Source: Bryum argenteum (taxonomy: Eukaryota; Streptophyta; Bryopsida; Bryales; Bryaceae). From it: 64,000 nt of DNA. Positions 1 through 64,000 of this stretch are shown here, in pieces; within the stretch, counting starts at the first letter, position 1, and every line of letters begins with the position of its first letter. Position numbers and translations under genes: made by a program. The notes beneath the pieces are model-generated. The model ran no database searches, had not been told where the DNA came from, and saw nothing but the letters and a program-made list of their open reading frames with translations. Location: NCBI GenBank assembly GCA_037043015.1, contig CM073326.1, forward strand, positions 16,872,345 to 16,936,344. The letters run 5' to 3'.

Positions 1-1542
1 GCTTTTAAATAGCGATCACCGAATCTTTTATTCCAACCAGACGAATACAACTCTAACACGTGCATTGTATTATACTCCGAATAACGAATTAAAAAGGACC
101 ACGTGGCATGTGTTGAACACACTAAATCCAATTCGCCATAATTGCCATGTGGCTTACATTCCATTAGAATCTAAACATATACATCAATAATTCTGTAAGA
201 TTGACTTTCCTAAACCATATTTACCCTTAAATGTTGTCAAAAATTTCTACCCTTCATTCAGGAACGTTAATTTCAATTCTATCATCTGTTAACCCCTAAA
301 CGACCATGGTGTTTTGTGAGCTCCAAACTCCAAAATTGCACTTTTATACCACCTAGAACTACCATTAGAAGTAGTGGCTGAAATTTCATCTGTTGGATCT
401 TTGCCATTTGTAAGATCGTAACATTCAAAGTTGATGAAATCTTTTTTTCAACAAACATAGTCCACTTTGTGCAAAGGAAAATGTGATGCTTATTACCCTT
501 AAACATCAAGCTCATCTTTTTTTTAGTGTATATAATTGAATTGAGCATACCCATGCAAAACTTTAGACACTCATTTTACTTTTTGAACCTTCATGCAATT
601 TATTTACTAGAAGAAGGTAGAAATCAAGGATGTGGTAAAACATGCACCACGTTTAATGTATATGGTTTAGGGGGAAAATGAACGGCGAGTATATACCTTC
701 TTGAGTTTGTGAATTTCAAAAAGAAAAAAAATCAAAAAATTCCAAAACCTCAAATTTTGGCAAATTTGGAAAGAAAAAATTGTAATATCATATAAAACTT
801 TGAATCTAGCACTTGTAATTTTTGAAGGATATCCTTGTAGGATTGGTAAATGTTTCAACTTGGGTCACTTGGAAACCTAAGTACAAAATCAATTAAGGAA
901 AGATATCCAAAAAAAAAATCTTTAAAAAAAAAGTGAAAAAAAAAGTTTTTTTCAGCCTGCCCGAAGACTGAAAACTAAAATTTGCCTTTAAAAACTCCAA
1001 AGGTGGAGTTTGACTTCGTAAATCTTCCCACATACACCTTGTAGTATAGGGAACATCCAGTAAAAGAACTTTACATGAAGAACTTTACCAAGCAGATGCT
1101 AGTCTTACGACCTCTCTATGTTACAGAATGGTGATGAAGAACTTTACCAAGTAGTTTCTAGTCTTAGGACCTCTCTATGTTACATATACTACTATACTTG
1201 TCGTAGGATCTTTCTGTACTCCATTTCCTACTGTCATTGCTCTGATTCTGGATGTCATTTTCATGTCCATTCTTTGGGTAGACAAGAACAAATAAAAAAC
1301 AAAGTGGTGAGCCTCCAAAGAGGACCATTTTGAGCAATAGTCAATGCAAGCGTGCAGTAAACATTCTTAAGTTGAGTCATCACATGCACAGTCCCAAACA
1401 ATACCCCAACTGAAGCTTTCACAATGAGAAAGAGCATTCAAATATCCGAGCGGAGCTTGAATACAGAAAAATTCCTTATTGTCGATTTGATAACACACTG
1501 TGTAGTCAACACACAAGTGTGAAAGAATGGTAGTAAGAACCT
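1..1542. other. gene-free stretch downstream of MHX
   Basis: AT-rich DNA with no convincing coding region. It contains poly-A/poly-T runs (about 905-950) and a 59-bp direct duplication at 1075-1192. The part nearest 1543 should hold the MHX 3' UTR, but I see no clear polyadenylation signal to place its end. Confidence 0.6.
1075..1192. repeat. 59-bp tandem duplication
   Basis: Two imperfect copies begin at 1075 and 1134. Both contain GAAGAACTTTACCAAG and end near CCTCTCTATGTTAC. Simple local duplication with no coding content. Confidence 0.8.
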
Positions 1543-4500
1543 TTACAACAAATGGTAGTTTCTCAGGCACGACAACACAACAAAAATGAGCCACAGGCAC
1601 ATGAAATAGCCCGACGACGCCCACGCCCACTTGCGAGGACCTCCCAACTCTCCTCCTAAAATCAATCTGCGCACTACCACCACCACTTGGCACAGCGCGA
1701 ATGTCACAAAAAATAGCATCAGCGAAAATCCCAAGCCTGCGGATGGGACCTCGAACTTCTCATGTAAATGGACGTTGTTGTAGAGCGATTGCAGCAGCCA
1801 TGGTATCCCAATGCCCACGTACACATTGATGCAGTTGCTGCACAGCATTTGCTAAACATCAGGGACAGAGAATTTCCTTATCTTTTGAGCTTTTCATCGA
1901 GACTCGTAGCTCTATACAGATATTATGACTTGTTCGAATCTTACATATTAACACAAAGCTCTCCACTTAACGTACTCACATAAAGAGAGATTTCCAACTG
2001 AGTATAAACCCCTCTTACAATCAAACCTCTCGATTATAATGTTGCACACCGTGATATAACTGGCATTTCAGAATGTGACACACCGAACTTGAAACACTCC
2101 ATAATGGGACAGCATCATATGACCATACTTTCTATTCTCAATCAAGTTGCGAGGCAATTTGTAACAAGTAGCTTTCCAAGCAGGTAAAGTCATCAAGTGA
2201 TACATGATAGAGGTTAGGGTTTGCAAAACATGTCATGTTCGCGAGGTTTCAAGGTACATGATCTATTAAAATGTTCACTATAGATTAACCATAGATTAAC
2301 CGTTATGGAAGGACTTTCAGTACAAATACGAGAGGGAACGGACCTTGCGTTGATGTTGGCGATAGCAGAATCTGCAGTGGGTTGATGCTCAGCAGCAATT
2401 TTACTCGCGATGAGATCAGGCCACGAAGTGCCAATTGCAAGCACAGTCAAGGCCAATGCATAGTCCGGGACGCCTGTATGCCAAAGCCACTTTAGAAACC
2501 CCGAAAAAGCTCTCATCACAAAATCAAAACAGGTAAAATGATGAGGATATATACCTGTAACGCATCCAAACTGAGTGGCCAATTTGATCAGGAAGTTAGC
2601 GATGACTGTGATATACGCCAGAGCACACAAAAAAGCTGGCCATCCGTGCCACAACGCCGGAGGTGGAAGGAACGCAAAGACGACCCTCCATGGAAAAGTA
2701 ATCAAGTACGAAATGCGGTCGACCGCTGTCAACTTGATCTCCTTCCCAGTCTCGTCCACACGACTCTTGATCTGCACAAATGAATCAACTTTTTTATCAA
2801 GTAAACTAATAATTACTTCGAAAGCTTTATTTACTAGGTAACAACCATTAAGCATATCTTCGAGAGTTCGTTATGTCAAAATTTTCATGAAAAGAATAAA
2901 CTCATGCATGAAACTTCGAGCATGATTAGTTTAGACTTACAAAGATCGTGTCAAAGTACTGTTGCTTCCAGAGAAGACGAATACTAGCCCATGTGGACGT
3001 TTGCTCGTAACTTTCATCGCTTGATTGCAGCTTAACGAACATTTGATTGTTCACTAAGGTCTTATCATCTCCTGAACACCATCAAAGAAACAATTGAGGA
3101 CGAGTTCAAAGTGTGCGCCATTGCATAGCGAAGCTGCAGAAAAGTTGAAGCTCACCAGTAGTCACTGGATCGTTTCCGTTAATTGTTATTGAGACTAGCT
3201 GATGCTCAGATGGCGATATTTGGGTGTCAACAGAGCTAGCCCCCTTCGGCGTCCTTTGGTTCTGAAACTCTACCAACTCCCACTCAGGCTTGCCTTGCTC
3301 CGAGTATACTCTGAAGCATATATATTCATGTGAGCACAATACAGCGAAAGATGAACCTCAACCGTGCATTTAAGGCACGCTCTGTTGTTGGAAACTTGGA
3401 GATCTATAGATCATTATTTTTTATTTATAGATGAAAGGAAATGATGGAAGTTCCAATTACAGAGAGAAATATATATCTGAGATGAAGTAAGAAGGTAAAA
3501 GAAACCAAAACTGTGCATTCAGAACTTGTATTATAGTTGGGAACAAAGAATCTTGAGATCAATATCTTGATGATCATAGATAAGTGAAAACGATGAAGCT
3601 TCCATATCCTTGTAGTACTTTTAAGCAGTCACACAAATAAAAGCATATTACTAGATAAATTTTATCAATACCCTACATCCAATCACTCCATGTGCACACG
3701 AGCCTAAAAATAATCACATGCTCCATGTGCACATAAGGTACATTCTTCCCCATGCAATCTAGAAAGTAGGCTAGTATCTAGAGGGAGTAAACTTACGATG
3801 GCTTGGATGGCTGCTCAGCATGGAAAGATCCCAAGCGCTTCCATGAAGAACTTCCGCTAGGCAAGAAAGCTCGCCAGCCGATGTCTTGGACATAAGCATG
3901 AAGCATAAGAATGGGGAACTGCAAAACGGTGCACACAGCTTCCCAAGGCTCAACCACATTGGGAGAGGAGACTTGGAGAATGATGGCCAGCCAGATGTAG
4001 GCCCAGATGGACCAGACAAGCTCTACAATCCACACTCCCACTTGCTGAATGCGTTTCACGGAGCCGGCTTTCGGAACTAGAACGCAAACAGCCAGAATTG
4101 GATACAAGTTGAATGCTGCGGAGCCCACGAGCGTACCCGGACCCAACCCTGGAATCGAAGCGTAAATAGTGTTAATTTAAACAGAGGCAAGCTTAGAAAT
4201 GAGTAGTTTTTTGGGACAAACCACGTGAAATAACGTTTTACTTAATGATGCTTTCTCAGGTTGTCTTTTCTTATCACAGATGCTGAATGAATAGAATCAA
4301 TACTATGGTTGAGCTTTATCAACTGTTTTGGGACTTGGAAGTATGAGTCGTGCTTTAGGGTACCTGAGCTAGTTTTCCGACCAAGTTGCTGGACAGCGTC
4401 AATGATAGCAAGTGAAATCTGAGGAGCGCTAGTGCCAAGAGCCAAGAGAGTGATATCTGCAATCACTGGGTTCCATATCCTCACAGCAACCACTTCCTCG

Positions 4501-5533
4501 CTGCCTGTTTCGTAATTGTACCGCACAGCTTTTCGAGTTTGTTGTACAATTGTCTCCATTGCCTGCGCATAGATACTCAACCTTATTACAAGGCACTGGC
4601 ATTCAAAACAGCAGGTACATGAGTACAGAGGGCGCGTACCCGTCTATCATCAATGTTAGCCTAGTGTATCATTAAAAGTTAGTACACTAATCACGGTATC
4701 AAGTATAGTCTATACTATATGATCCAATGGTATAGCAACATAATGATTTCATATATTGAATGGATCTCTTCACCAACTTTTTGTCTGCTTTGCTTACAAT
4801 TACGGACGCTGTTGCTAAAGACAATAATCTCATGAACAAAGTTGTGGCCCTCCTTTAAATTCAATACGGATACCTTACTCTTCGTTCCCTAGGGATCTGG
4901 ATCTACGTAGGACTTCAAAGATCTGTCTTCGCGGCATTAAAACTTGCTCGAAGAAAGCCGTCCCAAGATGATAATAGAGTTTGTTTTAAGACAAAGCTAC
5001 TACCATAATTTTAGTTCAAAATGCTATGTTGGTGAGAAGCCCAAATTTAAATGAGAGATTGATAGGAGTGATAGTCAATGCCATCAACTTTTGAGACTCT
5101 TTATAGCCTAAATGCAATCACATGATTGACAATAGAGTTATCCTGAAAGAGGGGCTCCTGACCTTATTTCAAGCATATAATGCAGTTCCTTGTTGTAGCT
5201 CAATTGCAAGGACTACAAGAGAGATTGATGGGAGTAAGAGTGAGATCTTCCTACCTGCATGTAGAGGTCGGTGATGGTAGCTAAGCCAACGAAGCAATAT
5301 AGGAGGCTCAAGGCATAGAGCACAGCAAGGCTCCGATGTCCCCATGAAGCTCCGCCTTCGAAGAAGATGTAATTCGAGCATGATTCAACAGTCAAATTCA
5401 CCAACGTATTGGTGCCATTGGAGAAACCTGCACGTCACGACGATCTCTTTAGAAAATTACACAAGGGAAAATTCTAAGAATTATAACATTGATGAAGTGC
5501 CTTACCTGCCATAACAACAGCTGATAGCAGCAT
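1543..5533 (-). CDS. MHX: MHX-type vacuolar Mg2+(Zn2+)/H+ exchanger
   Basis: A member of the Ca2+/cation antiporter superfamily. Plant MHX is known as a tonoplast proton/metal exchanger that loads Mg2+ and Zn2+ into the vacuole. Coding exons, in reading order: 5533-5506, 5427-5255, 4562-4364, 4148-3797, 3310-3156, 3071-2941, 2771-2555, 2473-2344, 1837-1543. They sum to 1680 nt in one frame (559 aa); Arabidopsis MHX is about 539 aa. Both alpha-repeats are visible: [14 protein letters not shown] near residue 107 and [14 protein letters not shown] near residue 430. A hydrophilic loop (about residues 245-345) separates two hydrophobic clusters. The last exon carries [13 protein letters not shown] and [13 protein letters not shown], both typical of MHX rather than of CAX or NCX. 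The start could instead be the in-frame ATG at 5512 (552 aa). An upstream in-frame stop excludes a longer N-terminus. All introns use GT-AG. Confidence 0.93.
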
Positions 5534-5575
5534 CCATAGACGTCATCCACTTCTCTACCTCATCTCCATCGCACC
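5513..5575 (-). promoter_or_regulatory. MHX leader with upstream ORFs and leader intron acceptor
   Basis: A splice acceptor at 5576-5577 implies an intron inside the 5' leader. The leader exon carries a minimal uORF (Met-Glu-Met-Arg-stop) in frame with the main ORF. A second ATG opens a frame that overlaps the main start and terminates inside the next exon. From memory, Arabidopsis MHX also has a translation-limiting uORF and a leader intron, so the arrangement may be conserved. The far exon probably lies near 6250-6400, with a possible donor at about 6245. That part is inferred. Confidence 0.55.
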
Positions 5576-5579
5576 TGCG

Positions 5580-7437
5580 AAGAATGTGTCAAAGGAATCA
5601 AAATGCTGTGAAGAATCTAAACCCTACGTAGTCCCATCACCATGAATTTAATGGAAAAAAACAAAAACAAAGTCCCTATATAGTCTCTGGATTAGTCACA
5701 GAACCTACTACTTCCATATGACCATGATAATGTGAAGAATGTGATTCCAAATTTTGGCATCACCTAAGATTGATGACGACAGGGTTTAGGGTTTTAAGCA
5801 ACACAATAAGCAACACACTTGTTACCGTGATCTGATCATCTCCAGAATACCTGTTCTGTAACATGCAGCATAAAACGAAAGACAGTATAAAGCGCCTTAG
5901 GCGGCAAAATAGCTGTTGACAGAATAACGTTCACTTTGAAAGATTATTCGGTTTTGACAAATGATGCGAATATGCTGTTGAGAAAAGAGAACAATAATAA
6001 TCAATTAAGAACAAACTCAAATCAAACCTTCAACAGCAACCGTAGATCAAAAAGTACGAAACATTTTCTCGATTTTAGGGTTCCTAGTAAAAAGAAATCA
6101 TTGAGCCTTTTCGTACTCACGCGTTGACCACGAAGCTCAAAGTTGAAACAGATTTGCGAAATGGTTCGATACACTGATTGTCTCGAAACAAATGATAAAA
6201 GAGTTTAAAGAGAGAGCAAGAAATGATTAGAAAAGCGGTACAAACCTACGGACCGAGATTGCTCAATGCCAAAATGATTTCAGAGCAGAAGTGATTGCGC
6301 AACGAAGCGATTCGACCGGCGACCGATGATTGCAGATACAGAAACTTCCAGTGCGCAATGAAGAAGAGAGAAACGGAGAGAGTAGCTACATGTGTAAGGC
6401 AATTGTGGGCTTTGCAGTCTCTTCTGAAGAGATTACTTGCGACCCACTAAAGATTATGTAAATCGAGATCCCTGCGTCAGATCTGCACACGGGAAGAGAA
6501 GGAGGGTGTATAATGCTGGGATTAGAAAAAGCTAAGGTACCATCCACTCATTCATTCACTCAGTGTGGGGGCTACTGGTTTCCAAAAGACGCTGACATGC
6601 AGCCTACTGGCACTGTAGAAACACAAGTACACGACATTCTACACGAATTATGAGCGCCTTGAAAAGGGAAAGCGCATTGAATTGGTCGTGATTGGTGGAT
6701 CTGCCAAAGCCCACAAAAGCTGACTCTCTCGGCGGTGTCTCGTGCGACCGTTGGTCGGTGCGAGCGGTGTAATGATGGGTTATTTTCTACCGCTGGTCGT
6801 TCAATTGCTGGTTTCGTATTCAACGACAGGCAACCGACCGATGATATATAGTGTTTCCTATGCTAATTAGAATGTTTGAATTTTCAGTTGTTATGATTTT
6901 ACTTTCAATGTCTTTTCTAGTAAAATAAGTCCATTTGTCCACTAAGTTACAAAAATTTTGGGACATGTTTATATCATGATGGTAACGGTACTTAATGAAA
7001 TGTTCCTTACTTTTAAATGTAAGTAACGCTTGTTATATATTTTTTATAATCTCGGATACTTGGAAGATTATTTGCAATATTTTCCGAGAGTATTTTTCAT
7101 TGTGCAACAATAAAGACTTAAAGTATTGCCACCTGTTTCTAAATTATTGGTTATAAATAGTCATTAGGAGCTTCTTGTCTCTATTGTTCTTGGATAAATC
7201 CAAGGTCTTTAACTAATCTTGCCTATGATTGTGTTAAATTGATTTTGCAAGTTGGATTTTCCTCACTCCTTGGCTTCAATCACTTTACAAGTTGGATTTT
7301 CCTCACTCCTTGGCTTCAATCACTTGTAAAGATTTTTGAAACCATTGTATTTCTATCTTGTCATGAAGTATCAAAATAGAGGGCTGACTTTTCAAGCAAA
7401 CTTTTCTTCATACTTTGAAAATTAGCTCCTAGCTACA
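5580..7437. other. MHX upstream region and intergenic DNA
   Basis: 5580-6500 should contain the MHX leader intron, first exon and promoter. 6560-7437 is AT-rich with no recognisable gene. At 7248-7327 a 40-bp unit starting CAAGTTGGATTTTCC is repeated twice in tandem, almost perfectly. Confidence 0.5.
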
Positions 7438-8177
7438 TTACAAATTGCAAAACGAAGAGGACGAAGAGACAGGACTTAAAGATTTGTCTCTACAAGTATA
7501 AAAAGACTCATCATGTGTTGTCTCTCCAACTTCCAAATCACATGGCACACGCTTTCTTCTCACTGTCTTAGAGCTTTCTTCTTTGAGGTAGACTTCAAAC
7601 TCCGAGTCCTTAATGAGAGAGAAGAGCAATGTATCTCCTGGCATGAGGCCATAAAAAGCGGCAAAGCCTCTCCACCCATCGAGGCCGCCACAAAATTTCA
7701 CAGCGTTACTCTTGCCATTAATTAGAAGGACTAGCACAGTCCAAGTTCGTGATTGAGATCGAAGAATCACATGTTCACGTATCTTATTTCCATATTGTTC
7801 AACAAACCAATGAGGCAATATCTGCAATGAAAACAAGAAGGCAATGGCTTCATCAATAAGCATTTCTAATAAAGTCTCTAACAATGTATGCTAAATGAGC
7901 AATTTTAATTCTGTAAGGAACTCTAACAATGTATATTGTCTTTGTATATAGCATTGTACTTCCATACCATGTTTCACGAAGAAGTGATAGAACCTTGCAA
8001 ATTATTATACTAAGCTACACAATAAATAAGGTGAAGTCACCATACCAGTTCAGCTCTCGGGCTTCCCTCGCGTGCTACTGCTGAAGCCGGAAGGGTCTTC
8101 TCGAAAGAAGCACCATCTCTCAGTTTGTGAAGCACTTCGGTATTGTTCAATGACACCAAATCCTCACGTCTTGACAT
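7438..8177 (-). CDS. single-B3-domain DNA-binding protein
   Basis: Two coding exons, 8177-8046 (44 codons, phase 0) and 7821-7438, give 171 aa. Exon 1 begins with ATG at 8177 (MSRREDLVSLNN) just inside an exon whose acceptor lies at 8191-8192, so a further 5' non-coding exon is likely. Exon 2 opens with LILPHWFVEQYGNKI across the junction, the usual start of a B3 fold. It continues with WTVLVLL, KFCGGLDGWRGFAAFY and GDTLLFSLI, matching the strands and the G-W-F-L-GD pattern of plant B3 domains (REM-like). The C-terminus is a short basic/acidic tail ending in a Ser run. B3 proteins bind DNA in the nucleus; target and role are unknown here. A decayed duplicate lies at 38340-39055. Confidence 0.78.
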
Positions 8178-8199
8178 ACTTAGGAGAGTCCTGCAATTC

Positions 8200-8880
8200 A
8201 TTTATATGATATAAGTTGCTCATATATCAATCTCGACAAAAAATAAAGCTCTCTCAACTCTGTCAACTGTCAACTGTCAACTCTGGCAAGAATCAACTTG
8301 ACTCTAAAATACAATCGCCTACATTTCCTAAAATGCATAAATCTTGAGTAGAATCCACAACCCACTTGTAAGTTTGCTACTTACAAGTAGACTTGGCCGT
8401 GTCTGTATACGCAAAAGTTGTTCACTACAACTAACAAGTATGATAAAAAGCACGTCCATAAGGGATTGTAACGCAATCAAAAGCTCTATATTGAAAAGGC
8501 ACCATATTCTTCTAGTGAAATTGCAATTCCTGACTTTTCATTAAAATCACTTTGAAACTTAACAAACTTAGCATTACAAACTACAAGAACTAAAAGTCGA
8601 AGAGCCCTGTCCTGAAGAAGAATACTAAGATTCATGCATATTTCATCTTTCGTTTGCATTCCCCTGGCAAGAGGCTATAGAAAGTGAAAAAATCCCCCTG
8701 GCCACCTACTAGACCTTATTTTCACTCTCATGTTCTTCATGTACCTCTTTGTCCAAAGGATTAGAAGCCTCACATTCACTACAAACCTTCCTCTCAATGC
8801 CAACTCCTTACAATTTTACCCAAATTTGACCTCTCCTACACATTTTTATCTCATAACCATTTAAGGTAAACCTCAATTAG
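8200..8880. other. upstream region of the B3 gene
   Basis: AT-rich sequence that should hold the 5' UTR and promoter of the B3 gene. I see no coding region or named regulatory motif. Confidence 0.4.
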
Positions 8881-11840
8881 GAATTCGGTGGTTTAAGAGT
8901 GCAAAGCTTCTTTAATGAATAGCTTCAAAAACCAACACCTAAAGACCTCACTCTAATCCGAACAGCTCAATATGCTAAAATCAAAAAACATTTGCAGAGA
9001 AATTAGACTTTTCCTCTCCTAAGAAGTGAACTTTATAGATCCCATTAGTTTTTAATCTAAACCTAAACTCGGAGTTCAAAATCTCAATATTGCAAAGCAT
9101 TTATTTTAAATAGCTTCGCAAAGAAACACCTGATGAAGTTACTCTGATCCGAACAACTCAATATGCTTAAATGAAAACACACTTGTACAGAAATTGGACT
9201 CTTCCTCTCCTCTAAACCAAACTTGAAAATGGACTCTTCCTCTCCTCTAAACTAAACTTGAAATTGGATGCTTCCTCTCCTCTCAACTAAACTTCAAATT
9301 GAACGCTTCCTCTCATCTCAACTGAACTTCAAATTGGACGCTTCCTCTCCTCTCAAGTGAACTTCAAATTGGACTCTTCCTCTCCTCTAAAATGAACTTG
9401 AAATTGGACTCTTCCTCACCTCTCAGAACTTAAAATTGGACTCCTCATCTCCTCTAAACTGAACTTGAAATTGAACGCTTCCTAATCTGTAAACTAAACT
9501 TGAAATTGGACTCTTCCTCACCTCTAATCTGAACTTGAAATTGGACGCTTTCACTCCTCTAAATTTCATAGATTCCGTAAGATTTTCATCTACACCTAAA
9601 CTCAAAGTTCAAAATCTAAAGATTGCAAAGTTATTTAGTATAGCTTGAAAAAGAAAAAGATCTTAAGAGATGCGAACAACTCAATATGCATAGTTCAAAG
9701 TACACCTGAAGAGAAATTGGACTGTTTGCTCGAACTCAACTTCATAGATCCCATTAGTTTTTCATATAAATTTAAGATCGGAGCTCAAAAGTTCAAAATG
9801 CGAAGCACCTAGTTTTGAATAGCTTCGAAAAGAAGCACCTCATGAAGTTACTCAAATCCGAACAACTCAATATGCTTAAATCAAAATACACTTGCAGAGA
9901 AATTGGACTCTTCTTCTCCTCTAAACTGAACTTGTAATTGGACTCTTCCTCACCTCTAAACTTGAACTTGAAATTGGACTCTTCCTCACCCCTTAACTTT
10001 GAAATTGAACGCTTCCTCACCTCTAAACTGAACTTGAAACTGGACTCTTCCTCAACTCTCAACTGAACTTGAAATTGGACGCTTCCTCACCTCTAAACTG
10101 AACTTGAAATAAGAATCCTCCTCACTTCTAAAAAAGAGCTTGAAATTGGACACTTTCCTTCCTACTGAACTTCAAAATGGACTCTTCCTCACCTCTAAAC
10201 TGAACTTAAAATTGGAGACGTCCTCACCTCTTAACTAAACTTCAAAATGGACGCTTCCTCACCTCTAAACTAAACTTGAAATTGGACTCTTCTCCACCCT
10301 TGAACGCTTCCTCACCTCTAAAGTCAACTTGAAATTGGACTCTTCCTCTCTTTTAAACTGAACTTGAAATTGAACGCTTCCTCTCCTCTCAACTAAACTT
10401 GAAATTGGACTCTTCCTCTCCTCTAACTTGAAATTGGACTCTTCCTCACCTCTAAGCTGAACTTGAAATTGGAATCCTCCTCACCTTTAAACAGGAACTG
10501 GATATTGGACTCTTAGTCTCTTTTAAACTGAACTTAAAATTGGAGACTTCCTCACCTCTAAACTGAACTTCAAATTGGACGCTTCCTCACCTCTAAACTT
10601 GAACTTGAAATTGGACTCTTCCTCTCTTTTTAAACTGAATTTGAAATTGGACGCTTACTCCCCTCTCAATTGAACTTCAAATTGGACTCTACCTCACCTC
10701 TGAACTGAACTTGAAATAGGACGCTTCCTCTCCTCTAACTGAACTTGAAATTGAACGCTTCCTCTCCTCTAAACTGAACTTCATAGGTTCCATAAGATTT
10801 TCATGTAAACTTAAACTCGAAGTTCAAAATCCCAAGATTGCAAAGTAATTTTGAAAAGCTTGAAAAAGAAACGGATCTTAAGACGGATGCCAACAACTTA
10901 GTATGCATAATTCAAAGTGCACCTCGAGAGAAATTGGACTGTTCCCTCGAACTCAACTTCATAGATTCCATAAAGTTTCATGTATATATCTAAACTCGGA
11001 GGTGAAAAGTTCAAGAATGCAAAGCACCTATTTTGAATAGCTTCAAAAAGACTTACCTGATGAAGTTACTCTGATTAGATGGAGAAATCAAAGTAGACTT
11101 GCACAGGACTCTTCCTCTCCTCTAAACTAAACTTGAAATTCGACTCTCCCTCTCCTCTAAACTGAACTTGAAATTGGACACTTCCTCTCGTCTAAACTGA
11201 ACTTGAAATTGGACACTTCCTCTCCTCTAAACTGAACTTGAAATTGGACTCTTCCACACCTTTAAACTGAACTTGTATTCGACGCTTCCCCACCTCTAAA
11301 CTAAATTTCAAACTGGACTCTTCCTCTCCTCTAAGCTGAACTTGAAATTGGACTCTTCCACACCTTTAAACTGAACTTGTATTCGACGCTTCCCCACCTC
11401 TAAACTGAATTTCAAATTGGACGCTTCTTCTCCTCTAAAGTGAACTTGAAATTGGACTCTTCCTCTCCTCTAAACTAAGCTTGAAATTGGACTCTTCCTC
11501 TCCTCTAAACTGAACTTGAAATCGGAGTTCAAACTCGGAGTTCAAATCTTAAGATTGCAAAGCATCTATTCTGAATAGCTTGAAAAGAAAGCGAATCTCA
11601 ACATTGATGGGAACAACTCATATGCATAATTCAGAGTACACCTGAAGAGAAATTGGATTGTTCCCTCGAACTCAACTTCATAGCTCCCATTAGTTTTGAT
11701 GTTAATCTAAAGTCTGAGTACAATAGTCAAGAATGCGAAGCACCTATTTTGAATAGCTTTGATAACAAGAGCTAAGTTGCCACTCTGATCCGAACTACTC
11801 AAGTTGCATAGTTCAAAAAACACTGGCAAAGAAAGTCGAC
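8880..11840. repeat. higher-order minisatellite with a 35-bp basic unit
   Basis: Long stretches at about 9190-9560, 9900-10790 and 11100-11530 consist of an approximately 35-bp unit containing CTTGAAATTGGACTCTTCCT and CACCTCTAAACTGAA. Point differences and small insertions separate the copies. Blocks of about 150 bp interrupt them at roughly 8900, 9050, 9570, 9740, 10790, 10950, 11530 and 11680. The blocks share TTCATAGATYCCATTAG, CTCGGAGTTCAAAATC and GAACAACTCAATATGC. The whole behaves as a two-level array. Short open frames inside it are by-products of the repeat. Confidence 0.92.
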
Positions 11841-12955
11841 TATTCCTCCGAGTTTGAAAGCACACAACCGCTACAAGCAAAAATTTGAGATGAAGGATCG
11901 ATGTAGTGAAACTTTGAGGATTTGAAAATTTGACTGCTATCATCATTTCCATCTAACGGAATGATTGTCCTTAATATGTATACTTGACATAATTGTCTTT
12001 GGTGTTTAAAAATGTTGATTTGAAAGCTTGCTTGATGTTCACACAAATTGCACACAAATGAATGTTGATCGATCATAAGCAATGATGTTTTAATTTTGAT
12101 TCTCACATTTCGATAATCATTGAGTTAAGGACAATCTACTATTTTTTCTTTTTATATGACTCTCATAAAATTATAAGGAATTATTTTAATTTACACTCAT
12201 CGCTCGAAAGTTAATGGCAGTTTTAACGTTTAGGCACAAAGTGTGCAACCATGCCTTTCATATGTCACAAGCATGTACATTTCTCCATGCCAAAATACTA
12301 CATCTTGTATGTATTTTGTACAGTTCCTTGGAGGTGGTCACAAATATACTCTTTATAAGTGCAGGTTGACACCTAAATGTACATCCCAATGACATTGTTG
12401 AAAGCATAGGTTTCCACTTAGCTTAAATCATGTTCATGGGAAGAAATAATGATGTACAAGTTTCACCAAAATTGATCACTATTTGGCCTCTTTTCCTTAA
12501 AATGTTAAAATATGTTATGTCTTGTCACAACCACCCTTTGACCCAATCTAGTTGGTGTTCGTATAACTGCAAACAATTTGAAATCAATCTTGAGCAAAGG
12601 AGTTAATTTACCTTTGAATTTGGACTACTTTGTGATTCAATCGAATATTTGAAGGTGAAAAGATTTTATTACTATGGCTATCTAGAGTGTGATTACACTC
12701 GTAAAAAAAAGTGTGATTATATTGTTGCCAATCTTCAGCAAGCACTCGTATTGTGGAATTGATTTGAATTGATGTCTTGCTACACAAATTTAAGATACCA
12801 AGAACCTGGACATAAGAAGGTTTTGAGCAAGGAAAAACTATTGCGTGTGAGCAAGTAACAATGGCCTTTTTTTTTAAATGCGAGCATGCAAAAATAACCT
12901 ATTGAGGTTAGTTAATCGTTCAAAAGAGCAGCAACTCTCTTACTTGAAAGAAGTA
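11841..12955. other. gene-free stretch
   Basis: AT-rich intergenic DNA. No coding region or repeated structure is recognised. Confidence 0.5.
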
Positions 12956-12959
12956 TTAA

Positions 12960-13219
12960 CCCCTAACTCTCCTTAAAACCCGAAACGGGTTTCGGAGGTT
13001 CCCGCATGAGAAAAACTCAGCCAACTTTGACCATTATAATCTCACAAATGACAAAGAATGAACGGTTCAAATTTGGTAGGTGAGAAGAATGTTAAGTAAA
13101 CTTTGAGATCTTACGATTGAATCTTTTAAATAATGCTTGGATTGAGATATTTTGAGCTTAATCTAAAGGAAGGTCAAATTTTGTGACTTAGACCGTTTTG
13201 CAACAAGGAGAGTTAGGGG
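12960..13219. mobile_element. 260-bp MITE with TTAA target duplication
   Basis: The element is bounded by a perfect 15-bp terminal inverted repeat, CCCCTAACTCTCCTT. It is flanked by TTAA on both sides (12956-12959 and 13220-13223). TTAA duplication with ends starting CCC is the signature of piggyBac transposition, and the ends resemble those of the piggyBac relic at 35255-37367 (CCCCTGAACG). It has no coding capacity. Degenerate relatives occur at 55415-55665 and 57283-57524. Confidence 0.85.
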
Positions 13220-13223
13220 TTAA

Positions 13224-14192
13224 GTTCTCCACTATATTCTTGTTGTAGCTTAAATCTTCACGCTATCCATAATTGATAGTTTGATACATGTACTCCAGAA
13301 AATCAAGCTTTTACTTTTGGAAATACTCTATTTTTAAATAATCTCACAAAATTACAAGACTTTTTGCATGCACCATGCGCCCATAGTTGCAATATTGTTC
13401 AAAAGGATACTCAAGCAATGTTAAGAATTCTTTATTTTAATCAGTAGGTTTTATCTTCTTTTCAATGCTTAAAATACAACCATGTCACAAAATCTTCCCA
13501 TAAACTAATGCACTATGAGCCAAGGAAATAGCTTATCTTACTCAAAAGATCTTGGATCCCCTCATTTTCATTCTTCGTGAAATCGTATTCATTGCAAACT
13601 ACGGTACATTCTAAAGTATTTTTAGGAGATGGAATGCATTCAATTTACATGTTGAAATTTTTGGAACCATTTTATTTCTATCCTGTTATAAAGTATTAGA
13701 ATAGAGGGCTGACCTTTGAAAGCAAACTTTTCTTCATACTTTGGAAATACATTGGAAAGTGGCTTTTAAATCAAATCTTGTGAGTCTAATTTCATATGCA
13801 ATTTATAAATTTGTATTTGACCTTGTAATTATTTTTCTATCAATTTCCCAACACAAACACTGCAAGAGTTTTTTCTTGGGCAATTTGTTAAAGGATCATG
13901 ATGTAACGATGAATTGTTAAGGAGAACGGTAGGAATCATTAGCAAATGCCAATAACAAGAAACAAAGATTATCACACCGTGCATAGCAATCAACCAAACG
14001 GTGACTTCTATTGTCCTCCTTTAAATCATCTACTATTGTCCTCATTAAAACCATTCTTGTCTTTTCCAATGCATACAGAAAGATGGAGTGCACATTTTCC
14101 TTCTCAAAACTGGTCAATTTTACAAAATGCCGTGCTTCTAACGTCTACTCCTAGCAAAAAAAATTAAATTGGTTTCAATGGAGTAAAGAGTT
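13224..14192. other. gene-free stretch downstream of SRA1
   Basis: AT-rich; no coding sequence recognised. The portion next to 14193 is expected to contain the SRA1 3' UTR. Confidence 0.45.
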
Positions 14193-14311
14193 TCAACTGG
14201 TATTGAGGACATCCTCATCACGAGGTGTTTGGCTTGGTGTTGGATGGCCAAAATCTGTGGTCATAGATGGGTACTGCTCATTTGCTTCTTCCCCATTTCC
14301 ATCCTCATCCC
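14193..14311 (-). other. probable last coding exon of SRA1
   Basis: The acceptor at 14312-14313 is followed by an open stretch in the phase left by a donor in the preceding exon (end 14710). It encodes about 39 residues, acidic and rich in Pro and Thr (DEDGNGEEANEQYP, DFGHPTPSQTP), then TGA. If it is not used, SRA1 ends at the TGA at 14672 after KGTIHIILQPFHC. Arabidopsis PIR ends just after the equivalent KG, so this would be a lineage-specific tail. Confidence 0.55.
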
Positions 14312-17300
14312 CTGCTCCCAATAAAGCCACACCACAAATATTAAGCGAACAATACACTGATCATATCGAAGCGGTAAATACACTAAGCATAGTACCAAGT
14401 ATTACCTATACTGACTAAAAACATTCCTTGCTTACTTCGAAGAAATAAGTAAGCGAAGAAATTAGAACAATTTGACTCTGTCCCACTATTGAGTTAGTAG
14501 AAAAGGAAAGAGCAAACCGTAAATTAGAACTAAATTCTTGTATGATCATTCTTATTGAGTAGAAAAAATGCAGGTGTGCGTATGGAAGTGGATGGATCTT
14601 ATGGGTATTACAGAGGCAGGACCGACTAAGACATGTATTTTGGAGAAACTAGTACCTTTGTCCAAAAATCATCAACAGTGAAAAGGTTGTAGTATGATAT
14701 GAATGGTACCTTTCAATGGGAGGTGATTGAGCAAGGATGGTGTGACAGGGTACTTGATGCTGTGCACAACCACGCCACTTTGCTTGATCATGGAAGCAAG
14801 TCGGTCTTCTTGCGGTGCACACGCTCGCAAGAGAGAGAACACGTAATTGTTGAGCCTCCTCGCTTTCTTGGCATTTGTTAAAAACGCAGCCACTTCCTGT
14901 GTACATATATGAACCACATATTGTTAGCATCCTTGCTTATCCTCAACCAAGGTTTTGGTTATAGCCGTCCTCTCGACTTACGGCCACTTAATATTGCGGC
15001 CCACTTGCGCTTGGGTTCACTTGGAGTGGAACTCAAGCCGTCATTTACAAAGTGTGCCACCAAAAAATTGGCCCTTGAAATGAGCCCTAATATAAAGTGG
15101 CCCTTAGGGTAGAGGAAGTACCATGGTGTACGCGGCCGATCCGGACTTGGATCGCTCCAGAAGAAGCTCTTGCGCAGAAGGCAATGACTCGGCCTCGGCA
15201 GCGGACAGGACGTGATATGCGAAATCGAGAAGCTCGAATCGTAATTGCTGACCCAAGAGATACAAGATAGTGCACCCTCCCCATGCCACTGCATCTCCAT
15301 ATCGGTCTTGAAACGAGTCTCCTTCTGGTGAAATCTGATTATAAGCCTGCACATAATACAAGCAATAACTCATTCTAATATGTCCACTACACGAACTGTT
15401 ATCTATACCACTCAATGATGCTTCAACTTTAGTTTTTGGTGTTCAGTATGATACATTTTACTTCCAAGTATGGACGCTTTTGGTATAGGTACAAAGTTAT
15501 AGCCTTCATGAAGATGGCATTATATTGGAAACTTACAAGTAGGAGTGATTGCACGCTTGGTGGTACGCCTTGCATCATGGTCTGTCACAGCGTAAATCAC
15601 AGTGAGTATATTGGCAGCTATATCAAAATCTATTAGTTCAGGTCGGTTCACGAAGAGCTCACATATTGAAGGCCACTGTAAATCCGATGATATTCTTTTG
15701 ACAGAGTGATCTCAACAAGGCCTGATTTGGGTGGAAGGTCCCATTTATCTCGAGCTCGAGACAGAATCGCATGGAGGTATGTGAGCGTGTAGTCCAATAC
15801 GCTCCCCGTTTGCAGATTGTTCATGTACAATATATCTGTTCGCCATGCCCACCCCACATCATTGGTGCATATTCTCTTATTTGTTGAGCATTTTTCATTT
15901 CTAGCTATTTGGGAACATCAAAACAAGAGAAATGGGTAGGAGAAGAGTACCTACAACCTCAGCCTGCTTGGCCATGGAGAGAAAAGCTGGGCAATTGATG
16001 CGTGATGTGCTGTACAAGACTTCAGTGGTGGCTTCTTTGAACAAGCTAACCACAGGGCTAAAATTATCATCACATAGCAGTTGTTGCAATTGGCCGTCTT
16101 TGTTGGGAACTACACCTAACCAAGGTACTACTTGCATAAAATGTACAGTTTCGGTCTCTCTCTGCCAAATCACGACACCACAATGTAATATCAGCTCCGC
16201 AATTTCATCGTTTAAAGAGAACAGCAAGAAATGAATCATATGTCAATAGAATTTTGCAATATTGCAGGTCATCGAGCCTTTTCCAACTTACCATGGCGGT
16301 GTCAAGAAGGCTCATCCAGAAAATAAGACTCCCGATCTCTCTCAATCCCTGCAGCATTTCGGGCCTCCCGTCATAATTTACAGCCCACTGTAATTGCTCG
16401 GTAAAGTGGTTCAAGCTCTCTGTCGTTTTGTCAGGCCAACCGAACATTATTAAACTTGATTTTTTTGTCATAAACATTGTACAAAATGAAGATTTAGTAC
16501 AATACCTTCAACTCCTGCATCGTATGGAGGCAGGGAAATTGTCTTAGGCATAAGGTCTCTTAAGTCTTCGACCCAAGGCTGCATTTGAAGTATCTGAACA
16601 CAAAAACCGTACCGAGGGTTTCAGAAGATGTACAAGGACTTCCTTGTTGATAACATCGAATATGATTATTGAAGTAATCTTAGTCCTTCCAAGTGTATAT
16701 ATTACCATTATATCTCTAGAACCTAACGAAGGTGTTAGCTAGGCACATGCGAAGATGTCCTTTAACCAAGCGAGCTTCAAAACTTTTGCCGCTACAAAAC
16801 AGTACTTCATTGTGAAGCGTTCAAGTTTTCATGCAGTTAACCTTTTGTGACAAGTAGTCAAGCAATGCTCGAACAAGCCATGGAAGCGAGCGAGATCCCA
16901 ATAATTTCACAACAGCGAACATGTGAGGAAGACCAAAAAACTTGCTGTGAAGCTCTGCTACAACCCCATGCGCCTCGTTCAGGTCCTGGAAGTAGACAGC
17001 ATACGCAAGAAATCATCATGAGAAAGGACAAACAGCCTACTCTAATAAAAAGCTCTAAAATCACAGTCAAAGAAGTGATCATATTGAGGCTTACAGTGTT
17101 GCCGAAGAGGAAGCATGGGTCAGCGAAAGGAGGGGACGGTCTTTTAATAGGCCGTTTGGGTGGTTTGCTTGACCTCACAAACCGCTGTGTGGTGGTGCAC
17201 AGCATGAAATTCGGGAAAAAGTCATTTTGAAGCTCTACCAAAACCTGGAAGCATTTGAAAGTTAATCATCTGATTGCAATGTTACAATATTGCTGAAGCA

Positions 17301-20300
17301 GAAACATGTGCGATGTTCACCTGTGATGCCATTCGCCCTGAAAATGAAACCAGTGAGATTGTCTCACTGATTTCTCCCAGCATGAGATTGAATGGGTCAA
17401 TCGCAAAATGCTCAGAGAGAAGATCATGAGTCAGTCGTAACGTCTCCGTCAGTCTTTGCAAATCCTGTTACAATACAAAGTTGCCAGTGAATCAGTTCGT
17501 CAGCACAACGGGAGGTGATATTGCGACCTAATGAATATGCTAGAAACAAAATACATGAGTTATAAAAACGTACAACAACTGAACATAGGTCCTGGGACTC
17601 GAATCGCTCGAACAGGAAGTCCAGATTCTCGCGGAAGACTTTGTTCAAACGTTGCCTTATCAAATGTGCCAAATCCACGTTCCGGCCTAGTAGCTGACGT
17701 ATAACACAAGTGAATCACTTTCATTAGGGCACCAATAAACTATTCAAATATGAAAAACGGACTACTACTAAAAAGACTTTCGTCAAATAAACAACAAGAA
17801 AAGCTACGTGCAATTTGCAAGATGAACACGATGAACAAACAATCAAGACGCAGGTTCATAACAATGAGGGGTACCTTAACACGCCGCACTCTAAAAAGAT
17901 GGTCAAAACGTTTTGGAATTACAATATATTTCTCACAGTCGTTGACGGTTGTCATGAATGACATGTCCAGCATCTTGCTGCACTCCAGACACAATGAGAT
18001 GATATATTAAAATCTAAACTTCAGTAATGTAAGTCAATGTCAAGTGCAAGTTATCTTCAATTTATCAGTTGACTTGCATCGTTTAAAAGGTATCTAAAGA
18101 TAAGAATTCGTACTGTAACTGACTGTCAGTTTCAGCACTTTTAGCTAGTGCACTCACGAGATGACACTAGATTAAAATGCAATATATGACGAGATACCTC
18201 AAATAAATAACACTCGTATATACGAGAGAGCGTGCTCGAGATCCAGTTTACTATCAGCAGACGATCTAAATCATTTACCTCGAATATCAAATGGCAAAGA
18301 TAACGACTGATAATAACTCGTACCTGGCTGCGCGGCACTTGTGATGGATAAATATTTGCTCACTTAGTTGAGACACTAATTGATCGAAGCATAAGTCCGC
18401 CTGCAAACAACATCAACATTCCAACTTTTGAAGAACTGAACGAAACATTGGTGTTGAATGCCTGCGATTGACTCATGCAACCATGAGATAATAAGAGCAA
18501 TGTGTCCTCTATAAATGCCTTAAGGTATTTCTGAAATAACAATGTTGACATAAGAGAGGTGAAAAACGAATACCTCTGCTTCAATCTCGTCGTATAAGAA
18601 GCGCTGTTTTAATACACGTAATGACTGATCGGCGGCGTCATTATAAATATCGAAAGGAAGAAGAACACTCTCTAGCAATCCAATATCCTTCGAATCCAAG
18701 ACATGCTCCACCAGCATCCATGGTAGGGAGCACTCAATAGGAAACTGGAACAAATCACAGGCTATTAGAATATCAAACTTGAACTATATTCTTCAAATTT
18801 CAACTGTTTGCATCATATTAAAAAAATCTTCTCTTAGTATACCTGAATGACCCTGGAAGTTTCAAGATAAAACTCACGGAACCATAAGAAACCCAAGTCG
18901 GTTACATGTGCAAGAGTTGCTGCAGACACCCACCCAGTCAGTTAGTTACGAACCTGATTAAAACACCAAGAGCATTATACGGTAGCTTTGAAGTAGCGGA
19001 TCATACCTCTGTAGTCGATGACATGAGGGAAAAATGCAAGCCTGTTGAAGAAACTCTCAAGTTGTCGCAACTCAGAAGTGGGAACTTCTGTTTCGCTTGA
19101 AGTGAAAAAGCCACCGGTCTTCTTGGGAGAGCCTCCAGTCACGATTTCGTGTATCAGGTACTGCATGCAGTGAAGCTGCAGCCGGAATATTATAGCATCA
19201 AAATTTAATCGAAAAGTGATTACATGACTTTATATAGGGAATGAAGGATTCAACTTCCAATCATACCTGGGCAGCAGTAGGGAAGGCAGCTCGAGGGTTG
19301 TATACAACTGGAGGCACCACATTGTCCTCCCTACTTAACTTCCTGCTTTTCACCTTCTCAGTTACTGGTGGTGGCTTCCCCTGCCAGTCCGCTGCTATGG
19401 TTTTCATATCTTGCAAAAGCCTGAAGGGACATCAAAACGTTAACATTCATGCCTAAAGAAGGTAATAATGCTATCCATTTTGCAAGGATAAAGATCATCA
19501 GATATTAGATAGAAAGACCTAGAACGGCATAAAAGCTTGCTGCAGATCGTGGACATAAAAAGATCATGACACTACAAAAACGTGTGAAATACTATATATT
19601 GTGGAAAGCTTGAATGGAGAGAACCATTTCAAGGTTTCCGCGATAGAATCTAAGGGCTAACTTAGAGGATACTCATGCTTTCAGAACAATTCTTATATGT
19701 GCATATTAGAAGCCAACAGAATAGTGAATACAATTTACAGCTGAGTCCTTACCGAGCGAGTTCCTTTTTCCTCCTCAAGGATGTGCGAAGCATAGTAGGG
19801 ATTTTTGCTTGAACAAAATCTTGCACTTGAGCATGGACAGACTCCCAGACAGTATTGGCCACGAGAGTATCAACTCGTTCCATCATGGTGCCCACGCCCT
19901 TGATGTATCCTATAGTCTCCATGAGTGCCTTCCGTTCTTCTGTCGAGTAATTGCATCTGACCACCTATTGCAGTAAAACGCAACGTGATATTTATGCATA
20001 TCGAATGAATGATTAGATTCACTGAACAAATGGCGGTAGACAATACCTTTTCATAGTCAGTTACTTCGACAACGCGCTCCGCATCAAAACGATCAGAGTC
20101 TTTAGCAGGTCGAGAGAATTTCCAGGCACTTTGCTGCCACACTCGCCCTGTCCACTCGCTTAGCAGCTGGAAACCCTCGACCACCACCAGGTACACATTC
20201 TCTTTCACACGTTTCCTTAATGCCGGATCAACCATCATCTCCACGTTCGCTACTTCGAGCTGCAGAAGAAAACAGCTCATGAAGTCAATACATCCAATCA

Positions 20301-23250
20301 CAGATTCTTCATGTAAAGTTTCATATAAACACCAGATGCCATTGGGCAGATTCATAACAAACCGACTTGTTTTCTGTCGATTTTGTGGGACATCTATAAA
20401 AGAAATTGTCCCATACTGGGCATGATCCAGCTTTGATACTTCAAGAATACAAGCACTCGTCTCTCATGGAGGGAATTCGATGACTAATGTTTTAATATTC
20501 ATATTTCATTTATAATTTCTATGAAGAGATCCCCATGAGGGATTCAGAAGTAGCTAAACGTGGTATGCAGGCTGAGAGTTATTACCTGGTTCACAGCTGA
20601 AGCGAACCGAATGCAGAAATCATCATGAGCAGTACGAATAGTTGAGATGTTGTTCACGACAAGATACTCCCTCTGGTACTTGCTGATAGTTAAGTTGAAA
20701 CGATGACAGAGAAGAAAATGTAACAAAGAAATAGGAACGTGCAAAGAATAATGCATGAAGGAATGCTGCAGGTGGATATTCTACGGCCTCTTTGGCGCTG
20801 AGTTCATGTGGCAATGGGAGCCCTATAAATCGCATTTGTGCCGTGAGTCGGTGAAAATAAGGTGCCAGTTCCTTCAACATGCTTGCAGGTGCCAAATGTA
20901 GATCTGGAAACGCTGGAATTACTGGATCCTTCTGTTACACAAACAGTGCCATGAACGGTCAGTTGTTCCCAAAGTAATCTAATATGAGTCTCTATTGACT
21001 TTGGGACGTTTTAGCTTTGAATGTATTCACGGAGGTGGATGTCTATGTTGCTAAAACATCCGCATTTGGTGAAAAGACTGTATAGGTAACGGTAAGTAAA
21101 ATAATTAGTCCGATGAGAGTTGTGCAAAAATTGGAACTGCTTGAACTGTTGGAGGTGAGAATGGTGAAGAAGAGAACCTTGAAAATGTTCATGAGACGGG
21201 AGATTTTGATCTTTTTAAAGATGGACTCGCCTTCTTTTTCACCAGAAGTTGCAAGGACGACAAGGACTGGCAAGACTCGTAAAAGCGAGTGGCGCTCCGA
21301 GTACAGCAACACACGATCAGACTCTAAACACTCTAGAGTGAAGAGAATGAGCACTTGAATAATGTCCTCCACCCTGCGAAACGTAGAATAATCAATCACC
21401 TATGAAGCATTCTAATCACCTACAAGGGTTCGAGGATAGAGCATACCCATTGACTCGAAAGATCTCTTGCTGCAGGTTCAGCAATATTGTCCACCGTGTG
21501 CTCAAGAAAATCTGTACCAAAAATACACTGACCTCAGTAGCTTTTTCTATTTATATTGCTGAAAAACACTTGCACATCTACTTTCAGAACATGGACATGG
21601 TCCTTCAATGATGCCAACCTGAAGATCGTCTAGCTCCTCGCGCATTTGCTCAGTTTCTGGCCAACTGACGCTTATTTGAGTGAAAGTCCTGCAAAAGAAG
21701 TGTCAAGTCACTTAAACAAAACTTTTAAGGTTGCATTAGAAGGAATCAGTAGCTATATAGTTATATAACATACCTTTTGTACCAAGAAAAGTCATTTGGA
21801 ATGCTAGCTTTCGCATTCTTCAGGTGGTCCAGCTGAAGTAGAATATCAAGTAACCGTAACATTGCCCTGTCAACAAGTAATTAAGCTTGTTTCGAGCTCT
21901 CCAATAAAAACAATGAATAGTTGTAATAGTACTTTGGTGAAGGTTAAGCGTACCACATATGCGTGACACTTGGACCGTTCAGTTTCTTTATAGATTGCGT
22001 ATAATTGTGCATGTCAACTGCAAGCTGCCATGAAAGAAAATTTGATCAATACCACACCAATTGCGAAAGTCCGAACCAATTCGCAGATGTTGTCTTTCTA
22101 ATTCATGGTCATGTAACTTAGTCTTCAACTCTACTAGAGGTTAAGAAATCCTCAACTCAAAACCAGTCAGCTATTCATAAAATCGAATGTAACACGAAGC
22201 TGGTATATAATCAATGACATAAGAGACATCTTACTTTAAAAGCTGCAGATGATTGCCATCGTTGAATTTCTCGAAGCCGCCCGATTTCAATATCAAGCAC
22301 TTGATACGTTTCCAAGTAAAGGTCGGCTTGACTGTCCTTCATCGACTCGGGCAACTGAAGAATGACGACAAAAAGACCACTTTAAGAGCATCCCTCTCCA
22401 GAAAATCAACATCGTCTAAAAAAACCTACTTTGTCTTCGATCATAATAAAAACTGTTCTATGATGATCAACGAGTACAGGTCCCATACCTGGGGGAGAGC
22501 TTTTACACAGCTGCGATATGTGTAGAGGATCGAGACTAGGCCTTTTCCCTCACTAAGAAGGTTATCCTGATACAACAATTCGAAAGACATCAAAATCTAA
22601 TTCCCCAACCTCAACCAAGGTTACTTAACAAAGACTGTATAAATGATAAATAGGCGGCAATGGTGACACAATGTAGGTGAAAAAGTACCAGCTGAGTGAC
22701 AGCATTCGTATCTTCCACAAGAGAGAGCTGGTAAGCTGGAACATCGTCATAATCTGCAAGCTCAAAAAACCAACTTAGAGCTTTACACAATCTTCTTGTA
22801 AACCATAAATTTTATGAGAACTTCGACATTGTTAAAATAAAGTGAGATTGATCGTATATATACCGACGGGGCTCTCAGTTGCAACTCGTCCACTGATGAG
22901 CGTGACACCCAGTCCTTGCACATCAGGTTGCTCATCCTGCCCACACAAGTTTAAACATGAGCCCGAAACCCTAACCTCACTATCCATCACTAGAGCACTT
23001 GATCGTAGTGTTTGTACTGCTCACACAAAAAATAGCAGCAAATAATTTTTTTGAGTGAAGCGAACCCGGTAGCTATTCTGAGAAAGGCAATTAGAACTAC
23101 GTTGCTCAATATCGTATGCTTTTAGCTTCATAGTGCGATTTCAAAGTTGACCTCTGCAACAACATTCTGCGGATAGTAACAAACCTCGAGCGAGAAGGTG
23201 GACAAAGCTGCCACAGCCTCATCGACAGGAATGGCGGGTATGGACGCCAT
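14193..23250 (-). CDS. SRA1: SRA1/PIROGI, CYFIP-type subunit of the SCAR/WAVE complex
   Basis: PIROGI/CYFIP links activated Rho-of-plants GTPase to the SCAR/WAVE complex, which switches on ARP2/3 actin nucleation in the cytosol. Thirty coding exons can be chained from ATG 23250 (MASIPAIPVDEAVAALSTFS) to exon 14896-14672. All junction phases agree and the product is 1306 aa; Arabidopsis PIR is about 1283 aa. Landmarks in order: LPESMKDSQADLYLETYQ, VLPVLVVLATSGEKEG, GLPLPHELSAKEA, VVEGFQLLSEWTGRVW, FPIECSLPWMLVEHVL, LLESVLLPFDIYNDAAD, RFESQDLCSVV, TTQRFVRSSKPP, VKLLGSRSLPWLVRALLD, VAWGGCTILYLLGQQL, KKARRLNNYVFSLL. A donor at 14709 also allows splicing to 14311-14193. This adds an acidic tail ending TPRDEDVLNTS and gives 1333 aa; I prefer this end. 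One junction (20785 to 20678) removes two residues relative to Arabidopsis. Confidence 0.95.
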
Positions 23251-23745
23251 AACTCCTTCTAAGCCCTTCTTCGTCGACTCACTTCTTCCAATGGTCTTGA
23301 TCGCTGACAAGCTTCTCCTCCGCCATACTCATTTGCAAAAATCAATTCCGCAACAACGTAACAACGGAAACAAACCCGCTACCTCAAAAACAGGGGATGA
23401 TGATCAAGCAAAAATCGTAGGGGGAGCCCTAAGAGTACCGACTGGGTTGTCTCCTGCATTGATGGCGAGTGTCCTGGATGTCCAATTACCCAGAAAACGG
23501 AATAATTGAATACTCTCTCACAGGGCTATGTTACCTACCTAACTCTGTTTCTCTCTCTTACTGGAACGGGAAGGACAGTCTGCAAGAAAAGAAGTGCGCA
23601 GCAGCAGAGCTTGCTTGAATGGGTCAAGGCGGCACGGAAGACAGCTGTGTGTGGGCTTCCTTTCCGTTTCCCCCTCATGAAAAGATTAGCACAGCTATGA
23701 CTACTATTGCAATAGACTCTTTTTCTTAGTATTGAATGCACGCTT
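22932..23745 (-). promoter_or_regulatory. SRA1 promoter, leader exon 1 and intron 1 (source of a duplication)
   Basis: This segment runs from the intron-1 acceptor through exon 1 (22 codons, 23250-23185) to upstream DNA. A second copy lies at 34083-34885 with the same orientation and order. The SRA1 copy is functional in context: its donor (23184) and acceptor (22937) join exon 1 to exon 2 in frame. Confidence 0.85.
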
Positions 23746-25269
23746 CTTCTTCTTCTTGCTCTGCAACAATGTGAGGAAGACGAAGATGGCATTGAAGAAG
23801 AATCAAATCGAGCGAGCTTTGGGTCTTGCGAGTTGCTACGGAAGTGTCCAGTCTGTGTCAGTGTACGAAAGATGGGGGCATGTCATCATCGAGCTCTCAC
23901 AATCGACAACGACTCTGATATTGTTGCTTCCAAAGCCAAAATTCAAAAGTCATAAAAAGGGGAGAGCAATTTCAACCCCTACTTAGACATCTCAATCACT
24001 AGGTTTGGACAAAGGTGATTTAGCTAAAGAAAGTGAAGTAGATCAAAGAACAATTCTAGGATTTCATTATTTTCGAGTCTGGAAGCTCAAAAAAAATCTA
24101 TGCATATTTTCAAGGTCAATGTGTATAGTGTGTTCATAAGGCCAATGTGTATGCTCGAAAATTATAACACTCATGGTGGGACTACTAACCATTCTTGAGG
24201 TATACACTGAAATTGAAGTCAAATCATTATTCAGTAAAAATTATATTGATGATATTTAGAAAAGGCGAAAGATTATATTGTTTGATGGTGGCGATTAGCA
24301 CTCTAAGTACCTTTGAGACAAGGAGCCAATACCTTTTTGCTAACTCTGACTTACAATTAGGATAAATGTATGAATTGAAGAGCAAGAGAAAGAGGTGTTT
24401 TGAAAAGGTCTTGTTTACTTTTTCAAAACGACAAAAAACATTCTTTTAGTTTTTTTTTTAAAACCTTTTGTATGCATTTCCACGAACAATGTTAATTGGG
24501 ACCTCGCAAGTACAACCAAAAAAATTGCCTATTTGAAGTTCAAACAAGGAGCATATGGCCATTCTTTACTTCTCAGTGTCTCCATTTAGACCCTTGAGAG
24601 GGGTCCCTATGTACAAAATGCTACTTAATAGTTCTAAATGCTCTTATCAAGTACCTCTTTGATTTTCCATAAACCCTTATTGTGCTTATTTTTTAAATTA
24701 ATAGGTAGAATTGATTTGTTTTCTTATGGCAAAGTTGGTAAGAAGTAATTTCTAGTAGACTCTACCTTAGGGACGCTTTACATGAAAATTCAACATACAT
24801 GAGATCCTTAGAAAAGGAGGAATAACTTAAGGTTGGAGGGTCAACAATCACTTAGAGTATCCCCACATTCGTTGCCCACCAAGGAGAGGCCCTCGACCCG
24901 TCAAGGATAGCGTGTTATTAAAACCTCCTACTTGCCTTACACCCACGCAACTCCCATCCATATGCATTTTCTTCAATTAACATGAATTCTTGGAGATTTT
25001 AGCGCGCCTTCTCAAAAAAACTTCAAAACTTACAAACCTTTTCACTTTTTGTCACGAAGTTCAGTATAAGGTAAAATAGAGGGGGTCATTTAACCGAGAC
25101 TGCTCTAGAAGGGTGTGAATTCCCAAGGATGTTTGTTTCTAGGCTAGAGCGGGTAACGCATGTGACTATTCTATTGGGGATGCCTTAACATTCCATAACA
25201 GTACGCTCATTGAGGAGTGACAAGGAGAATCAATTGTGACAAATGTATAGGAGATTGAACTAATTGGAA

Positions 25270-25360
<91 letters not shown>

Positions 25361-25440
25361 GAATGTTTGAAGTAAAATTAAGACAATTACAACCACTTTG
25401 AAATGACTAACTTGAGTACATGCCAACTCAAAATTGAAAA
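23746..25440. other. gene-free stretch
   Basis: No convincing coding region. Contains a long AT dinucleotide run at 25274-25359. A short sequence at about 24775 (GGACGCTTTACATGAA) resembles the end of the TIR family seen at 27392. Confidence 0.45.
25274..25359. repeat. (AT)n microsatellite
   Basis: About 43 uninterrupted AT dinucleotides. It can form a cruciform and is likely to vary in length. Confidence 0.97.
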
Positions 25441-26298
25441 CCATCATGTCCCTAGTGAGGGGTTTTTGACGTTTTGAGCCTCCTGCTCTAACTTAGCAGA
25501 CGAAAAGAACAACCAAAAGGTCAGAGTGCCTGATTGAGCTCTAATTCTCAGGATCCCTCCCATTTCCTGCATGTGGTGGCCCATGTGTTTCTCTGCGTAG
25601 CTTGTTCGTTGCTCATTATTGTAAATTCCACCCTGAAACAATGGCAAGTGGCACCTACAAACCCACCTCGTTTGTAGCTCCATAATTAATTCCAACTTTG
25701 TTGCCATTTGAATAGTTTCTCTAAAATTAGTTTTTGAAAATGAGTTCTTGTGCAGAAATTTAAAATTTATAATATTTTAGCTAGAAAAACACAATTGCAA
25801 TTATCTCAAGTAAGCTTATACACTCTTTAGGTGTAATAATAAATATGATAGCATAATTAGGGACGATTTACATGAGGAGTTCAGCCGTACATGGGGCCGA
25901 TGAAGAGCAAAAATCATCTCAACGTATTTAACAATGAAGAGAGGCTTCACACAAGCAAATTTTAGTCCAAGGGAGAAAGGGAGCAAAAAGTGACATGGCA
26001 AACTCAACACAAAAGTTGCCTTTATTGACGGCAACCCCCAGAATTGTAGTTAGGCCTACCTCAATAAGGTGGGACTAATTAAAAATCTCGATGGCCATAG
26101 GGCAAAAAAACCACAACCAATCATTTAGTATATCATAAGTTCACATTTAGTATTTCTAGAAAAAGCTCCACATGGGAGTCTTTGGCCATCTCTCACTTTA
26201 CACTACATACGAAGGCTATGGCTTCTCAAGGAGTGGCTTTTCATGTATGGCCATGGCCCAAGTGAAGTCTGGCTAGAGGCTTCTCCTTTCTTATGTAA
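25441..26298. other. gene-free stretch with an unassigned open frame
   Basis: A minus-strand open frame at 25444-25707 (87 codons, start not ATG-supported by homology) has no family features I recognise. I do not call it a gene. The rest is AT-rich intergenic DNA. Confidence 0.35.
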
Positions 26299-26299
26299 A

Positions 26300-26424
26300 G
26301 AGAGCCGTTCCAATTTCCCCTTGTCCGGTGGCCATCGGGATATGAGCATTACGAACGGACACTTCATTCACGCCGGCCCCTTAGAAAGGAACCGGAGTTT
26401 CATCTATCTATCTATCTATCTAAA
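26300..26424 (+). mobile_element. SINE, 3' fragment with (CTAT)n tail
   Basis: Matches the 3' third of the full copies at 26661 and 56540: CCCCTTGTCCGGTGGCCAT, then GGACACTTCATTCACGCC, then ACCGGAGTTTC. It ends in five or so CTAT/ATCT units. A 5' truncation with a short tandem-repeat tail is usual for SINE insertions. Confidence 0.75.
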
Positions 26425-26660
26425 GAGTGCCTAAGATAAAAGTTGGCCGGTTGATTTTGAGAGTTTTTAAAAGAAATAGAAAATGTTTGAAAAAAAAGTG
26501 ATACAAATTACAAGAAATTTTCTATTCACATCATAATATGAAGCAATTGCCAAAACAATTTCTTGAAAAACCATGTGGACATGGGAACTCAAGGATATTA
26601 GCTTGTAAGGCGGAAATTACTTTCCAAATTGTGACCTTGACATATTATGAATGAAAATTA

Positions 26661-27024
26661 GGCACCGCATGCCTTGGCTTGGTGATTTGGGCCCATGGCC
26701 AACATTAAGGAGGTTGTGGGTTCTAATCCCTATGTTGGCGTGGTGCTCACCACCATAGTCCACCCAACTATAGTGGGGTTCTTGGACCTTATTGTATGGG
26801 TACTTGAAAGCCCTTTGGGGGGATACTATGTCAAGTATCGTCAAGGCACTAGTAACTAACTAAAAACTAGTGTAGCTATAGTGTCCACCCTCGAAACAAG
26901 CTTAACTACAGTATTGCCTCAATTTCCCCTTGTTTACTGGGCATTGGGTTATTAGCATTACGAACAAACACTTCATGCACGCCCTCCTGCCCCTTAGAAA
27001 GGGACCGGAGTTTCTATCTATCTG
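26661..27024 (+). mobile_element. tRNA-derived SINE, full-length copy
   Basis: The head resembles a tRNA gene. An A-box-like TGGCTTGGTG near 26675 is followed by a good B box, GGTTCTAATCC, near 26710. A non-tRNA body with GGACCTTATTGTATGGGTAC follows. The end is GGACCGGAGTTTCTATCTATC. Total about 365 bp. Copies at 28088 and 56540 share head and body. Confidence 0.85.
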
Positions 27025-27391
27025 AATGAAAATGACTTTGAATACAGAACATTGATTCTATTTTAGCTACTGTATTGTACTGTAGTCAGTCATCAGTACA
27101 GTTGTATGAGTTCCGGATTGAAGGAGAATATTCTTGACCTTGTAAAAGGAAGGCTGCCCAAACTTGGTGGGTACCAAATTGAGGTATCTTGGCAAAGAAT
27201 AGGAAGGTTTCTGGATTTCAGGTGGACCTTTACAGAGGGAATCCACCCTCATTGGGACCATCCCAAACTTGGAGGTGAATTTTAGATTATCATGCGGTAC
27301 TTAAAAGATTACTCTTTAATTTACTTTTATTTTTTATTTTATTTTTTAACAAATATGATTAGAAAAGCTCATGGCAAGGGATTTTGTATTC
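27025..27391. other. gene-free stretch
   Basis: AT-rich, no recognised feature. Confidence 0.4.
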
Positions 27392-27833
27392 AGGGGTGCT
27401 TTACATGATTGGGGAGTCAAGACCAACAAATTTTCAAGCCAATTCACTCACATTTTGAGTTAATGGACTGCTTGGAGAATACAATAAACAAATAATATGG
27501 TGGGGGTTGATTCCCTCATGTGTAAAGCCCTTGGGGCTAATTTATAGGAGGGAGAACAAGGCCACGGGGTCGATTTATAGGTGGGAGAACAAGGCCACGG
27601 GGCCAATTCGTATTATTGACTACATTTCATGCTTTTGATTTGTTCCTAATAATATATATTGGTGAGATAATATACTGTAATAGAATCACACAACGGCCTC
27701 TAGGTTATGAAGTGGCCTTCCATTCTTGTATTTCTCAACTTTTGGAGCAAAGGTTGTGTCATGACTTGTCCCCCACCCATTATAATATAATTTCAGAAAA
27801 ATTGGCCTTGACTCCCCATGTAAAGCCCGTCTT
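27392..27833. mobile_element. TIR element, about 440 bp
   Basis: The left end reads GCTTTACATGATTGGGGAGT and the right end, reversed, reads GCTTTACATGGGGAGTCAAG. This gives an imperfect terminal inverted repeat of about 28 bp. A 35-bp unit (GGGAGAACAAGGCCACGGGG) is duplicated at 27547-27605. A reverse-orientation relative lies at 57079-57272. No coding capacity. Confidence 0.6.
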
Positions 27834-28087
27834 GTGTAAAATCTTGTGTTGTACCACTCAATCTTACAAATTTGGCACATCAAAAATAAGAAAAACCCAT
27901 TTGCTGGTTTTCGTGTAAACATAGGATGGATTTTGTGATCTCTTTGCACGCCCTTCACTTTACATCATTTGAAGTGCCCAAATACCATGACATGAGTCTG
28001 TCACTCCCCCTTCTATTACTCAGTCATGCCCCCATACTAACAATTGGTTGTTTTCTTTTGTCCAGTTTCAATGAAGTACCCAACCTG

Positions 28088-28440
28088 TAAGGCACCACAA
28101 GCCTTGGCTTGGTGGTTAAGGCTCATTGCTCCAATGAGGAGGTCGTGGGTTCTATTCCCTATGCCTGCATGGTGCTCATCACTATAATCCACTCAACTAT
28201 GGTTGGGGGTTCTTGGACCTCGTTGTAGGGTACCTCAAAGTCCTTTGGGGGGATACCATGTTAGGCATCTCTAAGGCACTAGTGGCTAGGTAGGAACTAG
28301 CATAGTGTTCACCCCAAGAGGGGTTAGTAGTCACGCCATTGGTGTGATGACCTTCGGGCACACATCCAATGATAAGTTGAACAAACACTCTATTCACGCC
28401 AGCCAACAAATATGTTGGAGTTTCTCTTCTTCTTACCCAA
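28088..28440 (+). mobile_element. tRNA-derived SINE, variant with (CTT)n tail
   Basis: The head (GGCACCACAAGCCTTGGCTT, B box GGTTCTATTCC) and body match the other copies. The 3' part differs and ends GGAGTTTCTCTTCTTCTT. The last 37-41 bp are then duplicated in tandem (28427-28500). A second 3' end of this type is at 28735-28860. Confidence 0.8.
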
Positions 28441-28734
28441 CGTGTGGGTACATTATAGGAGTTTCTCTTCTTCTTACCCAACGTGTGGGTACATTATAGC
28501 TCGACTAAAGCTAACATTATCTTCCCAAAATCATGCAATTTTCCCATTATAATGAATGTGGTGTTCATGCTCCATGTAGGTTTGGATTAGACTGCAAATG
28601 ATGCTGAATACTTGGCACCACATTCTTTGGTTGGCTTCACTAGAGTCTAGTAGTTTGGCACTTTGAATGGAAGAAAGAACAAGGGTGAGCAAAATTAGTT
28701 TTCATCATGAAGTCTTTTGTAATGAATGTCCTAG

Positions 28735-28860
28735 TCAGAGAGTCCTATACCACTGTTGGTATGTCTTGTGGGTATATCACCAAGGGTAGGTTGAACGGAC
28801 ATTATATTCACGCCAACCCATAGGGTTTGGTGTTTTTCTTCTTCTTCCTCTTCTTCCTCC
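28735..28860 (+). mobile_element. SINE 3' fragment of the (CTT)n subfamily
   Basis: Shares AAGGGTAGGTTGAACGGACA, TATATTCACGCC and a TTCTTCTTCTTCCTC tail with the 28088 copy. 5'-truncated. Confidence 0.6.
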
Positions 28861-29199
28861 TAGCTAGAGTTCTAGTGAGCTATTCGCTACACATACAGGC
28901 TTTCTTTGCACCTACTTTGTTTTGGATATCATTCAAAGTATTATTCATAGTATCATTACCATCAAGAGTTGTTGTTCTCTATTTTAGATTCACCTGATTT
29001 CGCTTGCACTAGTCTTCTACTTACTTTCCAAATGCACAAAAAATAGTCACGCCGTGGATTCCACGGCAGATTTGTCAAACTAACTAAAATTCATGCCATT
29101 GTTGAGCAGCCCACCTTACACAAAGTTTTCAAGAGGCAACAATGAAATTCACCACTATTGGAAGCATGGACACCATCGCCCACTTGTACAGTACAACTA
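28861..29199. other. gene-free stretch
   Basis: No recognised feature. Confidence 0.4.
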
Positions 29200-29416
29200 C
29201 ACTAAATAGGTAGATTAGTGTTAGATTTTTATAAGATTTGAAAATGATGTAAGTATTTACTATTAATTAAAAACAAATACCAAGAGTATCGATATCAATA
29301 TTGTGGAAGGATCCCCATCTTGACGGATGTAGAGAGTAAAAATATTGACCAACAGTAAAAACTTATAACATGTCTATATAAATTAGTGTATTTAACACTA
29401 ATCTACCTATTTAGTG
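29200..29416. mobile_element. 217-bp MITE with TA target duplication
   Basis: A perfect inverted repeat of 24 bp starts CACTAAATAGGTAGATTA at both ends. TA flanks each side (29198-29199 and 29417-29418). TA duplication points to a Tc1/mariner (Stowaway-like) origin, although a 3-bp ACT flank can also be read. No open frame inside. Confidence 0.8.
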
Positions 29417-29418
29417 TA

Positions 29419-31597
29419 CTAAAAAAGAAATAGTTTTTCTTCCGTATACAATGAACGTAATTCTTTTTAGATTTGAGTTTGGCAATTGGGGCGTTCATGG
29501 TGTAGAAGCCCATGCATGCAAAGGACTTATTCATGCCTGCCAAAACATTCTCTAACATTCAACCACTTTTTCTTACTTTTGATTTGATATGTTGTATGAA
29601 TTCCCGTCGTTTCTGAAGCCTATTTTACATTCTTGCTTTGTAAATTACATATTTACGCACATTGATTCATTACAATTTGCTCGAAATGATTTGTGGCTTA
29701 GTTGAAATGTGTGATGAAAGCCATCCATGTGGGCATGATTGAAACTCAAAGTTGGACATGAATACGTCCACTTGGTGAGCTTCATGTAGGACTTGTTGCA
29801 GCTAAGTAGGATGTGCGTACTATCATCATAATTTAATGCAAAAATTCAACATTGGTACAGGGATACCATGTTACCAACATGTGTAAGAAGCAAATGGGAA
29901 TTTATTGTCAGCCCATAGGACCCATCATGTCAGTTGTTGGCAGCGCTGTTCCAAAGTCAGCTTCAAAAATGTAGGGTCTTACTTCATGTAAGCTAGGATG
30001 TTTCTATACCACCGGTAGGAGTTTACTAGACATTGATTTTCTAGAGTGAAGCTACGTCTTTGTATATTTAATGGAAACATTTGACATCAAATCTATACAT
30101 GTAATGTTGTTTATCAATACGGTAACATTGCTTCTTTTTTAGAGAATGTAACGATAGCAAGTAATAAGACGTTGCTTTGTGTGGGCAACATTTAGTAAAA
30201 AAGCATGTGATTTCTTTAGTGGATTTGTGTTAATTATGAGGTTAAGTTGGCCCATTTGTCGCCTTGTTGAGAATTGCAATGAAAAGAACGCTCTTCATTC
30301 GGCTTGTGCCCTCATTACTGTGTTGGTTTTTACCGCAGTACTTTATGCAAAAAACATAAAAGACCAACAATTACACACTAGGGACATTCTACTGAACTAA
30401 CTCATGAAAGATGAAATGTTTGATAACCACGCAATTTTTATCAATACAAAGCTAATTGTGGAGTGACAGGAAGATCATAATTGAAAAATGAACTAAGTTA
30501 GGAGGAGACTAGATTATTTGGAATCATGTTAACTGTACTTATCTTAATTTAGTTAGAAGGCAATATCGTAAGTGCACCTCAAACCACACAACCTGAAGTA
30601 TACCCAAAATCCAACTCCTAGGTACATTAGAATCTAAAAATGAAAGCAAAAATCTTCGTATTCGTGAACTACACAAATAGTACAGGTTTTGGTCCTCTAC
30701 ACTTCTGAGCACTTTGACGTAATTCTGGACCCCTACAGTCAAAATTGATTACAATGTGGTTGATTTGTTTAAAAAAGATATGTTGTTTTTGCAAAAACTG
30801 CAACTTTGATTGACTGTAACTCAACGTCCGTGCGGTCAAATTCAATAAAAACTGGGAGACAGACTAATTGGACAGTCTTAAACAAAATCCTATGGTTGGG
30901 TTTCTCAAAATCAAATTTGAAAAAACTTCGTGAAGGTCAACTTGTAGGGCTTCTCCGGCCGTCTGGAGGTCACTTGTAGGGCTTCTCCGTTGGGGGTTAT
31001 CTTGGTTGTTGTACCGTAACACCATAGTTGGTTCGTTCTCTGCTGAACGAATAATTATTTTTTTTGAAAAAATAAGGTTCGTTTCTCGCAAATCGAATTT
31101 TTAAAAATTCGTCTCTATATTTTTAGAGAAAAAAAAAATCGGGGCAGAGAAGGGGGTTTATTTGTGAATGGAGCTTCATAATGACAAGACTAAGCAAGAC
31201 TTAAAATCAGTAGATTTGGCAGCTACATCAGTGGGGCCAACGCATAGTTTCGTCATTTAACCATTTTTGAAGGGCGGCAAATTAAGTCCACAATTCCTCC
31301 AGAATCATTATACTCTATTTTCTCAATTTTCGGTTTATATTGAGATTATTTTCCCTGAAATTCACTCTTGAAGGCATGGAATTTCCGTTTTTTTTCGTTT
31401 GTTATTTTTGGAATTATTTAAGAACGAACCAGCTATGGTGTTACGGTATACGGCAATGATGTCAAAAGAAAATTTGCTGCCCTCCAGATTATGGAGCTTT
31501 TTACGAGAAGGGTGTGGATTCTATGGCATACGATACAAAAAGGTGGATTTTGTGTATAAACACAGGATTCGTGTACACAGGATCAATGAAAAAGTAT
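29419..31597. other. gene-free stretch with a dispersed inverted repeat
   Basis: No gene is recognised. Arms at 31012-31038 (CCGTAACACCATAGTTGGTT) and 31422-31448 are inverted copies with one or two mismatches, and may mark the ends of a small element. A-rich and T-rich runs are frequent at 31050-31150. Confidence 0.5.
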
Positions 31598-31869
31598 ATC
31601 AGGGTCGACTGTCTTGAAAACAGAGTCCGAGAAACAAACAAAGACATAGCAACGTACTTGAAAGATCTAAACTGAGCAAATCACAAAATCCGATATCTGC
31701 ATCTCGCACAACCCAAGCACGCGCTTGACTTACAAATCGCACGCCTTCAGATTTCATAGATTCGGCCTGCACTGCCAGATCTCCTCCATGCCACTTGCCT
31801 AGCTCAACAACCTCACTCTCATCTCCCAAACAGCCCACGATCGCCCCATATCAAGCCGAATCCTCTCAA

Positions 31870-32440
31870 AGGTACAACCAGCATCGATCATCAGTAAAGT
31901 ACAGCAACAAATGTGAACCTTTCACTGCCCATAGAATGATTCCTCCCGCAATAGGGATCTGAAAACAGCCGAACGAAGACTTGATCACGAACGAGTTTGT
32001 CTCTTGTGATGCTCTTATTATGTTCTATGTGCTAAGTCAATCACTAAAAGCAACAAGACCAACTGAACTTTCACAGCAAATGCGATACGATAGCTTCTCA
32101 GCTTTCAGTGCACATGTGATGATTTCTTATGCATAAGGAATTCGAGAAAAGTGATGATCGCGAACGAGTTCTGTCTCCTGTGATCACTCGCTTATAATGC
32201 TGAAGCATGCCAAGCTGATGCATCAATACCACCATGGGATCATCTCGAAGGTACAAGTGAACTTTCACTGCATTTGCATAAAGATAGCTTCACAGCTTTC
32301 AATGCACATGCGATGATTCCTTGCGCATTGGGAACAGTGATGATCACGAACGAGTTTTGTCTCCTGTGATCACATGCCTACGATGCTGAAGCGTGCCAAG
32401 CATCAATACCCACCTTGGAAAAGGTAAAGAAGTTAATGAC
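31870..32440. repeat. three imperfect ~190-bp tandem units behind ATG16
   Basis: Each unit carries GAACTTTCAC near its start and GATCACGAACGAGTTTTGTC near its end. The shared sequence falls at about 31980, 32155 and 32342. The last unit finishes about 60 bp from the ATG16 stop codon, so the array probably overlaps the ATG16 3' UTR. Confidence 0.75.
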
Positions 32441-32497
32441 CAGCATTGAATTGTATTACCATATGTACACACACGGGACAAGGGAGGAGAATTCGCC

Positions 32498-34024
32498 CTA
32501 CTCCCACACGATGACGCTCCCGCTCTTGTCTGCAGTGACGAGAGGTCTACCTTGATCACTCCAAGTACAAGCTAAGACAGCACTCGTATGGCCCTTGAGA
32601 GTGACAGTGCTATCTTTCGCATACCGATTCCAAACAACCACGGATCCATCCGTTCCACCCGCGGCAACGTACTTCTCATCGGGGCTAAGGCAGGAACGAG
32701 TCCAGTTCGTGGCGACCTGGACGCCAGGCGCTCGAAATGAGGCTTGCACTTCCAGCGTGCGGACATCGATCAAGTTGTGCACATTGTCACGACCACTAGT
32801 GAGCATGGTGTGACCATTTTTGGAGACGGAGACTGAGGTGATGCCGTGATTGTGAGCCACCACTTCACTCGACTGCTTCCCCGTGCGAATGTCCCATAAC
32901 CGCAAATTCCCATCCATGTGACCCGAGCACAAGACCTCGCCGTTCATCGTGAGCGCCACTGCATTGCAATTCGAGTAGCAGATCAACGTGTTGGTGACAT
33001 ACCCCGTTTGCATGTCCCAGGTCTTCATGGACCTGTCGTAGGCTCCACTTACAGCGCGCCGGTTGCTCGTCTTGCTCACATCCACTGAGACTACTTTCTC
33101 GGTATGACCAGTTAGGGTATGTCTCATTCGGCCTGTTTGAGTCTCCCAGAGATGGAGCTTGTGGTCACTGCAAGCAGCGATGACGAGATTGGAGTCGAGG
33201 GAAAGCGAGAGGTCTAAGATTGAGCCGAGACTACCTCGGAGTGTGGAGAGGGATCCCCCGCTCGTGACATTCCAGCTCTTGACGAGCCGGTCGTGGCCTC
33301 CACTGAAGACGGATTTGCCAGTGTGCTCGAATTGGACGGCAGAGCATGTGACATCATGTGCACGAATCATGTGCTTCACTGTTGATGGTAAGCCGGATTC
33401 AACGTAATCCTCCGCACCAGCTTCACTATGGCGAACGATGCCATCCACTTGCGCACGAGCAAGCTCCTGCAACTGTCCAGCTTTCACTTTCTCCATCATA
33501 TCCTCGTACATCGCATTCGCTTCATTCAGGCGCTCCGCGTCTTGCATCTTCTGCTTCATCCATCGCTCAATCAGCATGTCGTTCTCCTTCTTCAAGTCTT
33601 TAATCTGGGCCTCCAGCTCGGTGACGTGACTCCGAAGCTCGCTAACCTCGGATAACGTTGTTTCGAGCGTGTTTTTCGTCTCCCTCGCCTCTGTTTCGAG
33701 TTTCGAGAGTGCGGTTCTCTCGGATGCCAGAAGCTCCTGGAGTTCGCTGATGGTGGTTTCTTTCTCAGTGAGTTGCGTTCGTAAGGATTGGCTCTCTGTA
33801 AGCTCGGAGACTAGCTTCTCGCTGACTTGGGAGTGTTTCTGGTAGCTTTGGTTTAACTCTAACTGTAAAGATTTCACTTTGTCTTCTAGTTCTAGAGCTG
33901 CTTGCGAGTTTACTACCTGGGAGATCACCGCGATCGCTGGCGCGTACGCTCCCTCCTCTTGCCTGTGCCGTCGCTTCAGTGCCCGACATGCCTCCACTAT
34001 CGCATACCCCATTCGATCCTCCAT
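32498..34024 (-). CDS. ATG16: ATG16, WD40 autophagy protein (intronless)
   Basis: ATG16 binds ATG5-ATG12 and directs ATG8 lipidation to the phagophore membrane. The single open frame encodes 508 aa, close to Arabidopsis ATG16 (about 510 aa). The N-terminal ATG5-binding helix reads ALKRRHRQEEGAYAPAI. A coiled coil covers about residues 45-175 (leucine/glutamate heptads) and ends ERWMKQKMQDAERLNEAN. Seven WD40 blades follow (about 220-508), with blade ends such as DRLVKSWNV, HKLHLWE, RSMKTWDM, GNLRLWDI, GSVVVWN and GSVIVWE. There is no intron, whereas the other large genes in the window have many and seed-plant ATG16 is, from memory, multi-exon. It is therefore probably a retrogene. No stop or frameshift is present, so it looks functional. 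Its upstream region is a copy of the SRA1 promoter and leader. Confidence 0.95.
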   Translation of the reverse strand: MEDRMGYAIVEACRALKRRHRQEEGAYAPAIAVISQVVNSQAALELEDKVKSLQLELNQSYQKHSQVSEKLVSELTESQSLRTQLTEKETTISELQELLASERTALSKLETEARETKNTLETTLSEVSELRSHVTELEAQIKDLKKENDMLIERWMKQKMQDAERLNEANAMYEDMMEKVKAGQLQELARAQVDGIVRHSEAGAEDYVESGLPSTVKHMIRAHDVTCSAVQFEHTGKSVFSGGHDRLVKSWNVTSGGSLSTLRGSLGSILDLSLSLDSNLVIAACSDHKLHLWETQTGRMRHTLTGHTEKVVSVDVSKTSNRRAVSGAYDRSMKTWDMQTGYVTNTLICYSNCNAVALTMNGEVLCSGHMDGNLRLWDIRTGKQSSEVVAHNHGITSVSVSKNGHTMLTSGRDNVHNLIDVRTLEVQASFRAPGVQVATNWTRSCLSPDEKYVAAGGTDGSVVVWNRYAKDSTVTLKGHTSAVLACTWSDQGRPLVTADKSGSVIVWE

Positions 34025-34082
34025 TGCTACCCTCCGCCAAACCCTAAATCCTTAATCCTTCTAGAATAAACTTACTTCATCG
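34025..34082 (-). promoter_or_regulatory. ATG16 leader with inherited splice acceptor
   Basis: The intron-1 acceptor copied from SRA1 (TGTGGCAG) ends at 34088. Downstream sequence begins GATGTGCGATGAAG and then diverges from SRA1 exon 2. A predicted spliced mRNA would join the copied exon 1 to this leader. The copied SRA1 start codon would then give a 25-codon uORF ending at TGA before the ATG16 start. Confidence 0.5.
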
Positions 34083-34885
34083 CACATCCTGCCACACAAG
34101 TTCAAACATGAGCCCGAAACCCTAACCTCACTTTCCATCACTTTGAGCTCTTGATCGTAGTGTTTGTACTGATCACACACAAAAAAGCAGCAAAGATTTT
34201 TTTTGAGTGAAGCGAACCCAGTAGCTGTTTTGAGAGAGGCAAATAGAACTACGTTACTCAATATCGTATGCTTTTAGCTTCATAGTGCGATTTCAAAGTT
34301 GACCTCTGCCACAACATTCTGCGGATAGTAACAAACCTCCAGCGAGAAGGTGGACAGAGCTGCCACAGCCTCATCGACAGGAATGGCGGGTATGGACGCC
34401 ATAGGTCCTTCTAAGCCCTTCTTCGTCGATTCACTTCTTCCAATACTATTGATCGCTATCAAGCTTCTCCTCCGCCATACTCATTTGCAAAAATCAATTC
34501 CGCAACAACGTAACAACGGAAACAAACCCGCCTACCTCAAAAACAGGGGATGATGATCAATCGAAAATCGTAGGAGGAGCCCTAACTGGGTTGTCTCCTA
34601 CATTGATGACGAGTGTCCTGGATGTCCAATTACCCAGAAAACGGAATAATTGAATACTCTCTCACAGGGCTATGTTACCTGCCTAACTCTGTTTCTCTCT
34701 CTTACTGGAACGGGAAGGACAGTCTGCAAAGGAAAGAAGTGCGCAGCAGCAGAGCTTGCTTGAATGGGTCAAGGCGGCACGGAAGACAGCTGTGTGTGAG
34801 CTTCCTTTCCGTTTCCTCATAAAAAGATTAGCACATCTATGACTACTACTGCAATAGACTCTTTTTCTTAGTATTCAATGCACTC
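34083..34885 (-). pseudogene. duplicated SRA1 promoter, exon 1 and intron 1
   Basis: Colinear with 22932-23745, about 95% identical by eye. Differences include a roughly 10-bp deletion near 34585 and scattered substitutions. Exon 1 (34402-34337) still encodes MASIPAIPVDEAVAALSTFS, and the donor and acceptor are intact. It is truncated as an SRA1 gene, because homology stops about four bases into exon 2. Given its place directly before ATG16 on the same strand, it may serve as promoter and leader for ATG16. Confidence 0.85.
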
Positions 34886-35250
34886 TACTTCTTTTTTCTC
34901 CGCCGAACCCTAATTCAGGAGCTGGATGCTGCAAAACCTCAAATTCATCCCTTCAAGTGCCCAATTCAGCTACTGCTCCTTCGACCAGTCAACCATCGAC
35001 CCAGTCACGAAAAGTAGAAAAATTGCTGGAAGATCGTTTATATTGCTTCGGGATTTCTTTTAAAAAATGCGAAACGAGATGAAATTCTGCATGTAAATAA
35101 TCTACAGCACGAGAAGCCGAAGGTTGTTGCGATTGCGAGGTCAAGGGGGAGCGATTGAATGCATCGATCGAAAGCTTCAAGTGCAGGACGAGGAAACTCT
35201 TGCGTGAACTAAGGTTTACTTCGACTCCGGAGAAAACTTCAACGAAGAGT
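34886..35250. other. spacer between ATG16 upstream region and piggyBac relic
   Basis: No gene recognised. TTAA at 35251-35254 is the left target-site duplication of the adjacent element. Confidence 0.5.
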
Positions 35251-35254
35251 TTAA

Positions 35255-37367
35255 CCCCTGAACGTCCTGGAGGCCCTTTCTGGCCGTATGCGTTAGTTTA
35301 CTCAGTATTTGAGGAATCTGCAGTCTTCAAATGCAGTCGAGCCCAAAAGGAAGATTGTGTATCTCGAGAAGACGCATCTGAGGCTGTGTGGTAGGCCCCG
35401 TATGGTGGCGCCATCTGGTAGATACGACAGCTTGTATGAGAATTGGGGTACGGTACGAAGACGTGTACAGGAGCGATTCCCCCGATGCTTGGTGGGGTCG
35501 ATTGTGGCTTGCGTGGCATTCCCGTTAGGTTTGATGGCGGGAGAGCCGTGGCGGGAACCCCAACTGCCAAGAGCTGTCCGGAGGGGAGGCTGCGTCGCGC
35601 AGTGCTGCCGTGGTGTGCGTGCGCAAAGAATTTCAGCTTGTGCATACGGGAGCGCACGGATTGGCTAAGGTTATCATGTTTTGTGAAGGATTGTACAGGG
35701 TTCGAGATAGTGGGCGTCCCTATACGTGCGGTCGTTTGCAGGTCTGAGTGATTTTTGGTAGTGGGAGACTGGTTCAGTGGGCGAAGACGGCGATTGTGCT
35801 CATTACAAGGAGCGCTTAGGGTCGTGGGCATGCTGTTTTGAGACAGGACGGAGTCCCGTGGTGCGTGGCCATGGCGGAATCAGTTGGGTACTTAGCGGTG
35901 GCGAGAATTCGTCTCCACACCTGGGCGATTGAGCATGGAGCAACGGCTCGACAAGCAGCGCGCATTGTAGAATTGCTCGACTTAGATGCCCTTCATCGCC
36001 TGCCGCTTCCACCTCGCACTCACAGGAAGTCGGCAGGAGTATACCACCCAACTCCACTCCCACAAGTGGTGGCATCGGGTTTTGATGTTCATCTTGGACA
36101 GCACTCTCTTGAATGCCTACGTACTGTACTCCGAGGACCAACGTGCTAGGGGGTTGCCACTGTGTAGCCGTGCACTGTGGCACTACACTTTGGCTGAATC
36201 TCTGATCCGGCCTCGCTTGAGACCAGGGCATATCCGCGGGCCAATTCGGAACCTGGCCGCAGGAGGATTGCATGTCAGTGAGGCACACGGCTCACTACGT
36301 CGTCTGTGCGTGGTATGCCAGAAGCGGACACGTCGCATGTGCGGTGGCTGCGCCGGGCAGTTCATGTGCGAAGGACGATGCTACCACGTTGTCCATACAC
36401 AGCCTGGGTACCATGCGAATCTTCGTCACTAATCCTCGTTGTTCCAGTTGTGGGTATTTCAGGCAGCGGTCTGGATGGCGCCGTTGGCGGACAAATGGTG
36501 GGCTTTCTTGCGTGGCTCGACGACACCGCGTGAGATTCGACGGGAGTAGAACCCGAGGGCGTGGTGCAGCGGAACGTGAGACTCTGCGCAGTCTGAGGGG
36601 AGCAGCCAGCGATCACGATTTTTATTTTTTGAGTACCAGCACTTCCTATTCTGCCCAATTGTGGCTAAACGAGACGTAGCTTGCAGCGACAGTAGTCTAT
36701 TATGCAACTCTTTGCGTCCCATTGCGCGGCCTTGTGGGAGTTGCAGTATGCAGGCTGTAGTTCCTAGCCCACTTGGCAACAGCAGTCGTAGCAGGATGCT
36801 TTTTGCATAGACTCTAAAACTTGCCCTGCCATCCTAAACACCATGTCGTAATACATCGGCTTTATGACTTCTTGTTGCAATACATCGGCTTTATGACTTC
36901 ATGCGCGCCTTGTCTTATGTTTGCCATAGTGAATGTGCTTGGGCACGGTGTTGTTGAGATAACTGCTCGGAGCCGGGGCGGGTGTCTGCTGGCGTGCCAA
37001 CATGGCTCCTGATTCCAGAAAGTGCGCAGATTCCCGCTACTACTGCACCATGTGTCACGTCCCGAAGTGGACACGTTGGTGAGTTGTGAGCGTACAGACC
37101 GTATGTGCCGTGCAAGCCCTGGCGTTGCTCCGGGCCACCCGACCTCCTTACTTACGGTATCGCGCTGCACCGAGATTTCAAAAAATCTCGACATCGCGAG
37201 CACCAGAGTCGGTGTGAATCATTCCAGAGGTTTAAGAATTGTAGTCCGGCTCCATCGGAACAGTTGGGATTTGCAAATTGAGCCAGACAGAGAGCACCGC
37301 ACTGCTTTACTGCTTGTAGAGCTACGGCCTGTGGTTGTACATCGGGACCCCAGCAGGCGTTCAGGGG
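35255..37367. mobile_element. piggyBac-type transposon relic, 2.1 kb
   Basis: Both ends read CCCCTGAACG inward, then lose perfect symmetry (TCCTGG on the left, CCTGCTGG on the right). Both are flanked by TTAA (35251-35254 and 37368-37371). Base composition is clearly more GC-rich than the flanks. A broken transposase is encoded on the plus strand inside. Confidence 0.85.
35290..36432 (+). pseudogene. piggyBac-like transposase, decayed
   Basis: The clearest part is the open frame 35986-36432. It carries SHKWWHRVLMFILDSTLLNA, the K-W..R..F/L..D...VNAY block that closes the piggyBac DDE domain. A cysteine-rich zinc finger follows (CVVCQKRTRRMCGGC, then C and YHVVHT), as in the piggyBac C-terminal DNA-binding domain. 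Upstream, homology appears to be spread over other frames (for example CTGAIPP near 35465, resembling the GTxRxNRxG segment). Several stops and frameshifts separate it from the 3' part, so no active transposase is encoded. The family assignment rests on motifs plus the TTAA flanks. Confidence 0.75.
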
Positions 37368-37371
37368 TTAA

Positions 37372-37608
37372 CGGGAGATAAGCGTTCGTAGCAGCTACCA
37401 AGGAGGATGGAGGATGGGTAATGAGCCCCATAATTTTTTGATGTATAGACATTAAATAGCCAAGGAGTAAGCTTCCAAGGGTATCTTGGGGTTGGAGACC
37501 TCAAATTTGAATTCAAAATTATCAGAAACGGCCTTGGGAGGTCCTCACAGATTCTAGAGTGTCTCCTTGGTAACTGCCACGAACCAACCATTGCCCTTAT
37601 CTCCCGGG
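37372..37608. mobile_element. 237-bp foldback/MITE abutting the piggyBac relic
   Basis: The ends are imperfect inverted repeats of about 40 bp. Both begin CGGGAGATAAG and continue with TTCGT..CAG.TACCAAGGAG; the right arm has an 8-bp insertion. The left arm starts immediately after the TTAA of the piggyBac element. No clear target duplication. Confidence 0.65.
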
Positions 37609-38339
37609 GTTTTGTTACAGGAATAAGGTAGAGGCTCCTATAATCAACCATTTAGAACGTATGGCAATCATATTATCAGCTTAGCAAGAATACACATAAC
37701 ATTACAAAGTGTGTATAGGAAGCCAATAGTTTTCCTCATTACATATCAAGTATAGGTTAAATGATTCCTATCTTTTCCAATTCATGATATTTTATCGTCA
37801 TGTACATCTACTTACAATTCTAAAGGGGAAGCAACATTTTAGACCCTTACTTCGTTACAAGAGAAAACTTGGCCTCGTGCAATGATTTTCATTTTCATAT
37901 TCATTCACGATCGTTGACCGTTACATGCAATTTTCCATCCATCCAGGCAAGACCCTAGTGCAATAATTCACTCTATAAATATTTCCTAGTTATATTTTTA
38001 CCTTTAAGGCTATCTTAGAAATATGAATATGACGCATTATTTACCAACGTATCTTACTTATGATTGAGTGTTCATTGATTTGTATACACTAAACTATCAC
38101 TAAGTTTTTTCTAATTTTTAGACACCCTCGTTTAGTACTTCCTTACATTACAAAACTTTGATTATGATACTTTTTTATATTGATTCTGGATCAATGTTTC
38201 TATCTTGAAAGAAAGTGATTAAATGGATGATTTTTGAAGAGCTAAATCTACTTCATCCATTGTTGGATTGTGACTTTGTTTTTGGGATAAATTCCGATTA
38301 AAGTTTAGTTTTAGTGGGAGAAGGCTTGACAAAATCGAA
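37609..38339. other. gene-free stretch
   Basis: AT-rich, no recognised feature. Confidence 0.45.
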
Positions 38340-39055
38340 GATATATTGAACTGTATTAGTATGGTTACTTTCACCTTGTTTATTGTGTAACTTATTATGA
38401 CAATTTGCAATGTTTTACCACTTCTTCATGAGGCATGGTATGGAAGTATAATGATGTATACAATCACAACAACATACATTGTTACAGGGTGCTTACAATG
38501 TTAAAATTGCTTCCTTGGCATACATTGTTACAAATGCTTACTTTGTAAGAAATGTTTGATGGGGCATGATATGAAAACACAATGTCGGATACAATAACAA
38601 CGGCATACATTGTTAGAGTTGCTTACAATATTAGAATTGCTTGATTGATGAAGCCATTGCCTTCGTGTTTTTATTGCAGATACTCTCGTCATCGTTTGTT
38701 GAACACTATGGAAGTAAATAAGATACATGAACATGTCAGTCAATGACCGTGCTACTCCGTATAATTAATGGCAAGAGCAACCATGTGAAATTTTGTGGTG
38801 GCCTCCATGGGTAGAGAGGTTTTGCCGCTTTTATGGCCTCATGCAAAGAAATATATTGTTCTTTTCTCTCATCAAAGACTCCTGGTTTGAATTCTACCTC
38901 AAAGAGGAAAGCTCTAAGACACTGAGAAGAAAGCGTGTGCCATATGATTTGGAAGTTGTAGAGACAACGAATGATGACTCTTTTTATAGTTGTGACAAGA
39001 AATTTTTAAGTCTTATTTCTTCATCCTCTTCGTTTTGCAATTTGTAATGTAACTA
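38340..39055 (+). pseudogene. decayed duplicate of the B3-domain gene
   Basis: Colinear with the minus strand of 8046-7435. The donor-like GTATGGTTACTTTCACC (38372), the intron, its acceptor (38680) and the B3 exon are all recognisable, so it arose by DNA duplication rather than from mRNA. Recognisable peptide pieces include KEESSKTLRRKRVPYDLEV and the terminal SSSSSFCNL. A replaced segment near 38735 and later frameshifts break the domain. The exon-1 side is poorly conserved. The copy also has extra duplicated segments within the intron (ACATACATTGTTACA repeated). Confidence 0.85.
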
Positions 39056-39219
39056 GGAAGCACTAATATTGTCTTGCAATCTTGCTGCTTAGCAAAATCA
39101 TAATAGGCAAACGGATGAGGGAACATTCTACAGAAAGAGTTGGAAGAGCACAAGCTACACCTTAGAAGTATGACCTTGGAAGGTAATTGTGTGCTAGGCC
39201 TATTGAATTTTCATGAAAT

Positions 39220-39434
39220 TTTCTTGTGGTACATACTCATAGTACTCATAGTATTCATAGTTTATGTACTCACAACACATACTCATAGTCCATATACTCA
39301 CAACACATACTTACAGTACATACTCATAGTACTTCTAGTACTATACTTCTGTACTTGCAATACATATACTCACAGCACATACTCATAATACTTACTCGTA
39401 TATTTACAATAGATGCCTATAATACATACTCATA

Positions 39435-39473
<39 letters not shown>

Positions 39474-39600
39474 TATATTTATACATATGTATATATTTAT
39501 ATACACACACTTATTGTACTTTTAGTACATATACTCATAGTATTTGTAGTATTCATAGTATTTGTAGTATTCATAGTACATACTCATAGAACCCTTGCAA
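39220..39600. repeat. TACTCATAG-type microsatellite and (TA)n
   Basis: Degenerate 9-12-bp units (CATACTCATAG, AGTATTCATAG, TACTCACAA) with a TA run at 39436-39468. Simple-sequence DNA without coding content. Confidence 0.85.
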
Positions 39601-41689
39601 GAGACTAGACTCTAAATGGTTAATGAAGATTGGCGTTCTAATTAATGCATTTGTTAGAATTCTTCACTCACAAAAAAACTAAACTCCTTATCGCTTAGAA
39701 GCGTCTCCAGTAATAACCAATTTTGTTTTGAATTTTGTTTTGACCAATTTTGATAAGATTACAATACCTCCTTTCAATATTCAATCTTACAAAACTTATC
39801 TCCTATCATGAGTTGAATGTTTGCAAGAAGTTGCACAAACATTCAACAATTGATATAAATGATTTTATTATTCAAAGTAAGCGTATGTTGATATGAAACT
39901 TGTGACTTTTGGAGGTTGTGCTAGCTTAACCATCGATGAATCTTTCAAGTATTATTCTACTTTGTATGAAATTGGTTCACATAAGCAGTAGGCCAATAGC
40001 TTTCCACTAACATGTCATACGTGAAAAAAACTTGAGATACAACCATTGGTGACTATTTAGCATCAATGTACTTGGAAATCTACAAAAAAATTCTATATTA
40101 TAAAAATAATATTATGTGCAAGCATAGATCAAAACTCATCAAGCGATGAAGATGTATTGAAAACATAGGTTGATCAAAGTTTTGAGCTAAAATCAATGTC
40201 TGTGTAAAATACAACATAGTATGTCATGTGGAAGTCACAGTGTAAATACTTGAATCAACCCACACCGGTATTAAAGGTTTGAGGTGACTTTTTGGACCAT
40301 CATCTAGAGCAATAATATATGCTTGAGTCTCGGGGGGTGAGTCCCTAGAAGATTTGGTATATCATGTGCGACAAAGAGGTATTATTTGGAAGGGGGTATT
40401 TGATGGTTACAATGATTTAACTTAATACATTGCATGGTTAAGAATAGTGACTTGTAAAAAGTCTTGAGAAGAATAGCATTATGAGGGGTTGTTTAGCTAC
40501 TAAAAGGTTTGACTTATTGGTAGAAAAAGAACAAATTCGCAAAAAGAGTGTAATAAATGGAAATAAAGGTAAGTTATCCATATCTCAACCGTACAATTTT
40601 GTAATCAACATTTTGTACATCATGTGGGTCAAATTTTGAGACATGAGACCTCATAGATTGCAAGATCGTTACATATTACAACTCGAAAAACATAAAAAAT
40701 TCTCAACATTTTTACTTCAAATTGAAAATGCTACCAATATACTTATTGCAATAAAAAATCACCAGCTTTAAAGATGTTCACCTTCATCTCATTAACACCC
40801 TCGAAAAAGAAAAATCCATGAAAAAAAATTCTTTATCAAATAAACACCTTGCAATGGTGAAAAATTGCAGAAATTTTACAAGGGAAAATTAGTCCAAAAC
40901 TTAACCCTTTACACTCAAATCTATGCCTTATCTTCAATACATCTTTGATTTTGTCAAGGTTTTTACAACTAAAAATAGAATTTTATTACAATGTGTTCCA
41001 AGAAAGAAAGTCAAAATCCAACAATGGATAAAGGAGATATAGCTCCTCAAAATTCATTCATTTATTCACTTTTTTTCAAGATTCAAACATCATTGCAAAT
41101 CCAAACCAAATAGTTGGATCAAAATCTTCCTATTAGAAAATTGTCAGCATTCATCTTAAGATCATGATTATGTAAAAACATTTATGAGAACATCTTGTAG
41201 ATATCCCATGATTGCCTCCTAATGGCAAAACATGCCCCACGTTTGAAAACCCAAAAACAAGAGCTGCTTTCACTAAAATGCATGTCATTTACTCATAATT
41301 CTTTGTATGGGTCTAAGATTTTTATAACACAAACTATACTTGATTTGAGGCGTAATTTAAGTGACTTCATCCAATACAAACTCTAAATGAAGAAGTTATG
41401 GTTCTCCAAAGTTGCTGCAATCATCCAAGATATCAATTTTTGACATTCGGCCCGGTTAAGGGTTAAAAAGTGTTGAGAAAGAGAGTGGGGCATTTCACTA
41501 GATCAAAATTTATGAAAAAGATTTAATTAAAAGTAATAATTCAGAATTAAAAGTAATAGGGTCATACAGAAACAAAGAGACAAGTGGACATATGGACAAA
41601 GTTTTTTCTTAGGTTTTCTTATAGCCTACTATACAAACAATAATTTGATTATAAGTATTTTAAACGTGCAAAAACGTTGCTTGGTGATC
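39601..41689. other. gene-free stretch with transposon remnants
   Basis: No gene. 41220-41470 is an inverted copy of 54650-54890. Its right end is GGCCCGGTTAAGGG followed by TTAA. A second TTAACCCTTTAC occurs at about 40902 and could mark the other end of a TTAA-type element. Confidence 0.45.
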
Positions 41690-42010
41690 GAATAGGTTAC
41701 TTATTTAGTTGAGAACGTTGCTCAAGCAGATTCCAAAACGTTGCTAAACTGGAGCAAAATTTGAGAAGAACGTTGCTCAAGCAGATTCCAAAATGTTGCT
41801 AAACTTGAGCAACATTTGAGAAGAAATTGTTGCTTATTTTCTTGGGAACATTGCTTATTTTCTTGAGAACGTTGCTCAAGCAGATTTCAAAACCTTGCTA
41901 AACTTGAGCAACATTTGAAGAGTAAACGCTGCTTATTTTCTTGAGAACGTTGCTGAAGCAGATTTCAAAATGTTGCTAAACTTGAGCAACATTTGAGAAG
42001 AAAACCTTGC
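41690..42010. repeat. GTTGC/GCAAC tandem repeat block
   Basis: Three to four units of about 85-90 bp, each containing GAACGTTGCTCAAGCAGATT and TTGCTAAACTTGAGCAACAT. GTTGCTCAAG and its complement CTTGAGCAAC recur, so single strands can fold back. Related block at 52080-52470. Confidence 0.85.
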
Positions 42011-43700
42011 AAACCCCCTCAAATTGTAGTAGTAAGACAATCAGAGTCAACAATGCAAAGAATTTTTCACGATCCTTTTGGACAAGTGTAGGTTGTGATC
42101 TTCCTAATGAACTTGTGGGAATTCTTGCCAATGCTTGAGAATGTAGATTTGCAAAATTAAACCTGCGTTTTGTTGTAGCTACGATATCCTTAATGAATCT
42201 CGTTTTCTCATGTTTATGCCTGAAGAACCCATCTTGCTATGCCTGCTCTCCCTCTTGCTCTGTATGGTCTTTCTCTTGTTGTATCTCAACAGCCTCATCT
42301 TCGTAATGGTAGCACCCTTCATGCTCAAGTAGGGTTTCATGGATCTCGAGAAGCTCGAGTACTTTCTTTTGGCATTACTCTCTATTTATGCACTTGTCTC
42401 TAAGCCATAAAAAAAAGGTTGTATTTCGTATTTTCCACAAAGAGTATTTTCCTTCTTTGTATACTCAACTCTCTCTAGGTCACATTGCGAACACAAAATG
42501 ATAGTTCAGAATAAAAGAAAAATTAAAGTAGTAAAGAATACTTTAGATATGAAATATCACTCTATTTTAATCTTCTAATACATGTAAACAAAGATCATCT
42601 TCATTGGAAAGATCTAGAATTGTTCGTACCTTCTCCCATTCGCTAGCTTTCTTCTAAATCTCTATGATTCTCTTTGTTTAATTGATTTTAAAATCTCAAT
42701 AGAAGATGACTGCAATAGCTAGCACCACTACTTTTGCGGACAACATAGTCATGTACCTGTAAAGTTGGTTATATTTTGAAAGCTAAATCAAACCTAAGTG
42801 AAATAAACTTCTGCGCATGGTAGGCACATCAACTTTTATATTACCCGCCACCTACCTTCCTATGAAACTCGTACCTCTAACTGTCAATGTCTCCTTTAGA
42901 GTACTCGAAATCAAAAAGGTATCAACGACACAATTATCAAGGTACATGATAATTTAGGTTTTGGAGACAAAAGACTTGAAATCAATATTGAAGGAGGTTG
43001 AAGTCTATCGAAAGTAAAAACTACTCATAATAATTAGAAATCAAGCTGCATAATGACTTGCAACGACTATTGGAGAAAAAATCGTATCAAAACAACACAT
43101 TGACTTGCAAATACTATCGAAATAGGGAAGCGTAGCAAAACGGCAGAAGGATTTACAAATACTATTGGAGAAGAAGCGTAGTATTTGTAAATCCTTCTAT
43201 CGTTTCTTCACGGATGCGTTTAAGCGTACCTGAAACGCAGGCAGAAAAGGCGGATGCCGCTACTACTAGAAGGGCAGCGTACCTTAAATGTACCTAAAAC
43301 TCAAGCAAAAAAGTCGAATGCGGCTACTAGTAGAAGAGAAGAAGCATAGCAACATATTTGAAACACAAGCAAAAAAGGCGGATGGGGTTGAGGCAATGCG
43401 GTTAGGAATTATCGATGTGGCTTAAGCAAACAGAAAAAGAAGGATACTTCCTCCGAACCCTATATACGATAGTGAAGGGGTCAACATCATTTGCAGACCT
43501 TCCGACTTTTGAAGGTATTGAGCATGCAACCTTCAAGGCGGCCTGCGTTCCTCGCGGGTTGTAAGAGAATGAGGGCGAGTGGGAGCAGTGCTTGCGGGAG
43601 GCCGCGCTTATGCAAACTGGTACACAATTGCGCTCTCTATTTGTGACTATCATCACATGCGGCCCCCCTACAGATCTACGACGCCTATGGGAATTATTTA
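42011..43700. other. gene-free stretch
   Basis: No gene recognised. Repeats of AGCGTA/GAAGCATAGCAA with GGCGGATGC occur at 43120-43390. A perfect 20-bp-arm hairpin lies at 43145-43198. Confidence 0.45.
43145..43198. repeat. perfect inverted repeat, 20-bp arms
   Basis: The left arm AGAAGGATTTACAAATACTA and its exact complement are separated by about 14 bp (TTGGAGAAGAAGCG). Confidence 0.9.
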
Positions 43701-45290
43701 ATGAAAATCTCTCAAACGATTGTGCGCATCGACTTAGGCAGAATGGCGGCGCTCAGGATCCAAAGCTTGGCTCTCAACTTGATTGCTCAACAGCTGTTGA
43801 CCTTTGAAAAAACTCTTGCGGATTTTGACCTACTTAGTTCCGCATTCGACATAGAGGAGTTGCAAGGAAATCGGTTCATTGTAGAGCAATTGGCGTTCAA
43901 TGCAGAGGAGGTCATAGCCGAAGTTGAACGAAACGTGCCATCATTGAATGCAAAGCATATGGACACCTATCGGCAAATCATGGCAACATGCCAGTTGCCT
44001 GTGGCCAAGAGCATCTTTTTGTCGACGGCCCCAGTCGTAGTCGAAAAACATACCTCGGGAACCTCCTTCTTAAGTCTGTACGTGGCCATGGGCACATTGC
44101 TCTAGCCGTTGCGTCTTCGGGCATTGCAGACTTGCTGTTACGAGAGAGGCGCACCGCACACTCTCGATTCAAGATTCCGATTGACCTGACACACACAAGT
44201 GTGTTCTAAATCAGCAAACAAGGTCCCTTGGCACAAATGTTTCGACGTGCCAAGTTAGTCCTATGGGACGAAGCGCCGATGATGTACAAATTTGCACTTG
44301 AGGGCATTGATTGCAATTTTTGAGACATTCGTGATCGGCCACACATTCCATTCAGTGGTATCACATTCGTCATGTGTGGTGATTTCCGCCAAGTTTTGCC
44401 AGTAGTTTCGAAGGGTCTCTGTCCGGACATTGTTTCGATAAAGGAATCTTACATTTGGAGCCGCGTTACAGTGCAAGTTACATCGCAACATGCGCAGCTG
44501 AATGTCAAGCAAATTTCAGGAATCGTACATTTGCAGAGTGGCTTGCTGTCCGGACTCAATGCTTGTTCCAAACCACACATTCATGGGACTCATTGATGTC
44601 ATCTATGGCGGCATCGCGGACGTTGCGGAAGATGCACGAGCTTACTTTAGTTCCCGCGCCATCCTTGCTGCACCTAACAACAATGTTGCTGTGATTAATG
44701 CAATTGTGGTTAACAAGGTGTCAGGGCAGGTTCAACACTATCGCAGCGTTGACAAGGTCGAAGATGAAGAAGGTGCAAATGTTATCCTAATAGAGTACTT
44801 GAACACACTTGAGGTAAATGGTTGGCCGCCATACGACCTCGTGATCAAAATTGGTGCACCAATTATGCTATTACAAAAAAGTTTATCCAGCAAATGGACT
44901 CTGCAATGGCACTCGACTTTTGGTTCGACGATGCCCGGCACGTGTAATTGAGGTGGAGATTCTTGCCGGTGACCATACAAGGTATGTGGCGTTCATCCCA
45001 CGTATTGCGTTGATTACGAAAAAAGCGGGTTACCGTATGCAATGCGACGGAAGCGATTTTCAATCCCCCTTGCATATGGAATGACAATCAACAAAGCCCA
45101 AGGGCAAACATTTCGGAAGGTTGGCATATGCTTAGCTCCGGACATGTTTTTGCATGGTCAGCTTTACGTTGCATTCTTGAAGGCTACGGCACCATGCAAT
45201 GTAAAAGTTCTTTTAGAAACAGAGAGCGCTACGGACAAACTTATGCAGAACGTTGTGTACGAAGAAGCGTTGCTTCGAGTGAAGAATAGA
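43701..45290 (+). pseudogene. Helitron-type PIF1-like helicase, decayed
   Basis: Homology passes through several frames on the plus strand. Seen in order: a degenerate Walker A (FVDGPSRSRKTYLGNLLL, with the GGTGKT core lost), the Walker B segment LVLWDEAPM, the helicase motif CGDFRQVLPVV, then IGAPIMLLQ with GLCNGTRLLVRR, and the C-terminal AYGMTINKAQGQTF. This order is that of PIF1/RRM3 helicases encoded by Helitrons and their ATP-dependent helicase relatives. Stops (for example after TSVF near 44207) and frameshifts inactivate it. The Rep domain and TC/CTRR ends were not found, so only the helicase part is claimed. Confidence 0.82.
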
Positions 45291-45600
45291 ACCTTAGTTC
45301 AACATCAACGTTGCACAATCCAACTCTTCACCGTAATCTTGACAAGGTACATGATTGGTCTTGATACTATGCTCTTTATCCTTTGGAGAAAAATTACTTT
45401 GTGTTTTGCAATGATCAATTCAACGTTGAACTTACTTCACTAATGAGCATAAGATTAGAAGCAATGTTGAATATATTTTGGTGCTGAATCTTTTGTACAA
45501 TGACATCTGCCGCATCATACCATCTCATGTTGAAGTCGACCCCAGACATTACAACTGAATATTGACCGTGTCATCCGTCGGAATAACAGGTACCACGCTA

Positions 45601-45631
<31 letters not shown>

Positions 45632-47309
45632 ACTACTCTTACACAAAATCATATACATGTTATGCATAAAGTTATTGTATACATACATCTTAGAACAAAA
45701 TAGAGGATTGCTTTATACTGGTCAACTCAAAACTGAATAGTAAATGATACTCTCACTTCAGATAAGCATGTAGGGTACTATCATCATCACTTTAAAATCA
45801 AACGTGCTTGGAATGCACTCATTGTTTTTCAAGCCGTCAATTCTTATGTGGGAGAAATCTTAAGCAGATAGTAAAGAGACTTATTGTGTACATCTTAGAA
45901 CGATATAGACAATTGACTTATATTGGTCAACTCAGTATAGAGAATAGTAAATTATACTCTCACTTAAAATAAGTATGTCCGGTTCTATTATCCTCACTTT
46001 AAATTCAAACAAGCGTGGAATGCACTCATTGTTTTTCAAGCCGTCAATTCTTTTGTAGGAGAGACGTAAAGAGGACAATAAAGTGAAAGAAACCAACTGT
46101 CACTGAAGTTATAATAACCATCATTGTGTTTGGATTAAGAGAAGTCAATGTGAATCTGTATTAATGAATGCCAACTTCCAAAAATCTGACAAACTAGAAG
46201 TGGGTAGTTGAATGAAAAGAAATCTTTGCGCACTGGCTACTTTCGGTCGGTAGAAATCTTTAGGTTTTAATAAATGACAAGATGGACCCTTTCCATTGAG
46301 TGTCCCACTATTCTCTCTTTTAAAAGTCAACATAGTTCCCTTGCTGAAACTACCCCGTTCTCCCCCATAAATGCAAACAAGTGTTCATAATCTTTGCACT
46401 CGAAATTTGATCGAAGCACAACTCTCTCATTAAAGAATGCGATTAGGGGTTGAGATTGCGGCTTTGGGTAGAGAACACGGGTAGAAGTTGAGAATCCGGC
46501 TAGGAGTTGAAATTGCGGCTCCGACTTGAGGTTTGGATTGTGCTTTACGTTGAGAACGCGACTACGGGTTGAGATTGCGGCTTTGGGTTGAGAACGCGGC
46601 TAGAGGTTCGGGTTTGTTGTAAGCAAGGTGGTGGATACAAACGCAAGTAGCAAGGTAAGTAGTGTCTCTACTAACCAACAATAAGTAACCTTACTATTTC
46701 CCAAAAATGTTTTTGAATGAACTTTTGCCCTTCACTTCCTCAATTTTTGTATCAACTATCAATGAAGGAGAAAAATGAGCTTTTGTAATGCATAAATTCA
46801 TTAGAAAACCATCCTTGACAGTAATGAGTAACAAGTTTACGTCAAGAAAAAGAAATAAAAATAATCACCACTATGTTTTCTTACAATTGATTCAAATTGC
46901 GAACCACAAACCACATATTGTTGAGGAATTAAGAAATCAAGGAAAAATATGAAATCATATACTTCTTGTGGAGTAAAAATTAATATAAAACGTTTCTTAC
47001 ATATCATTCACCATGTACTTTCAACTTACATTAAGGCCTTTATACACCATAGAGAAAACTTTAATCATCTTCAAAAGTACCCCTTCCATGTCTTTCAATA
47101 TATAAATCACATTCACAAAGATCTTAATCATATATGCATAAGAAACTCTCATCATATTTTATGAAATTCAATGCACATTATCATGCACAACAATTCATTT
47201 AGACTTTTTCGTACACAAATAGCTTTCATTAGCTTAAAACTCACATTATTAATATAGTTCATTCCATTTTCAACAATTTGCTTGAAGTGACAAATGTGAT
47301 GATTGGAAG
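45291..47309. other. gene-free stretch with local duplications
   Basis: 45684-46070 holds two copies of a ~204-bp unit (CATCTTAGAACRA, TGGTCAACTCA, GGAATGCACTCATTGTTTTT). 46440-46615 repeats GGGTTGAGATTGCGGCTTTG and GTTGAGAACGCGGCTA about four times. A TA run lies at 45610-45630. No gene seen. Confidence 0.6.
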
Positions 47310-47665
47310 GTGCACTTTTTCCTTAATACACTTAAGACACAATTTGAAAATCTAAACATGCACTTTTCTCTTTATAACTCTTAAGGCAATGTTGCAAAAT
47401 TGAGACATATACTCTTTCTTGATATACACTTGAACCAAAGTTTGAAACCTATACCACACTTTTCCTCAATAACACTTGAGCCAAAGAGTGAAAAATCCAT
47501 ACATGCACTCTTTTGATAAAACTTGAGCCAAAGATTGTAAATCGAGACGTGCACTTTCTTTCGTTGATAACACTTGAGTCACAAATTGAAAATCTAGACA
47601 TGCACTTTTTTTTTTTTTTGTTGATAACACTTGAGCCAAACTTTGAAAATCTAGACATAAACTTC
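47310..47665. repeat. ~66-bp degenerate tandem array
   Basis: Five or six units carry ACACTTGAGCCAAAG, TTGAAAATCTAGACATGCAC and a T-rich stretch. It ends about 290 bp before the TH1 start. Confidence 0.8.
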
Positions 47666-47958
47666 TTGATGGGTAGAAATCACATTCAGAAGAATGCATG
47701 ATAATACTGGATTGACCTTTTTCCAGCATAATAGCCCTGATGCCGTGTTCGATGAGTACAAATGGGTTTGTCTCTTCTTCGATCACAAAGATTCCGCATG
47801 CGATGCTCTCGAAATGCAAAGTCACAATCACAGAATTGCTGCTTCTGAACAGCAATGTGGTATCAGCTCAAATTCATGCATGAAAACACCAAATTCTCTT
47901 CATAATCGCATGCTCGTGAACCTTTTTGTGGGTTCAAGAGTTAACTAAAGCATCGGCT
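47666..47958 (+). promoter_or_regulatory. putative TH1 promoter region
   Basis: Sequence between the tandem array and the first TH1 ATG. No gene is recognised and I cannot point to a specific box. It is listed because transcription of TH1 must start here or within the array. Confidence 0.35.
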
Positions 47959-50758
47959 ATGGCAGTTCAATTGCTGCAACAAGGAGCTCATTCTTCGCAC
48001 CTTCTTCAGGTACTAAATGCGCGCCTGTTGCTTCGCAATCGTATAAAGGATCACTCTGACAATCATCAATTGCTCACTTTGTGCAGACGCCATTGAGGTG
48101 CGGATTGATTACCACTCGGTTCTCGAACGTTTCTAGGGTTGCTGTGAAAGCACGAGAAATTCGAGCAGCGATGGGGTCGGAAGCGGCAAGCGTGCCGAGG
48201 GTGCTCACAGTCGCAGGCTCGGATTCGGGAGCCGGAGCTGGAATTCAAGCGGACATGAAAGCTTGTGGAGCCCTTGGGGTTTATTGCTCTACTGCCATTA
48301 CCGCTCTCACTGCCCAAAACTCCGTCGGAGTACAAGTATGCCCATTGCCTTCTGGAGCCCCTTGAATCGAGTTTTGAACTTGCAAGGATTGATTGGAACT
48401 CTGGGTGGTATTGTCCTTGATAAGAGGCTTGAGCGTGCAGGGAATCCATGCTGTGCCTGCAGAATTTGTGGAGGCTCAAATGAAATCGGTGCTGCTGGAC
48501 ATTGGTGTCGATGTGGTAAGAATCGTATTGAATTTTGTATTTGAGGGTTCAGGTATCTCTTTGAACCTAAACAAGTGCATGGTATCGGAATGCAGGTGAA
48601 GACAGGCATGCTGCCGTCAGTTGAAATTATTCAGAGTCTCTGCGATGTGTTGCGAACTTATCCTGTCAAAGGTGAATCCTAATTCATAGTTTGCTGATGA
48701 ACTCTAAGCACCCAAATCTAACTTTCTGTAATTAGATTGAACTTCTGATCATTTCTTCAGCAACATCAGAAATGTTGGTTATCGTGATCGGCAAATTGGT
48801 GTTTTCTCAATGAGGATGATTGTCGGTGCAGGACTAGTCGTGGATCCCGTTTTAGTATCGACAAGCGGAGACGAGCTCGCTGGGCCAGCGATTCTTGATG
48901 CCCTTCGGTACCTTAAACCCTAAACCCTTACCTCGAGAATGACATGAGAAATATTATCATCATTCCATGGAGTCATTGAGCCAATTCTTAAGTGCACAAT
49001 CACATGTTTGCAAAGGAATGTGCAAATTTGGGTTCTGACAAGCGAGTCACCATTTTTGGCTTTGTATGCAGAGATGATTTATTTCCTTTGGCAGATCTGG
49101 TGACACCCAATTTACCAGAAGCAGCAGCAATCATCGGCGGCGACCCTGTGACGACGGTGGCCGAAATGCGGGAAGCAGCTGAATCAATTCACCAACTCGG
49201 ACCTCGGTTAGTTCATGAACACAAAAACACAACTTCAATTCTCGTAAGCATTGGATGGTAATAGCCTCTGCTTGATCCTGCAGGTACGTCCTCGTCAAAG
49301 GCGGACACTTACCCGGCACAAGCACATTGATCGACGTCCTCTACGATGGTACCACCTCTTCACCTCTTCCCTACTACATTCAGGACCGAAATATCCTGAA
49401 ACTACTCCGATCATATAACCTCATTGCACCACTATATGAACCTCATTGTATGAATCATTCACTTTATTCATAGCAGTTCAAGGAAAGAGTCCAGGAGTTC
49501 TTTAGTACAGCCACATTCAATTATTCACAATCGGATTTGATTTGGTCAGGAGTTGAGTTTCATGAGCTTTCGGGCTCACGTATCAAGACACGCAATACGC
49601 ATGGCACGGGCTGTACATTGGCGTCATCAATAGCAGCGGAGCTTGCCAAAGGCCAGAATATGCTCGCTGCTGTTTTGGTACGTAACTTATAGCATCTTTC
49701 TACGCCCCATTTGGTTGCACATTAATCTACTAACGAGTGAATGAAACAGGCTGCGAAGCGGTACTTAAGCGAGGTGCTGGAAGAAAGCGCCACGTTGAAG
49801 ATCGGCGAAGGCAAGCAAGGTCCCGTGAACCACTTGTTCAAGCTCTCGAACTGGGAGAGTAGCTCACAACAATCCAAGTTTCGACCCGAGTCTCTTCTTC
49901 TGTACGCCGTCACTGATTCTTCCATGAACAAGTCGTGGGGTCGGTCCACTTCTGACGCTGTTCGTGGCGCCATCGAAGGTGGCGCCACAATTGTACAAAT
50001 CAGGTAAGAAAAATCGCTTTGTATATCAATGAGCCTTTCTCTCGATCGTCACTGACGCTCCTGTTCGCTTGTGCAGAGAGAAGGAGGCCGAAACCGGCGA
50101 GTTTCTTCAAGTAAGTATCCTGCTCCAGAACCAAACATGCAAAATTCGTCAGGATACCATTCAAATTCATTACTAAAAGTCCTCAAATTCTGTCTCAATC
50201 TTTTACATTGTATGAACTTGATGTATATGTGCCTTGCAGGAGGCGGAGAGCTCATTGAGAGTGGCAAGAGAATACGGAGTACCGCTCCTAATCAACGACA
50301 GAATAGACATAGCATTAGCCTGCGATGCAGACGGGGTCCACTTAGGTCAAAGCGATCTTCCAGTATCCAGAGCGCGTGCAATATTAGGCCCAAAGAAGAT
50401 CATAGGAGTGTCGTGCAAGACACCGGAGCAAGCAGAGCAGGCGTGGAAGGACGGAGCGGATTACATTGGCTCCGGGGGAGTGTACCCCACCAACACGAAG
50501 AAGGACAACAAGACGATCGGGATCGAGGGCCTGCGGGAGGTTTGTTACGGCAGCCCCATTCCTGTCGTGGCCATCGGTGGAATCTCTGGTGCCAATGCGA
50601 AGGAGGTGATGGCCCAACCCCGGCCTGAGAATTTGAAGGGCGTCGCTGTTGTCTCTGCGCTCTTCAATCAGCCGGATGTCAAGAAGGCTACTGAGGTTGT
50701 GAGGTCTGTCTTGGAGGATTGCTTGAAGGATGCTGCTGTCCCTGTCCCGTCCTCGTGA
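47959..50758 (+). CDS. TH1: TH1, bifunctional HMP-P kinase / thiamine-phosphate synthase
   Basis: The N-terminal ThiD domain phosphorylates HMP-P to HMP-PP. The C-terminal ThiE domain condenses it with the thiazole phosphate to thiamine monophosphate, in plant plastids. Exons: 47959-48009, 48087-48335, 48441-48515, 48596-48671, 48832-48907, 49072-49206, 49284-49348, 49550-49677, 49750-50003, 50077-50110, 50240-50758. They total 1662 nt with consistent phases (553 aa; Arabidopsis TH1 is about 522 aa). Kinase motifs: [17 protein letters not shown] and [19 protein letters not shown]. ThiE motifs: [61 protein letters not shown] and PVVAIGGI. The first exon ([17 protein letters not shown]) plus the start of exon 2, rich in Arg, Ser and Thr, looks like a plastid transit peptide. 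Confidence 0.95.
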
Positions 50759-51281
50759 CGGACCAGTTTTTTTGTTGGAATGTTCCAGCTTTTCATACTT
50801 TCTTATGGAGATGCGCACTCAGCTTGCTTAGAGAGATTCATGTGTACACACAGATGTTCATAGATGCTCGATTGTTGCAGTGGGCTGATGAGAGCATTTA
50901 GTGGAAGAAAATCGTTTGAATATGTGTATACTTGATCATCAATCTTTCATAACTCTGAGGTTAGGTTATGCATGTAAACATGCAACCAAAGATTAGTCCC
51001 TCTATGCGAAGGACTGTAAGTGTAGATCACATATTGCTCTGAAGTCCAATCAAATCTTATTGTCGAATGCGGGATCTATCACCATCAGTGGAAAGATCCA
51101 TGTCCCATGATTCCATCGAACACTCCAACTCAGCCAAGCGGTACACACCATATTCTATACTTCCTTCAGAAAGTGCATCCTAGGAGATCACTTTCTTTGA
51201 GAAAATCATTCTTCAAAGTATTTGTTCCTAAATTCAAATCTACTGTTTGCTATGACCCCACCTCAAAGAAAACATACTGTT
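50759..51281. other. space between convergent TH1 and lectin genes
   Basis: Should contain the 3' UTRs of both genes, which converge here. No further gene seen. Confidence 0.5.
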
Positions 51282-53628
51282 TCAGACCTTGATGTGCAAA
51301 GTTTTCTTGGCATCAGCAACCTTCTTGAAGGTGTGCACTTCGGTAATGAGGTAACACAAGCCCGTGTTTTCATCGTAGGAGTACGCGAGGCATCCACAAT
51401 CGTTCCAGGCACCATAACACTTGGTGTCGCATTCCGCCTTCGTCAACTTCAGCCCCGTCGCATACCGATTGTACACATAGTCATAGCCTGTGAAGGACAG
51501 AAACTGCACTCTTCCGGAACCGCATTTCACGAACGGCGCCAACGTCTTGCATCCCTGGCTTTTATCGTTGGGATCCACCGGCACCCAATACGGCAAGCAC
51601 CTGCACACCCACACATTACTTTCACTGGCATGCTCTTGGAGAATGTTCTCATGGTTGTCAATGGAATGTTTGTATTAATCTGGGGATTGTGGAAGAGATG
51701 GAGCGTACGTGCACTGGTTGTTGCTGCAGACGCCGTACTCGCCGCAAGCATTGGGCAAGTCGCAAAGGCTGGGGATGGCGACGAAGTCTTGGCTCCAGAA
51801 ATTTCCCTTCACGAGCACGTATGTCTTGAGGTTGCCGTCGGGATCCACTCCGAAGTAAGTGTCGTGAGGATTCGAAGTGGTGATTCCGATCTTGCCTGAT
51901 GTCCACACTAGTGCGCCGTTGCTCTTGTATAGTCCGATGCCGCCCACTCCAGTCACAATGCCTGCCATACCAATCAGTGCATCGAATCAATTGGAAAGCT
52001 TCACATTTTTTCAGTGAAAGAGGTTCACTTAAGATTTATGGAGATTTACTTACAGAGACTATAGTGCAAGGAAAGAATGTCTGCCTTGTTCTTTATAAAC
52101 ATTGCTCAAATGATACAACGTCTTGGTACTTGCTGAACGTTGCTAAATTGAAGCAACATTCTCGGACTTGCTATACATTCTACAAGTGAAGCAAAATCCT
52201 TACTATACGTTGCTCAAGTGAAGCAACATCTTGGGATTTGCTATATGTGGCTTAAGTGAAGCATCATCTTGGAACTTCGCTCAACACTACTCAAGTGAAA
52301 CACCAATATATTACTTTTCTCTAGCAACGTTATCAACCTCAGATTTGTGAAATTAATAACAACAATGCTCATCGATGTGGAACATTTTACTTATTTATGT
52401 GAGAACATTGTTGAAGCAAGTACAAGGATGTTGCTTCAATTGTGTAACTCTTTAAAAAAAACGTTGCAAACCTAGGGAGCCCTATTACTGCAACGATCCT
52501 ACTCTTGAGATCAAAATTAAAACGCATCGACCATGAATGATTATTCCAAGTAGGATCAAGAGTTTCTTATTGCAATTTATAACCATCGTTGTAACCAACT
52601 ACTCAAGACATGAATAACTAATGTGCAGTCTTACATCATGTACTCTTAAAATTACTAGTTGCAGAACTGTAATTTCCAAAGTAATTTAAAAGTCTGATGC
52701 ATGAAGTACATAGAGTTTCGTACATACATTAGATAAAAGGCATTCATGAAAGTTCATCATATCATTTATTGGAGGCTGTGTCAAGAGTGCCTTTCTTGTA
52801 GAGTAAAGTAGTGATTTGGAAGAGGAGAAAAACTTACTAGCATATGTGACTTGGCTCAAATCCGTCTTGGGGATGGTCGTCGTCTTCAAGCTCCAGTACT
52901 GTTTCTGGCCCATCCCAAAGTCGGAGAACAGACGAAGATCACCACTAACAAGCTTCAGGAAGTACCGACCACCCGAGAATAGAACCTGCTTAGTGCTATC
53001 GGTGAAGAATTTGTCTGGCGCCACTAACTGCTCTCCAAGACTGCACACACGCAACACCACTCAATCAAACAAAACAAAACAAAGCTCATATCGATAGAAT
53101 GATGATGTTCACAGAGTTCGATCAAAGCAATGGGATGGTTCCGAACCTGAGTTTCTGGGTGGGCAGAATGGAAAACTCCTTGAGACCAAACGACGAGAAT
53201 TTGATTTGATTGGAGGCAGTGAGAAGCTGAAAGTCACCACTATCGTAAGAATTCTCGAGCGCCATCTTCGTGACTCCTTTCCCGGCCGTGTTACTGTTCC
53301 AGATCATGGTCTCCGTACCCTTGAAGAGCGCGAGCAACTGCAGGTCGCCGGTGGCAGTGAGTTTCAACGTGCATTTCGTAGCGCCAACGAGTGAGCCAAC
53401 GTAGTAATTCGCTGTCCAGACGAGGTGTCCCACTGGGTTCGAGAAGAGATGGCGCACTGTGATTGCACACGGGTTGCTCTCTACGGAGACGATGTAGTTC
53501 TGGGTTGAGAGCACAATTGCAGAGTTCCCGCCGGCCACTGACACTGAATACGGCGCCGGCCTCATCACCTGGGCACTCACACATGCCACGAACACCAACA
53601 CCAGCACCACCCTCACCGCCATCGCCAT
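51282..53628 (-). CDS. secreted bulb-type mannose-lectin / PAN-domain protein
   Basis: Exons 53628-53147, 53040-52838, 51961-51709 and 51600-51282 total 1257 nt (418 aa), in phase throughout. Residues 1-19 (MAMAVRVVLVLVFVACVSA) are a typical signal peptide. Residues from about 20 to 310 form beta-rich bulb-lectin (B_lectin) repeats: GHLVWTANYY, TATGDLQLL, SNGALVWTSG, DPDGNLKTYVL. These are followed by an EGF-like Cys cluster (CDLPNACGEYGVCSNNQC) and a PAN/apple domain with CDTKCYGAWNDCGCLAYSY. It is the soluble EP1/curculin-like form; no kinase or transmembrane segment follows. The mannose-binding Q-D-N-V-Y signature is not clearly preserved, so sugar binding is uncertain. Intron 2 (52837-51962) contains repeat DNA. 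Confidence 0.9.
52080..52470. repeat. GTTGC/GCAAC repeat block in lectin intron 2
   Basis: Degenerate units with ACTTGCTGAACGTTGCTAAA, TGAAGCAACAT and CGTTGCTCAAGTGAAGCAAC. It belongs to the same family as 41690-42010, including a shared right edge (CGTTGCAAACC followed by CCCT). Confidence 0.75.
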
Positions 53629-54649
53629 AGCTAAAGCTAATCGATCACCCTCCTCACCACTACTGGTACTGCATCAGTTGCAATGCAGTCTTTGTGTGCA
53701 TTGATGGAAGTGTTTGAGAGATTCTAGCTGTTGGGATGCGGCGTTCGATCATGTGTAGGACATTGATTTGGGCAGTGGGGCCATGATCGAGACGGTTGAA
53801 AGAGCTGGGAAGCATCTTGTGAGGAGATTGTGAGTGGATTCGGTGATGTGGTGCGGAGTCTGCCAGCTTGTTTGATCGATGGCGACAATGGTGGTGCTCT
53901 GATTTCAACGGCGACTTATTGCCCGTTTGACTTTGTGTGCTTCCGGGGTGGGGTTGACTGGGTTGTGGATGACTAGGGGAGGCGTCGGTGGATTCCATGC
54001 ATTGAGTTGTTTATTGATATAAGTTGGAGTTCATGTTGACATTGTGTTCTTTGTATTATTGAATGTACACAGCATTGACTTGAGCAAACAATGTGATAAG
54101 AATTGACGTTTTGATGAATGTCATAAGAACTTGGTATGGCCATGAGAGGTCTTTGCTTGAACTTAAAGCAAGAAAGAGGCTCCATGGACTATAAAAACAC
54201 TTCTAATATTGTTGGCATGCAAAAAGTGTGCGTTGGTTGTATTTCTTTTGTGGTCTCATAAAAGTAACGCCCTAATTTTGAACACTTCCAGCAATGAGAT
54301 TGGTGTTTTCTCAACTCCTAGGCAATCATGCTTTGTGTTGCCATAAATTAGATTGTCTAGCACACTGTATTTCATGTCTACTTCATATTTAGTTTCATCA
54401 AATTGAATTAATAAACCCTAGTTTAGGAGATCAATCTAGATTTGCGCTCTGAGGTTGTTGTTTGGCATTGTATATCTACATTCTCTTTACAAAGCTTCAC
54501 CTCCTTATGGTGCTTAATACATTCCCGTTACTACACTTCAAGGGCTATTGTGGTTATGAATTATAAGAAGTTCAAGTGTTTCCCTTCAATATTCATTTCT
54601 TATCTTGCGCTTACATGTTCAAAATAAAAGATGTGGTCGAAGTTTTGTT
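53629..54649. other. lectin gene upstream region
   Basis: 53629-54000 is less AT-rich and should hold the lectin leader and promoter. No second gene is recognised up to 54649. Confidence 0.45.
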
Positions 54650-54890
54650 ATTGTTTTTAACCCTTAATCGGGCCAAATGTCGAAAAACAACATTTTGAAT
54701 GACTGCAACAACTTTAAAGAGCCATAACTTGTTCATCTAGATTCCGTCTTGGATGAAATCACTTGGGTTGAATCTCGAATGAAGTCTAGTTTGTGTGGTA
54801 GAAGTTGTTGCAGACCCATACAATGAATTATGAATAAATGGCATGCATTTTACTCAAGGAAGCTCTTGATTTTGAGTTTTCACATTTCAG
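54650..54890 (+). mobile_element. transposon remnant related to 41220-41470
   Basis: Starts TTAACCCTTAATCGGGCC and is colinear with the reverse complement of 41470-41220 (GCCATAACTT, CAGACCCATACAATGAATTA, GCATGCATTTTA). The partner end is not found. Confidence 0.6.
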
Positions 54891-55006
54891 GTGATTGAAA
54901 AGATTTGACTTTATAGTTTTTTGGAACTACAAAGATGCATTTTGATGTATATCCATAGTTCCATAGAGTAGAGTGTAGGTGCAATGTCGGCGTTTGAGTT
55001 TGACAT

Positions 55007-55294
55007 TTAAGAGGGCTTCATAAAAAAATGAAAAAAAGTTGATTTGGGGTGGAGGTGACGTGGAAATTGTATGCGGCGGGTAGCTGGTGCCAACCAAGAG
55101 AATCTAGAAGGCAGGCAACGAGTCAGCAGCAGAGCATCATCTGGCTGGACCAGCTCATCTCCACCGTCCCTAGGCTCACCTCCACCGAAGAATACCCACC
55201 GTAGATCTTTGAACACTCTTCTGAATTCGGTGGTTACCCAGGACAGCCGGTAGACGACCGATGAACTATTCCCATGCGGCATCGTTTCATCCAA
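55007..55294 (-). other. isolated higher-GC segment with open frame
   Basis: A 95-codon minus-strand frame (VVYRLSWVTTEFRRVFKDL near its start) lies in sequence distinctly richer in GC than its flanks. I recognise no family. It may be a captured gene fragment or a chance frame; a function cannot be assigned. Confidence 0.25.
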
Positions 55295-55414
55295 ACGTAA
55301 GTTGCATGTCTTTTTTCATCCAAAATTTTCATTCATGGCCCCACCTAGCCAGGGATCACTGCACAATTATCGGAGCAGGGGTGGGGTGGGGTAAAGGAGC
55401 CCCTTAATTTTTAA

Positions 55415-55665
55415 CCCCTAAAGTTCCTTAAAATCTGAAAGGGGAATAGAGGATTCCAGCACGAAGAAATTCAGACAACTTTGATTGTTACGAACTCACA
55501 AATGAAGAACTGATTAAATTTTTATGGTGAGTGAGGTTAAGTTGGTTTTGAGATCCTAAGGTTGAATTTTCTAAATTATGCTTAGATTGAGATTTATTGG
55601 TCCTGGAATAGAAGAAGGTCATTCTTTAAGAATTTAGTCAAGATTGCATCATGGATTTTTAAGGG
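55415..55665. mobile_element. degenerate TTAA-type MITE
   Basis: Preceded by TTAA, starts CCCCTAAAGTTCCTT and ends near AAGGG followed by TTAG. The interior aligns with 12960-13219 (CAACTTTGA, CTCACAAATGA, TTGAGATCYTA, AAATWATGCTT, GATTGAGAT). Confidence 0.7.
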
Positions 55666-56539
55666 TTAGTGTACTGGTTCAAAATGCCAATATGTATGCT
55701 CCAAGAGTAATGTGAGGTTGCTTGCCCCATTTTTGAATCTCAAATTATATGATATTGGTATGGGGTCCAAAGTAAAGAACTCAAACAAGGAAAAGACCTA
55801 ATGACTGGGGCGGCTCTGAGAAAAGCTTGTAGGGGCAAAATACAATTGTTTCCCAAGGCTAGCGTCTCATTCAAAGATGCCCATACTTCGCTATATAGAA
55901 AGGTTAGAAGATGTCTCTATCCACCTTTATATTATTGATAACTTTCACTAGTAGAAAATGACACTAAAGGTGACATTTGTTATAACTTGTATGTAATGAC
56001 ATAGAGTGCATGTAGTTATTGTGCTTCTAATGACATTAGAATAATTAATATATTTGTCACTTTTCCTTGCATATTTATAATAAAGATAATGAGAACTTGT
56101 ATAAAATAAGGTGAATTATAAGTGCCAGTTGTATCAACCATGGAGGGAAATTGATATTGGTTGCATACAAATTTCACATTTGTATGAATCAATAGCCAAC
56201 ATGTATCCCCTTTCATCATACTAAGTTATGGTACTTGCTTGAAGGCAATTGCCACAAGAATAATTCAACTTCCTCATTTTAATGATGAAGTGCTTAGATC
56301 TTCCAATTTGTATAGTGAAGAAAATATAAGTACTTGGGGAGACATCTCAAACTAGAAGTCATAGCAAATATTCATAAAACACCCAACTTCTTTTTTAGTG
56401 AACATTAACTCTAACCCTAAAATTTTATGGTTTAACTTTATGTAGCTTTGGTACTAAGCTTCTTCCAACAATGCTCATCAATAATGACGCAAATGCTCTT
56501 TACCATGAAAGTATCTACAACAACTATAATTAGATGCTT
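55666..56539. other. gene-free stretch
   Basis: AT-rich, no recognised feature. Confidence 0.45.
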
Positions 56540-56903
56540 AGAAGGCACCACAAGCCTTGGCTTGGTGGTTAGGGCTCATGGCCCCCAATGAGGAGGTCGT
56601 GGGTTCTATTCTCCATGCCGGCGTGGTGCTCACCACTATAGTCCACCCAACTATTGTAGGAGGTCCTTGGACCTTGTTGTATGGGTACCTCAAAGCCCTT
56701 TGGAGGGATATTATGTCAAGTATCTTCAAGGCACTAATAACTAGGCTAGAAACTAGCGTAGTTATAGTGTCCACCCTCGAGAGGGGGAAGTAGGATTGTT
56801 CTATTTTTCCCTTGTCCGGTGGCCATCAGGATATTAGCATTAGGAACGGACACTTCATTCACGCCGGCCTCTTAGAAAGGACCGGAGTTTCTATCTATCT
56901 AGA
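56540..56903 (+). mobile_element. tRNA-derived SINE, full-length copy
   Basis: Best preserved head: GGCACCACAAGCCTTGGCTT then GGTGGTTAGGGC (A box) and GGTTCTATTC (B box) about 35 bp later. The body is as in the 26661 copy; the tail is GGAGTTTCTATCTATCTAGA. The short TAGATGCTTAGAAG repeats on both sides (56532 and 56900) look like a target-site duplication. Confidence 0.88.
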
Positions 56904-57078
56904 TGCTTAGAAGAAGGTATCACGATAAAATATGTAGAATTAAAGTCATTAGAAATGGAGACAACATTTTTGAATAAATTGAGCTTATGTCCTCATAATG
57001 TGCCGATTGAGGGGGCAAACACTTTAGTTGCTAGAGAAAATTCAAAATGGAATGTAAGCTACAAATTTGACTAATAAA

Positions 57079-57272
57079 AAGAATTGACCCCATGGCATTG
57101 TAATTCCTTTTACAAATCGGCCCCAAGGGCTTTACACATGGGGGAATTGGCCTCCACTTTATTAATTGTTTAATTTGTTCTCCAAGTGGCCCATGGAGCG
57201 AATTGGACTCAAAATATGAGTAAATTGGCTTGGAGATTTGTTGGCCTTGACTCCCCATGTAAAGCGTCCCTT
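57079..57272 (-). mobile_element. TIR-element fragment related to 27392-27833
   Basis: The reverse complement aligns with 27392-27610 (GCTTTACATGGGGAGTCAAG, CCATGTGTAAAGCCCTTGGG). Only one terminus is present. Confidence 0.65.
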
Positions 57273-57282
57273 AGTATATTAG

Positions 57283-57524
57283 CGCCTAAAAACCTTACAA
57301 ACCAAAAGGGTATTAAATTCAACCGACTTTGACGCTTGTAAGCTTACAAAATGAAGAAGAATCTACAAATTCAAACTTGACATGCAAGTAGTATGTCAAG
57401 TTAGATTTGAGACCTTATGGTTGGAACTTCTAAATAGTTCCTGAATTGAGCTTTTTTGGGCTTGAAGTAGAAAGAGGTCATTATTTGTAATTTAAGTGAT
57501 TTTACACCAAGGATCTTAAGGAGT
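57283..57524. mobile_element. degenerate TTAA-type MITE
   Basis: Ends CGCCTAAAAACCTTAC and AAGGATCTTAAGGAG. The interior resembles the 55415 copy (CGACTTTGACG, TTTGAGACCTTATGGTTG, AAGTAGAAAGAGGTCATT). Confidence 0.55.
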
Positions 57525-57689
57525 AGAATTGTGGAACTAAAGGTTGGAAGAAAATGGATAGAGTTTGAATATCTTTCCACAATTTATTACTATTCATTCA
57601 ATATATTCTCTTAAAAGGCATACCCTCATAAGATGAGTCTAAACTTACTCAAGGCCCATGTGAATAAACTATTCCTTGGATATATGCCT

Positions 57690-57850
57690 AGAGGTCACTA
57701 CACCAATGGTGGTACTACCATACTCTCTTTGGGTGAACACTGAACTTTTTCCTCTCTAGACACTAGTGCCTCAAAGATATCTGATATGGTATCCTCCGAA
57801 GGACTTTGAGGTACCCATACTACAGGGTCCAAGAGCCCCTTACCATAATT
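57690..57850 (-). mobile_element. SINE body fragment, reverse orientation
   Basis: The reverse complement contains CACCCAATTATGG, GGACCCTGTAGTATGGGTAC, CTCAAAGTCCTTCGGAGGAT and GGCACTAGTGTCTAGAGAGG, which match the central part of the SINE family. Head and tail are missing. Confidence 0.7.
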
Positions 57851-59474
57851 GGGTGAATTGTGATGGTGGCAAAAGACATATACGGTTCCATAAAACCTCT
57901 TTACATACAAAGAACTTCATCCTAATTACCTTGTTTGCTTAAGGTTGCGTTAAACTATGGACGATGAAGATTTACCACGACCTTCTAAAATATGTAATTG
58001 GAGAGTAAAGTGATCTTGGTCCCATTTGGCTCTCGACTACCTTGAAAAAAGGAGAATAACCACTAACTTTGAGGTCCTGAGCGTATGTTGAATTTTCCAT
58101 AGTAGATAATGTTTTCATGGTTTTCTTGATTATAGTTTAGTTAAAGCAAATGCCTCTACTCAACTACAATCAAGGAGACCCTGAGGCTCGGAAATCATTG
58201 ATTGGCTAGTGTTCATTTATTTAAAATCAAAGGAGGAAAGAGGGGAGGGTAAAAGAGAGAAGGATGGGGATTTATAACATGCAATTAAGCAATTATGCAC
58301 TTGGCCAAGTGCACTAATTGGCACTCAATAACAACAATTTTGAGCGGAAATGTTTTTTGGAAGGAAAAAAATCCGAAAATCCCTATTTTTTCTTTTCTAT
58401 ATTTTCGTGACAATTTCATTGAATATAGGTTTCTCAATGTGTACATAAGTGAATAATTTTCATTAATTCCGTAAGATTGTGCATAATGTGCATGCATTGA
58501 ACTTGAATCAATGAAAAATACTATTGATTAATAATAAATCTCCTGCCAAATCATGTTTTATTGCTTTGTGAACATTGCCAAATTATCATGTTCAAACATT
58601 GTCAACATCTGTTTTATTACTTTGTGCACCACATGTAAACTTCCATGTTGTACATAAACATATGGCTCTATATATACTATTTTTGGCATTCATAAAACAA
58701 ATATACTTTATAAGAGATATAAGGCCAACATGTGCTATTCAACAAGAAAATATGGAGCATCTCGCTTTATATTATATGCAAATCTATACAGAATATTCAT
58801 AACCATACTTAAGAAACTAAGAAACTAAGAAATTAAGAAACTAATTAACCATACTTAATTACAGTAAAAACTATAATCAAACTATAAATGATAATACTAT
58901 AATCAAACATGTATAATATTATAACCAAACTTTTAATACGTAATTCAAATATATCAATCAAACATAACAATCCTATCATTCCACCATCTGTGCTTCTCCC
59001 AATTCTTGTCAATTGTAGAATTTGTTCTGGTGGTGCAAGGCGTGGCAACCTGAATATCATTGAATCACAATATCATCATGGTCAATATTAATATAGTCTA
59101 ACATAGTAATTTTTACTTGTTCAATTTTGAAAATATCCTCATGTGAAAGATGTTCAATAGTTGAAGAATCTCGAATCCAATGGACTATGTCTCGGTAAAT
59201 TCTATTACTTATGTTGTATGTTCAAATTTTATTTAAACTTTCTAAAATGACTTCATGTGAATCATGTTAATTGCAAAATCTCTAAACTAATATATCTATT
59301 ATATCTTGCTAAATTCTAGAATAATTTTTTATTTTAAGTTATTTTAAAAAGTAACAATATTAGTTGCACAATCTTAAAACTGAATTCATACTTATTATGT
59401 CTCGCAAAACAATAGATTTTTTAAAATTTTAAATTTTTTTTACTTTTTTAATTTATTGATTGTTTAATTTTTTA
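57851..59474. other. gene-free stretch
   Basis: No gene recognised. It includes a perfect 18-bp palindrome TGCACTTGGCCAAGTGCA at 58296-58313. Part of its flank (AAGCAATTATGCACTTGGCC) recurs inverted at about 62220. 58810-59470 is extremely AT-rich. Confidence 0.45.
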
Positions 59475-59676
59475 AGCTAGGGGTAAGGTAGTTGATTTCC
59501 TTCAAGGGGTGTGCGTGCACACATTCCTAGTGGAGAAGGAGGAAAAAATTAAAAATCAAAAATTTGCAATTTGCAATTTTTTAAAAAATTTTAAAAATTA
59601 AAAAATTAGAATTTTTTTTAAAAATTAAATTTTAAAAAAAAGGATGGCTACCTTGAGCATTCCCTGGAAGAAGACG

Positions 59677-59718
<42 letters not shown>

Positions 59719-59954
59719 AGAGAAGAAGAAGAAGAAGAAGAAGAAAAGAGAGAGAGAGGAGGATGGCTGATTTCCTCCAAGGGGGGGGGGGGGTGCGTAC
59801 GCACACCCCTGGAGCATTCCCTGGAGGCCGCACAGAAAAATACGGCACGAAGCAATCCTCTGTTCTCGATTCTCGACTCGGGGAAAGCGGTGGGAATGGG
59901 CGGGCCAACTGGATTCCTGGGAAAATGGAGGAGGGAACGGGGAAATGGATGAGG

Positions 59955-60032
59955 GGAGCGAGGGTCGCTCAGGTGGTAACGGTGGGGGGGTCAACAACTG
60001 CGTGAGGTGAGAATCCGGGGCAATCCCCGCTT
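59955..60032 (+). other. tRNA-like segment (possible SINE head)
   Basis: GGTCGCTCAGGTGGTAACGG resembles an A box and GGTGAGAATCC a B box (consensus GGTTCGAATCC), about 40 bp apart. No credible cloverleaf or 3' body was established, so it is not called a tRNA. Confidence 0.3.
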
Positions 60033-60135
60033 TGTGTAGCACACGGAGTCCCACCGGCGTTACCCCGGGAGCGGCAGTGTAACCGTGAAACGCTGTTTTT
60101 CGAGAAGAGTTTTGTTACCTCGTCGAGGGGGCCTC

Positions 60136-60700
60136 TTAGTGGTTGCGCGCCAAGTTAAGCCACATCAAGCTGGAGCAGTTCGTGAGCGATCGCGGAATTT
60201 TGCCCTCGAGAGAGTTGTTTCCCAGCTGCAACCACAGAAGGTCCCGAAGATTGCCGAGGCTTGACGGGATAGATCCATTCAGAAAATTCGACGACAAGTC
60301 CAATCCTTGTAGTTTGTACAGAAATCCGAGCTCTTCGGGGATGTTTCCCGTGAGGTTATTGAACGAGAGGCGCAAGAGGCACAAGCTGCTCAGGATTTCT
60401 CTTACAAACAAGACAGACAGTTAACGGTGGCGAAGCTTGCGAGCTCTTGCTTCATCTTCGTTTGAGCTAGCTTTGCACATGCGAGAGGCGGTTGGGCTTT
60501 GAGAGGCTGATTGGAGCCATGGGAGCTCCTGGCGATGGGAAGGAGATCATTCATGTGCAGCAGGATGGGTTGGAGCTCGGCGGAAACGCCACCAGCACTG
60601 TCACGGATGTGGACGAGGCGCCTCAGACTAAACTCCGGCAACACACTTCCCTGAAGAGAATTGTTACTCAGGTCAATGAGCAGAACTTATGGCCATATAC
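60136..60700 (-). pseudogene. leucine-rich-repeat receptor fragment
   Basis: The segment 60411-60136 encodes consecutive plant-type LRRs: LRLSFNNLTGNIPEELGFL, LDLSSNFLNGSIPSSLGNL and LQLGNNSLEGKIPRSLTNC. They fit the LxxLxLxxNxLxGxIP consensus of LRR receptor kinases and receptor-like proteins. A further LRR-like stretch (LIDLSNNSLQGSVLPEF) lies at about 60680 in another frame. No signal peptide, transmembrane helix or kinase follows, and the frame stops at 60136. It is a fragment lodged inside the composite element, most likely captured from a complete gene elsewhere. Confidence 0.75.
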
Positions 60701-61126
60701 AACCATCCTAGTCTCATTCACGGAGAGTGTGGGTTTGATGCGGGAGGCCTCCCGGCGCGGTTTCGCAAGAGACTGCGTGCTGGAGCGCTCCGCTCGGCGG
60801 GCACCCTCGCGGCGCAGCGTTCTGTCTTTGGAAGGAGAGAGGGCAAGGCGTCGGGTGGGTTGCCCTTGGATACCACTCAGGTCGGAATGCGAGGGAATGC
60901 GGCGGGACCAGTCTAGTCCCGGCCATTTTATTTTATTATTTTTTTGGTGCCTCCAGGAAATGCTCCAGGGGTGTGCGTACGCACCCCCCTCGGAAGAAAT
61001 CAGCCATTTTTATTCTTTCTTTTCTTTATTTAAAAAAAAAAATAATTGTTTTTCCTTTTTCTTTCTTGCGCCTCCAGGGAATGCTTGTGTGTATGCACGC
61101 CCCTTGGAGGAAATCAGCCATCCGTT

Positions 61127-61164
<38 letters not shown>

Positions 61165-61315
61165 CTTCTTCCTCCCAAGAATATTCCAGGGGTGTACATA
61201 TGCGCACCCCTTGAGGGAAATCAACCAACCTTGTTTTTAAATTTTAAAATATTTTTAAAATATATATTTTATTTTTTTAATTTTATTTTTTTGTTACCTC
61301 CAAGGAATTCTCCAA

Positions 61316-63057
61316 ATGTATTAAAAAAATAAATTCAAAATAAAGTTGTTAGTTGAGGAATGTCTAATCAAAGGTGTCTGTATTGCTGCACGAAAACAAT
61401 TTTGTTGTATCTTAAGTTTTTTTTTGAAAATTTCTAATATGAAAACGTTTGAATGATTTTAATAGAAGACTTTTTAATCTAGGGGTAACTGTTTCACTAA
61501 TTCTTGATTTTTTGTTGTATGTTGAGAATCACAAAGAGTCATGACAGGCCCTAGTCGGAGGAGAAATCACTTTGTATTAGGAATACAGGTTCCAAGCAAC
61601 ATTTGCATTATCCAATCTGCGAAGGCTCACATATTAGAATATACTGTATTGCAAATCGAAGCTATCGACGATGACCGGTTGTAAGCAGCAATAATTACTA
61701 GTATGTAATCCGAGTGTTTAGTGTATGCTAGGTGTTTTTAGGTGTATATATGATGCTAGGTGTTTTTAGGTGTATATATGTACTAGATAGTAAAAGATCG
61801 CAAAGATGATTTGTAGATAAGTTGTTGCGATGGACATATGGATTGAATTTCATTGTATGATCAGATTTTACGATATGGAATATATTTTTATCAAATGTCT
61901 GTTGATGCCTAGTTTTGTAAACAATTTGGTGCTTACGCCATTCTGCTCACCAGAAATATACTAACTACAATCTACAGAAGACCTTTGGAGCATATAATAT
62001 ACATTTCAAAAATCCTAGGACAAAGATAATTATATTATTTTTAGGAACTTATACCAAAAATAGGTTGGCAATGCCATTAAAAGACTTCTTATATTACCAC
62101 TTTTGACAATACACAATATTCTTACATAACAACTTTTTTATAAAAAAATATTAAGTTGAAAAATAATAAAAATCATTTTTGCACACAATGACCATTGTAG
62201 TACCTCAAGTGCACTTTTAAATGGCCAAGTGCATAATTGCTTAATTGTGTGTTTTATATGAGAAAATTGAGCTTAAACTTGTCACGACCCAAATCCGCTT
62301 TACACAACAAGAGTAACTAAGCTACTCAAAAATCCATTTCTCATTTATCGTGGTCACGCCTCTTGGCCAAGAGGCATGACCATAGAAATATATATTTTTT
62401 ATTTTTTTATTTTTTTATTTTATTTTTTTTTTTTGTGTCATGGCTCTTAGTCCATAGTGCAAAGGCACCCTTATGTGTGCAAAAAGTAAAAAGTAATTTG
62501 GTGTTGAAGACAAGAATGCTCTATCTTGATTAGTGCATTTTTCATCATTCTATAAGCTCCCTTATTACTAGTTCTTGTGTTCCATGAACAAGTAACATTG
62601 GAAATTTCTTAAGACCAAATGCTTTTCTCATTTTTTGCGAATGATACCCAAAATATATCAAAGTTTTAGAATTAAGTTTCACGCCCCAATCTCGAAGCTT
62701 GATGTTTAATTGAGTTGGATTGGATGCTCTTCTAGGTAATTTTGATATAAACATTCCTTGAAAAAATGTATGTATAGCTACATGCTAATCAATACATCAA
62801 ACCGTTACACAAGTGCATTGTTTGTAGTATTAGAGGTGTATTGCACATGTTTACTAAATGATTTTTATAACAAAATTTAGTCTTTACTTGCTACCTTCAA
62901 TCTATACAAGCTTTTAGTAATAAGTTACTAATCATGAAGGAGAGGTAAAAACCCTATATTCTCGCCAACCGTAATTCTAGTCATGGGTGCAACCTTGCTT
63001 AAGAGGAAGAATAAATATATGAGGACCAACTTTATATCTTGAATGATAAGTTGACCT
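61316..63057. other. gene-free stretch
   Basis: AT-rich, no gene recognised. It contains a 25-bp tandem duplication near 61727-61780 (GCTAGGTGTTTTTAGGTGTA), a 30-bp near-perfect palindrome at 62352-62381 and T-rich DNA at 62385-62435. Confidence 0.45.
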
Positions 63058-63588
63058 TCACATATTGATATGATGACTTCCACATTCTTGATCTTGAGCT
63101 CTAGGAGTATTATTGGTAGGAAGCTCCGTGATGTTTGTTGTAGGCTCCTCTCTTGTCATCCATGTTAATATATTTATTATAAAGGCACAAAGTTCAAAAA
63201 CAAACACACTTATTGTATATGTGATCCAAGAAATGCTATGCGTGCGGTTGAGGGCGTCAATCAAGAATCCAAGGAAGAGAAGGTTAAACATCTCGAAGAA
63301 TGATTGTACCCATGACCATATGCTTCTGTGCATGCCTTGCAATCTTAGAAGGATAGTGCCAAGTAGTCCTGATGCAGTTATCAAGATGGTCGATAACACC
63401 AACCAAATAGCAAAGTAGGTTGCACTATTTTTGAGATTATCTATGCTTACGGACGATTGTGGGTGATTTGAAAGAAAGACTATATTAGCGATTGAGAGGA
63501 TGAAGCCAAAGAATCCTAGAATCAACACAATCAAATGCAAGGTGAAACGTAGTGTGTTTGAAAATCCAGCTTGCTGACTTGGAGCCAT
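63058..63588 (-). CDS. four-helix membrane protein of unknown function
   Basis: A single-exon frame of 176 aa starts at the ATG in MAPSQQAGF (63588) and stops at 63058. Four hydrophobic segments are evident: LHLIVLILGFFGFILSIANI (about 20-40), YFAIWLVLSTILITASGLLG (about 60-80), FEMFNLLFLGFLIDAL (about 98-115) and a segment ending FVFELCAFIINILTW (about 123-143). A polar, Thr/Asn-rich tail ends in HHINM. The layout recalls small plant tetraspan proteins such as CASP-like proteins, but I see no diagnostic residues and make no assignment. An in-frame stretch upstream (MGLPKYA) lacks an ATG in the sequence. Intron-poor and AT-rich, it could be a lineage-specific gene. Confidence 0.55.
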   Translation of the reverse strand: MAPSQQAGFSNTLRFTLHLIVLILGFFGFILSIANIVFLSNHPQSSVSIDNLKNSATYFAIWLVLSTILITASGLLGTILLRLQGMHRSIWSWVQSFFEMFNLLFLGFLIDALNRTHSISWITYTISVFVFELCAFIINILTWMTREEPTTNITELPTNNTPRAQDQECGSHHINM

Positions 63589-63665
63589 GGCGTATTTCGG
63601 TAAACCCAAAAGCTCCCCAAATGTATAAGAAAAGATAAAGAATGAAATTATATATATGTATATTC

Positions 63666-63696
<31 letters not shown>

Positions 63697-64000
63697 TTTA
63701 TATTAGAGTGTATTTTACTACTAGATATTCATAAAAGCAAATTTATATAATTATAGAGTACTTTTACTTTGAAAAAGTGAAGCTTTTACAACAATTGGCA
63801 AAGTAATTACATTAATCTTCACATCTCTAAGATTCATAGGGGACCAAATCTTTGAGGAGAAATTGAGTAAAAGTAAAAGAAAAAACTCATGTAGTGTTTC
63901 ATTGTCTCACTATGAAAATACTCACAAGAAAAAGATACTCTATAAGTTATAATATTGTGAAATAGCTCAAAGATTGGAATTATATAGATAGAAAATTCTG
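63589..64000. other. upstream of the membrane-protein gene
   Basis: AT-rich; TA repeats at about 63650-63695 could serve as promoter-proximal low-complexity DNA. Nothing else is recognised to the window end. Confidence 0.45.

Follow-up and report, generated by a model that had tools for sequence, protein, structure and literature searches.

The stretch of Bryum argenteum DNA that we analysed (the window; 64,000 nucleotides, positions 16,872,345 to 16,936,344 of contig CM073326.1, here C6) carries on its minus strand an intronless coding sequence of the autophagy gene ATG16, 508 amino acids long (32498..34024), identified by its open frame and by a Pfam search that found PF08614 at 3.8e-19, above the cut-off, together with WD40 repeats. 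Immediately upstream, also on the minus strand, lies a second copy of the 5′ end of SRA1 (34082..34903), whose source is the SRA1 upstream region, exon 1, intron 1 and first bases of exon 2 (22930..23764, minus strand), as read from alignment and sequence; the ATG of SRA1 exon 1 is at 23250, the exon ends at 23185 and intron 1 occupies 23184-22937, all on the minus strand. The SRA1/CYFIP identity of the source comes from a family-model search with PF05994, which gave 26 genome matches, 10 of them at window positions 15188-20232 (C6:16887532-16892576), downstream of exon 1 and on the same strand. The joining of STFSLE to DEQP across intron 1 is predicted from the open frames and from an Arabidopsis sequence. 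Two further SRA1/CYFIP-family loci lie at C3:20631083-20636359 and C6:10465202-10468122; aligned over 475 columns, the 1.6-kb stretches taken from their 5′ ends agree at 94.7%, and they showed no similarity to the SRA1 5′ region of the window.

Local alignment of SRA1 23764-22930 with 34903-34082, in the same orientation, gave 94.7% identity (776 of 819 aligned bases; 838 columns, with 43 mismatches and 19 gap positions). This bears out the repeat of about 0.8 kb and about 95% identity that an initial annotation had described by eye, at the place where it had put it, except that the upstream end is at 34903, slightly past the 34885 proposed. The direction of copying, from SRA1, is likewise upheld, since the copy holds the SRA1 coding exon 1 (34337..34402 by open-frame analysis, 22 codons), which differs from its source at two positions in our reading of the alignment, both synonymous. 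Beyond the SRA1 upstream region and this exon the copy contains the whole of intron 1 (34089..34336, minus strand, 248 nt, GT...AG, with exon 2 beginning at 34088 if the intron is used) and halts at the acceptor; donor and acceptor are both intact, as had also been noted. Its length is near the 252 bp given as a published mean for moss introns (PMC1079823). A dispersed repeat, which had been named as the danger to any special reading of the segment, is not what we find: whole-assembly DNA searches (258.8 Mb in 25 contigs, all match counts being lower bounds) returned two matches, the copy itself and SRA1, both accounted for, and a longer query (34030-35700) returned the same two for its SRA1-derived part. 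The C6 ATG16 is thus preceded, in the same orientation, by the upstream sequence and first exon of an unrelated gene.

The key to the history of this arrangement is a second ATG16. A protein search of the genome with ATG16 gave 33 matches, two of which are full-length ATG16: the gene in the window, and an intact, intronless, 99% identical copy at C5:1440988-1442511. The remaining 31 are 21-41% identical, begin at residue 211 or later and match WD40 only; the search with PF08614 likewise returned two matches, the C6 and C5 ATG16 loci. ATG16 is a multi-exon gene in other plants, and neither search of this one genome found a multi-exon ATG16 parent. By eye, neither a poly(A) remnant nor a target-site duplication was seen at either end of the C5/C6 block, a check which bears on the duplication between C5 and C6 and not on any older retroposition. 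Of the label ‘retrogene’, therefore, the absence of introns stands, and the parent and the poly(A) expected of it were not found in these searches.

To either side of the SRA1 piece lies DNA that the two loci share, over 31770-34034 (95.3%) and 34899-35216 (94.7%). The first includes a downstream block (31770..32497, minus strand; 43 mismatches in 721 aligned bases), and the second is an older ATG16 upstream and leader block (minus strand), now upstream of the SRA1 piece, whose only other match in the search with the longer query is at C5. Some 35 bp further on lies a piggyBac-like insertion with TTAA and 14-bp inverted ends (35251..37371, no strand assigned), which has a 94% related copy on C7 (C7:9464804-9465585) and a weak Pfam match to DDE_Tnp_1_7 (E 0.0061, below the cut-off); beyond it homology to C5 restarts, at 37632-37668 and 37697-38350. 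This resumption past the transposon-like insertion indicates that ATG16, already intronless, was duplicated as DNA between C6 and C5. A comparison of 150 kb of C5 with 144 kb of C6 (high-repeat pieces left out) did not establish a large duplicated block: the single strong block, of about 95%, is ATG16, and the other pieces are mostly 67-86% identical, several of them repeats. Past the transposon, identity between the contigs falls to 84.0% (568/676), and part of this DNA belongs to a dispersed family; a duplication of a single age does not explain this value, which counts against the simple picture. Taken by itself, 37697-38350 is about 83-84% identical to C5:1443070-1443731, next to a block of 95%, a contrast that gene conversion or a faster decay of methylated DNA could possibly have produced.

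Other repetitive or truncated sequences lie near both ATG16 copies. On C6, the ATG16 downstream region is adjoined by a MITE-like element (31012-31449) that measures about 437 bp and has inverted ends of about 28 bp; of 647 candidates 40 were scored, and 39 of these proved to be additional copies, at 91-95%. On C5, an element some 370 bp long (C5:1437180-1437574) is dispersed, being found at 97-99% in 39 other places, among 40 candidates scored out of 2681 at first look. A truncated gene fragment, which we take from its motifs to be aspartokinase-like, occupies C5:1439301-1440226 and ends 2 bp from the 3′ edge of the C5 ATG16 block; its relatives are longer on C2 and C9 and partial on C4, and its other half was not found in 150 kb of C5. 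On this evidence, C5 may be the side that was rearranged at the 3′ edge of the ATG16 block.

The C5 locus thus provides a copy of the recipient gene that has no SRA1 piece; and because C5 matches both sides of that piece, the SRA1 DNA can be taken to have entered an existing ATG16 leader. We consider it very probable that the history was of this kind: the leader of the pre-existing, intronless C6 ATG16 would have gained 0.82 kb of DNA copied from the 5′ end of SRA1, about 11 kb away, inserted between the older upstream block and the ATG16 start codon. The converse, in which an ATG16 cDNA would have landed within exon 2 of SRA1 after the SRA1 5′ end had been duplicated, was one of two explanations offered by the initial annotation, and it has some appeal when C6 is read by itself, in that ATG16 is intronless and lies within 59 bp of the SRA1 acceptor, and that the GATGTGC after the acceptor could, by eye, be exon 2 with 12 bp removed. 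It is, however, overturned by the finding that the same DNA flanks the position of the SRA1 piece on both sides in C5, and that block 34899-35216 is associated with ATG16 on C5 and missing at SRA1; we regard it as extremely improbable.

The junctions of the insert retain what look like scars of repair. The C5 leader reads TTAGGGTTTGGCGGA-CAGAAT-GATGCGCGATGAAG-AAGGTAGCC-ATG, and the C6 leader TTAGGGTTCGGCGGA, the SRA1 piece, GATGTGCGATGAAG, 27 bp, TTAGGGTTTGGCGGA and GGGTAGCA-ATG. A 15-bp direct repeat is thus present twice on C6 (all features here on the minus strand), as a left copy TTAGGGTTCGGCGGA with one mismatch to the others (34899..34913) and a right copy TTAGGGTTTGGCGGA (34033..34047) that agrees base for base with the one copy present in the leader on C5; a scan of both strands of 294 kb from C5 and C6, with one mismatch allowed, finds the repeat at one more site. 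This doubling on C6 favours insertion there over loss from C5. Between the right repeat and the leader motif GATGYGCGATGAAG are 27 bp (34048..34074) that are missing from C5, and for which no full-length source was found within the window. The repeat is not a textbook target-site duplication, because GATGYGCGATGAAG, which is common to C5, lies after the SRA1 piece but before the right repeat, inside the duplicated interval. The C6 junction is therefore more complex than a simple insertion, and we infer several template switches during repair. The simplest route would be that a break was repaired in an error-prone manner, the synthesis jumping to SRA1 as template and returning, each time at a short match, and leaving the 15-bp direct repeat and the 27 bp of extra sequence behind. 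One such match is visible by eye, where the C5 leader has CAGAATG and the SRA1 acceptor CAGGATG; it could have set the junction, so that the end of the copy at the acceptor is explicable without selection for a usable splice boundary, the other explanation that had been offered for it.

Should the SRA1 piece instead predate the duplication, C5 must have lost it, by deletion or by the copying of a spliced transcript. Three observations speak for such a loss: C5 restarts close to the acceptor of the intron, a few bases away; a 44-nt stretch found only on C6 begins, by eye, with GTAAGT and ends with AG; and the divergence of the SRA1 pair is not below that of C5 and C6. A loss, however, must also have stopped exactly at the old insertion boundary, and a deletion between the 15-bp repeats would not yield the C5 sequence. 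An RNA copy is at odds with the homology past the gene (37632 on) and with the poly(A) unseen at the block ends, and 44 nt would be very short for a moss intron, judged by the lengths published for mosses (PMC1079823). We rate loss from C5 as improbable; the particular version in which C5 is a copy of a spliced C6 transcript was ranked lower, since C5/C6 homology extends past the gene. By parsimony between the two loci we infer that C6 gained rather than C5 lost the SRA1 piece; the search for an outgroup, in a prokaryote genome collection, gave 14 pattern matches and no relatives. As a separate observation, the C5 leader has an in-frame ATG five codons upstream of the ATG16 start (MKKVAMEDRMG), whereas on C6 the frame of the same ATG runs through AAG into a stop codon, which it would escape if the 44-nt GT...AG stretch were removed.

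Dating the copy by aligning the two segments, as had been proposed, gave a Kimura distance (K2P) of 0.0545 for the SRA1 pair, next to 0.0492 for the ATG16 upstream block and 0.0623 for the downstream block; as all divergences lie at 0.04-0.06, the SRA1 copying and the C5/C6 duplication appear to be of similar age and cannot be ordered. For the ATG16 pair itself dS is 0.043-0.050 and dN 0.0034-0.0036, with 17 synonymous and 4 non-synonymous differences. Without constraint 15.5 non-synonymous differences would be expected, and none of 5000 simulations was as low as 4, from which it follows that both ATG16 proteins have been kept; both copies look constrained. In the copied SRA1 piece no conserved core stands out, the longest run free of mismatches being 100 bases (permutation P 0.13), and the best 100-, 150- and 200-base windows of the copy (P 0.13, 0.22 and 0.07) give no excess conservation. 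Nothing here, therefore, shows selection for use as a promoter.

What the insertion did for ATG16 is less certain than the insertion itself. An ATG16 mRNA headed by a spliced SRA1 exon 1 is possible: the SRA1 module would act as a second, proximal promoter of the C6 gene, the 248-nt leader intron would be spliced, and the resulting mRNA would keep the SRA1 start codon as the head of an upstream frame. In the longest predicted spliced leader (from 34903; 631 nt) there are nine upstream ATGs including that of SRA1, which opens a 25-codon frame, MASIPAIPVDEAVAALSTFSLEDVR, stopping 52 nt before the ATG16 start. An in-frame SRA1-ATG16 fusion protein was considered and is ruled out, the spliced frame stopping after DVR. 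Translation of ATG16 would then depend on leaky scanning or reinitiation and would probably be less efficient; the upstream ATGs (up to nine) count against efficient translation from such an mRNA. SRA1, however, also has upstream ATGs in the copied region, according to our reading of the alignment, so that some of them may be tolerated; the C5 ATG16 leader likewise carries upstream ATGs, one of them in frame, which would add five residues. Leader introns are described as able to boost expression in plants (PMC5430346), and the SRA1 module with its leader intron could help the expression of ATG16 in the same way.

We judge the chances of the module being used as a promoter to be about even, and we hold the whole explanation, that is insertion on C6 together with a second, proximal promoter and a spliced intron, to be as probable as it is doubtful. 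Its main competitor, which we consider tenable but the weaker of the two, is that the SRA1 piece was inserted and is inert, with transcription coming from the older block, from a start near the ATG, or mainly from the C5 copy. The many upstream ATGs of an SRA1-headed leader, a copy without excess conservation and an intact second ATG16 on C5 would all be accommodated by this; yet the distance from the older upstream block to the ATG has grown by 0.85 kb, the transposon-like insertion about 35 bp beyond that block cuts off the upstream DNA, the C6 protein is constrained and so needs some promoter, and nothing is missing from the SRA1 module, which keeps both its donor and its acceptor. A more ambitious form of the promoter reading, which we think rather unlikely, is that one break-repair event copied a whole promoter-exon-intron cassette, with the acceptor as the match that set the junction; that this cassette either rescued a duplicate, the promoter of which the transposon later cut off, or reprogrammed it; and that the SRA1 start codon now tunes ATG16 translation, the two genes sharing an input.

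Whichever of these holds, a young ATG16 pair that differs by one promoter-exon-intron cassette is a clean natural experiment: C5 provides the cassette-free leader, SRA1 the donor, and the two ATG16 proteins are nearly identical, so that it could be measured directly how the output of a gene responds to the capture of a promoter, to a leader intron and to a start codon inherited from the donor. The locus also illustrates how an insertion, if a single copy of the pair is looked at, can mimic the fusion of a gene into an exon.

To gain a leader through the local duplication of DNA is an uncommon route to a possible new control region, but one of a known kind. Short duplications reportedly flank break-repair insertions in rice (Vaughn and Bennetzen 2014), and the direct repeat that bounds the C6 insert is likewise what would be expected from repair of a staggered break; unlike those insertions, the C6 insert is 0.82 kb long, carries regulatory and splicing signals, and comes with an extra 27 bp and a displaced motif. 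At the sun locus of tomato, a copy of SUN was placed with the retrotransposon Rider in an intron of DEFL1, under DEFL1 control, as that work describes it (PMC7072075). There as here, duplicated plant DNA was rearranged such that a gene came, or may have come, under the promoter of another, but in tomato the gene was moved to the promoter via a retrotransposon (PMC7072075), whereas at C6 the promoter piece was moved to the gene and may have changed its expression. In amphioxus, a SYCP1 retrogene is described as having replaced its parent, co-opted the CHIC promoter and gained 5′UTR exons (PMC5803294); ATG16 resembles it in having no introns and no multi-exon copy found by our genome searches, and in a foreign promoter and a spliced 5′ leader, both predicted in our case. 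The neighbouring bidirectional promoter was, however, co-opted in place in amphioxus (PMC5803294), while a promoter-exon-intron piece was copied in at C6, and SYCP1 is a retrogene, whereas ATG16 is a putative one. A survey of Drosophila retrogenes that acquired regulatory regions, from what is described of it, mostly inferred selection and insertion context (PMC2413143). Its question, of where an intronless gene obtains a promoter, is also ours, and the answer that the C6 ATG16 suggests differs from it in being the physical copying of another gene's promoter (PMC2413143).
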